This document shows positions 1 to 58,042 of a stretch of 58,042 bases of DNA, piece by piece. Under the pieces are notes generated by a model that saw only the letters and a list, made by a program, of their open reading frames with translations, did no database searches and was not told where the DNA came from. The stretch spans positions 1 through 58,042 of the forward strand of contig JAUNGB010000024.1 in assembly GCA_030524715.1 (NCBI GenBank), read 5' to 3'. Source of the stretch: Eubacteriales bacterium. GTDB taxonomy: Bacteria > Bacillota > Clostridia > Lachnospirales > Lachnospiraceae. Positions within the stretch are counted from its first letter, which is position 1, and every line of letters begins with the position of its first letter. A program made the position numbers and the translations under genes.

Positions 1-65
1 CGGTCGGCGCTTATCACTCGTCCACCGGACGAGCAGCGCCCCGCTACGCCTCCCTTATTTGAACC

Positions 66-124
66 AAATATCCCACAAATTGTGGAATACATCTTGCAGA
101 AAGCAATTTTCAAATACACTCTAG
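66..124. repeat. Palindromic repeat family 1, partial copy
   Basis: This stretch matches the right half of the longer copy at 20529-20640: the same inner hairpin (CCCACAAATTGTGG), the shared CATCTTGCAGAAAGCAATTTTC core, and a diverged AAATACACTC end. The left arm is missing or unrecognisable. Positions 1-157 hold no other feature I can support. Confidence 0.7.
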
Positions 125-157
125 CCATAATTATCTTACAAGTGGCAGGGAAAATTG

Positions 158-979
158 TCAAGTGCAGGAGTAAAATTCAGGCTTCCGTCCATGAAAGACC
201 GTATAATAACGGAAGCCGCACTGCAGCAGGATCTCACGGGCTTGGTCAAAGGAATAGGAGATCTTATCCGGAGTATGCGCGTCTGCACCAATGGTAATGA
301 TCTCTCCACCCAGGTCATGATAACGTCTGATCATGGCGGTACAGGGATTTGGTTCGCCCAGGCCGTAATGATATCCTCCGGTATTTAATTCTATGCCGAT
401 TCCTTTGCGGATCAGCGTTCTTAGGATCTCATCCAGGATATCCTGATAACGGCCATAGGAATATTCACGGTTCTGATTGGGGCCGTAACGCACCACATAA
501 TCAATATGCCCGTAAACATCCATTTCCGAAAAAACGGCCAGATTTTCCAGAATTGATTCAAAGTATTCCATATAACACAACGATTCCCGTCTGCCCCGGA
601 AAAAATCCGGATAATAGGGGTCGTATCCGTGTACAACATGGGAAGAGCCGATTACAAAATCAAAAGGCGTCTCCTGGAGAAGTGTATGGAAATACCCGTC
701 CAAATGCGGCTGAAGCCCAAGCTCGATCCCAAAACGTATATCCAATTGCTTTTTATATTTCTCCTTAAGCGCCATGAGCGTTTCCCTGTATGCCGGCACA
801 TCCAGGGAAAATTTGATTTTATCCGGCGTATCGGGATAATCCGGATCCAGATGTTCAGTAAAACAGATTCCTGTAAGTCCGCAGTCAGCCGCTTTTTTTA
901 CCATGTCCTCCATAGGCGTCGGCGAATCTGAAGAAAAACAAGAATGCATATGACAGTCCCACATAATTTTGTTGTTCAT
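158..979 (-). CDS. PHP-domain histidinol-phosphatase-like protein (HisJ/HisK family)
   Basis: Predicted metal-dependent phosphoesterase of the PHP superfamily, most like histidinol-phosphatase HisJ, which removes phosphate from L-histidinol phosphate in histidine synthesis. Visible in the 273 aa product: the N-terminal metal motif D8-x-H10-x-H12, a TEHLD motif near residue 41, a GIELG motif, SSHVVHG, YGHIDY and a C-terminal ADAHTPD. This is the full metal-ligand set, and the length fits the family (about 260-280 aa). The ATG start has a GGGAGGG Shine-Dalgarno. There is no his operon next to it, so the true substrate could be another phosphate ester. It is transcribed divergently from gap. Confidence 0.8.
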   Translation of the reverse strand: MNNKIMWDCHMHSCFSSDSPTPMEDMVKKAADCGLTGICFTEHLDPDYPDTPDKIKFSLDVPAYRETLMALKEKYKKQLDIRFGIELGLQPHLDGYFHTLLQETPFDFVIGSSHVVHGYDPYYPDFFRGRRESLCYMEYFESILENLAVFSEMDVYGHIDYVVRYGPNQNREYSYGRYQDILDEILRTLIRKGIGIELNTGGYHYGLGEPNPCTAMIRRYHDLGGEIITIGADAHTPDKISYSFDQAREILLQCGFRYYTVFHGRKPEFYSCT

Positions 980-1078
980 AAGTCAGGCCCTCCCTGCTGC
1001 AGAATATTGATTTAATAATGCCTTTGGCATCCAGTATACCATAAATTTCTTTTTTATGATGTTTTTTATAAAATACTC

Positions 1079-1107
1079 TTGAATTTTCCGGGGAAATTCG
1101 GTACAAT
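1079..1107 (+). promoter_or_regulatory. Promoter of gap
   Basis: TTGAAT (1079-1084) and TACAAT (1102-1107) are separated by exactly 17 bp, about 72 bp upstream of the gap start codon. This is a good vegetative sigma-A-type promoter. The leader up to 1179 holds the gap ribosome binding site (AGGAGG). Confidence 0.75.
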
Positions 1108-1179
1108 AACTATTAGGTTGACGTTTCTTTAACAAAGGAGTGTCATAATTTACCATTTAATTCATAGGAGGAATTTATC

Positions 1180-2199
1180 ATGGCAGTAAAAGTTGCAATT
1201 AATGGATTTGGCCGTATCGGTCGTCTGGCTTTCCGTCAGATGTTTGGAGCAGAAGGATTTGAAATCGTAGCAATCAACGATTTAACATCCCCGAAGATGC
1301 TGGCACACTTATTAAAATATGACTCCACTCAGGGAAGATACGCTCTGTGTGACAAAGTTGAAGCTGGCGAAGATTCCATCATCGTTGACGGAAAAGAAAT
1401 CAAAATCTATGCAAAAGCTAACGCTGCAGAACTTCCTTGGGGAGAAATCGGCGTAGATGTAGTTCTGGAGTGCACCGGATTCTACACCTCCAAAGCAAAA
1501 GCTCAGGCTCATATCGATGCAGGTGCTAAACACGTTATCATCTCTGCACCGGCTGGTAATGACCTTCCGACCATCGTTTACAATGTAAACCATGAAGGCC
1601 TTACAAAAGAAGATAAGATCATCTCCGCAGCTTCCTGTACAACAAACTGCTTAGCTCCGATGGCTAAAGCATTAAACGACTGCGCACCGATCAAATCCGG
1701 TATCATGTGCACAATCCACGCTTACACAGGCGATCAGATGACTCTTGACGGACCGCAGAGAAAAGGCGATCTGAGAAGATCCCGTGCAGCAGCAGTTAAC
1801 ATCGTTCCGAACAGCACCGGCGCTGCAAAAGCTATCGGCCTTGTTATTCCGGAACTGAACGGCAAACTGATCGGTTCCGCACAGCGTGTTCCGACCCCAA
1901 CCGGTTCTACAACAATCTTAACAGCAGTTGTTGAAGGCGAAGTTACAAAAGAGCAGATCAATGCAGCTATGAAAGCAGCTTCTAACGAGTCCTTCGGATA
2001 CAACGAAGACGAAATCGTTTCCAGCGATATCGTAGGAATGAGCTATGGCTCCCTGTTCGACGCTACCCAGACAATGGTTCTGCCGCTGGATAACGGAACA
2101 ACTCAGGTACAGGTAGTTTCCTGGTACGATAACGAAAACTCCTACACAAGCCAGATGGTTCGTACAATCAAACACTTTGGCAGCCTGCTGAACGCATAA
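1180..2199 (+). CDS. gap: Type I glyceraldehyde-3-phosphate dehydrogenase
   Basis: Oxidises and phosphorylates glyceraldehyde 3-phosphate to 1,3-bisphosphoglycerate with NAD+ in cytoplasmic glycolysis. The 339 aa product has the Rossmann motif NGFGRIGR at the N-terminus, the catalytic SCTTNC motif with Cys153 as nucleophile, the HAYTGDQ motif, and the conserved WYDNENSY near the C-terminus. Length is normal for the family. It starts with ATG 7-8 bases after AGGAGG. It is first in a gap-pgk-tpiA series, but its own promoter and a strong terminator downstream imply that gap can be expressed above the level of pgk. Codon use is strongly biased, as expected for a highly expressed gene. Confidence 0.98.
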
Positions 2200-2230
2200 T
2201 TCAGTCAGAGTAGTAGTATAGACTCAGCAA

Positions 2231-2264
2231 GGGTCCGGTCTGATAAGGACCGGACCCTTTTATC
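2231..2264 (+). terminator. Intrinsic terminator after gap
   Basis: A perfect 10 bp stem, GGGTCCGGTC (2231-2240) with GACCGGACCC (2248-2257), a 7-base loop, then TTTTAT. It lies between gap and pgk and should stop much of the gap transcription. Confidence 0.88.
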
Positions 2265-2299
2265 TTTTCATGTTAGAAAATTTCAAGGAGGCATAATCC

Positions 2300-3505
2300 A
2301 TGCTTAATAAAAAATCTGTTGATGATATCAATGTAAAAGGCAAGAGAGTCCTCGTAAGATGCGACTTTAACGTACCGTTAAAAGACGGAAAGATCACAGA
2401 CGAAAACCGTCTTGTTGCAGCTCTTCCTACCATCAAAAAGCTGATCGCTGACGGAGGAAAAGTTATCCTTTGTTCCCACCTTGGCAAACCGAAGGGCGAG
2501 CCGAAACCGGAATTGTCTCTTGCACCGGTAGCAGTACGCCTGTCCGAATTACTTGGCCAGGAAGTTAAATTTGCTGCTGACCCGGAAGTAGTCGGACCAA
2601 ATGCAAAGGCTGCTGTAGAGGCAATGAAAGACGGTGAGGTTATCTTACTGGAGAATACACGTTATCGTGCTGAAGAAACCAAAAACGGCGAAGCATTCGG
2701 CAAAGAACTGGCTTCCCTGTGCGACGTATTTGTAAATGACGCATTCGGAACAGCACACAGAGCACACTGCTCCAATGTTGGCGTAACTCAGTATGTTGAC
2801 ACTGCAGTAGTTGGATATCTGATGCAGAAAGAAATTGATTTCTTAGGAAACGCAGTAAACAATCCGGAAAGACCGTTTGTTGCAATCCTCGGCGGCGCTA
2901 AAGTAGCTGACAAGTTAAATGTTATCTCTAACCTTCTGGAAAAATGCGATACCCTGATCATCGGCGGCGGTATGGCTTATACTTTCCAGAAAGCAAAAGG
3001 CTTTGAAGTAGGAACTTCTCTGGTAGACGATACCAAGCTTGACTACTGCAAGGAAATGATGGACAAGGCTGAGAAGCTTGGCAAGAAGCTGCTTCTTCCG
3101 GTTGATACCACAATTGCTAAAGAATTCCCGAACCCGATCGATGCTGAGATCGAAGTAACATCTGTAGATGCAGAAGCAATCCCGGCAGATATGATGGGTC
3201 TTGATATCGGACCGAAGACAGCAGAAATGTATGCAGAAGCAGTGAAGTCTGCAAAGACTGTCGTTTGGAACGGACCGATGGGCGTATTTGAAAACCCGAT
3301 TCTTGCAAAAGGAACAATCGCTGTAGCAAAATCCCTTGCAGAAACAGATGCGACCACGATCATCGGCGGCGGCGATTCCGCAGCAGCAGTTAACCAGCTT
3401 GGATTTGGCGATAAAATGACTCATATCTCCACAGGTGGCGGCGCTTCTCTGGAATTCCTGGAAGGCAAAGACCTGCCGGGCGTTGTAGCAGCTAACGATA
3501 AATAA
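2300..3505 (+). CDS. pgk: Phosphoglycerate kinase
   Basis: Transfers phosphate from 1,3-bisphosphoglycerate to ADP, giving 3-phosphoglycerate and ATP in cytoplasmic glycolysis. The 401 aa product shows the N-terminal RCDFNVPL substrate loop, the [10 protein letters not shown] motif, the [11 protein letters not shown] motif, GGAKVADK, and the C-terminal nucleotide-binding GGGDSAAA and STGGGASLE. Length is close to the family norm of about 395-400. ATG follows AAGGAGG. It sits 100 bp downstream of gap beyond a terminator, so it depends on read-through or a promoter I cannot place with confidence. Confidence 0.98.
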
Positions 3506-3563
3506 AAGCTTATCGGTATCCCATTCCGATAATAACCAATCTACGCGGACGTATCTATATGCC

Positions 3564-3619
3564 GCATTCCGTTAAATTTACCGGGCGTGTTGCATTCTGT
3601 TAAATCTACTGAGCGTGGA
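3564..3619 (+). repeat. Two-unit 28 bp tandem repeat between pgk and tpiA
   Basis: Units 3564-3591 and 3592-3619 are diverged copies of one another, sharing GCATTC-GTTAAAT-TAC and GCGTG blocks. They begin about 60 bp after the pgk stop. Confidence 0.6.
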
Positions 3620-3656
3620 TTGAAACAAACAACAGGAGCGAGAGGAGAATATAAAA

Positions 3657-4406
3657 ATGGCAAGAAGAAAAATTGTCGCTGGTAACTGGAAAATGAACAT
3701 GACACCAAGCGAAGCAGTTAAATTAGTAGAAACCCTGAAACCATTAGTAGTGAATGATGAAGTAGACGTAGTATTCTGCGTACCTGCAATCGATATTATT
3801 CCGGTTCTGGAAGCAACCAAGGGAACGAACATCCAGGTTGGCGCAGAGAATATGTACTTTGAGGAAAAAGGCGCATACACAGGAGAAATCTCCCCTGCAA
3901 TGCTTACAGATGTCGGTGTAAAATACGTTGTTATTGGACATTCTGAAAGAAGAGAATACTTTGCAGAAACAGATGAAACCGTTAACAAAAAAGTCCTCAA
4001 GGCTTTTGAGCACGGAATTACACCGATTATGTGCTGCGGCGAAACTCTTACCCAGAGAGAGCAGGGCGTAACCATGGACTTCATCCGTCAGCAGGTTAAA
4101 ATTGGTTTCCAGAACGTAACTGCAGACCAGGCTAAGACAGCAGTGATTGCTTATGAGCCGATCTGGGCTATCGGAACCGGCAAAACTGCTACAACTGAGC
4201 AGGCTCAGGAAGTTTGTGCGGGAATCCGTGCATGCATCGCTGAAATCTACGATGAAGCAACAGCAGAAGCTATCCGTATTCAGTACGGCGGCTCTGTAAA
4301 TCCCGCAACTGCACCGGAACTGTTCGCACAGAACGATATTGACGGCGGCCTTGTAGGCGGCGCTTCCCTGAAGGCTGACTTTGGAAAAATCGTAAACTAT
4401 AAGTAA
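3657..4406 (+). CDS. tpiA: Triose-phosphate isomerase
   Basis: Interconverts dihydroxyacetone phosphate and glyceraldehyde 3-phosphate. The 249 aa product contains GNWKMN with the catalytic Lys12, VIGHSERR with the catalytic His (about residue 96), the [13 protein letters not shown] loop with the catalytic Glu, and the C-terminal phosphate-binding YGGSVNP and GGLVGGASL. Length is typical. ATG follows GAGAGGAG. It is third in the gap-pgk-tpiA series and ends at a strong convergent terminator. The usual next gene, gpmI, is more than 10 kb away at 14806. Confidence 0.98.
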
Positions 4407-4483
4407 TTCTGCATGTAGTCATATGCTGTTTTTTGACTGACGGTCAGAGTTTTTATAGTAAATATATGATTTAGCAATAATTA

Positions 4484-4531
4484 ATCCCTCAACTCCCGAG
4501 CATGTGCGCGGGAGTTGAGGGATGCTTTATC
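4484..4531. terminator. Bidirectional hairpin terminator after tpiA
   Basis: A perfect 15 bp stem (ATCCCTCAACTCCCG at 4484-4498, complement at 4509-4523) with a 10-base loop. Flanking T-rich or A-rich bases could serve both tpiA and the convergent gene ending at 4579. Confidence 0.8.
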
Positions 4532-4578
4532 TTATGTATGTAAAACGTTTGTTTAAACGAGATTTTTCCGGTATGTAT

Positions 4579-5055
4579 TTAAGAAACTTTTTCTTTCAGA
4601 TTGCAGATATCCAATGAATTTTGGCAAACAATACGTTCCAGCGAAAAGATCCTGCTGTCGTGGTTGTCCAGAAGGCTTTTTATGTGTGTGTCAAATTCCT
4701 TCTGGAAGATGTAAAATTCTTCAAGAATTGAGTAATTCTTGTTTATCGTTTGTTTGATGGATTTGATATCAGCCTTAACCTCGACCATGTCGGACTTAAG
4801 CACAGCAACGTCAGCTTTAACCTCGACCATGTCAGACTTAAGTTCCGCGACGTCAGTTTTGAGTTCTGCAACATCAGCTTTAACCTCGACCATGTCAGAT
4901 TTGAGGTTGCCTACATCTGTCTTGAGATCGCGGATATCAGATTTGACTTCGATCATATCTGTCTTTAAAATGTTAAGATCTGACTGCATGGGTGCAAGCG
5001 CGCTTAAGAAGATTACGGATATATTCTGTAAATCCTCATTGGTTAATGCCATCAT
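4579..5055 (-). CDS. Heptad-repeat coiled-coil protein, function unknown
   Basis: I do not recognise a named family. The 158 aa product is almost entirely helical. Residues about 25-105 are a regular coiled coil built from repeats of the type LKSDMVEVKADVAE, with hydrophobic residues at heptad a/d positions and Asp, Lys and Glu elsewhere. A short N-terminal segment and a C-terminal segment of about 50 residues are less regular. The DNA repeats in multiples of 21 bp (seven codons): the same 17-mer starts at 4775, 4817 and 4880. The start is supported by AAAGGAGGAGG just before ATG ATG. No signal peptide or membrane segment is visible. It is monocistronic and converges on tpiA. Similar short repetitive proteins occur in many Lachnospiraceae, but I know of no assigned role. 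Confidence 0.75.
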   Translation of the reverse strand: MMALTNEDLQNISVIFLSALAPMQSDLNILKTDMIEVKSDIRDLKTDVGNLKSDMVEVKADVAELKTDVAELKSDMVEVKADVAVLKSDMVEVKADIKSIKQTINKNYSILEEFYIFQKEFDTHIKSLLDNHDSRIFSLERIVCQNSLDICNLKEKVS

Positions 5056-5143
5056 AATTCCTCCTCCTTTCTTTTATGATAGAAAGAGTATAGCACAAAA
5101 ACACAAATAAGTCCATAATGGGCTAAAAATTATTTTTTATTTA

Positions 5144-5172
5144 TTGTCATATGTAAAAAAAAGAAGTATACT
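5144..5172 (+). promoter_or_regulatory. Promoter upstream of the 190 aa orphan gene
   Basis: TTGTCA (5144-5149) and TATACT (5167-5172) with a 17 bp spacer, about 90 bp before the ATG at 5262. Confidence 0.7.
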
Positions 5173-5261
5173 TTAATAAAGAGTTTTACATCATAATTTT
5201 ACTGTTTTCCAAGATACGGAATATCCGTAGGAACTATAAAAGCACAAGGAAGGAAAAAATA

Positions 5262-5834
5262 ATGAAAACACGGTTGAACAGATATAAGTTTGATAAGATC
5301 AGCGGTAAAATGGCACAGGATTTTGGGACAATCCATAAGGGAGAAGAGGATTTCTATTCAATGATTTTATTTCCTATGGAAAGTAATATGCTGAAACTGC
5401 ACCGGCAGAACGAGGCATGGAATGGACGGCGTGCCATTGAAGCGATTCATATTTGCCTGCTGACAATTGATGGATATCTGAAAGGGGAAGAGTATGATTT
5501 TGCCCCCTTTTTATCAGCGGATAATAAGGAGTTTGTGAACGGTCTTTTGATGAGTTTCGATCCTTTTACCAATGACGCAATTCATAATACTATAGAAGAT
5601 GACTATCATCTGGATTCCACGGAAGATTTACAGAGATATTTTCAGACGCCGGTTATGTGCCTCTTAAGAATTGAAAAATCAATTGAATTATGGACGAAAG
5701 AAATGGGCGCAAACGGATATTTTATCTTTTTAGAGAACAATATTGGAAGTATGGTTCCCCAGGATACGAAAATGGACTATACTGTTGAGGTGAAAGAGAA
5801 AAAAGGGATTTTTAGCCGATTTTTCCAAAGGTGA
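5262..5834 (+). CDS. Hypothetical protein (190 aa)
   Basis: I do not recognise the family. The product is a soluble-looking acidic 190 aa protein without a signal peptide or membrane helix. It has a central Trp- and Arg-bearing helix region (NEAWNGRRAIEAIH, about residues 47-60), a DSTEDLQRYFQTP stretch, and a basic, aromatic C-terminus (GIFSRFFQR). ATG follows AAGGAAGG and a good promoter lies upstream, so it is probably a real expressed gene. It stands alone between the coiled-coil gene and the serine dehydratase genes. An immunity-like or stress role would be a guess, and I assign none. Confidence 0.7.
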   Translation: MKTRLNRYKFDKISGKMAQDFGTIHKGEEDFYSMILFPMESNMLKLHRQNEAWNGRRAIEAIHICLLTIDGYLKGEEYDFAPFLSADNKEFVNGLLMSFDPFTNDAIHNTIEDDYHLDSTEDLQRYFQTPVMCLLRIEKSIELWTKEMGANGYFIFLENNIGSMVPQDTKMDYTVEVKEKKGIFSRFFQR

Positions 5835-5927
5835 TGTAAAGCGAACATTCGCAAAACTCGCGCTTAAGCGCTTTTGAGTCTGCTATCGCAGCCGCGTTTT
5901 GCTTATTAGAGGGGTGGGTTGCTAATC

Positions 5928-5994
5928 CAACAGCAGACTTTCATCGTAATAAATTGCATGAAAGTCTGCCGCCGGGTTGCAACCGCACAGGTAG
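5928..5994. repeat. Palindromic repeat family 2, copy A
   Basis: Inverted copy of the element at 30586-30672. The inner stem is AGCAGACTTTCAT paired with ATGAAAGTCTGC, with a loop over AATAAAT, and the intact right outer arm is CCGCACAGGT. The left outer arm is degraded. A separate short palindrome (GCGCTTAAGCGC, 5860-5871) lies upstream in the same 225 bp gap. Confidence 0.75.
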
Positions 5995-6059
5995 AAAAGT
6001 TTGCGGGAGATTTTTAACATACATAACAGTTTAGAAGCAGTATTTAAAGAAGAATACGT

Positions 6060-6950
6060 TTAATTCTGATTTTGTCCAAATACCTGTTTATGAAGCCGTT
6101 TACCAGTTGGGGTGGCGGCAAGCCCTCCCTCCGCAGTTTCTTTCAATGCGGCAGGCATCATATCACCGATCTTCTTCATTGTCCAGATAACCTCATCGGC
6201 AGGAATCGCGCTCTTAATACCTGCCAGTGCCAGTTCTGCAGCTACAAACGCCCCTGCCACGCCAGAGGCGTTTCTTTTGATACATGGGATTTCCACTAAC
6301 CCTGCTACCGGGTCGCACACCAATCCAAGAATATTTTTCAATGAAATAGCAATTGCTGAATCTATCATTTCCGAAGTTCCTCCGGCCAATTCCACAATTG
6401 CTGCGGCAGCCATAGCTGCGGCAGAACCACACTCCGCCTGGCAGCCGCCCTGTGCGCCGGCCAGAGAAGCATTGTTTGCAATTACCATTCCCACAGCAGA
6501 AGCAGTGAACAGAGACATCACGCATTCCCGTTCAGAAACCCCTTTTTCCTGCTGCATGGTCAGAACGGCCGCCGGGACGATTCCGCAGCTTCCGGCTGTA
6601 GGCGCCGCCACAATCCGCCCCATGGCCGCATTTAACTCAGATATGGCCAAAGCCCGGTAAAGAGCTCCGCCCAGCAGTGACCCTGTGAGATTTTTTCCAT
6701 TATCTGCTGCCTGCTTCATTTTTGCGGCATCGCCTCCGGTCAAACCGCTGGTACTGCGGAGATCCGGGTCGCATCCCGGTTGGATACATGCGGCCATAAC
6801 CTTATAGTTTTCCCTCATTTTTTCATAAACATCTTCCTCGGAAATACCCAACTGCTCTGCCTGCTGAATGAGAACCAGCGAAGAAAGTCTGCAGCCCTCT
6901 TCAGAGGCGGCCTTCAATAAATCTGCAATCGAATTATAATTTAACTCCAA
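6060..6950 (-). CDS. sdaAA: L-serine dehydratase, iron-sulfur type, alpha subunit
   Basis: Catalytic subunit of the [4Fe-4S] enzyme that deaminates L-serine to pyruvate and ammonia. The 296 aa product carries conserved Cys-containing motifs of the family: GSCGIVPAA, CQAECGSAAAM and CDPVAGLVEIPC. Its C-terminal PTGKRL motif and length also match. The start codon is TTG (6950-6948), preceded by AGGAGGGG, with no better ATG in frame. It lies 98 bp downstream of sdaAB and is probably co-transcribed with it. The subunits stay separate, as in Bacillus and many clostridia, rather than fused as in E. coli SdaA. Confidence 0.95.
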   Translation of the reverse strand: MELNYNSIADLLKAASEEGCRLSSLVLIQQAEQLGISEEDVYEKMRENYKVMAACIQPGCDPDLRSTSGLTGGDAAKMKQAADNGKNLTGSLLGGALYRALAISELNAAMGRIVAAPTAGSCGIVPAAVLTMQQEKGVSERECVMSLFTASAVGMVIANNASLAGAQGGCQAECGSAAAMAAAAIVELAGGTSEMIDSAIAISLKNILGLVCDPVAGLVEIPCIKRNASGVAGAFVAAELALAGIKSAIPADEVIWTMKKIGDMMPAALKETAEGGLAATPTGKRLHKQVFGQNQN

Positions 6951-7048
6951 ATCAAACCCCTCCTGTTTACAAAAATAATAGTTCTGAAAAACAGTAAAAT
7001 AATCACAATAATTGCATATATAAATACAAATGTTGCCTGTTAATCCTG

Positions 7049-7708
7049 TCAGATCGGCTGCAGCATAGTACTGGAATAAATATTGGGCAGTTGATTGATT
7101 TTGTCATTTAATTCCGATCCAAACACACCGTCGATTTCAATGGTCATAACGGCCTGTCCGCCCTTTGCTTTACGCGCAAGGCGGAAATTACAGATATTGA
7201 CTCCATATTCTGCCATCAATTCCGTAACTGCGGCTATGGTTCCGGGGGCATCTCTGTGAAGAACGATCAGGCTTGTATACTGCCCTGTTAATGAAACCTC
7301 CATACCATTTACCCTGGTGATAAGGATATTGCCTCCCCCAATGCTGCTACCGCGAAGGCTTACCTGGCGGCCATTTTGGGAAATAAGGGTTATTTCCGCT
7401 GTATTCGGATGGGCATCCTCAAGCTCGCCTGTGATGATTTCAACGGTAAGTCCCTCATTTTCAGCAGCATCAAGGGAAAAACGGATTCGCTCATCATCCG
7501 TTCTCATTCCGAGAATACCTGCAATAATGGCTTTATCCGTTCCATGTCCCTTATAAGTTTTGGCAAAGGAGCCATGAAGAAGGATGTGGGCCTTTACCGG
7601 AGCTTCCCCAAGCAGCGCTCTTGTGATCAATCCGATACGCGCCGCTCCTGCCGTATGGGAACTGGAGGGCCCGATCATCACCGGACCTAAAATATCAAAA
7701 ACATTCAC
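7049..7708 (-). CDS. sdaAB: L-serine dehydratase, iron-sulfur type, beta subunit
   Basis: Partner subunit of SdaAA. The 219 aa product starts NVFDILGPVMIGPSSSHTAG, the SDH-beta signature, and ends with an ACT domain (about residues 148-219, LIVLHRDAPGTIAAVTELMAEYG). I chose the GTG at 7708 because GGGGAGGT lies 7 bases upstream and the resulting length matches the family. The open frame extends to an ATG at 7840, but those 44 extra residues have no family match. The gene is first in the sdaAB-sdaAA pair. Confidence 0.93.
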   Translation of the reverse strand: MNVFDILGPVMIGPSSSHTAGAARIGLITRALLGEAPVKAHILLHGSFAKTYKGHGTDKAIIAGILGMRTDDERIRFSLDAAENEGLTVEIITGELEDAHPNTAEITLISQNGRQVSLRGSSIGGGNILITRVNGMEVSLTGQYTSLIVLHRDAPGTIAAVTELMAEYGVNICNFRLARKAKGGQAVMTIEIDGVFGSELNDKINQLPNIYSSTMLQPI

Positions 7709-8007
7709 ATGCTTACCTCCCCTCTTTTGCAGCGCTTTTTCTTTATTATATCCGGATTCAGTAAATTTAGAAAGGCTTTTTTCGGAAAAGAAGGTTATAT
7801 TCTCTAACCAAAGGCGTAATTCTCTAAAGTGAATTACCATATACGGTACGCATGAAATATCATTTTCGAGTATAATAATATCGGGGATAAAATACCTTTA
7901 GTCCCAATATCACCGTATAGAATTATAATAGGCTGCTGCATAGAAAGAATGCATTTTTTATAATGCTGCGTACACAGAGGAAAAACAATGTTGGTAAAAC
8001 ACGGTAA
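7709..8007. promoter_or_regulatory. Upstream region of sdaAB with operator-like inverted repeat
   Basis: A perfect 7 bp inverted repeat, GTAATTC (7816-7822) and GAATTAC (7831-7837), lies about 110 bp before the sdaAB start. It overlaps the second of two ATTCTCTAA direct repeats (7799 and 7819 regions). The arrangement looks like a regulator-binding site, but no regulator gene is adjacent. I cannot place the sdaAB promoter confidently. Confidence 0.35.
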
Positions 8008-8205
8008 AAAAGAAAATATAACAGAAAATTTCAGGAGAAATGGATACTGTACCGATCTACGGCAGAAGAAATAAAGAAAGAGCTATCTCTGTATCAGGCG
8101 GGACGGCAAAAGAATAAAGAGATAGAAAAATTGATTATTAAACTGGAGCAGTGTATGAGTAAAGAACGTTCCAAATGGCAGATTTTAAGTGAAAACGAAA
8201 ATTAA
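8008..8205 (+). pseudogene. Remnant of a DUF4231/SLATT-type protein (C-terminal part)
   Basis: An open frame of 65 codons without an ATG encodes FQEKWILYRSTAEEIKKE and onward to a KERSKWQ end. The pattern W-x2-YR-x2-AE-x2-K at the start and E-x4-W at the end is the C-terminal signature I know from DUF4231 (SLATT-like) membrane proteins. The family's two transmembrane helices are absent. A short ATG frame at 7988 (MLVKHGK...) would join this frame after one added T at the T-run near 8029-8031, suggesting a one-base deletion. SLATT proteins are often linked to nucleotide-sensing defence modules (family knowledge). Whether this was ever part of the downstream cassette is inference. Confidence 0.5.
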
Positions 8206-8338
8206 TCTAAGTTTAAGCCGGATAACGGCCGGAATGTTTACAGTGGACAGGATAGAAAAAGGATAACCGCCAGTTATCACTGAAATAAAATACCCTTAAA
8301 AAAACGGACGTATTCCCACACCTGAGAGGAGGTTCCCT

Positions 8339-10819
8339 ATGAAGGAAAAAAACAAAAAGCGTATTGCCTTTCTGGATCAGCAGTATCAAAAACTTGAGAA
8401 GGCATGTACCCGATTATATGAGATTCACAGTTACCAGGAGTATGGAGATTCGGAGTATCATAACTATTGGAAGCAGGCGAGAGAACTTTGTTCCAAAATT
8501 GAGAGTAATGAATGGGAAAGCTTACAGGATGTACTGAATATATACAAGGCAAAAGCCAATAGTTACCTGGGGCTTGCTTATACGGAAAAGGGAGATTACG
8601 ATGAAGCTCTGAAGTATTTAAAATTGGCAAGAGAGAAAATAGAAAAACAGTCTGCCCAATATCTGGAGCCTGCAGTTTACGTCAGAACTTTAACAAATCT
8701 TGGTAAATGTTATATGGAAAAGCATAGTCCGGCAGAACTCATTGAAGAATGTCACAATAGTGCGGATCAGGTATTAAAGGATGTAAGAGATTATTTTCAT
8801 AAAGAAGAGCCTTATTGGTATATAAAAGCAGCATTGGAACTGAAATTACAGCAGGCGATAGCAAAAATGGATGTTTATGGTCAGCCGTGCGGATCGTGGG
8901 AAGAAGAAGCGTGGAATTTTCTGGAAGATGCGAAAGCATATTATGGAAAACTGCCGGTTTATGCAGATGTATTGAAAAAAGCTGCTGACAGACAGAAATA
9001 TGCGCAATGGAAAAGGCGGCAGGAAGCTACGCTTGAGACAAGTAAAGGGGAATATTTTAAGAAACTTTACTTTTCCACTAAGGATATTGTACGGTTCCTG
9101 AACGATCATAATGACGCGACTGATGATTGGAGAGAAAAACGGAGATATTTGAATGAAGTCCAGAAGAGGCTGCAGGAAGAACTGAAATATGAATTAAGTC
9201 AGGAGCAAATGAATAAAGCTTCCGGAGAACGTGAACGTCTGGAATGGCTTTTGGAAAAGGTAGAGGGTGTGAAACCTTTATTGAGTCAGTATATAGGTAG
9301 TTTGAAACAGGCAACGGAAGAATTGAGGGAATATTGTCTGGAGGTTGCATTCCGCACTTTTGCTTATGTGATTGGAAAAATACGTAATAATACTATCAGT
9401 ATGGGAAACATTGCTATTCTGCTGTACGATTATTATGGGGAAACCGGTAAAAGAAACTTTCTGTCAGATCTGTTAGAGCAGTATTGGAGCGATTTTCGGG
9501 ATATTTCAATCAGTAAAAATAATACAGTCATAGAAAATATCAAGGTTATTTTGAATAAGATTCTTGAGATAGACCCTATTAATATGTTTGCATTGAACAT
9601 TAAGGCTGCATTATCAAAGGATCTGTCCATTTCCGGTGAGATCGATCATTATCCAACCCTTCGTCAGTCTTCTCTTAAAAGGCGCTTCGGACTGATAGAG
9701 GATGAGCTGGAAGGAAAATGTAAAAATGAATGGCAGCGTATAGAAATTAATCTGATCATTCTTCACAATAAGATAGTGGAGTTTATGAATTCTGCTATTA
9801 TTGATTTTTCCAGTCCGGAATGGAAGAAGCTGGAAGTTGCCCATTATACCAGGCTGGAAGTGATTCCTAAGTTGCTCAATAAGGGCGGACACTGCAGATT
9901 AAAGATACAGAATGTCCATCATCTGAATGATCCGCTGGAAGGCGCCCTGTTTGTAGATCAGCTGAAAAAGAAAATAGGAGGGGAAGATAAACCGCTGATC
10001 CAGGAACTTTTGAGGCTTTACAATTCTGAGAAAAACGGTGCTGTCCGTAATTCTGTTTATATGGGCAGCTTTACCGGAAAAGTGGATCAACTGAATATGT
10101 GGACCAGATACGGTGATAATGGAAAGGGCTGCTGCCTGCAGATCGAAGCAGAGAAGTTCTTTGACAGTTGTTCAAAAATATCTTTTTCTGAGGCGTCTAC
10201 GAACGATGGCCCTGGTTATTATAAAATGGACGACATTAAATATCCGTTGTACATGGTGATGTATTTACCTGAAGATCCATGTATAGATTTAAAGGAAAGA
10301 GAAGAATATGCCAGGAGCAGGGCAGAAATGGCACGCCATGATGTATGCTGGTGGGAAAAACAGGCAGATTTGATTCATGCCTTTATCGGTTTAAAAGAAA
10401 AAGTGGTTTTGCTTTTAAATAAAATCGAGGATGATTTTTGTGCGATCGACAGAGATATATCAGGACTCAGTAAAGAAACCAGGGAAAAAATAAAACGTGA
10501 ATTGTGCAATATTATAATGGCTATTCTGGATTTGGCCCGTTTCCTGATCAAAAGCGAATATTATCAGGATGAGAGAGAATACCGGATTATACAGTATGCA
10601 TCGGATCCAAAATATGATGACAGTGTAAAGGGGATCCCCAAATTATATATTGAAGTGGAAAAGGATATGGTCTATCAAAAGATATTCTTTGGCCCGCTGG
10701 TTCAGAATTTTGATTCCCAGGCAGCCTATATTCTTAATATCAAAAAGGATGCAGAAGATGGAAATCCTAAAACCAACTGGGAAGTTGAAGTATGCAAATC
10801 AGGCATTTCTTATCGGTGA
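8339..10819 (+). CDS. TPR-repeat protein with C-terminal DUF2971 domain
   Basis: The function is unknown. The 826 aa cytoplasmic-looking product has TPR-like helices at residues about 60-140 (YLGLAYTEKGDYDEALKYLK), a long charged helical middle with probable coiled coil around 270-330, and a DUF2971 domain from about 500. Visible DUF2971 landmarks are HYTRLEVIPKLL (about 501), LNDPLEG (about 530), SFTGKVDQLNMWTRYG (about 576-591) and DEREYRI (about 743). No signal peptide. ATG follows GAGGAGG. The next gene starts 15 bp after the stop, so the two are one operon. Codons are A-rich (AAA, GAA, AGA, ATA) compared with the neighbouring glycolytic genes, which fits horizontal acquisition. DUF2971 proteins are scattered in accessory regions and their biochemistry is not established. 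Confidence 0.88.
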   Translation: MKEKNKKRIAFLDQQYQKLEKACTRLYEIHSYQEYGDSEYHNYWKQARELCSKIESNEWESLQDVLNIYKAKANSYLGLAYTEKGDYDEALKYLKLAREKIEKQSAQYLEPAVYVRTLTNLGKCYMEKHSPAELIEECHNSADQVLKDVRDYFHKEEPYWYIKAALELKLQQAIAKMDVYGQPCGSWEEEAWNFLEDAKAYYGKLPVYADVLKKAADRQKYAQWKRRQEATLETSKGEYFKKLYFSTKDIVRFLNDHNDATDDWREKRRYLNEVQKRLQEELKYELSQEQMNKASGERERLEWLLEKVEGVKPLLSQYIGSLKQATEELREYCLEVAFRTFAYVIGKIRNNTISMGNIAILLYDYYGETGKRNFLSDLLEQYWSDFRDISISKNNTVIENIKVILNKILEIDPINMFALNIKAALSKDLSISGEIDHYPTLRQSSLKRRFGLIEDELEGKCKNEWQRIEINLIILHNKIVEFMNSAIIDFSSPEWKKLEVAHYTRLEVIPKLLNKGGHCRLKIQNVHHLNDPLEGALFVDQLKKKIGGEDKPLIQELLRLYNSEKNGAVRNSVYMGSFTGKVDQLNMWTRYGDNGKGCCLQIEAEKFFDSCSKISFSEASTNDGPGYYKMDDIKYPLYMVMYLPEDPCIDLKEREEYARSRAEMARHDVCWWEKQADLIHAFIGLKEKVVLLLNKIEDDFCAIDRDISGLSKETREKIKRELCNIIMAILDLARFLIKSEYYQDEREYRIIQYASDPKYDDSVKGIPKLYIEVEKDMVYQKIFFGPLVQNFDSQAAYILNIKKDAEDGNPKTNWEVEVCKSGISYR

Positions 10820-10834
10820 AAGGACTTAAAATTT

Positions 10835-13033
10835 ATGACTGGCAATATGGCGTTAAGAATTCATATTATAGAACCGCATCCCGATGATGCTCTGGGCTCT
10901 GCTCCTGCATTGTGTTTTTGTCCCGGAGCAGAGGTCGTAATTCATACGATTGCCGGCGGCGGACCGGATAGGGATGCTATTAATCTGGCAATCAGGCCGG
11001 AGTGCAGGAAATATGTAAAAAACCATCGGAAGTATTTTCTTGCTGATTATGATTGGGATTTACGTATAAAGGAACAGATTCCATATGAACAGATTCTGGA
11101 AGTGTACCGGAGAGAGTATGGAGACGGGCAGTTAGAAAGGCTGTCAGAGGTTTTACACAAGATCATAGCAGAAGTATGGAAGGAGAAGGCGCATCTGGCA
11201 ATTCCTCTGGGAATTATGCATCCTATGCATATGCTTGTAAGCAGTATGGCTATTGAATTGATAAAGCGCCGGAAAATCAATCCCGGAAAATTGTGGATTT
11301 ATGTGGATCACCCATATGATCTGCACAGCATGGGGACTTCCTTAATGAAACAAAGTGTTTCCTATGCAGAGAAAGAACTGGGGTATTGTATGGATCGTTT
11401 CGATGCAGTCGGGACGGATTTATATGCAGCAGGAGAAATTCTGCGGAGAATTTATAAAAATCGTTATCATGCAGAGTTTGACGGAGCCTTTAACAAAACC
11501 CTGTGCGGATTCTATCTGCCTGAAAAAATCAGCCGTGAACAAAAAAATATGGTAAGGCTGCAGAAAATAAAAATATTAATGATCGCGGCTCAGGGCTATC
11601 CATTTATTAAAGGCGGAGGTATGGCAAATGTTGTGTATGGACTTTCCAGGTCTTTGCAGAATTTTGCAGGCGACACCAGAATCCTGCTGCCGTGGTATGA
11701 CAGGATACCAGCGGATGGAACTTTTTTGAAGCGGATGGAGTTTTCACATTGTCTGCCGGACAATAGTCAGGTGGAATGCATTCTGGAAAGCAGGGAATAT
11801 CAGGGAATCATTTATTATTTCCTTAAAATTCCAGGTGTTCTGAAGGATGACAGAAATCCTCTTTCTTATGCTGCTTTTGCGGAGATCGTACTGGGAAAGG
11901 CGCTTCCTATGCTGGATTATGTGCCGGATATTCTTCATTGCCACGACTGGCAGAGTGCGATGATTCCTTTTTTATTGAAAACAAGATATAAGAAAGAACC
12001 GTTGTACCGGAAAATAAAAAGCCTGTACACCATTCATTTTTATGGTTATCAAGGGAGACTGCGCGGAAAAGAGTTAAGGTATTTTCTGGATTTTCCGGAT
12101 GACAGGAAAACGGACAGAGTTTTCTCGAAGCTTCAGTTTCTGACGGCGGAAGCAAAGAAAATGCTGGGGGTTCAGCAGCCATCGCTTATCAGCTTTATGA
12201 ATGCAGGGATTTACTTTGCAGATGTTGTTTCGACTGTCAGTGAAGGCTATGCAGAAGAAATATCGGATTATCCGGCGTTTAAAAAAGGGCCGGAGGTTGT
12301 TGGAATCAGAAACTCTATATTATATGATGTATATAATCCATTAACGGATACAAATCTTTCCATAAATTATGGTCCGGAAAATTTTGAAGGCCAGAAAGCT
12401 GAAATTAAAGTTCAGTTTCAAAGGTGTGCAGGATTGGAAGAAAATAAGGCAATCCTTTTGATTTGCATGGTCTGCCGTTTAGAGACAGTGAAAGGAATGG
12501 ACAGTGTTATCGAGATACTTCCGGAATTATTAAAATTGCCTTTGCAGATGGTAATTATGGGAGACGAGGGACGGGAGGGATATTACAGCCACAGCCTGGA
12601 AAGGATAAGGCAGCAGTTTCCGCTGAAATTTGTGCATTTTCCTTTTCAGAGAGAGAAAGAAACAGAGTTATACGCAGCTTCGGACGTTATTCTGGTACCA
12701 TCTTTGAGCGAGTCCTGCGGAACCGCACAGTTGATAGCCATGCATTATGGAGTGGTGCCTGTTGTCTCCTGCCTTGCTTCCCTGAGAGATTCGATTACTC
12801 CTTTAAGTAAAGAAAAAATGGACAAAGGCGTTGGATATCTGACCTACCCGGATGACGGAGCTATGCTGTATGAAGCTATACTTATGGTACTTCAGGATTT
12901 TGGAGACAGGAAAAAGTGGAGTTATATGGTGTGGAAATGTATGGTGACGGATTTCAGCTGGCAGGGTGCGGCGATGAAGAAGTATATGACGCTCTATCAC
13001 GGGATTATTTCGGGCATTCCGGAAAAGAAATAA
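10835..13033 (+). CDS. PIG-L deacetylase / GT5-like glycosyltransferase fusion
   Basis: A two-domain enzyme of 732 aa. Residues about 8-215 are a PIG-L (LmbE) N-acetylglucosamine-deacetylase-like domain: the zinc motif H15-P-D-D18 and a second HPMH motif (His129, His132). Residues about 244-725 resemble GT5 glycogen/starch synthases: KGGGMANV near 259 (cf. KTGGLADV), ILHCHDWQSA, TIHFYGYQG, STVSEGYAEEI, a YNPLTD motif, the ESCGTAQ donor-site motif near 626, and a C-terminal FSW...Y..LY. It probably transfers a sugar and deacetylates an N-acetylated sugar or related glycan. No membrane segment. ATG at 10835 is the first in frame; its Shine-Dalgarno (AAAGGA) is moderate. It forms an operon with the DUF2971 gene. 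Neither glycogen genes nor a cell-wall gene cluster lies nearby. Confidence 0.85.
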   Translation: MTGNMALRIHIIEPHPDDALGSAPALCFCPGAEVVIHTIAGGGPDRDAINLAIRPECRKYVKNHRKYFLADYDWDLRIKEQIPYEQILEVYRREYGDGQLERLSEVLHKIIAEVWKEKAHLAIPLGIMHPMHMLVSSMAIELIKRRKINPGKLWIYVDHPYDLHSMGTSLMKQSVSYAEKELGYCMDRFDAVGTDLYAAGEILRRIYKNRYHAEFDGAFNKTLCGFYLPEKISREQKNMVRLQKIKILMIAAQGYPFIKGGGMANVVYGLSRSLQNFAGDTRILLPWYDRIPADGTFLKRMEFSHCLPDNSQVECILESREYQGIIYYFLKIPGVLKDDRNPLSYAAFAEIVLGKALPMLDYVPDILHCHDWQSAMIPFLLKTRYKKEPLYRKIKSLYTIHFYGYQGRLRGKELRYFLDFPDDRKTDRVFSKLQFLTAEAKKMLGVQQPSLISFMNAGIYFADVVSTVSEGYAEEISDYPAFKKGPEVVGIRNSILYDVYNPLTDTNLSINYGPENFEGQKAEIKVQFQRCAGLEENKAILLICMVCRLETVKGMDSVIEILPELLKLPLQMVIMGDEGREGYYSHSLERIRQQFPLKFVHFPFQREKETELYAASDVILVPSLSESCGTAQLIAMHYGVVPVVSCLASLRDSITPLSKEKMDKGVGYLTYPDDGAMLYEAILMVLQDFGDRKKWSYMVWKCMVTDFSWQGAAMKKYMTLYHGIISGIPEKK

Positions 13034-13037
13034 AAGG

Positions 13038-13066
13038 TTGACAAAAGTCGTTTTCTGCCCTACTAT
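13038..13066 (+). promoter_or_regulatory. Promoter of hom
   Basis: Consensus TTGACA (13038-13043), 17 bp spacer, TACTAT (13061-13066), starting 5 bp after the preceding stop codon and about 135 bp before hom. Confidence 0.85.
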
Positions 13067-13099
13067 TAAATCCAGGCGTTATACACTGAAAAAATGTCA

Positions 13100-13168
13100 G
13101 TTATTGTTCATTCCCAGGCCCGTATTGGCTGCATGGCCATGGGCTGACAACATATAGTAGTCGGGAAT
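13100..13168. repeat. Palindromic repeat family 3, copy in hom leader
   Basis: Reverse-oriented, diverged copy of the elements at 21357, 28409 and 28598: GTTATTGTTCATTCCCAGGC on one side and CCATGGGCTGACAACATATAG on the other. It lies in the 5' untranslated region of hom, between promoter and start codon. Confidence 0.6.
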
Positions 13169-13200
13169 GTGAAAAACATTATAATAAAGGAGCCGCAAAA

Positions 13201-14496
13201 ATGGAGAATAAAGTTATCAACGCTGCTCTCCTTGGTCTTGGAACTGTAGGAACGGGCGTATATAAAGTCCTGAAAAACCAGGAAGAGGAAATGTCAGCAA
13301 AAATCGGAAGCCAGGTTAAGATTAAAAAAATTCTGGTCCGTAATCTGGAAAAAGCCGCGTCCAAGGTGGAAGATCCGGCGATTCTTACAAACCAATGGGA
13401 GGATATCCTCAATGATCCGGATATCGAGATCGTTATCGAGCTTATGGGCGGCATCAATCCTGCCAGAAGCTATATCCTTGCCGCGCTGAATGCAGGCAAG
13501 CATGTTGTTTCAGCCAATAAAGACCTTATTGCTGTGTATGGGCAGGAGCTTCTCGCGGCAGCGGAAGCGAATCATGTGGATTTCTTATTTGAAGCCGCAG
13601 TCGCCGGCGGAATTCCTATCATCCGTCCTCTGAAGCAGTGCCTTGCAGGCAATCATATGAGTGAGGTAATGGGAATCGTAAACGGAACCACAAACTTTAT
13701 TCTCACTAAAATGACCCAGGAAGGCATGGAATTTGCAGACGCACTTGCGCTTGCCACGGAGCTTGGCTATGCGGAGGCAGATCCGACAGCCGATATCGAA
13801 GGGCTTGACGCCGGGCGTAAGGTCGCTATTCTTGCAAGCGTAGCTTTTAATTCCCGTGTTGTATTTGACGATGTGCATATTGAGGGAATCACTAAAATTT
13901 CCGCTAAGGATATCCGGTATGCAAGAGAAATGGGCTGCGACATCAAGCTGCTGGGCGTTGCCCGCAATGAGGAAGACGGTATAGAAGCTTATGTCTGCCC
14001 AATGCTGATCCCAAGCGGGCACCCGCTTGCTTCTGTAAATGACTCTTATAACGCTGTGTTTGTCCATGGAGACGCTGTTGAGGACGCTATGTTCTTTGGA
14101 AGAGGAGCCGGCGAGCTTCCCACTGCCAGCGCAGTTGTCGGGGACATATTTGACATTGTAAGAAATATCCGGTCAAATTGTACTGCCAGAATTGGATGCA
14201 CCTGCTATAAAGAAATTCCGGTTAAAAAAATGGAGGATACCCATAACTGTTACTTCCTGCGTATGCAGGTGGAAGACCGCTGCGGAGTTCTTGCTGAAAT
14301 GACCGCTGTATTTGCCAAATATCATGTGAGTGTAGCGCAGATCATACAGAAAGAAACAAAGGCCCAGGACTGTGCCGAGGTAGTTGTAATCACTGCCAGG
14401 GTAAGGGAAGGCGATTTCCGTACTGCCATTAAAGAACTGGAAACCCGTGATTCCATCCGTAAGATCTCCAGTATCCTTCGTGTATATAATAAATAG
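13201..14496 (+). CDS. hom: Homoserine dehydrogenase
   Basis: Reduces L-aspartate 4-semialdehyde to L-homoserine with NAD(P)H, on the path to threonine and methionine. The 431 aa product has the N-terminal nucleotide-binding GLGTVGTGVYKV, the catalytic-domain motifs GGINPARSYI, SANKDLIA, GIVNGTTNFIL and GYAEADPTADIEG, and a C-terminal ACT domain (about 350-431, beginning MQVEDRCGVLAEMT) that usually confers feedback control by threonine. Length is typical. ATG follows AAAGGAG. It has its own consensus promoter and is the only threonine-pathway gene in the window. Confidence 0.97.
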   Translation: MENKVINAALLGLGTVGTGVYKVLKNQEEEMSAKIGSQVKIKKILVRNLEKAASKVEDPAILTNQWEDILNDPDIEIVIELMGGINPARSYILAALNAGKHVVSANKDLIAVYGQELLAAAEANHVDFLFEAAVAGGIPIIRPLKQCLAGNHMSEVMGIVNGTTNFILTKMTQEGMEFADALALATELGYAEADPTADIEGLDAGRKVAILASVAFNSRVVFDDVHIEGITKISAKDIRYAREMGCDIKLLGVARNEEDGIEAYVCPMLIPSGHPLASVNDSYNAVFVHGDAVEDAMFFGRGAGELPTASAVVGDIFDIVRNIRSNCTARIGCTCYKEIPVKKMEDTHNCYFLRMQVEDRCGVLAEMTAVFAKYHVSVAQIIQKETKAQDCAEVVVITARVREGDFRTAIKELETRDSIRKISSILRVYNK

Positions 14497-14549
14497 TATA
14501 CGGAAATATTCAGAAGCGCTATGCTTTCCCGGCGGGAGTATGGCGCTTA

Positions 14550-14634
14550 GAGCGTGTTTGAAAATTGCTTTCTGCAAGATGTATCCCACAAAGTGGAGGA
14601 TGCAGATTGCGGGAATGAATTTTCAAACACGCTC
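14550..14634. repeat. Palindromic repeat family 1, short complete copy
   Basis: Perfect terminal inverted repeat GAGCGTGTTTGAAAATT / AATTTTCAAACACGCTC, flanking an 85 bp element whose core contains CTTTCTGCAAGATGTAT and an AAGTGGAGGATGCAGATTG block. It lies in the 309 bp hom-gpmI gap. Confidence 0.85.
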
Positions 14635-14688
14635 GTGCGTTATGGAGATATTTTCTTTAATTATTGGCGGGAAATCCAAAGAAAAGAA

Positions 14689-14716
14689 TTGAAAAATCTC
14701 AGATTTTTGTTACTAT
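14689..14716 (+). promoter_or_regulatory. Promoter of gpmI
   Basis: TTGAAA (14689-14694), 16 bp spacer, TACTAT (14711-14716), 90 bp upstream of gpmI and just downstream of the family 1 repeat. Confidence 0.65.
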
Positions 14717-14805
14717 ATATTAAGAAGACATTTTTAGTATAAGAACTCTCCCTTGCATCCGTTTAAACAGAAAGGGAGCAATGATTACAAATAAAGGAGA
14801 ACATC

Positions 14806-16347
14806 ATGAGCAAAAAACCAACAGTATTAATGATCCTTGACGGCTACGGCCTGAACGAGAAACATGAAGCAAACGCTGTATATGAGGGAAATACCCCGGT
14901 TATGGATTCCCTTATGGCAGATTATCCTTTTGTAAAAGGATACGCCAGCGGGCTTGCTGTAGGACTTCCTGACGGACAGATGGGAAACTCTGAAGTTGGC
15001 CATCTGAATATGGGCGCAGGCCGTATCGTATATCAGGAGCTTACCAGAATCACCAAAGAGATCGAGGATGGAGATTTCTTCAAAAACGAAGCGCTTCTTA
15101 CAGCAATGCATAATGCAAAGGCTAATAATTCCGCCATCCATTTCATGGGGCTTCTTTCTGACGGCGGCGTTCACAGCCATAATACTCATCTGTACGGACT
15201 TCTTGAAATGGCAAAGAGAGAAGGCCTGGAAAAGGTTTATGTACATTGCTTCCTTGACGGCCGTGACACTCCTCCTGCATCCGGTAAGGGATATATCGAA
15301 GAACTTCAGGCAAAAATGAAAGAGATCGGAGTGGGCGAGATCGGTGTGGTTTCCGGACGTTATTATGCAATGGACCGCGATAACCGCTGGGATCGTGTAG
15401 AAATGGCATACAAGGCTCTTACTCAGGGCGAAGGCGTAAAAGGCACTGACGCAGCGGAGGCAGTACAGGCATCCTATGATAACGGAAAGACAGATGAATT
15501 TGTAATGCCGACTGTAATAGAAAAAGACGGAAAGCCGGTTACTGTTGTTTCTGACAAGGATTCCGTAGTATTTTTCAACTTCCGTCCTGACCGTGCCCGC
15601 GAGATTACCAGAGCATTCTGCGACGACGATTTCAAAGGCTTTGAAAGAGGAAAGAGACTTGATCTCACATATGTCTGCTTTACAGACTATGACGATACCA
15701 TTCAGAATAAATTGGTGGCTTTCCATAAAGTGCAGCTTCACAATACTTTCGGCGAATATCTGGCGGCCCATAATATGACGCAGGCACGTATTGCGGAAAC
15801 TGAAAAATACGCCCATGTTACTTTCTTCTTCAACGGCGGCGTGGAAGAGCCAAACAAAGGCGAAGAGAGAATCCTTGTAAAATCTCCGAAGGTTGCAACC
15901 TATGACCTTCAGCCTGAAATGAGCGCTCCGGCTGTATGCGACAAGCTGGTAGAGGCTATTAAATCCGGTAAATATGATGTGATCATCATTAATTTTGCAA
16001 ATCCGGATATGGTAGGCCATACTGGTGTGGAAGCCGCTGCGATCAAGGCAGTAGAAGCGGTGGATGAATGCGTAGGCAGAGCAGTGGAAGCAATTAAAGA
16101 GGTGGACGGCCAGATGTTTATCTGCGCTGACCATGGAAATGCAGAGCAGCTTATTGACTATGAGACAGGAGAACCGTTTACCGCCCATACAACAAACCCT
16201 GTACCGTTTATTCTTGTAAATGCGGATCCTAAATACACTCTGCGCGAGAACGGCTGCCTTGCGGATATTATTCCGACTCTGATCGAGCTTATGGGAATGG
16301 AACAGCCGGAAGAAATGACAGGAAAATCCCTGTTGATCGAAAAATAA
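14806..16347 (+). CDS. gpmI: 2,3-bisphosphoglycerate-independent phosphoglycerate mutase
   Basis: Interconverts 3- and 2-phosphoglycerate in glycolysis using two Mn2+ ions and a phosphoserine intermediate. The 513 aa product shows the metal-binding ILDGYG (Asp12) at the N-terminus, GQMGNSEVGH with the phosphorylated Ser62, the FLDGRDTPP motif, NFRPDRAREI, and the C-terminal metal site CADHGNAEQL. Length matches the family (about 510). ATG follows AAAGGAG. It is monocistronic, with its own promoter and a terminator downstream, and is separated from gap-pgk-tpiA by about 10 kb of unrelated genes. Confidence 0.97.
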   Translation: MSKKPTVLMILDGYGLNEKHEANAVYEGNTPVMDSLMADYPFVKGYASGLAVGLPDGQMGNSEVGHLNMGAGRIVYQELTRITKEIEDGDFFKNEALLTAMHNAKANNSAIHFMGLLSDGGVHSHNTHLYGLLEMAKREGLEKVYVHCFLDGRDTPPASGKGYIEELQAKMKEIGVGEIGVVSGRYYAMDRDNRWDRVEMAYKALTQGEGVKGTDAAEAVQASYDNGKTDEFVMPTVIEKDGKPVTVVSDKDSVVFFNFRPDRAREITRAFCDDDFKGFERGKRLDLTYVCFTDYDDTIQNKLVAFHKVQLHNTFGEYLAAHNMTQARIAETEKYAHVTFFFNGGVEEPNKGEERILVKSPKVATYDLQPEMSAPAVCDKLVEAIKSGKYDVIIINFANPDMVGHTGVEAAAIKAVEAVDECVGRAVEAIKEVDGQMFICADHGNAEQLIDYETGEPFTAHTTNPVPFILVNADPKYTLRENGCLADIIPTLIELMGMEQPEEMTGKSLLIEK

Positions 16348-16389
16348 TTAAAATTTGTCTGTGAAGACTATTTTCGTGATAATTACAAT

Positions 16390-16420
16390 AAAAACCCTCG
16401 TCTATACGGGGGTTTTTGTT
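16390..16420 (+). terminator. Intrinsic terminator after gpmI
   Basis: AAAAACCCTCG (16390-16400) pairs with CGGGGGTTTTT (16407-16417) with one G-U pair. The T-run is part of the 3' arm and is followed by GTT. The 246 bp to the next gene hold only weak hairpins (CCTGCC/GGCAGG 16568-16592; TGTGC/GCACA 16628-16640). Confidence 0.85.
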
Positions 16421-16681
16421 ATTTCAGAGAAAATAAAAAAAACCGGGAAATGCTCTTGAAACTCATACTCATTTTTTATATAATCGCCCTCGTACATTTT
16501 TTTATTCCACAGGAAAGTACTCCGATATGATCCGGATAAAAACCGATTTCCTATAGAATAAAAAAGCCCTGCCAGGGCGGGACTGTGGCAGGAAAAGTTG
16601 TGCTTTCAAAGTTTTTGACCGCAAGGATGTGCGAAGCACACTTTTCTTGATACATAAAAATCAGAGATGGAGATGATAGAA

Positions 16682-18025
16682 ATGCAGACAGATATGACAA
16701 CAGGAAAACCAATGAAAATCATACTTAATTTTACGATTCCTGTGTTTGCAGGAGGTGTATTCCAGCAGTTTTATAACATGATGGATGCGGTGATCGTAGG
16801 GAAATTTGTAGGGACAAAGGCGCTTGCGGCAGTAGGGGCCACAGGTACGATCATGTTCCTTATACTGGGATTTCTCATGGGATTGACGGCAGGGTTCACT
16901 GTTCTGACCTCTCAGAAATTCGGCGCGGGAAGGATGGACGAGGTACGCCAGACAGTGGGAAATGCGGCGATTCTGGCTTTAGCCGTATCCGTTGTTATGA
17001 CAGCCGTAAGCATGGCCGGTATGCGGCGGCTTCTTATCTTTATGAACACGCCGGAGGATATTTTTAACGATGCATACTCCTATATTATGATCATCTGCGG
17101 GGGGATTTTTGCACAGGTGCTGTATAACCTTCTGGCAAGTATTTTAAGGGCGTTGGGAAACAGTAAAATACCTCTGTATTTTCTGATTTTATCCGCACTT
17201 TTAAATATAGGCCTCGATCTGCTGCTGGTTACTGGTTTCCATATGGGGGTAGCGGGAGCCGCATGGGCGACTGTCATTTCCCAGGGAATCTCAGGAGTAC
17301 TTTGCCTGCTTTATATCGTCAGGGCAGTTCCTGAACTTCACTTGAAAAAGGATGATTGGAGATTTCGCAGGAATCTTGCGAAAAATCAGATTAGCGTAGG
17401 GATTCCCATGGGCCTGCAGTATTCTATTACAGCGATCGGAACAATGATGGTGCAGTCTTCCCTGAACATCCTGGGCTCTTATGCAGTCGCCGCGTTTACG
17501 GCTGGAAACAAAATTGAAAATATTTTTTCACAGGGCTTTGTCGCGGTGGGAACGGCGATGGCCACTTATAACGCGCAGAATATCGGCGCGGGGAGACTGG
17601 ACCGGGTAAAAGAGGGCTTTCGCAGCGCGCACCTTATAGGGATTACCTATGCGGTTGTTACCGGAATCGTGATGGTTACCGCAGGAAAATATTTTTCTTA
17701 TCTGTTTATTTCAGATAACATGGACCAGGTGATCCCGATGGTAGATATTTACGTTAAATGTGCGGGACTTTTTTTCATACCGCTTTATTACGTAAACTGT
17801 GTCCGGAATGGCATTCAGGGAATGGGATACGGCTTTCTTCCTATGATGGCGGGAGTGGCAGAACTTGCAGGACGGGGAGTAACTGCAGTTGTGGCAGCTT
17901 CCCGAAAGAGTTATCTGGGAACATGCCTTGCAAGTCCGGTTGCCTGGGTTGTGGCTTCTGTACTGTTGATATTTATGTACTCTTATGTGATGAAAGATAC
18001 GGAACGCAGGCTTTCGCGAAAATAA
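16682..18025 (+). CDS. MATE family efflux transporter
   Basis: Predicted inner-membrane multidrug/toxin antiporter exporting organic cations or drugs in exchange for Na+ or H+. The 447 aa product has about 12 hydrophobic segments in two repeats. It starts with the family pattern TTGKPMKIILNFTIPVFAGGVFQQFYNMMDA and has GALIVGKFVG-like and QGISGVLCLLY segments; the second half begins near NQISVGIPMGLQYS. I chose ATG 16682 because GGAG (16669-16672) lies 9 bases upstream; ATGs at 16667 and 16673 have no such site. Substrate cannot be inferred. Apparently a single-gene unit. Confidence 0.92.
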   Translation: MQTDMTTGKPMKIILNFTIPVFAGGVFQQFYNMMDAVIVGKFVGTKALAAVGATGTIMFLILGFLMGLTAGFTVLTSQKFGAGRMDEVRQTVGNAAILALAVSVVMTAVSMAGMRRLLIFMNTPEDIFNDAYSYIMIICGGIFAQVLYNLLASILRALGNSKIPLYFLILSALLNIGLDLLLVTGFHMGVAGAAWATVISQGISGVLCLLYIVRAVPELHLKKDDWRFRRNLAKNQISVGIPMGLQYSITAIGTMMVQSSLNILGSYAVAAFTAGNKIENIFSQGFVAVGTAMATYNAQNIGAGRLDRVKEGFRSAHLIGITYAVVTGIVMVTAGKYFSYLFISDNMDQVIPMVDIYVKCAGLFFIPLYYVNCVRNGIQGMGYGFLPMMAGVAELAGRGVTAVVAASRKSYLGTCLASPVAWVVASVLLIFMYSYVMKDTERRLSRK

Positions 18026-18067
18026 TAAAGAAAAATAGTTTTCTTGATTTTACATATTCCTGAAAAA

Positions 18068-18097
18068 TCCGGCTGTACATCTGATTTAACAGCCGGA
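18068..18097. terminator. Hairpin after the MATE gene
   Basis: TCCGGCTGT (18068-18076) pairs perfectly with ACAGCCGGA (18089-18097). There is no T-run on the plus strand, so it is a weak candidate terminator. The rest of the 318 bp gap (18026-18343) contains a TATAAT (18186-18191) without a clear -35 box, a small hairpin repeat and a degenerate family 1 repeat. Confidence 0.45.
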
Positions 18098-18196
18098 TAA
18101 AAACAAGAAACAGGGACAAACTATCTAACAAATATTAATCTTTTATAAAAAATAGAAATATAGGTGCAAAAAGAAAGAATTGTGTTATAATGTAGC

Positions 18197-18226
18197 AAGG
18201 CGGAATACGAATATCCGCTTTACTGG
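18197..18226. repeat. Small GCGGA/TCCGC hairpin repeat (family 4)
   Basis: GCGGAATACGAATATCCGCT followed by TTACTGG. Similar segments occur at 27632, 39504 and 42044. Confidence 0.4.
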
Positions 18227-18245
18227 AAGATATTTCGTATCATTA

Positions 18246-18290
18246 GAGCGTGTTTGAAAATTGCGGGAACGGATTTTTAAGCACACATTA
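18246..18290. repeat. Palindromic repeat family 1, degenerate mini copy
   Basis: Retains the left arm GAGCGTGTTTGAAAATTG, then a short GCGGGAACGGA core and a decayed right arm (TTTTTAAGCACAC). About 45 bp, so most of the internal region is deleted. It lies upstream of the L,D-transpeptidase gene. Confidence 0.65.
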
Positions 18291-18343
18291 GAATATCAAA
18301 AGGATACGAAGTTTATACGCTTATTGTCGAGGAGAGTATGTAG

Positions 18344-20155
18344 ATGAGTAGCGAAGATAAGAAAGACAAAATACAGGAAGAGGATCTGGATACTGCGGCG
18401 GAAAGCGCGGAAGTGACCCAAGCGCCGAAGGAGCCCCCTTCTTCCGATACCCCGGAGACTGAGCAGGAAGAACAGGCGGAGGCTGACAGCATTGAAGATA
18501 AGATCGAAGCCGCCATGGCAAAGATTGTGACCGACACGGTGGGGACGACGCCGATTCAGCCGGTGTCACCGGATAAACGCCCGCCGGTCATGAAAGGGAT
18601 TAAGAAAGAAGAATCCGCCGAGTCCACCGAACAGCAGCCGTCTCCGCATAGAGCCGCGCGTTCCGCGAGGCCCAAACCCGTTACCTATGTCCACATAGAC
18701 GATGATGAAATGACTTTGCCTCCCATAAGGGAAAAGAAGAAACATAAAGGGCTGAAAATAACCGGAATTGTGGCGGCTATGGCACTTGTAGCTGCCGGCG
18801 GTGCGTATGCGGGGATTTCCTATTATTATTCGGACAAATTTTTTGAAAAAACGGTAATTAACGGTATTGACTGCTCAGGCATGACTGCCTATGAGGCGGA
18901 GCAGGCGATTGCCAGTGTAGTGGAAGATTATTCCATTCAGGTAGCATCACGGAATCTGGAGCCGCAGACTATCAGCGGAGATCAGATTGATTACCGTTAT
19001 GTGTCCAGCGGAGAAGTTCTGAAGCTTTTGAAGCAGCAGAAGCCTTACGAATGGGTGAAGGGTCTGTTTGAAGAGCGGACTTATACTGCTTCCGAGAACA
19101 TTACCTATGACAAGCAGCTTCTCCAGAACGAAGTAAAGGAGTTAAACTGCGCAAAAGAAGAAAATCAGGTAGCGCCGGAGGATGCATACGTGGCATTTAA
19201 CGATACTCAGTTTGAAATCGTTCCGGAGACGGAAGGCAGTAAGCTTGACGTCAGACAGGCATATAAAATCCTGAACGAAGCAATTTCCGGAAGCCAGGAT
19301 TCCGTAGATTTTGCCAGTGATCCGGATGCATACGTCAAAGCTGCTGTGACGAAAGACGATCCGGAGCTTCAGGTTGCCGTAGACGCCTGCAACAATTACA
19401 CCAAGGCAAGTATCACTTATACCTTTGGAGAAGAAACGGTTACTCTGGATGGCTCCACGATCAAGGACTGGCTCCAGTTTGATGAAAAGGGCCAGCTTGT
19501 CCGTGACGACGCTTCCTTCCAGCAGCACATTGCCGACTTCGTTGCCCAGCTTGCGGCAAGCCATGATACGGTGGGAACGGACAGGGAATTCCATACTACC
19601 AGCGGAAGGACTGTTTATGTTTACGGAACTGCTTATGGCTGGCAGATAGACCAGTCCGCAGAGATCGCACAGCTTACTTCAGAGATTCAGTCGGGAACCC
19701 AGATCCAGAGAGAACCTGTCTATTCCATGACTGCTAATTCCTATGGATATAATGATTTGGGAGATACCTATATAGAAGTGGACCTGAGCGACCAGCATAT
19801 GTACTATTATCAGAACGGCTCTATTATTTTTGACAGTGATATTGTATCCGGTAATATGAGCTATGCGGACCGCCAGACACCGCCCGGTATATTCACTCTT
19901 TATTATAAGAAGAGCCCGGATGTTTTAAGGGGTACCCAGCGTGAGGATGGAACCTATGAATACGAACAGCCGGTAACCTACTGGATGCCGTTTAATGGAG
20001 GAATCGGTTTCCATGATGCTGACTGGCAGCCCTATTTTGGCGGCGACCGTTACCTTACAGGAGGATCCCACGGATGTATCAATCTTCCGCCGGAAAATGC
20101 GGCGGTTCTTAACGATATTATCCAGTCGGGCGTCCCGATCATTTGCTTATATTAA
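18344..20155 (+). CDS. Membrane-anchored L,D-transpeptidase (YkuD) with PG_binding_4 domain
   Basis: Predicted cell-wall enzyme making 3-3 peptidoglycan cross-links or attaching proteins to peptidoglycan. The 603 aa product has a long acidic disordered cytoplasmic N-terminus (1-140), one transmembrane helix (about 145-165, GIVAAMALVAAGGAYAGISY), an external PG_binding_4-like region (about 170-440) and a C-terminal YkuD domain (about 470-603) with the catalytic motif GGSHGCINLP (Cys578). This architecture is common in clostridia. ATG follows GAGGAGAG. It lies 63 bp upstream of a small membrane protein gene, possibly the same transcript. Such enzymes can lower sensitivity to beta-lactams that act on D,D-transpeptidases; that is family knowledge, not shown here. 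Confidence 0.93.
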   Translation: MSSEDKKDKIQEEDLDTAAESAEVTQAPKEPPSSDTPETEQEEQAEADSIEDKIEAAMAKIVTDTVGTTPIQPVSPDKRPPVMKGIKKEESAESTEQQPSPHRAARSARPKPVTYVHIDDDEMTLPPIREKKKHKGLKITGIVAAMALVAAGGAYAGISYYYSDKFFEKTVINGIDCSGMTAYEAEQAIASVVEDYSIQVASRNLEPQTISGDQIDYRYVSSGEVLKLLKQQKPYEWVKGLFEERTYTASENITYDKQLLQNEVKELNCAKEENQVAPEDAYVAFNDTQFEIVPETEGSKLDVRQAYKILNEAISGSQDSVDFASDPDAYVKAAVTKDDPELQVAVDACNNYTKASITYTFGEETVTLDGSTIKDWLQFDEKGQLVRDDASFQQHIADFVAQLAASHDTVGTDREFHTTSGRTVYVYGTAYGWQIDQSAEIAQLTSEIQSGTQIQREPVYSMTANSYGYNDLGDTYIEVDLSDQHMYYYQNGSIIFDSDIVSGNMSYADRQTPPGIFTLYYKKSPDVLRGTQREDGTYEYEQPVTYWMPFNGGIGFHDADWQPYFGGDRYLTGGSHGCINLPPENAAVLNDIIQSGVPIICLY

Positions 20156-20218
20156 TACAGAAATCGTAAATAATGAAATGTACAGAATAAAATAGAAGAA
20201 TAAAACAGGAGAAAAGTT

Positions 20219-20512
20219 ATGGATCGTTCATTAGATTTTATATTAGCTGTTGGCGCCCTGATCGTAGGGATTATGCTTGTTGCAGGACACGGCTCCGTAT
20301 TTATGAAAGGTGGAAATACCCAGCAGCGTAAAGCTGTCTATGACGAGAAAAAAATGGAAAAGGCTTCCGGTGTTGCACTGATCCTGATCGGAATTGCCAC
20401 AGGGATCGATTCTTATACCCAGGGACTTCCTGCGAAACTGGCATATATCGCAGTTCTTGTGATCATCATGGTTGTCCTGGTTTATTATCTCAGAACAAAA
20501 TGTAAAAAATAG
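20219..20512 (+). CDS. DUF3784-like small membrane protein
   Basis: A 97 aa product with three hydrophobic segments (about 7-25, 50-65, 70-90) separated by KGGNTQQRKAVYDEKKMEKASG. The G-N-T...K..YDEKK...G pattern resembles DUF3784 integral membrane proteins, which are of unknown role. The C-terminus is basic (RTKCKK), consistent with positive-inside topology. ATG follows AGGAGAAAAG. Probably co-transcribed with the upstream transpeptidase gene. Confidence 0.75.
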   Translation: MDRSLDFILAVGALIVGIMLVAGHGSVFMKGGNTQQRKAVYDEKKMEKASGVALILIGIATGIDSYTQGLPAKLAYIAVLVIIMVVLVYYLRTKCKK

Positions 20513-20528
20513 CTATTGCATTATTGCA

Positions 20529-20640
20529 CAGAGCGTGTTTGAAAATTCATTTCAGCAATCTGTATCCTCCACTTTGCGGTATATTTGTCCCACAAATTGT
20601 GGAATACATCTTGCAGAAAGCAATTTTCAAACACGCTCTG
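20529..20640. repeat. Palindromic repeat family 1, long complete copy
   Basis: Terminal inverted repeats CAGAGCGTGTTTGAAAATT / AATTTTCAAACACGCTCTG. Opposite orientation to the 14550 copy and about 27 bp longer, because of an added segment containing the hairpin CCCACAAATTGTGG. Confidence 0.88.
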
Positions 20641-20661
20641 ATTTTGAAATAATAACTGCAT

Positions 20662-20702
20662 ATGTCAGAATCCCCGTCGCACAGCGGCGGGGATTCTGAC
20701 AT
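20662..20702. terminator. Convergent hairpin terminator
   Basis: A perfect 15 bp stem, ATGTCAGAATCCCCG (20662-20676) and its complement (20688-20702), between two convergent genes. It lacks a strong T-run. Confidence 0.65.
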
Positions 20703-20716
20703 ACTGTAGCTCTGTC

Positions 20717-21334
20717 TTATAAGATTTCCAGCAGATCCAACGGCTTGTTTATTACGGCAAAAGGTTCTGCAACTTTTCCAAATCCGTATGCTGCAAAAAT
20801 AAACGGAACGCCTGCCTTTTTACAGGCGTTGAAATCCCCCATGGTATCTCCTACGTAAACAGGGTATTTTAATTGATAGTCTTTTACGATCTTTGAAATA
20901 TTTCCCGCTTTATCCAATCCGGTATCACCGGGACAAAGATGTCCTTTAAAATAATGTCCGAATCCGGTAGCCTCCAGAAATACTTCTATATATCCTGCCT
21001 GGCAATTGCTGACGATAAACAGCGGATATTTTTCGCTTAATGCCCTGAGCGTTTTCTCCAGATCTTCATATAACGGCGCGCATTGTTTCCTTAACGCCTG
21101 GTGCTCGGCCTCGCAGCATCCGTCAATTAAACGCAATTGTTCTGCTTCTTCATATTCGGGAAACAATTGTTTTGCAATATCCGGCAGAAGCTGGCCAAAT
21201 AATCCCATCAGCCTTTCGGAAGTAATTTCAATATCCATCCCCTCGGCGTTTTTTAAATAATCTGTCCAGGCGTCTGCTACGATTCCGGTGGAATCCCATA
21301 AAGTTCCGTCAACGTCAAAAATAACACTATCCAT
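20717..21334 (-). CDS. HAD-superfamily phosphatase (phosphoglycolate phosphatase-like)
   Basis: Predicted small-molecule phosphatase. The 205 aa product has HAD motif I DVDGTLWDS at residues 6-14 (nucleophile and acid Asp), motif II IVSNC near 109, and motif III/IV K..Y.VGDTMGDF...K.AG near the C-terminus. A helical cap at about 20-85 makes it subfamily IA like Gph or beta-phosphoglucomutase. ATG follows GAGAGGAC. The substrate is unknown; a housekeeping role in removing 2-phosphoglycolate or another damaged metabolite is typical of the family. Monocistronic on the minus strand. Confidence 0.88.
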   Translation of the reverse strand: MDSVIFDVDGTLWDSTGIVADAWTDYLKNAEGMDIEITSERLMGLFGQLLPDIAKQLFPEYEEAEQLRLIDGCCEAEHQALRKQCAPLYEDLEKTLRALSEKYPLFIVSNCQAGYIEVFLEATGFGHYFKGHLCPGDTGLDKAGNISKIVKDYQLKYPVYVGDTMGDFNACKKAGVPFIFAAYGFGKVAEPFAVINKPLDLLEIL

Positions 21335-21356
21335 GGTAAAGTCCTCTCTTTATGAT

Positions 21357-21423
21357 GTCAGGAATTCATCGCTACTGGCCCACGGCCTTGCAGCCAGTGC
21401 AAGGCTTGGGTGTGAACAGTAAC
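21357..21423. repeat. Palindromic repeat family 3, copy
   Basis: Stem-loop around GCCTTGCAGCCAGTGCAAGGC, ending in the family block CTTGGGTGTGAACAGTAAC. It lies in the divergent region between the HAD gene and sfsA. Confidence 0.75.
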
Positions 21424-21508
21424 ACATAGAGTCATTTTATCGAAGAAAAGAGAAAAAAGCAACTGGCTTTTTTTTTATTTTATGTTATGATATAGGACGA
21501 GGTGAAAT

Positions 21509-22207
21509 ATGAAGTATGAAATGATTAAAAAAGCGGCCTTTTTATCCCGTCCCAACCGTTTTATCGCGCAGGTGGAGCTGGATGGAAAGATAGAGACAGT
21601 CCATGTGAAAAATACCGGGCGATGCAAAGAACTTCTCATTCCGGGGGCTTCCGTTATACTGGAAGAGAGCAAAAACCCTGGCCGTAAAACAAAATACGAC
21701 CTGGTCTGCGTAAAGAAACAGGGCCGTTGGATCAATATGGATTCCCAGATTCCAAACAAGGCTGCAGTTGAATGGGTACAACAGGGGAACCTGTTTCCGG
21801 AAAAAGTGAAGCTATATCCTGAACGAAAATATGGGAATTCACGTTTCGATATCTATGTGGAATCACCTGTCCGCAGGGCCTTTATTGAAGTGAAGGGCGT
21901 AACTCTGGAAGAAGAGAATATTGCCCGGTTTCCGGATGCTCCTACACAGCGCGGTGTGAAGCACATAGAAGAACTGATAAATTGCCTTAAAGAGGGATAT
22001 GAGGCATATCTTCTGTTTGTTATACAAATGAAGGGAATCCGCAAATTTGAGCCGAACTGGGATACGCACAGGGAATTTGGGGAAACTCTTAAAGCAGCCC
22101 GTGCAGCAGGAGTGAAACTACTTGCTTATGACTGCCTGATAACGGAGGACAGTATAGAAATACAGTCTCCTGTCCCCATTGACCTGGAGGAAGACAATGC
22201 TGTATGA
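21509..22207 (+). CDS. sfsA: SfsA family DNA/RNA nuclease
   Basis: SfsA was named for stimulating sugar fermentation in E. coli when overexpressed; the family is now regarded as a nuclease with a restriction-endonuclease-like fold. The 232 aa product has an N-terminal OB-like part (FIAQVELDGKIETVHVKNTGRCKELL) and a nuclease core with RFDIYVE and FIEVKGVTLEEENIARFPDAPTQRG, where D and ExK are the expected active-site residues. Length is typical. ATG follows GAGGTGAAAT. Its stop codon overlaps the mutY start, so the two are translationally coupled. Confidence 0.95.
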   Translation: MKYEMIKKAAFLSRPNRFIAQVELDGKIETVHVKNTGRCKELLIPGASVILEESKNPGRKTKYDLVCVKKQGRWINMDSQIPNKAAVEWVQQGNLFPEKVKLYPERKYGNSRFDIYVESPVRRAFIEVKGVTLEEENIARFPDAPTQRGVKHIEELINCLKEGYEAYLLFVIQMKGIRKFEPNWDTHREFGETLKAARAAGVKLLAYDCLITEDSIEIQSPVPIDLEEDNAV

Positions 22208-23252
22208 AATCGTTCAGCCGCTTTTGGAGTGGTACAGAATAAATAAACGGATTCTTCCCTGGCGCGACCAAAAGAACGCATACTATACATGGGTATCTGA
22301 AATTATGCTTCAGCAGACACGAGTAGAAGCAGTTAAGCCGTACTTTGCCCGCTTTATTTCGGAATTGCCGGATATCCCCTCGCTGGCTGCCTGCCCGGAG
22401 GAAAAGCTGATGAAATTATGGGAGGGTCTTGGTTATTATAATCGTGTCCGAAATATGCAAAAAGCCGCGGTTACCGTGGTAGAAGAATATAATGGACAGC
22501 TTCCTGAATCTTTTTCACAGCTTCTTTCGTTAAAAGGGATAGGGAGTTATACGGCAGGCGCCATAGCGTCTATTGCTTACGGGATTCCTGTACCTGCCGT
22601 AGACGGTAATGTTCTTCGGGTTTTTTCACGGATTACAGAAAGCCGGGAGGACATTATGAAGCAATCTGTCCGCAAAAAGACGGAACAGCTTCTTTCGGAA
22701 ATTATGCCGAAGGATTGCCCGGGAGATTTTAATCAGGCGTTAATGGAGTTGGGCGCCGTTATCTGTGTACCGAACGGCCCCGCAAAATGTACAATTTGCC
22801 CTGTGGCGTCCAATTGTCTGGCGCATCTTCACGGAACGTCAGAGGAATTACCGGTGAAAGCGCCGAAAAAGGAGCGGACAGTAGAAGAGCGTACTGTATT
22901 TGTAATACAGGACGGCAGCCGTACTGCCATACAGAAGCGGCCGTCCCGGGGACTTTTGGCGGGACTGTATGAGCTGCCGAATGTTAAAGGCAGGCTGACT
23001 GCCGGGGAAGCCCTGAAGGTCATAAAAGAAATGCAGTTAGAGCCGTTATATATAGAAGAACTGGAGCCTGCAAAGCATATTTTTTCCCATGTGGAGTGGA
23101 GGATGACCGCTTATCGTATCCGGGTATCATCTCTGGAGACTTCCGGGAACAAAAATCTTATTTTTACAGAAAAAAAACAGTCTGAAAAGCAGTATGCCAT
23201 ACCGTCTGCTTTTGGCGCATATGTGAAATACATGAAGGAGGAAAAAAGATGA
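22197..23252 (+). CDS. mutY: A/G-specific adenine DNA glycosylase
   Basis: Removes adenine mispaired with 8-oxoguanine in base excision repair. The 351 aa product has the catalytic Glu in WVSEIMLQQTRV, the helix-hairpin-helix LKGIGSYTAGAIAS, the catalytic Asp in AVDGNVLRV, an Fe-S cluster loop (CVPNGPAKCTICPVASNC, Cys spacing 7-2-5, as seen in clostridial MutY), and a C-terminal NUDIX-like 8-oxoG recognition domain (about 230-350). I chose ATG 22197, which overlaps the sfsA stop and follows GGAGG; an upstream GTG- or ATG-type extension to 22179 lacks a site. Its end overlaps the next start by 4 bases (ATGA). Confidence 0.96.
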   Translation: MLYEIVQPLLEWYRINKRILPWRDQKNAYYTWVSEIMLQQTRVEAVKPYFARFISELPDIPSLAACPEEKLMKLWEGLGYYNRVRNMQKAAVTVVEEYNGQLPESFSQLLSLKGIGSYTAGAIASIAYGIPVPAVDGNVLRVFSRITESREDIMKQSVRKKTEQLLSEIMPKDCPGDFNQALMELGAVICVPNGPAKCTICPVASNCLAHLHGTSEELPVKAPKKERTVEERTVFVIQDGSRTAIQKRPSRGLLAGLYELPNVKGRLTAGEALKVIKEMQLEPLYIEELEPAKHIFSHVEWRMTAYRIRVSSLETSGNKNLIFTEKKQSEKQYAIPSAFGAYVKYMKEEKR

Positions 23253-24265
23253 AATTGCTGAGTATTGCCATTCCCTGCTACAATTCTGAGAATTATATGG
23301 AAAAATGTGTGGAATCGCTGCTGGTTGGCGGGGAGGAAGTGGAAATTTTAATCGTCGATGACGGTTCATCTGACAGAACTGCTGAAATTGCAGATGCATA
23401 TGCCGAGAAATATCCTACGATTATTAAAGCAATCCATCAGGAAAACGGAGGCCACGGAGAAGCGGTAAACGCAGGTGTCCGAAATGCCACCGGGCTGTAT
23501 TTTAAAGTGGTGGACAGCGACGACTGGGTAAACAAAGAAGCATATATTAAAATTCTCCGTACTCTGGAGGATCTTATCCGGGGACCGAAGACAGTGGACA
23601 TGCTGATCAGCAATTTTGTATACGAGAAGCAGGGAGCGGCCAGAAAGAAGGTTATGCAGTACCGCCATCATCTTCCTGTTGATGAAGTGTTTGGGTGGAA
23701 TGATGTGGGACATATGCCAAAGGGAAAGTATCTGCTGATGCATTCTATTATCTATCGTACGAAGCTTCTCCATGAATGCAGCCTGGAGCTTCCGAAGCAT
23801 ACCTTTTATGTAGACAACCTGTTTGCCTACGTACCGCTGCCTTATGTGCGTAACCTTTATTATCTGGATGTGAATTTTTACCGCTATTTTATAGGAAGAG
23901 AAGACCAGTCTGTGAATGAGAAGGTTATGATCAGAAGAATCGACCAGCAATTGCGTGTCAACAAGTTGATGGTGGATGTGTTTCACAACTGTGAATTTAC
24001 GAATAAACGCCTGAAAGCATATATGCTCAGTTATCTTGACATCATTACAACGATTTCTTCTATTATGCTGATACGCTCCGGAACAGAGGAAGGACTTCAG
24101 AAAAAGAAAGAGCTTCTGGAATATATCCGCAGCCAGGATCGCTGGCTGTACAGGAAACTTCGTTACGGCCTTTTTGGAAGAGCGGCAAACCTTCCTGGAA
24201 GAGGCGGACGTAAGATGTTTGTTACCGCTTACAAGATCTGTCAGAAATTCTATGGCTTTAATTAA
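23249..24265 (+). CDS. Family 2 glycosyltransferase
   Basis: Predicted inverting GT-A transferase that adds a sugar to a surface glycan or lipid carrier. The 338 aa product starts with the family pattern LLSIAIPCYNSENYMEKCVESLL, then EILIVDDGSSDRT, the acceptor region GGHGEAVNAGVRNATG, and the metal-binding KVVDSDDW. Its C-terminal half (about 200-338) is basic and helical, with no clear membrane helix. It overlaps the mutY stop by 4 bases and is the last gene of sfsA-mutY-GT2. The functional link with the repair genes is not obvious. Confidence 0.9.
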   Translation: MKLLSIAIPCYNSENYMEKCVESLLVGGEEVEILIVDDGSSDRTAEIADAYAEKYPTIIKAIHQENGGHGEAVNAGVRNATGLYFKVVDSDDWVNKEAYIKILRTLEDLIRGPKTVDMLISNFVYEKQGAARKKVMQYRHHLPVDEVFGWNDVGHMPKGKYLLMHSIIYRTKLLHECSLELPKHTFYVDNLFAYVPLPYVRNLYYLDVNFYRYFIGREDQSVNEKVMIRRIDQQLRVNKLMVDVFHNCEFTNKRLKAYMLSYLDIITTISSIMLIRSGTEEGLQKKKELLEYIRSQDRWLYRKLRYGLFGRAANLPGRGGRKMFVTAYKICQKFYGFN

Positions 24266-24282
24266 AAGAGATCTATAAGAAA

Positions 24283-24333
24283 AAACAGGGCGCCGATCAT
24301 ACCGGAAATGGTATGATCGGCGCCCTGTTTCAT
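24283..24333. terminator. Strong bidirectional terminator
   Basis: A perfect 21 bp stem, AAACAGGGCGCCGATCATACC (24283-24303, complement 24310-24330), flanked by A-run and T-run. It serves both the GT2 gene and the convergent PAP2 gene. Confidence 0.92.
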
Positions 24334-24365
24334 TGTGACGGCAATATCTGATATAACGGATGCCG

Positions 24366-25058
24366 TTATAATTTGTAGCGCTTTTGCCGATCTTTACGAA
24401 TACGCGTCTCCATTGCAGGCCTCCGTGAAGCCTCCTGTGACTTCTGCGGATAAAATATAAGATATCCGAAGAGCGCCAGAGTAGCACCCATACAGACATC
24501 GATCACAGAATGCTGCTTCAGGAACATTGTGGAAAGAATGATCAGAATCGTCAGCGTTAATGAGCCGTACCGGATCACTTTGTGCTTCTGCAATGCTTCG
24601 CAGGATGTCAGCGACATATGAATTGCAAGGGAATTGAATACGTGAATACTCGGGAGAATATTCGTTGGCGTATCGGTCTGGTACAGCCAGCGTACCAATT
24701 CTGTAAAAATGTTCTCGCGCGGAAATTCCGTCGGGCGCAGGTGCTGTACATTCGGGTAAATATAGGAGACAATGAGAAAAACTGTCATTCCTAACATCAG
24801 GTTAAATGTAAGCTGATAATATTCGTGCTTATTTTTGTTATAAAAGATAAAATATGCAACTGCCATGATCATATACGGGAACCAGAGCAGATAAGGTATT
24901 ACAAAAAATTCGCAAAATGGAATCATATCGTCAAATACCGTATGTACCACATGGTAGCCATGGACAGGCCGATGCTCAAGGTACCCAAATAAAATCAGGT
25001 AGATACAACTGTAGATCACTATAACAAAGCCATGTTTATATTTTTTTATAAATTCCAA
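24366..25058 (-). CDS. PAP2-superfamily membrane phosphatase
   Basis: Predicted integral-membrane phosphatase or phosphotransferase acting on lipid phosphates. The product has about six hydrophobic segments. PAP2 motifs are visible as LPSIHVFNS (catalytic His) and SVIDVCMGATLAL (second His position replaced by the S-x-x-D-x-x-x-G version); motif 1 (around VQHLRP) is degenerate. This resembles the Aur1/inositol-phosphotransferase branch more than classic PgpB. I prefer the TTG at 25058, which follows AAGGAAGGTG at a good distance; the ATG at 25088 has no ribosome binding site but would add ten residues. Monocistronic. Confidence 0.82.
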   Translation of the reverse strand: MEFIKKYKHGFVIVIYSCIYLILFGYLEHRPVHGYHVVHTVFDDMIPFCEFFVIPYLLWFPYMIMAVAYFIFYNKNKHEYYQLTFNLMLGMTVFLIVSYIYPNVQHLRPTEFPRENIFTELVRWLYQTDTPTNILPSIHVFNSLAIHMSLTSCEALQKHKVIRYGSLTLTILIILSTMFLKQHSVIDVCMGATLALFGYLIFYPQKSQEASRRPAMETRIRKDRQKRYKL

Positions 25059-25363
25059 CAGGGCGTCACCTTCCTTATAAGAGCGCATCAGCGCGAAATG
25101 TTAACAGGGAACGCTTTTCAGCGTGATTCATATTATAGCATAGGAAAAATAACTTTTAAAGCCTTCTTTTTGAAATACACAAAAAGTTCATCAAAGTTCA
25201 TCAAAATAATCAACGGTCTGTTACTGCTCGCCCCGTCTATAGCAACGACGGGTTCCACACCTCTCTTTGTTTTATAATACCATTGATATGCAGAATTTAC
25301 AAATAAATTTTAACAAATATTTATAAAAGTTGTATAAATTGTGTACAAGGCAGAAAAATATGA

Positions 25364-25369
25364 TATACT
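25364..25369 (+). promoter_or_regulatory. Possible -10 box of the topB promoter
   Basis: TATACT about 64 bp before topB. The best -35 candidate (TTGTGT, 25339-25344) is 19 bp away, so the spacing is poor. The rest of 25059-25432 is A/T-rich and non-coding, with a short direct repeat (AAAGTTCATC) near 25182-25205. Confidence 0.4.
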
Positions 25370-25432
25370 ACACGGAGCGGGTTTTGAACGCTTTACTTAA
25401 TTATAGTGATTCCAAAGAGAGGAACGAACAAT

Positions 25433-27628
25433 ATGAAATCATTAGTGATGGCAGAGAAACCGTCTGTTGCAAGAGACATTGCAAGGGTTTTAAATTGTAA
25501 TCAGAAGGGAAACGGAAGCCTTGAAGGCAGGGAATATGTAGTTACCTGGGCGCTGGGACATCTGGTAACGCTGGCTGACCCGGAGGAATATGACAAAAAA
25601 TATATGAAGTGGGAAATGTCCACCCTTCCTATGATGCCGGAGAAAATGAAGCTTGTTGTAATCCGGCAGACATCGAAGCAGTATCAGGCGGTAAAAGCGC
25701 AGCTTTTCAGAAATGACATAAAGGATATCATTATTGCAACCGACGCCGGACGGGAAGGAGAACTGGTGGCAAGATGGATTCTGGACAAATCCGGCTGCCG
25801 TAAGCCAATCCGGCGTCTCTGGATTTCTTCTGTTACGGATAAAGCGATCCGTGATGGATTTAAAAATCTCAAAGACGGAAGAGAATACGATAATCTTTAC
25901 CGTGCTGCGGCGGCAAGAGCAGAAGCCGACTGGCTGGTGGGAATGAACGGGACAAGAGCGCTGACCTGTAAGTATAACGCGCAGCTTTCCTGCGGCCGTG
26001 TACAGACGCCCACCCTTGCCATGATCGCCAGAAGGGAAGAAGAAATCCGGAATTTCAGGCCAAAAGAGTATTATGGAATAACTGTTTCTGCCGGAGAGGT
26101 ACAGTGGACCTGGAGGGATGATAAGAGCAAAAGCTACCGTTCTTTCCAGAAGGAACGTGTGGAAGGAATCGTGAAGGATCTGCAGAACAGCGCCCTTGAG
26201 GTGACTTCTGTGACGAAAAAGCCTAAGAAGACTTTTGCCCCGGGGCTTTATGATCTGACGACCCTGCAGCGGGAAGCAAACCAGAAGTACGGATTTTCAG
26301 CAAAAGAAACACTGAATATCATGCAGAGGCTTTATGAAAACCATAAGGTACTGACTTATCCGAGAACTGATTCCAGATATATTGGCAGGGACGTGGTCCC
26401 GACGATCAAAGAGCGTCTGAAGGCCTGCGGAACGGGACCCTATAAAAAGCTGGCGGGGATGCTCATTAATAAGCCGATACAGACAAATGCAGCCTTTGTT
26501 GACGACAAAAAAGTGAGCGACCATCATGCGATCATCCCCACCGAGCAGTTTGTACAGTTGGATCACATGACAAATGAAGAAAGAAAAATCTATGATATGG
26601 TCGTAAGGCGCTTCCTGAGCGTGCTGTATCCACCGTTTATGTATGAACAGGTTACCATGGAGGGAAAAGCGGCAGGACATACCTTTGCGGCAAATGGCAA
26701 GGTGGTTCAAAGCATGGGATGGAAAGAGGTTTATGAGGGAAACAGCGGGGAAGAGGAAGAAGAGCCGGAGGAACAGACGCTGAAAGACCAACGGCTTCCC
26801 ATGCGCAGGCAGGGGGAACGCCTGAAAATTGAAAAAGTATCCTTTAATACAGGAAAGACAAAGCCTCCGGCACGATTTACGGAAGCCACACTTCTGGCCG
26901 CCATGGAAAATCCTGTGAAGTTTATGGAAAGCAGAGACGCTCAGGCAGCAAAGACTCTTGGAGAAACAGGAGGCCTTGGTACGGTCGCAACCAGGGCGGA
27001 CATTATTGAAAAGCTGTTTAATACGTTTCTGATGGAGAAGAAGGGCAATGAGATCCATATTACTTCCAAGGCAAAGCAGCTTTTGGAACTGGTTCCCGGA
27101 GACTTAAAGAAACCTGAGCTTACAGCTGACTGGGAGAAAAAGCTTTCTGATATTTCCAAAGGAAAGCTTCGTCAGGATAAATTTTTAAAAGAGATCCGCG
27201 ATTATACCTGTGAAATCGTCCAGGAGATCAAGACAGGGGACGGAACCTTCCGGCATGAAAATATTACCAATAAAATCTGTCCCCAATGCGGCAAACGGCT
27301 TCTTGCAGTGAACGGAAAGAACAGTAAAATGCTTGTCTGCCAGGATCGGGAATGCGGATACCGGGAAACCATTTCCCGTACTACCAATGCAAGATGCCCC
27401 AAATGCCATAAGCGTATGGAAATGCTGGTAAAAGGAAAAGAAGAGACCTTTGTCTGTGCCTGCGGATATAAGGAGAAGCTTTCCTCCTTCCAGGCAAGAA
27501 GGGAAAAAGAAGGGGCCGGAGTTAACAAACGCGACATACAGAAATATATGAAGCAGCAGCAAAAAGAAGCCAAAGAGCCGGTAAATAACGCATTTGCCCA
27601 GGCGCTGGCCGGTATTAAGCTGGATTAG
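25433..27628 (+). CDS. topB: DNA topoisomerase III-like type IA topoisomerase
   Basis: Relaxes or decatenates DNA through a transient 5'-phosphotyrosine. The 731 aa product has an N-terminal TOPRIM domain (MAEKPSVARDIA and TDAGREGELVARWIL, with catalytic Glu and Asp residues), the core ring with YPRTDSRYI (catalytic Tyr309), and a C-terminal region with two zinc-ribbon-like Cys clusters (CPQCGKRLL...CQDRECGY and CPKCHKR...CACGY). I chose ATG 25433 because AGAGAGG lies just upstream; the longer frame from 25406 adds nine unsupported residues. Many Firmicutes keep this chromosomal TopB as well as TopA. No conjugative element genes surround it. Confidence 0.94.
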   Translation: MKSLVMAEKPSVARDIARVLNCNQKGNGSLEGREYVVTWALGHLVTLADPEEYDKKYMKWEMSTLPMMPEKMKLVVIRQTSKQYQAVKAQLFRNDIKDIIIATDAGREGELVARWILDKSGCRKPIRRLWISSVTDKAIRDGFKNLKDGREYDNLYRAAAARAEADWLVGMNGTRALTCKYNAQLSCGRVQTPTLAMIARREEEIRNFRPKEYYGITVSAGEVQWTWRDDKSKSYRSFQKERVEGIVKDLQNSALEVTSVTKKPKKTFAPGLYDLTTLQREANQKYGFSAKETLNIMQRLYENHKVLTYPRTDSRYIGRDVVPTIKERLKACGTGPYKKLAGMLINKPIQTNAAFVDDKKVSDHHAIIPTEQFVQLDHMTNEERKIYDMVVRRFLSVLYPPFMYEQVTMEGKAAGHTFAANGKVVQSMGWKEVYEGNSGEEEEEPEEQTLKDQRLPMRRQGERLKIEKVSFNTGKTKPPARFTEATLLAAMENPVKFMESRDAQAAKTLGETGGLGTVATRADIIEKLFNTFLMEKKGNEIHITSKAKQLLELVPGDLKKPELTADWEKKLSDISKGKLRQDKFLKEIRDYTCEIVQEIKTGDGTFRHENITNKICPQCGKRLLAVNGKNSKMLVCQDRECGYRETISRTTNARCPKCHKRMEMLVKGKEETFVCACGYKEKLSSFQARREKEGAGVNKRDIQKYMKQQQKEAKEPVNNAFAQALAGIKLD

Positions 27629-27631
27629 AAT

Positions 27632-27660
27632 GTAGGAATGCGAATGCCTGCTTTACGGGC
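27632..27660. repeat. Family 4-like small hairpin repeat
   Basis: TAGGAATGCGAATGCCTGC followed by TTTACGGG, resembling the segments at 18197 and 39504. Just after the topB stop. Confidence 0.3.
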
Positions 27661-27683
27661 GTACAACAAGGAGGAAGAAGCAT

Positions 27684-28364
27684 ATGCGCCGCGAGGTTGC
27701 CTTAGAAGAGATTTCGGATGGAAAACTATATGGATTAAACGATATGGTAAAAGCAGATTGCCATGACTGCAAAGACTGTTTTGACTGCTGTACAGGAATG
27801 GGGGATACAGTGATTTTAGACCCATTGGATGTTCACCGTTTGTCTGTCAACCTGAAAAAAATGCCGGATAAGCTGCTCGAAGAGGATTTAGAACTTGGCG
27901 TGGCTGACGGAAACATCCTCCCTCATCTGCGGATGTCAGGAAAGGAAGAACGATGCGTATTTTTAAATGGGGAGGGAAGATGCTCCATTCATTCTTTCCG
28001 CCCGGGGATCTGCCGCCTTTTTCCTTTGGGAAGGTATTATGAGGATAATGGATTCCGGTATTTCCTGCAAATTCACGAATGCAGAAAAAAGAACAGGAGC
28101 AAGGTGAAAGTAAAAAAATGGATCGACACCCCGGATGTGAAAAGATACGAACAATTTGTCACAGACTGGCATTATTATCTGAAGGATGTTCAGGAAATCC
28201 TGTATCAGTCTGAAGATACACAGCTTATTAAAAATCTTAATTTGTATGTGATCAATCGCTTTTATCTGAAGCCCTATGAAACAGCCAGGGATTTTTATGA
28301 GCAGTTTTATGAACGGATGGAAGAGGCCAGGGGATTGCTGAGTCTTTCAGACGACAGTAAGTGA
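27684..28364 (+). CDS. YkgJ-type cysteine cluster (CxxCxxCC) protein
   Basis: Member of the UPF0153/YkgJ family, thought to bind a metal or Fe-S centre; function unknown. The 226 aa product has the N-terminal cluster DCHDCKDCFDCC (about residues 27-38), followed by ILDPLDVHRL, and later GRCSIHSFRPGICRLFPLG (about 105-123), which provides two more conserved Cys. The C-terminal half is helical and lacks a known domain. ATG follows AAGGAGGAAG. It begins 55 bp after topB and may be read through from it. Confidence 0.9.
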   Translation: MRREVALEEISDGKLYGLNDMVKADCHDCKDCFDCCTGMGDTVILDPLDVHRLSVNLKKMPDKLLEEDLELGVADGNILPHLRMSGKEERCVFLNGEGRCSIHSFRPGICRLFPLGRYYEDNGFRYFLQIHECRKKNRSKVKVKKWIDTPDVKRYEQFVTDWHYYLKDVQEILYQSEDTQLIKNLNLYVINRFYLKPYETARDFYEQFYERMEEARGLLSLSDDSK

Positions 28365-28408
28365 AGCGGCTTCAACTGAGGGGGAATCATAGTTCTATAC
28401 GAATTCCT

Positions 28409-28483
28409 GACAGTTATACATTATTACCACAAGCCAGGGCAGCCAGTGCAAAGCTTGGGAGTGAACAGTAATCAGACAGTAAC
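28409..28483. repeat. Palindromic repeat family 3, copy
   Basis: GACAGTTATACATTATTA... CAGCCAGTGCAAAGCTTGG ...GAGTGAACAGTAA, matching the 28598 and 21357 copies. It is immediately followed by a second CAGTAAC block. Confidence 0.75.
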
Positions 28484-28511
28484 TTTGGCGGAATTTGTCG
28501 ATGGATTTTTC

Positions 28512-28540
28512 TTTACAAGTTATTGCCGCGGTTATATACT
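28512..28540 (+). promoter_or_regulatory. Promoter in the gap before the DUF5688 gene
   Basis: TTTACA (28512-28517), 17 bp spacer, TATACT (28535-28540). An intrinsic terminator starts only 20 bp downstream. Confidence 0.75.
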
Positions 28541-28559
28541 TATAGCATAGCAACTCTGA

Positions 28560-28590
28560 AAGGGAGCATGTCTGCTCCCTTCTTCTTTTA
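28560..28590 (+). terminator. Intrinsic terminator directly after the promoter
   Basis: AAGGGAGCA (28560-28568) pairs with TGCTCCCTT (28573-28581), four-base loop, then CTTCTTTT. With the promoter at 28512-28540 it would limit the RNA to about 40-45 nt unless transcription reads through. Confidence 0.85.
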
Positions 28591-28597
28591 AGGAAAT

Positions 28598-28659
28598 GAC
28601 AGTTATACACTATTAGCCCATAGCCTTGCACAGTACAAGGCTTGGGAGTGAACAGTAAC
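28598..28659. repeat. Palindromic repeat family 3, copy
   Basis: ACAGTTATACACTATTAG ... AGCCTTGCACAGTACAAGGCT ... GGGAGTGAACAGTAAC: a stem-loop with matching outer arms. The second copy in this 367 bp gap, which contains no gene. Confidence 0.8.
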
Positions 28660-28731
28660 TATTTATTTCCTATCTTATAACATCACAGGCGTTCGCCTGC
28701 AATTTCACATCATAACAGAAAGGAAAAGAAT

Positions 28732-29658
28732 ATGGAAAAAGAGTATATGGAATTTATAGAGGAATTCCGCCAGGTATTGCTTGCCGCCACCGGATACGAA
28801 GAGGACCGGATTTATTTAAAAAAGAAAGAGGAATATCCTCCGACAGCCGGGGACAGACTGTTCCTGGAATGTGAGGTAAGAGAAGAAAGCCGTGAAGTGT
28901 GCGGGCTGTACGTCAGGGAACTGTATGAGCGCTACACAAAAGGGGCGTCAATAGAGGAAATGACCAGGGAGGTCCTTCTGGAACTGAAAAGAATCCAAAA
29001 GTCCGGATTTATGGGAAAGGCTTTGGAACTTGGGGACTATGAAAAAGTAAAAGACAGCCTGTTTATCCGACTTTTGAATGTGGACAGGAATCGTGAGGAT
29101 CTGCATGACGCTATCTACAGGGAAATAGGGGATATAGCGCTTGTGCTTTATATGGCAATGGGAGAGACAGAAGGCTGCTTTACAAGCATAAAGATAAGAA
29201 AAGATATTTTAAAAAAATGGCATGGGGACGAAGAGGTGATTTTCAGAGAGGCCCTGCTGAATACCTATTATATTTCACCTCCGAGGATTTATCAGTGGGA
29301 AAAACTGGTGTTTGATCCGGACTACAGCGGAGAAAATTTTATGAATCTGATGACAGAGTTTGAGATACATAAAGGAGCCAGGGGAAATTGCCTGAGTACT
29401 ACGAAAAGGACAAACGGAGCGGTGGCGGTTTTTCTTCCGGGCGTGGCACAGAGAATAGGAGAACTTCTGGGAAGCAGTTTTTATATGGTGTTTACCAGTA
29501 TTCACGAAGTCATGATCCATAATGATGAAATGGTGGAGCCGCAGGAATTGAAGAAGATTTTAAGGGAAACGATCCGGGAGGCTACTCCGGAAGAGGATTT
29601 TTTGACCTACCTTATTTTTCATTATGATAAAGACACTGGAAAGATTACTTTTGAATGA
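28732..29658 (+). CDS. DUF5688 family protein
   Basis: A 308 aa cytoplasmic protein of a family frequent in Lachnospiraceae and without known function. Landmarks I associate with DUF5688: an N-terminal helical part, the segment LFIRLLNVDRNREDLHDAIYREIGDIALVLYM (about residues 105-135), and the block AVFLPGVAQRIGELLGSSFYMVFTSIHEVMIH (about 225-256). No signal peptide or membrane segment. ATG follows AGAAAGGAAAAG. The upstream gap holds a promoter-terminator pair and two family 3 repeats; a family 1 repeat lies just downstream. Confidence 0.85.
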   Translation: MEKEYMEFIEEFRQVLLAATGYEEDRIYLKKKEEYPPTAGDRLFLECEVREESREVCGLYVRELYERYTKGASIEEMTREVLLELKRIQKSGFMGKALELGDYEKVKDSLFIRLLNVDRNREDLHDAIYREIGDIALVLYMAMGETEGCFTSIKIRKDILKKWHGDEEVIFREALLNTYYISPPRIYQWEKLVFDPDYSGENFMNLMTEFEIHKGARGNCLSTTKRTNGAVAVFLPGVAQRIGELLGSSFYMVFTSIHEVMIHNDEMVEPQELKKILRETIREATPEEDFLTYLIFHYDKDTGKITFE

Positions 29659-29660
29659 GG

Positions 29661-29751
29661 CTGGAGTGTGCTCGAAAATTGCTTTTTGCAAGATGTATAC
29701 CACAAAGTGAGGGATGCAGATGGCGGGAATGAATTTTCAAATACGCTCCAG
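29661..29751. repeat. Palindromic repeat family 1, complete copy
   Basis: CTGGAGTGTGCTCGAAAATT and AATTTTCAAATACGCTCCAG arms around the common core (CTTTTTGCAAGATGTAT, CACAAAGTGAGGGATGCAGAT). Starts three bases after the DUF5688 stop. Confidence 0.85.
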
Positions 29752-29813
29752 GTGGCAGAAATCGTAAAATGGCATATTCTAATTCTAAAAGGAATATCAG
29801 GAGGGAAACATCA

Positions 29814-30578
29814 ATGCCATATAAGATTATGCTGGACGCCGGACATGGCGGAGCCGATCCGGGAGCTGTATATAAAGGACGTTCGGAAAAGGACGATAAT
29901 CTGAAGCTTTCGCTGGCTGTAGGAAAGATTCTGGAGGAAAACGGGATCGACGTTGTATATACAAGAACTACGGATGTTTATCAGACGCCTTTTGAGAAGG
30001 CAAAAATAGCAAATGAGTCAGGAGCCGATTATTTCATCTCCTTCCATCGCAACAGCAGCCCGCAGGCCAACCAGTATGACGGTGTGGAGGTTCTGGTTTA
30101 TAATAAGACCGGAGTTAAGTATGAAATGGCGCAGAATATTCTCGGAGCGCTGGGGGAGCTTGGCTTTCGTGAAATCGGCGTAAAGGAACGTCCGGGACTT
30201 GTGGTGCTCAGAAGAACGCAAATGCCCGCGCTTCTTGTAGAAGTCGGTTTTATCAACTCCGATAAGGATAACCAGCTATTTGATGAAAAATTTGATGAAA
30301 TTGCAAGAAGTATTGCCGAAGCCATTCTTGGAACCCTGACGGAAGAGGATGTGGAAGGCCCTGTTTATTACCGCGTACAGGTAGGCGCTTTCCGGAACAG
30401 AGAAAATGCGGATCGCCTTTTGTACCAGTTGACAGACAGAGGGTATCCGGCGTTCCTTCTTTATGAGGACGGATATTATAAGGTGCAGGTCGGCGCGTTT
30501 TTGCAGATCGGAAATGCGATCCGTATGGAGCAGAGACTTCGGGATGACGGATATACCACGTTGATTGTTACAAAGTGA
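29814..30578 (+). CDS. N-acetylmuramoyl-L-alanine amidase (Amidase_3) with SPOR domain
   Basis: Predicted zinc amidase that cuts the bond between N-acetylmuramic acid and L-alanine in peptidoglycan. The 254 aa product has LDAGHGGADPG (zinc His), a Glu in the following RSEKDDN segment, SFHRNSS (second zinc His) and LLVEVGFINSDKDN (catalytic Glu). Residues about 183-254 form a SPOR domain with two YYRVQVGAF/YYKVQVGAF motifs, which bind denuded glycan at division sites. I chose ATG 29814 because AGGAGGG lies just upstream; the longer frame from 29769 has no signal peptide either. The lack of a visible export signal is odd for a wall hydrolase and resembles forespore or lysis-released amidases. 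Confidence 0.93.
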   Translation: MPYKIMLDAGHGGADPGAVYKGRSEKDDNLKLSLAVGKILEENGIDVVYTRTTDVYQTPFEKAKIANESGADYFISFHRNSSPQANQYDGVEVLVYNKTGVKYEMAQNILGALGELGFREIGVKERPGLVVLRRTQMPALLVEVGFINSDKDNQLFDEKFDEIARSIAEAILGTLTEEDVEGPVYYRVQVGAFRNRENADRLLYQLTDRGYPAFLLYEDGYYKVQVGAFLQIGNAIRMEQRLRDDGYTTLIVTK

Positions 30579-30585
30579 CATTTTT

Positions 30586-30672
30586 CCACCTGTGCGGTTA
30601 CAATCCGGCAGCAGACTTTCATGTGATTTATTACGATGAAAGTCTGCTGTTGGCTTGCAGCCGCACAGGTGG
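30586..30672. repeat. Palindromic repeat family 2, copy B (may act as terminator)
   Basis: Nearly perfect long palindrome: outer arms CCACCTGTGCGG / CCGCACAGGTGG, inner arms CAGCAGACTTTCAT / ATGAAAGTCTGCTG. It is followed by CATTTTTTATG. It begins 8 bp after the amidase stop, so it may serve as its terminator. A further hairpin (30770-30793, GGCGTCAAAA/TTTTGACGCC) lies before the next gene. Confidence 0.85.
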
Positions 30673-30870
30673 CATTTTTTATGCCGCTGGCTTTTTTTAC
30701 AGCATGTGATATGATATGATAAAAGAGCATATTTGTCGTGCCTGCATGGCGGAACAAAGGTATTATAAGGGCGTCAAAATGCCTTTTGACGCCTTCGTCA
30801 TATGGTGAAAGCAGCGATAATGTCTGACGGGACAGTGTGATGAGTACAAGAGAAAAAGGGGGAAGCAGAT

Positions 30871-31458
30871 ATGTACGAAGATTTTTTGAAGGAAGCGGAA
30901 AACTTTATTTTTGTTGAGAATGAGCCTGAGCCGGCGGATATTATTTTTGTTCCGGGAAACGGCTATCCGCAAATGGCGGAGAGGGCGGCTGTTCTTTACA
31001 AAGAGGGATATGCGCCGTATATTCTTCCAAGCGGAAGATACAGTATCACAAACGGAAAGTTTGCAGGCGTACTGGCAAAAGGGGAGAAATATAATGGAGA
31101 CTATGATACAGAGTGGGAGTTTCTGGCAGACGTCCTGATAAAGAACGGGGTACCAAAACAGGCGGTTCTGAAAGAGGATCGCGCTACTTATACTTATGAA
31201 AATGCGATTTTTTCAAGACAAGTGACGGACAGGATGGGGCTGCAGGTGAGGAAGGCAATTCTCTGCTGCAAATCCTATCATGCAAGACGGGCGCTGATGT
31301 ATTACCAGCGTCTGTTTCCTGAAGCCGAAATTCTGGTTTGCCCATCCTGCACGGATTCCATCAGCAAAAATAACTGGAAGGACACAGAGAAAGGGATTGA
31401 TGAGGTGACAGGAGAGATTACCAGAATTATCAAGCAATTTTCTCTTATGATGAAATGA
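30871..31458 (+). CDS. YdcF/ElyC-like DUF218 protein
   Basis: A 195 aa DUF218 domain protein. Visible landmarks: DIIFVPGNGYPQMAERAAVLYKEGYAPYILPSG (about residues 20-52, the nucleotide-like fold start), a central KEDRATYTYENAIFS segment, and a CCKSYHARRALMYYQRLFP segment. ElyC and SanA members affect envelope-glycan assembly, while E. coli YdcF binds S-adenosylmethionine; no biochemical role is settled. There is no transmembrane helix, so it is the soluble YdcF type. ATG follows AAAAGGGGGAAG. It is monocistronic and ends at a convergent terminator. Confidence 0.85.
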   Translation: MYEDFLKEAENFIFVENEPEPADIIFVPGNGYPQMAERAAVLYKEGYAPYILPSGRYSITNGKFAGVLAKGEKYNGDYDTEWEFLADVLIKNGVPKQAVLKEDRATYTYENAIFSRQVTDRMGLQVRKAILCCKSYHARRALMYYQRLFPEAEILVCPSCTDSISKNNWKDTEKGIDEVTGEITRIIKQFSLMMK

Positions 31459-31474
31459 AGGATATTAAGAAAAA

Positions 31475-31512
31475 CAGCCGGGTTCCTGTCAGTGCAGGAA
31501 CCCGGCTGCTTT
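31475..31512. terminator. Convergent terminator
   Basis: CAGCCGGGTTCCTG (31475-31488) pairs with CAGGAACCCGGCTG (31495-31508), A-run before and CTTTT after. It serves the DUF218 gene and the opposing CNNM-type gene. Confidence 0.9.
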
Positions 31513-31528
31513 TAAACAGAACTGATTT

Positions 31529-32806
31529 TTATTTTTCCTTTGTTGCATCCTTTTCCGGAAGCCAGATGTGTACAAGCTCGATCCGGTTTTTGTCAATTTC
31601 ATCCACCACAAGCCTGATACCGTTGTCCAGCGTAACGGACTGTCCATGGACAGGGAGGCAGTCCAATTGTTCGATAATAAAACCACCGATAGAGTCATAG
31701 TCTTCGGACTCCAAGTGAAGGCCAAGGAAATCGTTAATATCATCCAGCTTAGCGGAGCCAAGAACGGAATATTCACGCCCGGGCTGTATTTCCCTGATAT
31801 CCTCTTCTTCGTCTGCGTCATATTCGTCCCGTATTTCTCCCACAATTTCCTCCAGAAGGTCCTCCAGTGTAACCAGGCCGGCCGTAGAACCGTATTCATC
31901 CAGAACAATTGCCAGATTAACAGAGGCCTTGCGCATCTCGATCATCAGGTCGGCAGTGGCCTTGTACTCGTAAGTAAAATAAGGCTCGCGCAGTATTTCG
32001 CGGATGGAGAAGGGCTTATCCTTTGGATAGATGAGCAGATCCTTCATATTGATGATACCGATCACATTGTCGGTATTATCTTCGTAAACGGGAAAACGGG
32101 TATGCATATCCACCTGAAAAATTTCCAGAAGCTCTTCGTAAGTAGAATCAACGTCCACAAAGGTCATGTCTATTCTGGGAATCATAACATCTTTAGCAGC
32201 GGAGTCCCCAAAATCGAACACATTGTAGATCATTTGTTTCTCTTCACGTTCAATGACGCCCTCTTCCTGGCTGACATTTACCAGCGTACGAAGCTCATGC
32301 TCGGTCATAGAGTTGCGCTTGGCATCCGGATCTGTCCGGAGCAGGAACATAATACCGTTTGAAAGCTTGCCGACGAGATAAATCACCGGTGTCAGGATAA
32401 TCATCAGAATATAGATGATCCTTGCGTAAGAAAGCGCCAGCTTTTCTGCGTGTATAGAAGCCAGGGTTTTTGGCGTTATTTCGCCAAAAAGCAGAATGAT
32501 CAGCGTAAGTAAGCCGGTTGCAAGTCCCACATATGCGTTTCCGCAGACCTGAATGGTTAAAGTGGTCATCAGGGAAGACGCAGCCATGTTCACAATGTTA
32601 TTTCCTATTAGGATGGTACTGAGCATCTTACCGGAATCGGCGATCACCTTATCTAAAATGATGGCAGTTTTGTTGCCTTGTTCAACAAGTGACTGAATGC
32701 GGATTCGGTTTACCGTAGTCATGGAGGTTTCCGCAGATGAGAAAAACGCGGAAAGCATCACCATGATGATAATGGCAGCACCTTGTATAGGAACACTTGA
32801 ATCCAA
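31529..32806 (-). CDS. CNNM/HlyC-CorC family membrane protein (DUF21-CBS-CorC_HlyC)
   Basis: Predicted cation-transport or resistance protein of the CNNM/CorB group (Mg2+ or Co2+ efflux in characterised relatives), often annotated as hemolysin family. The product of about 425 aa has an N-terminal DUF21 domain with four hydrophobic segments (IMVMLSAFFSSAETSM, then LIGNNIVNMAASS), a CBS pair (about 195-320, MIPRIDMTFVD and LAIVLDEYGSTAGLVTLEDLLEEIVGEI), and a C-terminal CorC_HlyC domain (about 335-415). I chose TTG 32806 because GGAG is 11 bases upstream; the open frame runs to an ATG at 32881 without a ribosome binding site. Confidence 0.92.
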   Translation of the reverse strand: MDSSVPIQGAAIIIMVMLSAFFSSAETSMTTVNRIRIQSLVEQGNKTAIILDKVIADSGKMLSTILIGNNIVNMAASSLMTTLTIQVCGNAYVGLATGLLTLIILLFGEITPKTLASIHAEKLALSYARIIYILMIILTPVIYLVGKLSNGIMFLLRTDPDAKRNSMTEHELRTLVNVSQEEGVIEREEKQMIYNVFDFGDSAAKDVMIPRIDMTFVDVDSTYEELLEIFQVDMHTRFPVYEDNTDNVIGIINMKDLLIYPKDKPFSIREILREPYFTYEYKATADLMIEMRKASVNLAIVLDEYGSTAGLVTLEDLLEEIVGEIRDEYDADEEEDIREIQPGREYSVLGSAKLDDINDFLGLHLESEDYDSIGGFIIEQLDCLPVHGQSVTLDNGIRLVVDEIDKNRIELVHIWLPEKDATKEK

Positions 32807-33005
32807 AGTAATCTTCACTCCTTTTTTATTGATATATTTAAAGGAAAATATACATGATTTTAGAAAAAAAAGCAAGAGCAATTTATATCCTTGAAAATTT
32901 CTCTGTGAAATGGTATAGTCTGTTACAAGCGAAGAGGTTTTTTTGGCTCTTTAAAAAACAAAAACCTGATTTTTGTCGAAACAAGAACTTTTTTGTTACA
33001 AAATA

Positions 33006-33034
33006 TTTACAAAAGCATAAAAATTTGGTATATT
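33006..33034 (+). promoter_or_regulatory. Promoter of the surface-protein gene
   Basis: TTTACA (33006-33011), 17 bp spacer, TATATT (33029-33034), 73 bp before the start codon. The divergent gap 32807-33106 holds nothing else recognisable. Confidence 0.75.
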
Positions 33035-33106
33035 AAAAGCGCAGCGCAAAATGCCGGACAAAAGGTCTGCATTTATGATTTTGCTTAATTAGATTGGGGT
33101 AGAATA

Positions 33107-34639
33107 ATGATGATAGAGATGAAGGAGAAAAAAGTAACCACGAAAAGGGGAATGAAATTTTTAACGACTGCCGCTCTGACAGCAGTATTGCTGGGCGGGC
33201 AGGTATATCCTGCTATGGCGGGAGGCAGTTCTGTGATAGAGGCGTCCTGCCTGCTTCCGGAGAATATTACAATAGAGTCACCGGTAGCTCTTTCGGAGAT
33301 CGCGCTTCCGGAAAGCGAGTATGGGACGCTTACCTGGGCGGATGGTTCTTATGTACCATCCAGACGTGTGGAGACCTGCGAGGTGATTTTCCACCCTGCA
33401 GATTCTGTTGATCCTGCAGAAATCTCAGGCCTGGAATCAGTGGAGGGGACTGACGGGCTGAGAGGATATATTACAGTGGTGGTAAGCAGCCTTGGAGATG
33501 AACCGGAAGGCGGGGATTCTCAGGCTCCGTCAGAAACACCGGAGGTATCTGAAGCTCCCGCAGAGGGAGAAGGATCTGAAGTGACAACTACTCCGGGGAT
33601 CACAGAAGGAGCAGAGGCAACGACTACTCCGGGGGTCACCGCCGTTCCGGATGTATCAGTGACTCCTGAAGGGACGCCGGTTCCGGATTCCGAAACGGAA
33701 GATACGGATACGGCTGCGGCAGATGAATCCCAGGGGACAGAAGCGGCAGAGCAGATTGGCGGAGAAAGCGCGGAAACAGAAGAGCCTCCAAAGGCGGAAG
33801 AAAATATATTTGATCAGCCGGATGCCGCGGCGGCGGAAGACGCCCGGCCTATGGGAGCGGAAGAGGATCTTACAGAGGAAGAGCAGCTAAGCCGTGCTGC
33901 TTCAAATCATACGTGCGGCGGTATTTCCGTTTCCGGAATCAATCTCCCGTGGTATGTGCAGTTCCGTGTGACCAGCGGGGAAGAGTATACCTTTACCAAT
34001 GAATCGGATGCCAATATCTTTAAATCCTATGAATTTGAATTATGGGATCTGCAGAATAACACGGAATACGAAATTCCTGACGGAGAATATATCAGTGTGA
34101 TCGTTCCTGTGAAAGAGGGATATGAATATACCATCGAGCACCTGCTGGATAACGGGGCGGTAGAGACTATTATTCCAAGTGTGGAAGGAAGCACGATGAT
34201 TTTCAGCACCCATTCCTTCAGCCCCTTCGGCATTGCGGGAAGCAAACCTCTGGTCGGCGAGGAACTGGCAGAGGACGGATACGGCGGAAATGACAGCCAG
34301 AATGGAAGCAGCGGCGATAACGGAAATGACAGCCAGAACGGAAACAGCAATACTGACGCGAATGGAGTACAGTCACAGACCGGCGTAAGCACCACACCCG
34401 GCGTAGTATCCAAGGACAATACTGACGGCGCCAATACTGACGCGGGCAGCAAGGATAATACCAACGGCCAGAATGACAGCCAGACAGACGGAACCAACAG
34501 TACTTCAGATTCCGGGACTACCACAGGAAGAAGCGTCAACACCGGAGATACTACTAATATTCTTCCGTTTGTGGTTCTGGTAGCTGTAGCGGCAGTGGTG
34601 ATCGGAGGCGTCAGCGTTTTCCTGAAAAAGAGAAAATAA
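33107..34639 (+). CDS. Secreted, cell-wall-anchored Thr/Ser/Asp-rich surface protein
   Basis: I recognise the architecture but not a functional family. The 510 aa product has a Sec signal peptide (about residues 15-38, FLTTAALTAVLLGGQVYPAMAGG), an N-terminal globular part (40-130), a low-complexity region rich in Glu, Thr, Pro and Ser with TTPG repeats (about 135-265), a second folded region (about 270-380), an Asn/Asp/Ser/Gly-rich repeat linker (NDSQNG, 390-470), and a C-terminal sorting signal: SVNTGD, then a 20-residue hydrophobic stretch and KKRK. The motif is an NTGD variant, not LPxTG, as is common in Lachnospiraceae. Probably sortase-linked to the wall. No sortase gene lies in the window. 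ATG follows GGGGT; ATG 33119 is an alternative. Confidence 0.82.
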   Translation: MMIEMKEKKVTTKRGMKFLTTAALTAVLLGGQVYPAMAGGSSVIEASCLLPENITIESPVALSEIALPESEYGTLTWADGSYVPSRRVETCEVIFHPADSVDPAEISGLESVEGTDGLRGYITVVVSSLGDEPEGGDSQAPSETPEVSEAPAEGEGSEVTTTPGITEGAEATTTPGVTAVPDVSVTPEGTPVPDSETEDTDTAAADESQGTEAAEQIGGESAETEEPPKAEENIFDQPDAAAAEDARPMGAEEDLTEEEQLSRAASNHTCGGISVSGINLPWYVQFRVTSGEEYTFTNESDANIFKSYEFELWDLQNNTEYEIPDGEYISVIVPVKEGYEYTIEHLLDNGAVETIIPSVEGSTMIFSTHSFSPFGIAGSKPLVGEELAEDGYGGNDSQNGSSGDNGNDSQNGNSNTDANGVQSQTGVSTTPGVVSKDNTDGANTDAGSKDNTNGQNDSQTDGTNSTSDSGTTTGRSVNTGDTTNILPFVVLVAVAAVVIGGVSVFLKKRK

Positions 34640-34642
34640 CGT

Positions 34643-34675
34643 TACTGTTTACACCGCAGCTGCGGACAGTAACAA
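34643..34675. repeat. Compact palindrome related to family 3
   Basis: GTTACTGTTTACACCGCAGC with TGCGGACAGTAAC: outer arms GTTACTGT/ACAGTAAC and inner CCGCAG/CTGCGG. The outer arms match the ends of the family 3 repeats, but the core differs. Immediately after the surface-protein stop; may function as a terminator. Confidence 0.5.
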
Positions 34676-34705
34676 AATAACAGAAAAAAGCATGAATAAA
34701 GACAG

Positions 34706-34743
34706 ATACCCTTCCATATATTGTATATGGGAGGGTGGTTTTT
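34706..34743 (+). promoter_or_regulatory. Hairpin covering the ribosome binding site of the TIGR04086 gene
   Basis: Left arm ATACCCTTCCATATA (34706-34720), loop TTG, right arm TATATGGGAGGGT (34724-34736), then GGTTTTT directly abutting the ATG at 34744. The right arm contains the GGGAGGG Shine-Dalgarno. It could be a terminator of the upstream gene, a translational control element, or both. Confidence 0.65.
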
Positions 34744-35094
34744 ATGAAAGTAAAGGCAGTTTTGAAATCGCTGTTATTTTCTTATGCAGTAACCGGGCTT
34801 TTGCTGCTTTTGCTGGCGTTTCTTCTTTTTCAGTTTGATCTGGGAGAAACCCCGGTGACCGCGGGTATTATTGTGATTTATGTAATATCCTGCCTTCTGG
34901 GAGGCTTTATGGCGGGAAAGATCGTACGTAAGGATAAGTATTTGTGGGGAGTATTGGTAGGGTTTTGTTACTTTCTTCTGCTGCTTGCGGTATCGTTCGG
35001 CGTGCAGGGAAAATGGGATATGACCCTTTGGCATGGGGTTACGACATTTTTTATGTGCCTGGGCGGAGGAACACTTGGCGGCATGCTCTCTTAA
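34744..35094 (+). CDS. TIGR04086 family membrane protein
   Basis: A 116 aa protein with four hydrophobic segments (about residues 8-28, 37-58, 68-86, 93-115) and few charged residues. In Firmicutes this family is typically found next to the SCIFF peptide gene, as here. Function unknown; a link with SCIFF or with preprotein translocation is suggested only by context. I chose ATG 34744 rather than the in-frame GTG 34735, because GGGAGGG (34727-34735) gives normal spacing. A hairpin overlaps this ribosome binding site. scfA begins 87 bp downstream with its own promoter. Confidence 0.85.
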   Translation: MKVKAVLKSLLFSYAVTGLLLLLLAFLLFQFDLGETPVTAGIIVIYVISCLLGGFMAGKIVRKDKYLWGVLVGFCYFLLLLAVSFGVQGKWDMTLWHGVTTFFMCLGGGTLGGMLS

Positions 35095-35116
35095 AGGAAG
35101 GATAGTAAAAAAAAGC

Positions 35117-35145
35117 TTTAAAATTAAAAAGTTTTATGCTATACT
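35117..35145 (+). promoter_or_regulatory. Promoter of scfA
   Basis: TTTAAA (35117-35122), 17 bp spacer, TATACT (35140-35145), 36 bp before the scfA ATG. It lies just after the TIGR04086 gene. Confidence 0.7.
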
Positions 35146-35180
35146 ATGCGCAGACAGATTATACATAAGGAGGATATATC

Positions 35181-35321
35181 ATGAAACATATCAAGACATT
35201 AAATACAAAGAACCTGCAGAACACAGTCAAAAAGGGAGGATGCGGTGAATGTCAGACATCCTGCCAGTCTGCCTGCAAGACATCCTGTACAGTAGGAAAC
35301 CAGAGCTGTGAGCACAAATAA
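35181..35321 (+). CDS. scfA: SCIFF precursor peptide (six cysteines in forty-five residues)
   Basis: A 46-residue peptide that is the substrate of the neighbouring radical SAM enzyme. It begins MKHIKTLNTKNLQNTVKKGG, the near-invariant leader, and has Cys at positions 21, 24, 28, 32, 36 and 43, the defining six. The maturase of this family forms Cys-to-Thr thioether bonds in the CTSC-type core (family knowledge); here the core reads CQTSCQSACKTSCTVGNQSC. The mature product's role is unknown. ATG follows AAGGAGG at ideal distance. The gene has its own promoter and a terminator-like hairpin 83 bp downstream, which would give more peptide mRNA than maturase mRNA. Confidence 0.97.
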   Translation: MKHIKTLNTKNLQNTVKKGGCGECQTSCQSACKTSCTVGNQSCEHK

Positions 35322-35403
35322 GGAGCATTCTGTGTTATGGAGCGCATATTTTTTGTTTGCAGTGATACGGTAAAGTAAGAAAGGCGCTCTGAATAAGCCG
35401 GTT

Positions 35404-35436
35404 AAGCAGCGGGGTGAAATCCGCTGCTTATTCTTG
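35404..35436 (+). terminator. Attenuator-type hairpin between scfA and scfB
   Basis: AAGCAGCGG (35404-35412) pairs with CCGCTGCTT (35421-35429), followed by ATTCTTGT. Partial termination here would uncouple peptide and maturase levels. The remainder of the 289 bp gap is A/T-rich, without an open frame. Confidence 0.7.
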
Positions 35437-35610
35437 TCTCACAGAAAAGTCGCCTATACGAGTCCTGAAAAACAGATTTCAGTAAGATAAAAAGACGATT
35501 TTTCAGTGAGCTTATAAAAAACGGAACATATTTGAGAAAAAGTAACACTTTTTCAGGGTATATTTGAAAATAATTTGCAGATATGTTCCGCAGGAAAGGA
35601 TTTCAGAAAA

Positions 35611-36978
35611 ATGAGTCTGATTCACAGATATCAGAGCAATGGATATAACATTGTACTGGATATTAACAGCGGATGTATCCATCTGGTGGACGAGGTGACC
35701 TATGAGGTGCTTCCCTATCTGGAAGAGGGATGCTCCGTTTCAGAAATTGTAGAAAAGATGGCAGGGCGTTTCAGCAGTGAGGATATTGAAACCTCGGTTT
35801 CCGAGTGTGAGAAGCTGCGGGAAGAGAACATGCTGTTTACCAGAGATGTTTATGAAAATGCCATCGAAGAATTTACCGCCAACCGTCAGACAGTGGTAAA
35901 GGCATTATGCCTTCATATTGCCCATGACTGCAACCTTGCCTGCCGTTATTGCTTTGCGGAGGAAGGGGAATATCATGGAAGAAGGGCGCTGATGTCCTTT
36001 GAGGTGGGGAAAAAAGCATTGGATTTCCTGATCGCCAATTCAGGCTCCAGAAAAAATCTGGAGGTGGATTTCTTCGGCGGAGAACCCCTTATGAACTGGC
36101 AGGTGGTAAAGGATCTGGTGAAGTACGGCAGGGAGCAGGAGAAGCTGCATAATAAAAAGTTCCGTTTCACGCTCACCACCAATGGCGTGCTTCTCAATGA
36201 TGAAGTAATGGAGTTCTGTAATAAAGAAATGGCAAATGTGGTGTTAAGCGTGGACGGCCGCAGGGAAGTTCATGATTATATGCGTCCGTTCCGTAAAGGA
36301 GCCGGAAGCTATGACCTGATCGTGCCGAAGTTCCGGAGATTTGCAGAATCCAGAAACCAGGACAAGTATTATGTCCGCGGAACCTTTACCCATCACAACC
36401 TTGATTTCTCCAGGGATGTTCTTCATTTGGCGGATCTGGGCTTTAAACAGATCTCCGTAGAGCCGGTGGTGGCGTCGGAGGAAGAGGATTATGCTATCCG
36501 CGAAGAGGATATTCCGCAGATTCTGGAAGAATATGATACCCTTGCCCGGGAAATGATCTCAAGGGAAAAGGCTGGTAAGGGCTTTAATTTTTTTCATTTT
36601 ATGATAGACCTGACCGGAGGCCCCTGCGTATATAAGCGCCTGTCGGGCTGCGGCTCAGGAACCGAGTATCTGGCGGTAACCCCTTGGGGAGATCTGTATC
36701 CCTGCCATCAGTTTGTGGGAGAAGAAGAATATCTGATGGGAAATGTGGACGAGGGGATCACCCGTCCGGATATTGTCGGGAAATTCAGCAAATGCAATGT
36801 CTATACAAAAGAATCGTGCCGGGAATGCTTTGCGAGGTTTTACTGCAGCGGAGGATGCGCTGCAAACGCTTATCATTTTCAGGGCGATATTAATGGCAAC
36901 TATGAAATCGGATGCGAGCTTCAGAGGAAACGTGTGGAGTGCGCTATCATGATAAAAGCCGCGCTAGCGGAAGAATAA
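35611..36978 (+). CDS. scfB: SCIFF radical SAM maturase
   Basis: Radical SAM/SPASM enzyme that installs thioether cross-links in the SCIFF peptide. The 455 aa product starts with a RiPP-recognition-like region (about 1-90: IHRYQSNGYNIVLDINSGCIHLVDEV), then the [4Fe-4S] motif CNLACRYC (Cys107, 111, 114), the TIM-barrel with DFFGGEPL, and a C-terminal SPASM/Cys-rich region (about 335-450: CHQFVG, CNVYTKESCRECFARFYCSGGCAAN) for auxiliary clusters. I chose ATG 35611 because AGGAAAGG lies upstream and homologues start at this IHRYQSNG segment; the frame is open to 35575. It is followed 22 bp later by secDF, a conserved neighbour. Confidence 0.96.
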   Translation: MSLIHRYQSNGYNIVLDINSGCIHLVDEVTYEVLPYLEEGCSVSEIVEKMAGRFSSEDIETSVSECEKLREENMLFTRDVYENAIEEFTANRQTVVKALCLHIAHDCNLACRYCFAEEGEYHGRRALMSFEVGKKALDFLIANSGSRKNLEVDFFGGEPLMNWQVVKDLVKYGREQEKLHNKKFRFTLTTNGVLLNDEVMEFCNKEMANVVLSVDGRREVHDYMRPFRKGAGSYDLIVPKFRRFAESRNQDKYYVRGTFTHHNLDFSRDVLHLADLGFKQISVEPVVASEEEDYAIREEDIPQILEEYDTLAREMISREKAGKGFNFFHFMIDLTGGPCVYKRLSGCGSGTEYLAVTPWGDLYPCHQFVGEEEYLMGNVDEGITRPDIVGKFSKCNVYTKESCRECFARFYCSGGCAANAYHFQGDINGNYEIGCELQRKRVECAIMIKAALAEE

Positions 36979-37000
36979 ATTTTTAAGAAGGGAAAGAACA

Positions 37001-39409
37001 ATGAAGAAAAACAGAGGAATCGTAGTGCTTCTTCTGACAGTGATCCTGACAGCGTTCCTGTGCTATACGGCAGCCGTTGGTATTGGTCCAACCGGTACAG
37101 GCGCCGCAAAGCATATCAACACAGGTCTGGATCTGTCAGGCGGCGTCAGCATTACGTATCAGGCCAAGGAAAGCAATCCAAGCAGCGAGGATATGTCGGA
37201 TACCATTTACAAGCTGCAGAAACGTGTGGAGCAGTACAGCACAGAGGCGCAGGTGTACAAAGAAGGCGATAACCGGATCAACGTTGAAATTCCGGGCGTT
37301 ACCGATGCCAACGCCATTCTGGAAGAACTGGGCAAGCCGGGTTCCCTTTGCTTTGTGGAGCAGACGGATGAAGACGGCAACCAGAATTTCGCTCTTGGCG
37401 AAAACGGATATGAGTTGACCAGGACCCTGGATGAGATCCGCGAATCAGGCTCCGTGGCTCTTGAGGGCTCTGATGTGGCAGACGCAACCGGAGGCGCCGT
37501 TCAGGATCAGAATACCAGCTCGAGAGAGTATGTAGTCAATCTGACCTTGACAGATGAGGGAAAGACGAAATTTGCAGAAGTTACTGAAGCAAATGTGGGT
37601 AATCCTATTGCGATTGTTTATGATAATACGATTTTAAGCGCGCCCAATGTAAATGAAGCGATCACAGGAGGAACCGCTCAGATCACCGGTATGTCCAGTA
37701 CAGAGGAGGCACAGAATCTTGCATCCTATATCCGTATCGGTTCCCTGAGCCTGGAACTGGAAGAACTTCGTTCCAGCGTGGTTGCCGCCCAGCTTGGCGA
37801 GGAAGCTATTTCTACAAGTGTAAAAGCGGCGGCTATCGGTCTTGCCATCGTTATCCTGTTTATGATCATCGTATACCGTATCCCGGGTCTGGTTGCAGCA
37901 ATCGCGCTGATCCTTTATACAGCGCTGATGCTGATCACCCTGAACGCCTTTGATATTACTCTGACGCTTCCGGGTATTGCGGGTATTATTCTTGGTATCG
38001 GTATGGCGGTGGACGCCAACGTCATTATTTACGCGCGTATTAAAGAGGAGATCGCGGCAGGGATTTCCGTCAGAAATGCCATCAGAGGCGGCTTCCAGAA
38101 GGCTTTCTCCGCAATTTTTGACGGAAATATCACAACGCTGATCGCGGCTCTCGTATTAATGTGGCTTGGTTCCGGTACGGTTAAGGGCTTTGCATATACG
38201 CTGGCTCTCGGTATCGTGATCTCCATGTTCACCTCTCTGGTAGTATCCAGATGGGTCGTGAAGGCATTCTATGCTGTGGGATTCCGTGATGAGAAGTTTT
38301 ACGGAAGAGCAAAAGAAAGCAAGGTTATTGATTTTGTCGGAAAGAGAAAGATCTTCTTTGCTATTTCTATAATCCTGATCCTGTGCGGGCCGGTAGCTAT
38401 GGCAGTGCACAGCAAAACAGATGGGAAGGCGCTGAATTACAGTCTGGAATTTTCCGGCGGTACTTCCACCAATGTCACCTTTAATGAAGAAATGGATATT
38501 AAACAGATCGATTCCGAGGTGACTCCTGTCGTAGAAGAGGTGACCGGCGACAAAAATGTCCAGCCGACCAAGGTTGTGGGAACAAATCAGGTGATCATTA
38601 AGACACGTTCCCTGAATCTGGAAGAACGTCAGGCGCTGAACCAGGCGTTGGTTGACAATTTTGATGTGGATGAAAGCCTGATCTCAGCAGAGAGCATTTC
38701 CTCTACAGTCAGCTCCGAGATGCGAAGAGACGCAGTGGTGGCCGTTATTGTGGCAACGATATTCATGCTTTTGTATATCTGGTTCCGGTTCAAGGATATC
38801 CGCTTTGCAAGCAGCGCAGTACTGGCGCTTCTTCATGATGTTCTTGTGGTACTTGCATTTTATGCCATTGCAAGAGTATCTGTGGGAAATACCTTTATTG
38901 CATGTATGCTGACCATTGTGGGTTATTCTATTAATGCGACGATCGTTATCTTTGACCGTATCCGTGAAAACCTTCACGGAAGCAGGCGCACAGAAGAATT
39001 GGATGGTATCGTAAACGAAAGTATTACACAGACCCTGACAAGAAGTATCTATACTTCCTTTACTACCTTTATTATGGTAGCGATCCTGTATGTAATGGGC
39101 GTATCCTCCATCCGTGAGTTTGCGGCGCCTTTGATGGTTGGTATCCTTTGCGGAGCTTATTCCTCCGTATGCATTACCGGATCCTTATGGCTGGTAATGA
39201 AGAAGAATATCAAGAGCAAGGCAGTTCCTGCAGGCTCTGCTATGCCGGTAAACAATGCTCCTAAGGCGTCGGCTCCCAAGGCAAAAAAGACCGGGGAAAC
39301 CGTAAAGAAGGATCCGGCCCAGCCGAAAAAGAAGAACCGTAAGAGAGTTGCGGAACGTCTTGCGGCACAGGAAGCAGCCAAGCAGAATGAAACGGATAAG
39401 GAGCAGTAG
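37001..39409 (+). CDS. secDF: Fused protein translocase SecDF
   Basis: Membrane component that uses the proton gradient to pull exported proteins through SecYEG. The 802 aa product fuses SecD (about 1-440) and SecF (about 450-760). Visible: first helix (LLLTVILTAFLCY), GLDLSGGVSITYQ, the external P1 domain, five-helix block with GIILGIGMAVDANVIIYARIKEE, then FSLEFSGGT in the SecF half and YSINATIVIFDRIREN. The last 50 residues are Lys/Ala-rich (KKDPAQPKKKNRKR). ATG follows AAGGGAAAG. Length is typical for the fused form. It directly follows scfB, so peptide maturation and export genes share a transcript. Confidence 0.97.
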   Translation: MKKNRGIVVLLLTVILTAFLCYTAAVGIGPTGTGAAKHINTGLDLSGGVSITYQAKESNPSSEDMSDTIYKLQKRVEQYSTEAQVYKEGDNRINVEIPGVTDANAILEELGKPGSLCFVEQTDEDGNQNFALGENGYELTRTLDEIRESGSVALEGSDVADATGGAVQDQNTSSREYVVNLTLTDEGKTKFAEVTEANVGNPIAIVYDNTILSAPNVNEAITGGTAQITGMSSTEEAQNLASYIRIGSLSLELEELRSSVVAAQLGEEAISTSVKAAAIGLAIVILFMIIVYRIPGLVAAIALILYTALMLITLNAFDITLTLPGIAGIILGIGMAVDANVIIYARIKEEIAAGISVRNAIRGGFQKAFSAIFDGNITTLIAALVLMWLGSGTVKGFAYTLALGIVISMFTSLVVSRWVVKAFYAVGFRDEKFYGRAKESKVIDFVGKRKIFFAISIILILCGPVAMAVHSKTDGKALNYSLEFSGGTSTNVTFNEEMDIKQIDSEVTPVVEEVTGDKNVQPTKVVGTNQVIIKTRSLNLEERQALNQALVDNFDVDESLISAESISSTVSSEMRRDAVVAVIVATIFMLLYIWFRFKDIRFASSAVLALLHDVLVVLAFYAIARVSVGNTFIACMLTIVGYSINATIVIFDRIRENLHGSRRTEELDGIVNESITQTLTRSIYTSFTTFIMVAILYVMGVSSIREFAAPLMVGILCGAYSSVCITGSLWLVMKKNIKSKAVPAGSAMPVNNAPKASAPKAKKTGETVKKDPAQPKKKNRKRVAERLAAQEAAKQNETDKEQ

Positions 39410-39503
39410 GCTTCGGGAATTAAGACAGAACCATAAAATCGATAGGAACGTATTGATAGGACGCAGGCCGCCGCGCGGCTTGCATCCCTGAGTATGTAGT
39501 ACA

Positions 39504-39526
39504 GCGGAATGCCAATGTCCGCTTTA
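39504..39526. repeat. Family 4 small hairpin repeat
   Basis: GCGGAATGCCAATGTCCGCT plus TTA, closely matching 18200-18222. In the 177 bp secDF-recJ gap, which also holds a GC-rich hairpin at 39459-39487. Confidence 0.4.
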
Positions 39527-39529
39527 GAG

Positions 39530-39569
39530 CATCCCGGGACAGGTAAAACCTGCCCCGGGATGTTTACAT
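39530..39569 (+). terminator. Hairpin terminator upstream of recJ
   Basis: CATCCCGGGACAGGT (39530-39544) pairs with ACCTGCCCCGGGATG (39548-39562), one mismatch, three-base loop, then TTTACATT. It ends just before the recJ ribosome binding site. Confidence 0.75.
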
Positions 39570-39586
39570 TAAAGAAAGGAAAAAAT

Positions 39587-41299
39587 ATGGAAAAATGGGT
39601 AGTAACCGCTAAACGGGCTGATTTTCAGGAAATCGGTAAAAAATTCGGAATTGACCCGGTGATCGCAAGGCTGATCCGCAATCGTGATGTGACGGGGGAT
39701 GAGGAAATCCGTGAATATCTTTACGGCGCCGTGGAAGAACTTCCTTCTCCGTGGCTTTTGAAGGATATGGAGAAGGCTGTGGACCTTCTTTCCGAAAAGA
39801 TCAGGCAGAAAAAGAGCATCAGGATTATCGGCGACTATGATATAGACGGCGTTACATCCACCTACATTTTGCTCACAGGCCTGAAACGTCTGGGGGCGTC
39901 AGTGGATACCTACATACCTGACCGTGTATCTGACGGCTACGGGATTCATGAGCATTTGATTCTGAAGGCGGAGGCGGATGGCATCGACACGATCGTTACC
40001 TGTGATAATGGGATCGCCGCCTCTTCGGAGATCGCTCTTGCAAAGAGCAAAGGGATGACGGTTCTTGTGACAGACCATCACGAAATACCCTATCGTGATA
40101 CAGAAGGGAAAAGAGAATTTTTTATTCCTCCCGCAGACGCTGTGGTAAATCCCAAACAGCCGGAGTGCCTTTATCCCAACAAAAATATCTGCGGCGCCGT
40201 AGTTGCCTGGAAACTGGTATGGGCATTGTATGAACGCTTTGGAATCGGAAAAAACGAGATCATGGAGTTCCTGGAATATGCGGCTATTGCAACGGTAGGG
40301 GACGTGATGGAACTGCAGGGAGAAAACAGGATCATTGTCAGGGAAGGCTTGAAGCGGCTTCCCCATACGAAAAATTACGGCCTGAAGGCCCTTATCTGCG
40401 CCAACGGGCTGGAAGGGGCAAAGATCAGTGCGTATCACGTAGGGTTTATCCTTGGTCCCTGCATTAATGCCAGCGGACGGCTGGATACGGCGGCGCGTTC
40501 GCTAAAGCTTCTGCAGGCGGAAGACGAGGATACGGCGGCGCGTCTTGCAGGAGATCTGACGGCTCTTAACCAGAGCAGAAAAGCCCTGACGGAGAAAGGC
40601 AGGGAGGAAGCCGTCCGTATTGTGGAGGAAACATCTATCAGACAGGATAAGGTGCTTGTGGTCTATCTTCCGGACTGCCATGAGAGCCTTGCGGGGATTA
40701 TTGCCGGAAGAATCCGCGAAAAATATCATAAACCATCTTTTGTGCTTACAAAAGGAGAAAAAACAGCAAAGGGAAGCGGAAGGTCCATCGAAGCCTATTC
40801 CATGTTTGACGGGCTTGTAAAATGCGCGGATCTTTTGGAGCAGTTCGGCGGCCATCCTATGGCGGCAGGGCTTTCTATTCGGGAAGAGAACATCGACGCG
40901 TTCCGGAAAAGGCTGAATGACACCTGCCCTATGAGCGAAGAGGATCTGATCCCGAAGATCGTCATTGATGTTCCCATGCCTGTAGCTTATATTACCAGGA
41001 AGCTTGTGGAACAGATTTCCCTTCTTGAGCCTTTTGGAAAGGGAAATACCAAACCTTTATTTGCGCAAAAGGGATTACGTGTTTTAGAAATGAGAATTTT
41101 TGGAAAGAATCGAAATGTAGCCAAAATGCGGCTGGAGGATGAGAAGGGTTTTACGATAGAGGCTGTTTACTTTGGGGAAGCAGTGGAATTTCAGAAGTTT
41201 GCCGCGCAAAAGGAGAGTATTTCCATCACTTATTATCCGGAGATCAACACATATCAGGGACGCGAAACCCTGCAGGTGGTGATAAAAAACTACTGTTGA
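39587..41299 (+). CDS. recJ: Single-stranded-DNA-specific exonuclease RecJ
   Basis: 5'-3' exonuclease for recombination, mismatch and base excision repair. The 570 aa product has the DHH-domain metal motifs DYDIDGVTS and TDHHEIP, the ANASGRLDTA-type motif (NASGRLDTAA), and the DHHA1 segment with GRIREKYHKPSFV and GSGRSIEAYSMFD and GGHPMAAGLSI. The C-terminal OB-like domain (about 440-570) ends at VVIKNYC. I chose ATG 39587 because AAAGAAAGG lies upstream; the frame from 39509 runs through a terminator. Length fits the clostridial form. Conserved position between secDF and apt. Confidence 0.96.
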   Translation: MEKWVVTAKRADFQEIGKKFGIDPVIARLIRNRDVTGDEEIREYLYGAVEELPSPWLLKDMEKAVDLLSEKIRQKKSIRIIGDYDIDGVTSTYILLTGLKRLGASVDTYIPDRVSDGYGIHEHLILKAEADGIDTIVTCDNGIAASSEIALAKSKGMTVLVTDHHEIPYRDTEGKREFFIPPADAVVNPKQPECLYPNKNICGAVVAWKLVWALYERFGIGKNEIMEFLEYAAIATVGDVMELQGENRIIVREGLKRLPHTKNYGLKALICANGLEGAKISAYHVGFILGPCINASGRLDTAARSLKLLQAEDEDTAARLAGDLTALNQSRKALTEKGREEAVRIVEETSIRQDKVLVVYLPDCHESLAGIIAGRIREKYHKPSFVLTKGEKTAKGSGRSIEAYSMFDGLVKCADLLEQFGGHPMAAGLSIREENIDAFRKRLNDTCPMSEEDLIPKIVIDVPMPVAYITRKLVEQISLLEPFGKGNTKPLFAQKGLRVLEMRIFGKNRNVAKMRLEDEKGFTIEAVYFGEAVEFQKFAAQKESISITYYPEINTYQGRETLQVVIKNYC

Positions 41300-41411
41300 G
41301 TTTCAGCATATATGTCAGAAAAAAATGTGCCGGAATGTGTAAATATTGCTGGAAAAAGGCAAAAGCAACAACAAAAATGCCGTATTTACGCGAGTCTTGT
41401 CGGGTTAGACA

Positions 41412-41440
41412 TTGATTCCGCAAAAAAAAAGTGTTATACT
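41412..41440 (+). promoter_or_regulatory. Promoter of apt
   Basis: TTGATT (41412-41417), 17 bp spacer including an A9 run, TATACT (41435-41440), 42 bp before the apt ATG. Confidence 0.8.
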
Positions 41441-41482
41441 GTTAAAAATATATTTTCTGAAAACAGTTGGCGGAGGTAGAAG

Positions 41483-42007
41483 ATGAAAAAGCTTGAAGAT
41501 TATGTAAGAAGCATTCCGGATTTTCCGGAGCCGGGAATTATTTTCCGTGATGTGACCAGTATTTTACAGGATGCCGACGGATTACGTCTGGCGGTTGACT
41601 CCATTACGGACTGTTTAAAGGATTTGGATTTCGATGTGGTGGTTGGGGCAGAGTCCAGAGGCTTTATCTTTGGAGTGCCCGTGGCATATAACCTTCACAA
41701 GCCCTTTGTGCCGGTGCGCAAAAAAGGCAAGCTTCCCTGTGAAACCATTTCCAGAAGCTATGATCTGGAATATGGAAGCGCGATCATCGAGATGCATAAG
41801 GATTCCATCAAACCGGGACAGAAGGTTGCTGTGATCGATGATCTGATCGCCACCGGAGGAACGATTGAAGCGGCGGTAAAAATGATCGAAGAATTAGGCG
41901 GGGAGGTCGTAAAGATCGTATTTTTGATGTAACTTGCCGGATTGAAAGGCAGAGAAAGGCTTGCCGGCTATGATGTGGCTTCCGTTATTTGCTATGACGG
42001 TAAATAA
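41483..42007 (+). pseudogene. apt: Adenine phosphoribosyltransferase, interrupted by an in-frame TAA
   Basis: Converts adenine and PRPP to AMP in purine salvage. The first 149 codons (41483-41932) encode a normal Apt with FPEPGIIFRDVTSI, ESRGFIFGVP, VRKKGKLPCETIS and the PRPP loop VAVIDDLIATGGT. Then TAA at 41930-41932 stops translation. The same frame continues for 24 codons (LAGLKGRERLAGYDVASVICYDGK) to a second TAA at 42005-42007. This is exactly the conserved Apt C-terminus, where a Glu codon (GAA) is expected at the stop. So one G-to-T change explains the break. It is either a real nonsense mutation, giving a protein 25 residues short, or a sequencing error. Promoter and ribosome binding site (GGAGG) are intact. 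Confidence 0.9.
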
Positions 42008-42020
42008 CGGCTTATGAATT

Positions 42021-42065
42021 GGCGGAAACTGAGCGCTTTTACTTGCGGATGTCCGCTTTACGCTG
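42021..42065. repeat. Family 4-like segment in the apt-rel gap
   Basis: GGCGGAAACTGAGCGCTTTTA followed by TTGCGGATGTCCGCTTTACG: two tandem, diverged GCGGA...CGCTTTA units. A further hairpin (CTGTTCAGC ... ACTGAACAG) follows at 42063-42098. Confidence 0.3.
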
Positions 42066-42129
42066 TTCAGCAGGGAGTATCGTGAGGGGACTGAACAGAT
42101 AGAATTTTGTATCAGACAGGTGGGAGATA

Positions 42130-44457
42130 ATGGCAGAGACGAAACGAGTTACAGAACAGGATAACATCACCATGCAGACGGAAAAAGAAAAACTGGAGTC
42201 TGTGAAGCGTGCAGATGCGGCTGTAAAATCCATGAATGACTTCACAAGCCCTGAGGATTTATATCAGGAATTGATAGCCAGTGTAAGGAAATATCATCCG
42301 TCTACCGATATTTCCATGATACAGAAGGCTTATGAGGTTGCCAGCGAGGCGCACAAGGATCAGAAACGTAAGTCAGGAGAACCTTATATCATCCATCCTC
42401 TTTGCGTAGCGATCATTCTGGCAGATCTGGAATTAGATAAAGAAACAATTGTAGCAGGACTGCTTCATGATGCAGTGGAAGATACCTGGATGACTTATGA
42501 GGAAGTGGAAAAGGAATTTGGCTCTGAGGTAGCTCTTTTAGTGGACGGCGTTACCAAGCTGGGCCAGTTATCCTATTCCGCGGATAAGGTGGAGGTGCAG
42601 GCAGAGAATCTCAGGAAGATGTTCCTGGCTATGGCGAAGGATATTCGCGTTATATTGATCAAGCTGGCCGACAGACTCCACAATATGCGGACACTTCAGT
42701 ATATGCGTCCGGAAAAGCAGCAGGAAAAAGCAAGAGAGACCATGGATATTTATGCGCCTATCGCACAGCGCCTTGGTATTTCCAAGATCAAAGTGGAGCT
42801 GGACGACCTGTCCCTGAAATACCTGAAGCCGGATGTATACTATGATCTGGTGGAGAAGGTGGCTCTGCGCAAAAGCGCCCGGGAAGCATTTGTTGGCAGC
42901 ATTGTGGCTGAGGTGAAGAAGCACATGTCGGATGCCGGGATCAAGGCGCAGGTTGACGGCCGTGTGAAGCATTTTTTCAGCATCTATAAAAAAATGGTCA
43001 ACCAGGATAAAACCATCGACCAGATTTACGATCTGTTTGCAGTCCGTATCCTGGTCGATACGGTAAAGGACTGTTATGCTGCTTTGGGAGTGATCCATGA
43101 GATGTACAAGCCCATTCCGGGAAGATTTAAGGATTACATTGCAATGCCCAAGCCGAATATGTACCAGTCCCTTCACACGACGCTGATCGGTCCTAACGGC
43201 CAGCCCTTTGAAATACAGATCCGTACCTTTGAGATGCATAAGACCGCAGAATACGGTATTGCAGCCCACTGGAAATATAAGGAATCCTCAGACGGGAAGG
43301 CTCCGGTAGGCAAGAGCGAGGAAGAAAAGCTGAACTGGCTGCGCCAGATCCTGGAATGGCAGAGGGACATGTCTGACAACAAGGAATTTATGAGCCTTCT
43401 GAAAAATGACCTGGATCTTTTCGCGGATACAGTTTACTGCTTCACGCCACAGGGAGACGTAAAGACCCTTCCTTATGGCTCCACGCCCATTGATTTTGCA
43501 TACAGCGTACACAGCGCGGTGGGAAATAAGATGGTGGGCGCCAGAGCGAACGGTAAGCTGGTTCCCATTGAATATCAGATTAAGACCGGCGACCGGATTG
43601 AGATCATTACCTCCCAGAATTCCCAGGGCCCCAGCCGTGACTGGCTGAAGATCGTTAAGAGCACCCAGGCGAAGAATAAGATCAACCAGTGGTTCAAAAA
43701 GGAACTAAAGGAGGATAATATCCTTAAGGGCAAGGAAATGCTTACACAGTATGCCAAGGCGAAGGGTTATAAGATCAGTACTTATATGAAGTCACAGTAT
43801 CTGGATACGGTCATGCGTAAGTATGGTTTCCGTGACTGGGAATCCGTCCTGGCGGCCATCGGGCACGGAGGCCTTAAGGAAGGACAGGTCTTTAACAAGC
43901 TTGTGGAGGCATACGAAAAAGAAAATAAAAAGAACCTTACAGATGAGCAGGTTCTGGAGGCGGCTGCCGAAACTCCGGAAAAGCTTCATATTGCCAAGAG
44001 CAGAAGCGGCATTGTGGTACAGGGTATCCATGATGTGGCAGTTCGCTTTTCCAAATGCTGCAGCCCCATTCCGGGAGACGAGATCGTCGGCTTTGTTACA
44101 AGAGGCCGCGGGATCACTATTCACCGGACAGACTGCGTGAATGTACTCGCCATGCCGGAAAGCGACCGGGCGCGTCTTATAGAGGCAGAATGGCAGAGAG
44201 CAGACTGTAAGGCTGAGAAATATATGGTGGAGATCCAGGTATTTGCCAATAACCGTACAGGGCTTCTGGTGGATATTTCCAGAATCTTTACGGAACGTAA
44301 GATTGATGTGCGCAGTATTAACAGCCGGACCAATAAGCAGGAGAAGGCGACGATCTCCTTAAGCTTTGAGGTCAGCAGCAAGGAAGAACTGCTGTCCCTG
44401 ATCGAGAAGCTTCGTCAGGTAGAAAGCGTGATCGATATAGAACGTACCACAGGCTGA
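42130..44457 (+). CDS. rel: Bifunctional (p)ppGpp synthetase/hydrolase Rel
   Basis: Makes and degrades the stringent-response alarmone (p)ppGpp on starved ribosomes. The 775 aa product has an HD hydrolase domain (about 75-230, with GLLHDAVEDT and ADRLHNMRTL), a synthetase domain (about 270-410) with FAVRIL and the RFKDYIAMPKPNMYQSLHT segment, where RFKD marks the bifunctional Rel type rather than EFDD, then TGS (about 445-505), a helical/CC region with CCSPIPGDEIVGF, and a C-terminal ACT domain (from about 700). ATG follows GTGGGAG. Length is a little above the usual 730-740 because of an N-terminal extension of about 45 residues. The next gene starts 16 bp after its stop. Confidence 0.97.
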   Translation: MAETKRVTEQDNITMQTEKEKLESVKRADAAVKSMNDFTSPEDLYQELIASVRKYHPSTDISMIQKAYEVASEAHKDQKRKSGEPYIIHPLCVAIILADLELDKETIVAGLLHDAVEDTWMTYEEVEKEFGSEVALLVDGVTKLGQLSYSADKVEVQAENLRKMFLAMAKDIRVILIKLADRLHNMRTLQYMRPEKQQEKARETMDIYAPIAQRLGISKIKVELDDLSLKYLKPDVYYDLVEKVALRKSAREAFVGSIVAEVKKHMSDAGIKAQVDGRVKHFFSIYKKMVNQDKTIDQIYDLFAVRILVDTVKDCYAALGVIHEMYKPIPGRFKDYIAMPKPNMYQSLHTTLIGPNGQPFEIQIRTFEMHKTAEYGIAAHWKYKESSDGKAPVGKSEEEKLNWLRQILEWQRDMSDNKEFMSLLKNDLDLFADTVYCFTPQGDVKTLPYGSTPIDFAYSVHSAVGNKMVGARANGKLVPIEYQIKTGDRIEIITSQNSQGPSRDWLKIVKSTQAKNKINQWFKKELKEDNILKGKEMLTQYAKAKGYKISTYMKSQYLDTVMRKYGFRDWESVLAAIGHGGLKEGQVFNKLVEAYEKENKKNLTDEQVLEAAAETPEKLHIAKSRSGIVVQGIHDVAVRFSKCCSPIPGDEIVGFVTRGRGITIHRTDCVNVLAMPESDRARLIEAEWQRADCKAEKYMVEIQVFANNRTGLLVDISRIFTERKIDVRSINSRTNKQEKATISLSFEVSSKEELLSLIEKLRQVESVIDIERTTG

Positions 44458-44473
44458 GGATAAAGGAGTTCAT

Positions 44474-45091
44474 ATGGGAAAATTAGAATTACAGAGATGC
44501 GTGCTTGGCACAGTATTTACCAATTGCTATTTAGTAAAGAATAAAGAAACCGGAGAGCTGCTGATCATTGATCCGGCGGATGCTCCGGATAAAATATTCC
44601 GTAAGGTTTCAGAGATGAACGGGACGCCGGTTGGAATCCTTCTGACCCACGGCCATTTTGACCACATTCTGGCAGTGGATGCGGTGAAGGAAAAATACGG
44701 CCTGAAGGTATACGCCTGTGAGCAGGAACAGGAAATGCTCCGGGACCCGTCCCTGAATATTTCCAGAAACTGTTCCATTAAACCGGACGTGCTCCTGAAA
44801 GATCTGGACGTCTTTGAGGCGGCAGGCTTTTCCATCCAAATGCTTCACACTCCGGGACATACCCCGGGAAGCTGCTGTTATTATCTCAAGGATGAGGGAG
44901 TATTGTTCAGCGGAGATACCCTGTTTTTATGCTCCGTAGGCAGAACTGACCTTCCGGGCGGAAGCACGGCCGAAATCGTAAGAAGCCTTCACAGGCTTCT
45001 GGAGTCTCTGCCGGATGACACGGAGGTTTATCCGGGACATGACGACTCCACCACCATTGGTTACGAAAAGAGGTATAATCCATTTGTGTAA
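44474..45091 (+). CDS. MBL-fold metallo-hydrolase (glyoxalase II-like)
   Basis: Metallo-beta-lactamase-fold hydrolase of the YcbL/GloB type; substrates of relatives are thioesters such as S-lactoylglutathione. The 205 aa product has the metal motif THGHFDH (about residues 59-65), the TPGHTPGSCCYY segment, SGDTLF with the bridging Asp, and a final PGHDDSTTIGYEKRYNP. Length matches the short GloB-like group. ATG follows AAAGGAG. It lies between rel and hemZ, a frequent arrangement in clostridia, and its 3' end overlaps hemZ by 8 bases. Confidence 0.93.
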   Translation: MGKLELQRCVLGTVFTNCYLVKNKETGELLIIDPADAPDKIFRKVSEMNGTPVGILLTHGHFDHILAVDAVKEKYGLKVYACEQEQEMLRDPSLNISRNCSIKPDVLLKDLDVFEAAGFSIQMLHTPGHTPGSCCYYLKDEGVLFSGDTLFLCSVGRTDLPGGSTAEIVRSLHRLLESLPDDTEVYPGHDDSTTIGYEKRYNPFV

Positions 45092-46646
45092 GATCAGCAT
45101 TCTGTTTTTGGACAGAGAATTTGAGAATGACGTATATGAATTGATCAAGGCATTTTTTCCGGAAGGGGAAATCCGCGTTTCTTATGTGGAAGATTCCTGC
45201 GGGGAAGAGTATAAGGAGTGTGAATGGAGATTCCGGATAGAGCGGGCCGGCGACAGCTTTCAGATCAGATACTCAAGCGAGGCGCACAGCGGCGTAGCGT
45301 GTGTCTCGGTAATAAAGGGGCAGTCTTCGGATGCCCTTCTTTCTTGCGGAGGGGAAGAAGCTGAGGGATGCCCGGAGGCGCCGGAAAAGCTTTCCGGGCA
45401 GGACAGCCAGGAACTCCGCAGACAGAATAAGGACTGTATTAAATACGCGCTGTATGGAGTGCTTGTGAAGCTGACGCAAAAAACTCTTCCCTGGGGCGAT
45501 CTGACAGGGATCCGTCCTGCCAAGCTTGCCATGGGAATGCTGGAATCCGGAATGAAAAATACGGAGATCGCAAAAGAACTTCGGGAGCGTTATCTGGTAA
45601 GCCCTCAGAAGGCTGCCCTGGCGATTACCATTGCGAACCGGGAACGGGAGATTTTAAAAGATATCGATTATGAAAACGGCTACAGCCTTTATATCGGGAT
45701 TCCTTTCTGCCCAAGTATCTGTCTGTACTGCTCCTTCAGTTCCTATCCTCTGAAACAATGGAAAACAAGAGTAGATGCTTATCTTGACGCCCTTTGTAAG
45801 GAAATTCAGGCGGTATCGGCTATGGTGAAGGGACGGAAGCTGGATACCATTTATATCGGAGGAGGAACGCCCACCACACTGGAGCCGGAGCAGCTGAAAA
45901 GACTTCTTCATACGGTAGGCGAAGGGTTCGGCTATGACGGTCTTGAGGAATTTACCATTGAGGCAGGACGTCCGGACAGTATTACAAGAGAGAAGCTCCT
46001 TGCAATCCGGGAATTTCCGGTGAGCAGGATTTCTGTGAATCCGCAGACCATGAATCAGGCGACTCTGGATATTATCGGAAGGCGCCATACCGTAGAAGAA
46101 ACCAGGTCGGCATTTTATCTGGCGCGAGAATGCGGATATAACAATATTAATATGGATCTGATCGTCGGCCTTCCCGGAGAGGATATCTCCATGGTAGGAA
46201 ATACTCTGGAGCAGGTACGGGCATTGGCTCCGGACAGCCTGACAGTACATTCCCTGGCTGTGAAACGTGCGGCGCGTCTGAATATGTTCAGGGATCAGTA
46301 TCAGGAGATGACCTTTGAAAACAATCAGGAAATCATGGATTTGACCATGAAAACTGCTTATGAAATGGGTATGGGGCCTTATTATCTGTATCGGCAGAAG
46401 AATATGAAGGGAAATTTTGAAAATGTAGGCTACGCAAAGGTTGACAAAGCCGGAATTTACAATATACTGATTATGGAAGAAAAGCAGCCCATCATTGCTC
46501 TGGGGGCAGGCGGTTCTTCCAAGCTGGTCTTCGACCACGGTAAACGAATCGAGCGTGTAGAAAATGTAAAGGATGTAACGAACTACATTGCCCGTATTGA
46601 TGAAATGATAGAAAGAAAGAGGACAGGAATCAAAACCTGGCTGTAG
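45084..46646 (+). CDS. hemZ: Oxygen-independent coproporphyrinogen III oxidase-like HemZ
   Basis: Radical SAM protein of the HemN/HemW/HemZ group. The 520 aa product has an N-terminal domain of about 165 residues particular to HemZ, then the [4Fe-4S] motif C-PSI-C-LY-C in GIPFCPSICLYCSF, YIGGGTPT, EAGRPDSI, ISVNPQT, and NMDLIVGLPGE. Whether it acts in heme synthesis here is unknown, since no other heme gene is present. I chose TTG 45084: GAGG lies ten bases upstream and the protein then begins at the family's KISI segment. The open frame to 45015 lies within the preceding gene. Confidence 0.92.
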   Translation: MCKISILFLDREFENDVYELIKAFFPEGEIRVSYVEDSCGEEYKECEWRFRIERAGDSFQIRYSSEAHSGVACVSVIKGQSSDALLSCGGEEAEGCPEAPEKLSGQDSQELRRQNKDCIKYALYGVLVKLTQKTLPWGDLTGIRPAKLAMGMLESGMKNTEIAKELRERYLVSPQKAALAITIANREREILKDIDYENGYSLYIGIPFCPSICLYCSFSSYPLKQWKTRVDAYLDALCKEIQAVSAMVKGRKLDTIYIGGGTPTTLEPEQLKRLLHTVGEGFGYDGLEEFTIEAGRPDSITREKLLAIREFPVSRISVNPQTMNQATLDIIGRRHTVEETRSAFYLARECGYNNINMDLIVGLPGEDISMVGNTLEQVRALAPDSLTVHSLAVKRAARLNMFRDQYQEMTFENNQEIMDLTMKTAYEMGMGPYYLYRQKNMKGNFENVGYAKVDKAGIYNILIMEEKQPIIALGAGGSSKLVFDHGKRIERVENVKDVTNYIARIDEMIERKRTGIKTWL

Positions 46647-46666
46647 AAAATTAGGAGGTGTATCCC

Positions 46667-47227
46667 GTGAGCGCGGCATATCATAAGTCACCAAAAGCGC
46701 CGGACAGGATACTGGAATTCGACCTGTCTTCAGAATTGAACCATGGAATGGCGGTCAGCAATCTGGCATATGCGGTTGCTTCTGAACTGGGGCTTGACAA
46801 GGACGTCTGCTATGAACTGGCGATCGCCGGGATGCTGCATGATATCGGCAAGCTGAAGCTGACCGGTTATATTAACGGTCAGGAACAGGATCCGTTAGTC
46901 ATAGAAGAACTGAAATATGTCCGGATGCATTCCAAACTTGGTTATGAAGAACTGAAGGGACAAGGATATTCTGATTTTATTCTGGAGAGCATTCTTTATC
47001 ATCACGAAAATTACGACGGAAGCGGGTATCCTTCCAATAAGGCCGGGGAAGACATTCCCATAGGGGCAAGGATCCTGAGGGTTTGCGACGTATTTGCAGC
47101 TTTGAGCTCGGACCGGCCGTACCGTAAGGCGTTTGATATGGATACGGTAATGGAACTGATGATCGATGAAGTGAAAAATTTTGACATGGAAGTATTTCTT
47201 GCATTTCAAAAGGTAGTACATAAGTAA
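46667..47227 (+). CDS. HD domain (HD-GYP-like) phosphohydrolase
   Basis: Predicted metal-dependent phosphohydrolase. The 186 aa product contains AGMLHDIGKL (HD motif, about residues 49-58), RMHSKLGYEEL, ILYHHENYDGSGYP (HHExxDGxGYP, the HD-GYP signature) and ILRVCDVFAALSSDRPYR. Stand-alone HD-GYP-like proteins may cleave cyclic dinucleotides, but short ones without a sensor domain remain uncharacterised. I chose GTG 46667 because AGGAGG (46653-46658) gives 8-9 base spacing; the GTG at 46658 overlaps that site. It lies 20 bp after hemZ. Confidence 0.9.
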   Translation: MSAAYHKSPKAPDRILEFDLSSELNHGMAVSNLAYAVASELGLDKDVCYELAIAGMLHDIGKLKLTGYINGQEQDPLVIEELKYVRMHSKLGYEELKGQGYSDFILESILYHHENYDGSGYPSNKAGEDIPIGARILRVCDVFAALSSDRPYRKAFDMDTVMELMIDEVKNFDMEVFLAFQKVVHK

Positions 47228-47283
47228 TTATGCGGCGGCAGGATGCCGCGGCTGAAGAATTACGGAAATAACAGGAGGTAACG

Positions 47284-48540
47284 ATGGCGTTAAAGAAAAA
47301 GCCGGTCACCGGCATGAAGGATATTTTACCGAAGGAGATGGAGATCCGCAATTATGTCATGAATATGATCCGTGAGACATACGGGCAATTCGGATTTTCT
47401 TCCATTGAGACTCCCTGCGTGGAGCATATCGAAAATCTCTGCAGCAAGCAGGGCGGAGAGAATGAAAAGCTGATCTTTAAAATCTTAAAACGAGGGGAAA
47501 AACTGAAATTAGATGAGGCCAGGGAAGAGGCCGACCTGGTGGATTCCGGTCTGCGCTATGACCTGACAGTTCCTCTCTCAAGATATTATGCCAATCACGC
47601 AAATGAGCTTCCGGCTCCTTTCAAGGCTTTGCAGATGGGGAATGTTTGGAGGGCTGACCGCCCCCAGAGAGGCCGGTTCCGCCAGTTCATGCAGTGCGAT
47701 ATTGATATTTTGGGAGAGCCGACCTATCTGGCTGAGATCGAACTGGTTCTGGCGACGACAACCCTTCTTGGCAAGCTGGATTTCCATAATTTTACCATCC
47801 GTATCAACGACCGTAAGATCCTGAAGGCTATGGCCCAGTACAGCGGATTTCCTGCGGAGAGCTTTGACACGGTATTTATTATTCTGGACAAGATGGATAA
47901 GATCGGTCTGGAGGGCGTGGCTGAAGAGCTTGCAAAGGAAGGCTTCGCTCAGGAGAGCATTGATACCTACCTTGGAATGTTTAAGGAAATCACCTCCGGT
48001 ATTGAAGGGGTGCGCTACTGCAAAGAAAAATTACAGGGAGTCTTGGATGCAAAGGTGGCGGAAGACCTGGAAACTATTATCTCCACTGTTGACGCGGTGA
48101 AGACGGCGGACTTTAAGATTGCTTTCGATCCCACGCTGGTCCGCGGAATGTCCTATTACACAGGCCCGATCTTTGAGATCGCTATGGATGAATTCGGCGG
48201 CTCCGTAGGCGGCGGCGGGCGCTACGACGAAATGATCGGGAAATTTACGGGCAGCAATACCAGCGCCTGCGGCTTTTCCATCGGCTTTGAGCGGATCGTT
48301 ATGCTGCTTCTGGAGCGTGGCTATGAGGTTCCGGCTGCCAACGGCAGGAAGGCATACCTGATCGAGAAAAATATGCCGTCAGATAAGCTTTTGGCTATCT
48401 TAAAGCAGGCACAGGAGGAAAGAAGCAACGGCACACAGGTAAATATTTCTATTATGAAGAAAAACAAAAAATTCCAGAAGGATCAGATGATGACAGAGGG
48501 TTATACGGAATTTGTGGAATTTTTCAGAGACAGAATGTAG
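47284..48540 (+). CDS. hisS: Histidyl-tRNA synthetase
   Basis: Class II aminoacyl-tRNA synthetase charging tRNA-His. The 418 aa product starts near PVTGMKDILPKEM, with motif 1 after it, motif 2 QMGNVWRADRPQRGRFRQFMQCDIDI, the histidine-binding LVRGMSYYTGPIFEI, and motif 3 ACGFSIGFERIV. The C-terminal anticodon-binding domain is about 85 residues. Length is normal. ATG follows AGGAGG. No T-box leader is seen: only 57 bp separate it from the HD gene. Short tandem repeats follow the stop. Confidence 0.97.
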   Translation: MALKKKPVTGMKDILPKEMEIRNYVMNMIRETYGQFGFSSIETPCVEHIENLCSKQGGENEKLIFKILKRGEKLKLDEAREEADLVDSGLRYDLTVPLSRYYANHANELPAPFKALQMGNVWRADRPQRGRFRQFMQCDIDILGEPTYLAEIELVLATTTLLGKLDFHNFTIRINDRKILKAMAQYSGFPAESFDTVFIILDKMDKIGLEGVAEELAKEGFAQESIDTYLGMFKEITSGIEGVRYCKEKLQGVLDAKVAEDLETIISTVDAVKTADFKIAFDPTLVRGMSYYTGPIFEIAMDEFGGSVGGGGRYDEMIGKFTGSNTSACGFSIGFERIVMLLLERGYEVPAANGRKAYLIEKNMPSDKLLAILKQAQEERSNGTQVNISIMKKNKKFQKDQMMTEGYTEFVEFFRDRM

Positions 48541-48552
48541 TCGAAAAAAATA

Positions 48553-48600
48553 GAAATAACATGAAACAGAAATATCATGAAACGGAAATAACATGAAATT
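48553..48600 (+). repeat. Three-unit 16 bp tandem repeat after hisS
   Basis: Units GAAATAACATGAAACA (48553-48568), GAAATATCATGAAACG (48569-48584) and GAAATAACATGAAATT (48585-48600), starting 13 bp after the stop. Confidence 0.85.
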
Positions 48601-48663
48601 TATGAAAAGGATATCCGCAGGGATATCCGGATATGGCAGAATATAGAAAAGAGGAGTAAAAGC

Positions 48664-50463
48664 ATGGCAGAGAGTATGCAGGGACTGCACAGAAGCTGCA
48701 GATGTGCAGAAGTAACCAAAGAAATGATCGGCAGCAGGGTAACTCTGATGGGATGGGTTCAAAAGGCTCGTAATAAGGGCGGTATCGTATTTGTGGATCT
48801 GCGCGACAGATCAGGTATCATGCAGTTGATCTTCGAAAACGGCAGCATTGACGAGGAAGGCTTTGAAAAGGCAGGCAGATTAAGAAGCGAATTTGTCATT
48901 GCCGTTACAGGCGTTGTAGAAAAGCGTGGCGGTGCGGTAAATGAAAATCTGGCCACAGGCGAGATGGAGCTTCGTGTCAATAGCCTTCGCGTACTGGCAG
49001 AGGCAGAGGTACCTCCGTTCCCCATTGAGGAAAACAGCAAAACCAAGGAGGAAATCCGCCTGAAATACCGGTATCTGGATTTAAGAAGACCGGATCTTCA
49101 GAGAAATCTTATGTTAAAAAGCAAAGTCGCCATGCTTACCAGACAGTTTTTCGCAAAGGAAGGCTTCCTGGAAATTGAGACGCCAATGCTTGGAAAGAGC
49201 ACACCGGAGGGCGCCAGAGATTATCTTGTTCCTTCCCGTGTACACCCGGGGAGCTTCTACGGGCTGCCTCAGTCCCCGCAGCTTTATAAACAGCTTCTGA
49301 TGTGCTCCGGCTATGACCGCTATATCCAGATCGCCCGCTGCTTCCGTGACGAGGATCTTCGTGCGGACCGTCAGCCGGAATTTACCCAGATCGACATGGA
49401 GCTTTCCTTTGTGGATGTGGATGACGTCATTGATGTGAACGAAAGATATCTTGCGTTTCTGTTTAAAGAGGTTCTTGACATTGAGGTACCCCTTCCGATC
49501 CAGAGAATTACCTGGCAGGAAGCCATGGACCGTTACGGTTCCGATAAGCCGGATCTTCGCTTCAGCATGGAACTGCATGATGTCAGCGAGGTGGTAAAGG
49601 ACTGTAATTTTGCAGTCTTTACAGGCGCCCTTGCAAATGGTGGAAGCGTCCGCGGCATCAATGCAGAGGGACAGGGCTCAATGCCACGTAAGAAGATCGA
49701 CAAGCTGGTTGACTTTGTTAAGGACTATGGCGCAAAGGGTCTGGCTTACATTGCCATCGCAGCAGACGGCAGTCGCAAATCCTCTTTTGCCAAATTTATG
49801 ACAGAAGAAGAGATGGATGCTCTGGTACAGGCAATGGAAGGAAAGCCGGGAGATTTACTTCTCTTTGCCGCTGACAGAAATAAAGTGGTTTATGATGCAC
49901 TCGGTGCGCTTCGTGTAGAACTGGCTAAGCAGATGGATCTTCTTGATAAGAACGAATACCGCTTTGTATGGGTAACGGAATTCCCGCTTCTGGAGTGGGA
50001 TGAAGAGGAAAACCGCTTTACCGCAATGCATCATCCGTTTACTATGCTTATGGATGAGGACCTGCCTCTTCTGGATACTGACCCGGGCAAGGTTCGCGCA
50101 AAGGCCTATGATATCGTATTAAACGGAAACGAAATCGGCGGCGGAAGCGTCAGGATTCATCAGAGCGACATTCAGGAAAGAATGTTTGAGAAGCTTGGCT
50201 TTACCAAAGAAGCTGCTTATGAGCAGTTTGGCTTCCTTCTGAATGCCTTTAAATACGGGGTACCGCCTCACGCAGGACTGGCTTACGGCCTTGACCGCCT
50301 TGTAATGCTGATGGCAAAGGCGGACAGTATCCGTGACGTGATCGCTTTCCCGAAGGTAAAGGACGCATCCTGCCTGATGACCCAGTCTCCAAGCTGTGTA
50401 AGCGAAGAGCAGCTTAAGGAACTCGGATTGGAGATCGAATCAGAGGATGAGAAAACTGAATAA
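48664..50463 (+). CDS. aspS: Aspartyl-tRNA synthetase
   Basis: Class II synthetase charging tRNA-Asp. The 599 aa product has the N-terminal OB anticodon-binding domain (MGWVQKARNKGGIVFVDLRDRSG, about 10-110), motif 1 and the flipping loop in PTPEGARDYLVPSR-like sequence (TPEGARDYLVPSR), motif 2 CFRDEDLRADRQPEFTQID, the bacterial GAD insertion (about 285-420) and motif 3 GLAYGLDRLVML. Length fits the bacterial type. ATG follows GAGGAG. The order hisS-aspS is common in Firmicutes. Confidence 0.98.
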   Translation: MAESMQGLHRSCRCAEVTKEMIGSRVTLMGWVQKARNKGGIVFVDLRDRSGIMQLIFENGSIDEEGFEKAGRLRSEFVIAVTGVVEKRGGAVNENLATGEMELRVNSLRVLAEAEVPPFPIEENSKTKEEIRLKYRYLDLRRPDLQRNLMLKSKVAMLTRQFFAKEGFLEIETPMLGKSTPEGARDYLVPSRVHPGSFYGLPQSPQLYKQLLMCSGYDRYIQIARCFRDEDLRADRQPEFTQIDMELSFVDVDDVIDVNERYLAFLFKEVLDIEVPLPIQRITWQEAMDRYGSDKPDLRFSMELHDVSEVVKDCNFAVFTGALANGGSVRGINAEGQGSMPRKKIDKLVDFVKDYGAKGLAYIAIAADGSRKSSFAKFMTEEEMDALVQAMEGKPGDLLLFAADRNKVVYDALGALRVELAKQMDLLDKNEYRFVWVTEFPLLEWDEEENRFTAMHHPFTMLMDEDLPLLDTDPGKVRAKAYDIVLNGNEIGGGSVRIHQSDIQERMFEKLGFTKEAAYEQFGFLLNAFKYGVPPHAGLAYGLDRLVMLMAKADSIRDVIAFPKVKDASCLMTQSPSCVSEEQLKELGLEIESEDEKTE

Positions 50464-50484
50464 AGGATTTGCAGGAGATAGAAA

Positions 50485-51243
50485 ATGGAACTTACAATAC
50501 AGATGTTTTTGATCGTATGTCCATTGGTATTTCTGGCAAGCTTTGTAGACGCTATCGCAGGCGGCGGGGGATTAATCGCGCTGCCTGCATATTTATTGGC
50601 CGGAGTACCCATGCATAATGCTATTGCCACAAACAAATTGTCTTCCGCCACAGGAACCGTTATCTCCACTGTCAGGCTCTGCCGGAATAAATTCGTAGAC
50701 TGGGGCCTTGCGCTTCCTTGTGTTTCCATGGCGCTGCTCGGATCGTACATAGGGGCAAATCTGGCGCTGCTGGCAAGCGATAAGCTTTTAAAATGGATGC
50801 TGCTCCCGGTGCTTCCTATTGTAGCTTTTTATGTATTAAAAAAGAAAAACCTGGATGAAAACAGCGAAGTGGAGCTCCCAAGGGCGAGACAATGGATCAT
50901 CTGCGGAATATCCTCTCTGGTGGTAGGGTGCTACGACGGCTTTTACGGGCCGGGAACGGGAACCTTTTTGCTCCTTTGTTATACAGGCCTGGCTAAAATG
51001 AATGTGCGCAACGCTTCCGGGAATATGAAGCTTGCCAATCTGTCCTCCAACGGAGCGGCGCTGGCGGTATTTTTGTTCAGCGGAAAAATCCTGGTTCCCC
51101 TTGGCCTTGCCGCGTCTGTTTTTTCCATTGCCGGGCATTATGTAGGTTCCGGCCTGGTCATGAAAAACGGCAGCAGGATCGTAAGGCCGGTGATCCTGGT
51201 GGTTATCACACTATTGTTTATTAAGATCATTTTTGATCTGTGA
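50485..51243 (+). CDS. TauE/SafE family (TSUP) permease
   Basis: Integral membrane permease of the sulfite/organosulfonate exporter family; substrates may include sulfite, sulfoacetate or other organic anions. The 252 aa product has about eight hydrophobic segments. The duplicated family motif appears as FVDAIAGGGGLIALPAYL (about residues 19-36), with NKLSSATGT, and in the second half as DGFYGPGTGTFLLL and NASGNMKLANLSSN. ATG follows GGAGATAG. It begins 21 bp after aspS and probably shares its transcript. Confidence 0.92.
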   Translation: MELTIQMFLIVCPLVFLASFVDAIAGGGGLIALPAYLLAGVPMHNAIATNKLSSATGTVISTVRLCRNKFVDWGLALPCVSMALLGSYIGANLALLASDKLLKWMLLPVLPIVAFYVLKKKNLDENSEVELPRARQWIICGISSLVVGCYDGFYGPGTGTFLLLCYTGLAKMNVRNASGNMKLANLSSNGAALAVFLFSGKILVPLGLAASVFSIAGHYVGSGLVMKNGSRIVRPVILVVITLLFIKIIFDL

Positions 51244-51267
51244 TATATTATTTTTGTTCTATGGTAT

Positions 51268-51336
51268 ATCATTTATGCTATTAAAACTCTTCGTCATTTA
51301 TGATTTATGCTATTAAGACTCTTCGGAAACTGCATT
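51268..51336. repeat. Duplicated 3' end of the lipoprotein gene
   Basis: ATTTATGCTATTAAAACTCTTCG (near 51268-51292) is repeated as ATTTATGCTATTAAGACTCTTCG (near 51301-51325), 32-33 bp apart. The second unit covers the stop codon of the minus-strand lipoprotein gene. Confidence 0.75.
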
Positions 51337-52458
51337 TTCGTCCAGTGATTCTGTGGGAGTGGTGGACAGGGTACCGAAAATGGCATTTCCAAGTTCCTGA
51401 TTATCATCCTCAAGCTTCCAGGCGGCGCCGTTATTGACAAGATGGAAGTCCGCCTGGGCAGTCTTAACCTCCGTATTGGACTCAATAATGGATAAAAGCA
51501 GTTCATGAGCGTGTTCATATCGCTTTTGGGAGCCTTCGATGACTGCTTCCGGGGAGTTCAGGTATGTTTCCAGTTCTTGTTCATAGGCAGAAAGAATGGC
51601 GTCACTGTCAAACGTAGTGATTTCAGCCTTGATATCAGCGGTATAGCCAGTGATATTGACCTCTGTTACTTCGTAATTGAAATTTTGGTGCACTTGTTCT
51701 ACGAGCGCAGAGGCAATAGCGCTCTTTTCAGTATCCGAGGTGTTCAGAATGCTTTCTACGCCAAGGTAATTGCTCATTTCTTCCTCGTTCATTGTCTTCA
51801 GGGTATTCAGATAGACTGCCAGGGTATCCTCTGGCGGGAGGATATCGTTATCGGACAGATAAGTAATAAGACCGCCGACAAGGTCATTTTCCAGGGAGTA
51901 TGTCCTCTTTATTTCCCATAAATCTTTTTCGCTGCCTTTGTTTACTAATTGTATAGTACAGTCATTATCCACGGACTTGTATTTGTTATCCTTTAATAAC
52001 TGATTTAAAAGTACGTAGCGTTTCTCCAGGGAGGAAGCGGTTTCATTTGTATTTTGGGAATTGTTTTTGGCTGCTTCCAGAATTTCTGTGTTCAGCAGGG
52101 ATGCGGCAAAGTCCTTTGCAAGAGTCTGCGCATCGATGGTAGAAAGGCGGACAGAAGCAACGGCCGTTTTGTTCTCTTTATCGACGTCGATGTTCAGGAT
52201 TTTATAGTCGAAATCCTGAAAGAAGAGGGAAAAGACTTCTTTGATATCATCAGAAAGTTTGGTTTCCTCCGTGGCATCGGGAAAGAGTTCCTTGTAGGAG
52301 ATATATTTTTGGATCGTTTCAGAATCCGGATTTTTTAATAAATCCAGTTCACTTGTGATAACCTCTTCCACATCTGTCTTATCCACGTGGGAACAGCCGA
52401 CGCCAAGGATGACGAGGACGGCCAGAAGAAGAGGCAGCAGACATTTCGCGATTTTCAT
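51313..52458 (-). CDS. Predicted lipoprotein, function unknown
   Basis: A 381 aa exported protein with a lipoprotein signal (LLPLLLAVLVILGVGC, lipobox Cys22). The mature part seems to have two similar halves: FFQDFDYKILNIDVDKENKTAVASVRLSTIDA (about 88-120) and VHQNFNYEVTEVNITGYTADIKAEITTFD (about 240-270), each with the pattern F-Y-x5-V/I then an alternating beta strand. This resembles DUF5105/DUF4878-like cystatin or NTF2-type lipoproteins. The far C-terminus is acidic. ATG follows AAGGAAC. It is divergent from the ABC exporter operon and convergent with the TauE gene. It may be a surface sensor or binding protein; no substrate can be proposed. Confidence 0.8.
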   Translation of the reverse strand: MKIAKCLLPLLLAVLVILGVGCSHVDKTDVEEVITSELDLLKNPDSETIQKYISYKELFPDATEETKLSDDIKEVFSLFFQDFDYKILNIDVDKENKTAVASVRLSTIDAQTLAKDFAASLLNTEILEAAKNNSQNTNETASSLEKRYVLLNQLLKDNKYKSVDNDCTIQLVNKGSEKDLWEIKRTYSLENDLVGGLITYLSDNDILPPEDTLAVYLNTLKTMNEEEMSNYLGVESILNTSDTEKSAIASALVEQVHQNFNYEVTEVNITGYTADIKAEITTFDSDAILSAYEQELETYLNSPEAVIEGSQKRYEHAHELLLSIIESNTEVKTAQADFHLVNNGAAWKLEDDNQELGNAIFGTLSTTPTESLDENAVSEES

Positions 52459-52668
52459 ATGGATAGTTCCTTTCCAAATTATTCTTTTCTATTTTACCAG
52501 ATATTGCGGTAAAAGTCAAAAAAGGGTTAAATTTATACGATTTCTATAAAAAATCCATGAAAATTTTGTGAAAAATGAAGTGATTTGCCACAAGACTTTT
52601 CTTTTTCAGGGGAATCTGTTATGATAGGGAAGTAAAACTTGAATGATCGTACTCGATTGGAGGAGACT

Positions 52669-54087
52669 ATGAAGAAACGTATTTTGGCCGTTGGGGGGAT
52701 TTTGATAGCTGTCGCAGCCGCAGGCAGTGTATACTGGTTTTATTTCCGTGGAAGCAGTCCGAATGCGTCCACAGGAGAGACAGTTTATGTATCGACGGTC
52801 AGTTCGCTTACCGGAAACTCTACCGGCATGATGAACCGGTATGCCGGTGTGGTAGAACCCCAGGAAACGGTGGAGGTTACCATAGAAAGCGGCCGTAAGG
52901 TAACAGAGGTTCAGGTGAAGACAGGAGAGGAAGTAAAGCAGGGGCAGCTTCTCTTTGAATATGATCTGAGCAGCATCCAGGAAGATCTCCAGCAGGCGAA
53001 GCTTGATCTGGATCGGTTAAAAAATGAGGCGCTGAGCCTGAGTGAGCAGATAACAACTCTTGAAAAGGAGAAGAAGAAGGCATCCCAGGACAATCAGCTT
53101 TCTTATACAATAGAAATAGAAACAAATAAAATGAATTTAAAGAAAAATGAGTACGATCAAACCAGTAAGGAAGCGGAAATCCAGAAGCTTCAGAATGCTA
53201 CAGGGAATACGGAGGTCCGAAGTACCATAGACGGCGTTATCCAGAAAATTGATACTTCCAAGCTTTCTACTGATGACGGGGACAGCCTGGACGAGAGCTC
53301 GGGAGACAGTATGATGAGCGATTCTGACTCCAGCAGCAATGCTTTTATTACCATCCTGAGTACAGGAGCATACCGTATCAAAGGAAAGATCAATGAGCTG
53401 AATATACAGAATATTGTAGAAGGCTCTCCTGTTATTATCCGTTCCCGTGCAGATGAGGATCAAATCTGGAGAGGGACTATGGGCTCTGTGGATATGGACA
53501 ACGGAAGTACGGAAGACAGCGACAGTATGATGTATTATGGCATGTCCAGCACTGATACGCAGACATCTTCCAGTACTTATCCGTTTTATGTGGAACTGGA
53601 GTCTTCGGAAGGTCTGATGCTCGGACAGCATGTATATATCGAGCCGGATAACGGACAGGAAGACCAGAAGGACGGTTTGTGGCTCAGCGACTTCTTTATT
53701 GTTGACGCAGATTCCACGGATCCGTATGTCTGGGCTGCAGACGATAAGGATAAGCTTGAGAAACGCTACCTGATCCTTGGCAAGTATGATGAAGATCTGG
53801 GAGAATACGAGATTGTCGACGGGCTGACACTGAAGGATGCTATCGCATATCCTGCGGAAAATCTGACAGAGGGGATGGATACATCCACCAGCTCAGCAGT
53901 ACAGATAAATCAGGACGCATCCGACATGGAGAGTTCTTCGGGAGAAGAATCAGGATGGGAGGAAAATACAGAAATAATAGAAGAATCCTCATCGGGGGAA
54001 CTGATCGACGATTTTTCTGATGAGGATCTGGTTCCCATGGAGGAAGCCCCTGACGGCGGAATTGTGGTGGAAGAGGTGACGGAATGA
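52669..54087 (+). CDS. HlyD/MacA-like periplasmic adaptor-type subunit (adaptor 1)
   Basis: Extracytoplasmic subunit of a MacB-type ABC exporter. The 472 aa product has an uncleaved N-terminal membrane helix (ILAVGGILIAVAAAGSVYWFYF), a biotinyl-lipoyl-like half (VEVTIESGRKVTEVQVKTGEEVKQGQLLFEYD, about residues 63-98), a coiled-coil hairpin (about 100-175), the second lipoyl half (EVRSTIDGVIQKID), a beta-barrel region, and an acidic Ser/Glu-rich C-terminal tail (about 405-472). I chose ATG 52669 because TTGGAGGAG lies just upstream; the TTG frame from 52639 includes that site. It overlaps the ATPase gene by 4 bases. Confidence 0.88.
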   Translation: MKKRILAVGGILIAVAAAGSVYWFYFRGSSPNASTGETVYVSTVSSLTGNSTGMMNRYAGVVEPQETVEVTIESGRKVTEVQVKTGEEVKQGQLLFEYDLSSIQEDLQQAKLDLDRLKNEALSLSEQITTLEKEKKKASQDNQLSYTIEIETNKMNLKKNEYDQTSKEAEIQKLQNATGNTEVRSTIDGVIQKIDTSKLSTDDGDSLDESSGDSMMSDSDSSSNAFITILSTGAYRIKGKINELNIQNIVEGSPVIIRSRADEDQIWRGTMGSVDMDNGSTEDSDSMMYYGMSSTDTQTSSSTYPFYVELESSEGLMLGQHVYIEPDNGQEDQKDGLWLSDFFIVDADSTDPYVWAADDKDKLEKRYLILGKYDEDLGEYEIVDGLTLKDAIAYPAENLTEGMDTSTSSAVQINQDASDMESSSGEESGWEENTEIIEESSSGELIDDFSDEDLVPMEEAPDGGIVVEEVTE

Positions 54088-54764
54088 TTTTGGAATTAAA
54101 GGGTATCTATAAAGAATACCAACAGGGAAAGATGAAGGTTCCCGTCCTGAAGGATGTGGATTTTTCCATGGCGGAAGGGGAATATGTGGCGATCATGGGG
54201 CCTTCAGGCTCCGGAAAGACTACGTTAATGAATATTATCGGATGTCTGGATCAGGCTACGGAGGGAAGCTTTATTCTGGATGGGCAGGATGTCCGTTCCT
54301 GCTCCGAGAACGATATGTCGGATATCCGCCTGCACAAAATCGGTTTTGTATTCCAGAGTTTTCATCTGCTGCCAAGGCAGACTGCGCTTCAGAATGTGGA
54401 GATGCCGTTAAATTATGCCAGAGTTCCCAAGAAGGAACGGCGTGCAAAGGCACTCAAAGCCCTTGAGAGGGTCGGGCTTTCGGATAGAGTGGATTTCCGG
54501 CCTAATCAGCTTTCCGGCGGACAAATGCAGCGAGTGGCTATTGCAAGGGCTATTGTAAACAGTCCCAAGCTGCTCCTTGCTGATGAACCCACAGGAGCGC
54601 TGGATTCCAAGTCCGGCGCTCAGGTTATGGAGCTGTTTCAGCGGCTGAATGACGAGGGGGTAACGGTTCTTATGATCACCCATGACGCGGAGATCGCAGC
54701 GCACGCCAAGCGGGTAGTGATGATCCGTGACGGGGAGCTTAAGGAGAAAGAGGTGACGTCATGA
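54084..54764 (+). CDS. MacB-type ABC transporter ATP-binding protein
   Basis: ATPase of the LolD/MacB/SalX group that powers an exporter. The 226 aa product has Walker A GPSGSGKT (about residues 38-45), the Q-loop [20 protein letters not shown], the ABC signature [14 protein letters not shown], Walker [13 protein letters not shown] and the H-loop ITHD. Length is typical. It overlaps adaptor 1 and adaptor 2 by 4 bases each (ATGA), so the whole set is translationally coupled. Relatives export antimicrobial peptides, lipids or macrolides, or act as envelope stress machines. The substrate here is unknown. Confidence 0.96.
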
Positions 54765-56722
54765 GCCTGGTAAAAAAAATCGTTGCCGGAGTAGTCGTAA
54801 CAGCTTTGATTGCAGGCGCGGCAGCCGGCGGCCTCACTTATATGAAAAAAGCCAACCAGACGGAGGTTTCTGTTATCAGTGTGGGAAGTATTGCCGAGAC
54901 CTATTATTCTCAGGATACCTATCTGGAAGGATATATTACTACCAACGTATCCCAGAATATCACTGTGGATAAGGATATGGTCATAGAAGAGGTCTATGTT
55001 CAGAAGGGAGACACGGTGAGCGAAGGGGACAAGCTGATCTCCTTTGATATGACGCTTGTGGAGATGGAATTGAATATTGCCAAGCTGAAAAAGCAGAAGC
55101 AGGAGCAGGATTTAAATAAAGCGCAGAAACGTCTGTACAGTCTTCAGAACGGAGGACCGGTGGATGAAAGCACGGATGCAAACCCCGGCAATGCGGATAA
55201 TCTCAGCGGTTCCAATATGGATGATGATCTGGCTTCTCTGGATACCTCCGTTCGGGGGAATTACCTGGCGGCAGCGGTCGTACCCCCGATTCTGGCAGTT
55301 TCATTTAATGAAGGCGGGCTTTTTGACGATGGAAGTTCTTTAAACGACGGAAGCTCTTCAGGCAACGGAAACTCTTCAGACGACGGAAATCAGGAGCCGG
55401 GCAGCGGCCAGGACGATTCGTCACAGTCCTCCGGTGGGGATGCTTTCCAGTCCGGCGGAGATATTTTTGATTCCGGTGAAGACGACGCGCCACGACCGTC
55501 CCCTACGCCGACGCCTGCGTTGGATGATGATACCGATTATTTTGACCCGTATACCACGGAGGGCGTTCCGGGGATCAGCGACGGGGAAGCGACATTTTAT
55601 GAAAAACTGGATGAAAATTCAGAACCCTTTACCGGAAGCGGAACAGAAGAAGATCCTTTTGTTTTTCTGTGCAGCCAGGCAACCGGCAAGGTAACCGTGA
55701 CGGGTTCCTTCTTTAATAAGATGGCAGGCTACAGCGCGGACGGAACCCGAATCGAGCATGAAGGCGGCTATTGGTTCCAGCTTGAATTTCATCAGAATGA
55801 TAAAGTGGCGGATTTTGAAAACCGTAAGGAATCCTGTATCGGTTATTACCTGATTGATGGAAGTATGCTGGAAAAGCCGGCGGACATGCATGTGGAGATG
55901 GAATTTACCGTAGAAGGAGCTTCCCAGTACGAAGATGAGCTTCCGCCGGACGATGGATATAATGGAGGCGATGGAGGCTCTTCATCTTCTACTCTGACAC
56001 GTGCTGAGGCTATTAAGATCCAGCAGAACAGAATCGCAAGCCTTAAGCTTGATATTCAGGAAAGCGATATCGACATTGCAAAACTGGAGAAAAAAGTAAA
56101 GCGGCAGATGGTTTACAGCAGGCTTGACGGAATTGTGGCGAATGTGGGCGATCCGCTGACCGGGACTTCCGACGGAAGCTCCTTTATCAGTATCAAGAGC
56201 AAGGAGGGCTTCTTTGTAAAAGGCGCGGTCAGCGAATTGATGCTGGACCAGATGCAGGAGGGGACCCTTCTGAATTGTATGAGCTATGACAGCGGCTCCT
56301 TTGAAGCGGAGGTTGTGGATGTTTCGGATTATCCTGTATCCTCCAACAGCTACTTCAGCGACAGTAATCCTAATGTTTCGTATTATACATACAGTGCAGT
56401 GATCAAGGACAAGTCTGTTGAAGTATCGGATCAGGAGTGGCTTACTGTAACTTTGAAAAACAATGAGGCGCCCGACGGAAGTCTTGTGCTGTCCAAAGCC
56501 TTTGTACGGACGGAAGATGGCGTAAGCTATGTTTATAAGGATGATAACGGAACGCTGAAGAAGCAGATCGTTACATCGGGAGGAGCCGTAAACAGCGGTT
56601 ACAGCGTGCTGATCAAAGGCGGTATTACCCGGGATGACAAGATTGCGTTTCCATATGCTAAGGAAGCGGTGGACGGCGCGAAAACAAAAGAAAGTACTTT
56701 GGAAGAATTTTACGGATATTAA
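54761..56722 (+). CDS. Large HlyD-like adaptor with inserted domain (adaptor 2)
   Basis: Second, different adaptor of the same ABC exporter. The 653 aa product has an N-terminal helix (IVAGVVVTALIAGAAAGGL), a lipoyl half (TVDKDMVIEEVYVQKGDTVSEGDKLISFD, about residues 66-95), one short arm of a coiled coil (about 97-125), then a large insertion (about 130-410): a Ser/Asp/Gly-rich spacer (180-250) and a globular part with GTEEDPFVFLCSQATGKVTVTG and GGYWFQLEFHQND. The second coiled-coil arm (about 418-450), lipoyl half (YSRLDGIVANVGDPL) and barrel follow. So a domain of about 280 residues sits at the tip of the adaptor hairpin. It overlaps the ATPase gene by 4 bases. Confidence 0.85.
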   Translation: MSLVKKIVAGVVVTALIAGAAAGGLTYMKKANQTEVSVISVGSIAETYYSQDTYLEGYITTNVSQNITVDKDMVIEEVYVQKGDTVSEGDKLISFDMTLVEMELNIAKLKKQKQEQDLNKAQKRLYSLQNGGPVDESTDANPGNADNLSGSNMDDDLASLDTSVRGNYLAAAVVPPILAVSFNEGGLFDDGSSLNDGSSSGNGNSSDDGNQEPGSGQDDSSQSSGGDAFQSGGDIFDSGEDDAPRPSPTPTPALDDDTDYFDPYTTEGVPGISDGEATFYEKLDENSEPFTGSGTEEDPFVFLCSQATGKVTVTGSFFNKMAGYSADGTRIEHEGGYWFQLEFHQNDKVADFENRKESCIGYYLIDGSMLEKPADMHVEMEFTVEGASQYEDELPPDDGYNGGDGGSSSSTLTRAEAIKIQQNRIASLKLDIQESDIDIAKLEKKVKRQMVYSRLDGIVANVGDPLTGTSDGSSFISIKSKEGFFVKGAVSELMLDQMQEGTLLNCMSYDSGSFEAEVVDVSDYPVSSNSYFSDSNPNVSYYTYSAVIKDKSVEVSDQEWLTVTLKNNEAPDGSLVLSKAFVRTEDGVSYVYKDDNGTLKKQIVTSGGAVNSGYSVLIKGGITRDDKIAFPYAKEAVDGAKTKESTLEEFYGY

Positions 56723-56734
56723 AGGGGGGATTTC

Positions 56735-57994
56735 ATGTTTGAGAATATCAGAATATCTTTTCAGGGAATTTGGTCCCACAAAATGAGGTCCTTCCTGACA
56801 ATGCTGGGTATTATTATCGGTATTGCGTCCATTATCGCTATCGTATCGACGATCAAAGGAACCAGCGAGCAGATCAAGGAGGACCTGATCGGCTCAGGGA
56901 ACAATACGGTGTCCGTTACCCTTTACGACGGGGACAGTACCTATGATACGGAATACGGAAGTTCCAGTTCCAATCCGCCGTTGTATACAAAAACACAGAA
57001 GGAAGAAGTCATGGATCTTGATCACGTAGAAAATGTAACCTTTTTCTACAGCCGGTCCTATACCAACAGTGTATATTACCAGAACACAAGCTTTCAGGGA
57101 GGCAAGGTGTACGGAATCGACGAAAATTATCTGGATACCTGCGGATACAGTATCCAGTCCGGTCGAGGTTTTACTCAGGAGGACCATGATGAATTCCGCA
57201 AGGTGGCTCTGGTAGACACCAATGCTGCAGAAAGTCTTTTCTCCGGAGAAAATCCGGTGGGAAAGACGATTGAGATCAGCCAGGAGCCGTTTACCGTGGT
57301 GGGTGTCATTAAGCAGGACGATGATTTCCTTCCGAATATCGAGAGCATCGACCAGTTTTATGATTATTACCAGATGGTCATCGGAAGTATTATGATCCCA
57401 GGCAAATGCTGGCCTATCGCTTTTAAATTTGACGAACCGGAGAATGTTGTGGTAAAAGCGGACAGTACCGATAACATGAGTACGGCAGGAAATGCGGTTG
57501 CAAAATATCTCAATGAAGGAATTGATAATTCCAGCGGTTCCACCAAGTTTGAGTACCGTGCCGATGATGTTATGAAGCGTGTAAAAGACCTCCAGAATCT
57601 CAGTAAGAGCACCAACCAGCAGCTGCTCTGGATCGCCAGTATTTCGCTGCTGGTCGGAGGCATCGGTGTTATGAATATCATGTTGGTGTCCGTTACAGAG
57701 CGTACCAGTGAGATTGGCCTGAAAAAAGCTATCGGAGCCAGAAAGAAAACCATACTGATACAGTTTTTAACAGAGGCTTCTGTTTTGACCAGTATCGGCG
57801 GGGTGATCGGGGTTGTATTGGGAATCGCGCTGTCCAAAGTAGTTGCCCGGGTATCCGGGTCGCCGACAGCTATCAGTATTCCGGCAATTATAGGTTCCGT
57901 AGTGTTTTCTATGATGATTGGATTGATTTTTGGGCTGCTGCCTTCTGTAAAAGCAGCAAACCTGAATCCTATAGATGCACTTAGAAGCGAATGA
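56735..57994 (+). CDS. MacB-type ABC transporter permease
   Basis: Membrane subunit of the exporter. The 419 aa product has the MacB-PCD pattern: one N-terminal helix (MRSFLTMLGIIIGIASIIAIVSTI, about residues 21-44), a large extracytoplasmic domain (about 45-290), and three C-terminal helices in the FtsX-like domain (LLWIASISLLVGGIGVMNIMLVSVTERTSEIGLKKAIGA, then two more). The end ALRSE fits the family's final motif. ATG follows AAAGGGGGG. It is 12 bp downstream of adaptor 2 and completes the four-gene operon seen in this window. Confidence 0.95.
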   Translation: MFENIRISFQGIWSHKMRSFLTMLGIIIGIASIIAIVSTIKGTSEQIKEDLIGSGNNTVSVTLYDGDSTYDTEYGSSSSNPPLYTKTQKEEVMDLDHVENVTFFYSRSYTNSVYYQNTSFQGGKVYGIDENYLDTCGYSIQSGRGFTQEDHDEFRKVALVDTNAAESLFSGENPVGKTIEISQEPFTVVGVIKQDDDFLPNIESIDQFYDYYQMVIGSIMIPGKCWPIAFKFDEPENVVVKADSTDNMSTAGNAVAKYLNEGIDNSSGSTKFEYRADDVMKRVKDLQNLSKSTNQQLLWIASISLLVGGIGVMNIMLVSVTERTSEIGLKKAIGARKKTILIQFLTEASVLTSIGGVIGVVLGIALSKVVARVSGSPTAISIPAIIGSVVFSMMIGLIFGLLPSVKAANLNPIDALRSE

Positions 57995-58042
57995 TCCGGA
58001 AGTAAATGATTTGGAAGTGAATAATCTAAAAGTGAATGATCC
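57984..58042 (+). repeat. Four-unit 15 bp tandem repeat at the end of the permease gene
   Basis: Units at 57984, 57999, 58014 and 58029 (GAAGTGAATGATCCG type) begin inside the last codons of the permease gene and run to the window edge. The array may continue beyond it. Confidence 0.85.

Follow-up and report, generated by a model that had tools for sequence, protein, structure and literature searches.

Two large genes upstream of hom in a Lachnospiraceae genome: a possible accessory cassette of a TPR-like DUF2971 protein and a GT5/PIG-L-like fusion

Two large genes of unusual domain content lie between sdaAB and hom in a Lachnospiraceae genome, which raises the question of whether they act together, and in what. 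The window is the whole stretch of DNA analysed, 58,042 nucleotides of the forward strand of contig JAUNGB010000024.1 (Eubacteriales bacterium, GenBank assembly GCA_030524715.1). Gene 1 (8339..10819, + strand) is an open frame of 826 aa and gene 2 (10835..13033, + strand) an open frame of 732 aa. An earlier note made from the letters alone had placed two large genes here, 15 bp apart; both frames are open, on the same strand and at those positions. Within the 15-bp gap (10820..10834, + strand), an AAGGA ribosome-binding-like motif adjoins the stop codon of gene 1, and AGGAGG precedes the gene 1 ATG; because of these two motifs, a single operon is likely. The flanking frames are present as that note had them, with gene names given by eye: sdaAB (7049-7840, - strand) beside gene 1 and hom (13201-14496, + strand) 3' of gene 2. 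GC content is 0.389 in gene 1 and 0.429 in gene 2, versus 0.458-0.514 in eight other measured genes. The unusual codon use that had been reported was nevertheless rejected, as the genes come at 13 and 18 when the 30 window ORFs of at least 250 aa are ordered by how far they lie from the mean, and neither is an outlier.

The surroundings hold further features. A SLATT-like remnant had been reported beside gene 1 and is plausible at 8008-8202 (+ strand), where a fragment resembles the C-terminal end of DUF4231 (E 2.8e-4) and SLATT_1 (E 0.03), but the DUF4231 score of 21.7 bits falls just under the Pfam cut-off of 24.7. Between gene 2 and hom (13034-13200), a promoter-like TTGACA-17-TACTAT (10/12) stands before a leader of about 130 bases. 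No Rfam match was found in the window, hom leader included, and promoter and terminator scans of the window stayed near chance level. A coiled-coil protein with a repeated VAELKSDMVEVKADV-type pattern is encoded at 4579-5055 (- strand), and weak relatives of it adjoin sdaAA in two other regions (L120, L121).

Whether the site is a housekeeping locus was answered from genus-mates. Some hom match was obtained in 61/64 genus genomes; 46 genus-mates reached at least 65% identity, and the regions upstream of hom were read in 20 of these, four being short contig ends of 4.1-6.4 kb. Homologues of gene 1 or gene 2 were labelled in 0/20. The tpi-hom interval has no listed frame of at least 100 aa in 7/20 genus-mates (in L131, hom is masked by an antisense frame). 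In the rest, the interval holds, among other things, an AAA-ATPase/PDDEXK gene, transport-like genes, or sdaAA-sdaAB accompanied by further genes. Across positions 4407-13200 of the window and regions L118-L137, tpi and hom range within the genus from direct adjacency to a separation of several kb of unrelated genes. A fixed housekeeping locus of the family, which would have undone the earlier proposal, was rejected, since the genes are missing from 20/20 hom-upstream regions and from the genus genomes searched. The gap varies and the cassette is accessory; it was probably acquired horizontally.

Both genes are sporadic. The N-terminal 240 residues of gene 2 were matched in the window genome and one other genome (G119) only, 2/397 family genomes. 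The fusion was found in 1/98 relatives (the window genome; other matches listed start at residue 196 or later), in 2/391 genomes with one spurious match dropped, in 1/398 genomes of another draw, and in 1/61 genomes of the G119 genus, where the remaining matches begin no earlier than residue 352; these draws overlap and the counts are not summed. The dropped match was, by eye, a Rho-like protein (G818). A contig scan with gene 2 gave 17 loci, each matched from residue 235 onward, in the GT part only. Gene 1 was found in 1/64 genus genomes (one spurious match dropped, a G046 sequence with 8 internal stops) and at full length in 1/16 genomes of the genus of G411. At E 0.001, gene 1 matches occur in 17/397 family genomes, a scan in which the two best first-look candidates per genome were scored and weaker paralogues may be missed. 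DUF2971 is present in 2/14 control genomes.

Carriage by plasmids or phages was considered and found no supporting match in the plasmid and phage searches. Gene 1 and both fusion N-termini had no match there at limits of 1e-5 or 1e-3, megablast of 7841-13200 against plasmids had none, and viral contigs held no relatives of A1, A2 or P0003. At a limit of 10, the window fusion N-terminus hit seven plasmid records, none named deacetylase, and two phage records, one of them Pseudomonas phage QdP_Psa3 (tblastn E 9e-3).

Gene 1 had been described as TPR-like repeats joined to DUF2971. The DUF2971 (PF11185) assignment stands, at 33 bits versus a Pfam cut-off of 22 for residues 587-750, within a DUF2971 region of about residues 498-826 (+ strand). 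The repeats stay below threshold: the best TPR_1 match, at residues 71-97, scores 24.2 versus 27.8 bits, and for this reason the helical N-terminal region (+ strand) is named TPR-like. TagF_N was also matched weakly (18 bits versus a cut-off of 27). Conserved residues are H502-Y503-T504, N530-D531-x2-E534, D583, W588, Y591 and E745-x-E747-x-R749. In a DUF2971 alignment of 10 rows, one partial, H502, Y503, N530, D531 and E534 occupy columns at least 90% conserved, and E745, E747 and R749 are invariant. The DUF2971 model has DarT, KptA and Tox-ART-HYD1 as its best structural rows, and Foldseek gave no significant match; a family's absence from such fold lists is no evidence against that family. 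A weak HYD1 sequence match occurs in 2/10 DUF2971 members, and the window member has none. HYD1 is given an ART fold in an excerpt of PMC3482391. PDB profile and sequence searches with the DUF2971 and PIG-L-like alignments returned unconvincing matches (coiled-coil designs, a mitochondrial ribosomal protein, PH1313, PP2A). The C-terminal domain of gene 1 possibly has an ADP-ribosyltransferase-like fold, and its H-Y and E residues may be equivalent to the ART catalytic residues. The PADLOC model PDC-S31 matches the gene 1 DUF2971 region (E 1.7e-11) and 5/5 other gene 1-type proteins.

Gene 2 encodes a GT5-type domain at 11567..13015 (+ strand, about residues 245-727). Glyco_transf_5 (PF08323) scores 156.4 bits versus a Pfam cut-off of 22.7 (E 1.3e-45), a GT1 domain is likewise strong, and catalytic residues K259, D371, H401, N493, R548, K553 and E626 are retained. 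The N-terminal domain (10835..11554, + strand, about residues 8-230) is called PIG-L-like because its score is below the PIG-L (PF02585) cut-off, at 12.3 bits in the whole protein and 14.6 for the domain alone versus 28.2. The match covers positions 2-127 of the 129-position profile. Both fusions (2/2 members) match PIG-L in Pfam below cut-off, with a best E of 0.041; NCBIfam matched the PIG-L-like part of 0/2. The predicted model of residues 1-241 is mostly below pLDDT 50, its alignment being the sequence itself alone.

Two motifs, E13-P14-H15-x-D17-D18 and P124-L125-G126-x-x-H129-P130-x-H132, do not vary among three sequences, the two fusions (P0002, P0003) and a QdP_Psa3 phage protein (L166:5965-6660), all of which carry the HxDD and HPxH motifs of PIG-L. 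MshB and other PIG-L enzymes carry this pattern as their metal motif, and roles for H15, D17, D18, H129 and H132 are assumed by analogy with MshB. Pfam at E 1 gave nothing for the QdP_Psa3 protein. Its pairwise E is 8e-9 with P0002 and 5e-4 with P0003. Comparing the profile of the PIG-L-like alignment with a phage PIG-L protein aligned only 43 columns around HxDD (E 0.001, probability 21%), versus E 0.66 for gene 1 as control.

The second fusion, in G119 (L073:14792-17614, - strand), is 940 aa long and aligns with gene 2 over the whole length at 29% identity (E 3e-106). Judged from sequence, the GT5/PIG-L-like fusion is real, because this full-length homologue aligns across both halves. The proposed PIG-L and glycosyltransferase fusion keeps its strong GT5 half and its invariant motifs, but its PIG-L half stays below the Pfam cut-off. 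The catalytic sites are not degenerate: the GT residues are kept, and HxDD and HPxH are invariant in the three sequences.

GT5 is the glycogen and starch synthase family, and the GT-B model of the gene 2 GT half is closest to those enzymes. Gene 2 could accordingly belong to a surface or storage glycan module, in which the GT5 domain would use ADP-glucose or a related donor to build or extend a glycan, the PIG-L-like domain would deacetylate that glycan, and gene 1 would be a regulator or scaffold. An adjacent pair of glgC/glgD-like genes in G119 (L073:8316-10663) ends 4.1 kb from the fusion; the best PDB match of the glgC-like gene is glucose-1-phosphate adenylyltransferase (E 6.5e-85), and the glgD-like gene matches this kind of enzyme at E 1e-19. 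This nearness may be chance, but it favours the glycan module and a donor of the ADP-glucose type, and weighs against a setting of defence alone. However, at least three other genes separate glgD from the fusion, and residues invariant in 52 GlgA-type sequences are altered in gene 2 (N402F, G578E, P627S, L630T, TGG647-649LAS); both fusions share N402F, G578E/D, P627S/A, L630T and loss of TGG. GlgA curated NCBIfam cut-offs are missed (TIGR02095, 295.8/328.45 bits; NF001898, 300.8/603 bits), and separate GlgA-type genes exist in the window genome (two) and in G119 (one, on C56). By eye, no polymer export genes adjoin either fusion. On balance a glycan module is unlikely. The other G119 neighbours are a chemotaxis-receptor-like gene on one side, by eye, and on the other a divergent gene (L073:17907-18785), whose product has a hydrophobic N-terminus by eye and no Pfam match at E 0.01.

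PIG-L and GT genes also occur together in phages. The QdP_Psa3 PIG-L-like gene sits between DNA polymerase and genes for a GT, a nucleotide-sugar epimerase and a second GT-like protein; L166:5965-10551 is possibly a DNA or surface glycosylation cluster. No other phage relative of this protein was found at E 1e-3. Phage DLP5 has annotated PIG-L, WcaG, WecE, methyltransferase and GT genes. In the available part of PMC7326821, modification of host LPS is suggested for the GT of the related phage DLP3, and T-even DNA modification is mentioned. The fusion GT has no meaningful match to the neighbouring QdP_Psa3 GT (478 aa, BLASTP) or to the DLP5 GT. PIG-L and GT gene sets occur in QdP_Psa3 and DLP5, and nothing beyond that follows.

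In bacillithiol and mycothiol pathways, a GT4 glycosyltransferase (BshA, MshA) transfers a sugar and a PIG-L deacetylase (BshB, MshB) then acts, from separate genes; here that logic would be contained in one chain. Gene 2 could be a one-chain equivalent in a low-molecular-weight thiol or cofactor pathway, but this is quite improbable. Its BshA and MshA scores are far under the NCBIfam equivalog cut-offs (42.2/273.7 and 29.4/462.5 bits), and a redox buffer would be expected far more widely than the fusion was found among the genomes searched.

Conservation of the two genes as neighbours, which the earlier note proposed to check, was not borne out. The genes are adjacent in the window genome only, no second adjacent pair appeared across the genome draws searched, and a conserved two-gene system is not supported; homologues rarely co-occur side by side, an outcome that the earlier note had named as speaking against its proposal. 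No fusion lies within the 20 kb read around the gene 1 homologue of G411. G119, which has the only other fusion found, carries a gene 1-type relative on a separate contig. Gene 1-type proteins at E <1e-10 occur in 5/396 other family genomes, so that G119 carrying both kinds is a coincidence of about 1.3% by chance, noticed post hoc.

The neighbourhoods of gene 1 relatives vary. The only full-length homologue found, in G411, follows genes for a protein with HD and CYTH (HD+CYTH; it runs off the stretch and has at least 1455 aa), for a protein of 596 aa, and for a GrpE-like and an Hsp70-like protein, and precedes RhuM, with a Mutator-type transposase about 5 kb beyond. This run (L072:7470-19901) is possibly a chaperone-linked conflict system, perhaps undescribed. 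Near the G119 protein (722 aa, DUF2971) lie Vsr, a C5 methylase, a type II restriction endonuclease of the MutH type, and an AAA ATPase whose many PADLOC matches are led by AriAB; L074:2013-10747 is a defence island holding this DUF2971 protein. In G273, a serine recombinase lies ahead and IS66 behind. The genes around the G238 and G462 relatives are ordinary by eye. Satellite-phage ends often carry accessory cargo, and Streptococcus satellite phage Javan305 (L140:1-870) ends with a DUF2971-like gene. Defence or mobile settings surround some gene 1 relatives, in G411, G119 and G273 and also in Javan305, and two settings are ordinary; 3/5 is a raw count taken without a background rate.

These five differing neighbourhoods, together with a G411 homologue lacking gene 2 beside it and a G119 fusion lacking gene 1 alongside, favour two independent accessory genes side by side, the first a lone TPR-like DUF2971 gene for defence or stress, the second an unrelated sugar enzyme, with no shared function. 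This is quite possible, though we would not bet on it; the 15-bp spacing on one strand, the ribosome-binding-like motif at the gene 1 stop and the presence of both gene kinds in G119 count against it.

We tentatively prefer an accessory conflict-type cassette that pairs a possible ART-like effector with a bifunctional glycosyltransferase/de-N-acetylase, with considerable doubt. Its frames, domains, motif conservation and sporadic distribution are observed. Gene 1 would be an intracellular conflict-type effector, with its helical/TPR-like N-terminus sensing or scaffolding and its DUF2971 domain an ADP-ribosyltransferase-like one of the DarT/KptA/HYD1 kind. H502-Y503, placed in an early strand, would with E747, which opens a later one, form the likely catalytic signature. 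The GT5-type domain of gene 2 would move a sugar from a nucleotide sugar onto some acceptor, and the PIG-L-like zinc domain would take off an N-acetyl group to leave a free amino sugar. Joint action is suggested only by the operon layout and one genome-level coincidence. ART activity, deacetylation, joint action and a defence or conflict role are what we infer. The earlier idea of a surface polymer or defence module keeps the defence or mobile contexts of some relatives, but not a conserved pair or visible export genes.

A bolder extension is a long shot: DUF2971 would be a widespread, unrecognised ART-fold branch of defence effectors, gene 1 would ADP-ribosylate a target, and gene 2, with that target or a nucleotide sugar as its substrate, would attach a sugar and unmask its amine to lock the modification or mark self. 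In the open-access literature searched, DUF2971 is named in one paper, a genome re-annotation, although it occurs in 2/14 control genomes and gene 1 is matched in 17/397 family genomes. If it is an ART-like effector, the PDC-S31 phage-defence candidate family gains a testable chemistry. The fusion would be a one-polypeptide route to a de-N-acetylated glycoside, new within the literature searched.

The statement that no described system has this pair agrees with the open-access literature searched, in which no PIG-L and glycosyltransferase fusion system and no mention of GT4-conflict was found. Conflict-type GT4 domains are described, with no mention of PIG-L or deacetylase, in the available part of PMC8195603. 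Gene 2 shares HxDD, HPxH and a whole-domain alignment with PIG-L/MshB/BshB de-N-acetylases (PF02585) and differs by its sub-cut-off Pfam score and its GT5 fusion. It resembles BshA+BshB and MshA+MshB in joining a GT with a PIG-L deacetylase, whereas those are separate-gene GT4 systems and gene 2 is a one-chain GT5 fusion that reaches no model cut-off. With GlgA and other GT5 glycogen and starch synthases it has in common the GT-B fold and catalytic K, D, H, N, R, K and E; unlike them, it has an N-terminal PIG-L-like domain, lost GlgA-invariant residues and sub-cut-off GlgA scores. Gene 1 is like DarT, KptA and Tox-ART-HYD1 in its structural rows and its candidate H-Y and E signature, and differs by the joined TPR-like region, the non-significant Foldseek result and an activity that is putative. 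Hsp70/GrpE conflict neighbourhoods (partial text of PMC7159879) are like the setting of the G411 copy, whereas the window contig (C126) has no HSP70, all seven matches in the window genome lying elsewhere. The gene 1 DUF2971 region is also like PDC-S31, a phage defence candidate label in PADLOC. CmdTAC is an mRNA ADP-ribosyltransferase phage defence system (PMC11618068, in part) and has an ART effector in phage defence, as proposed for gene 1.
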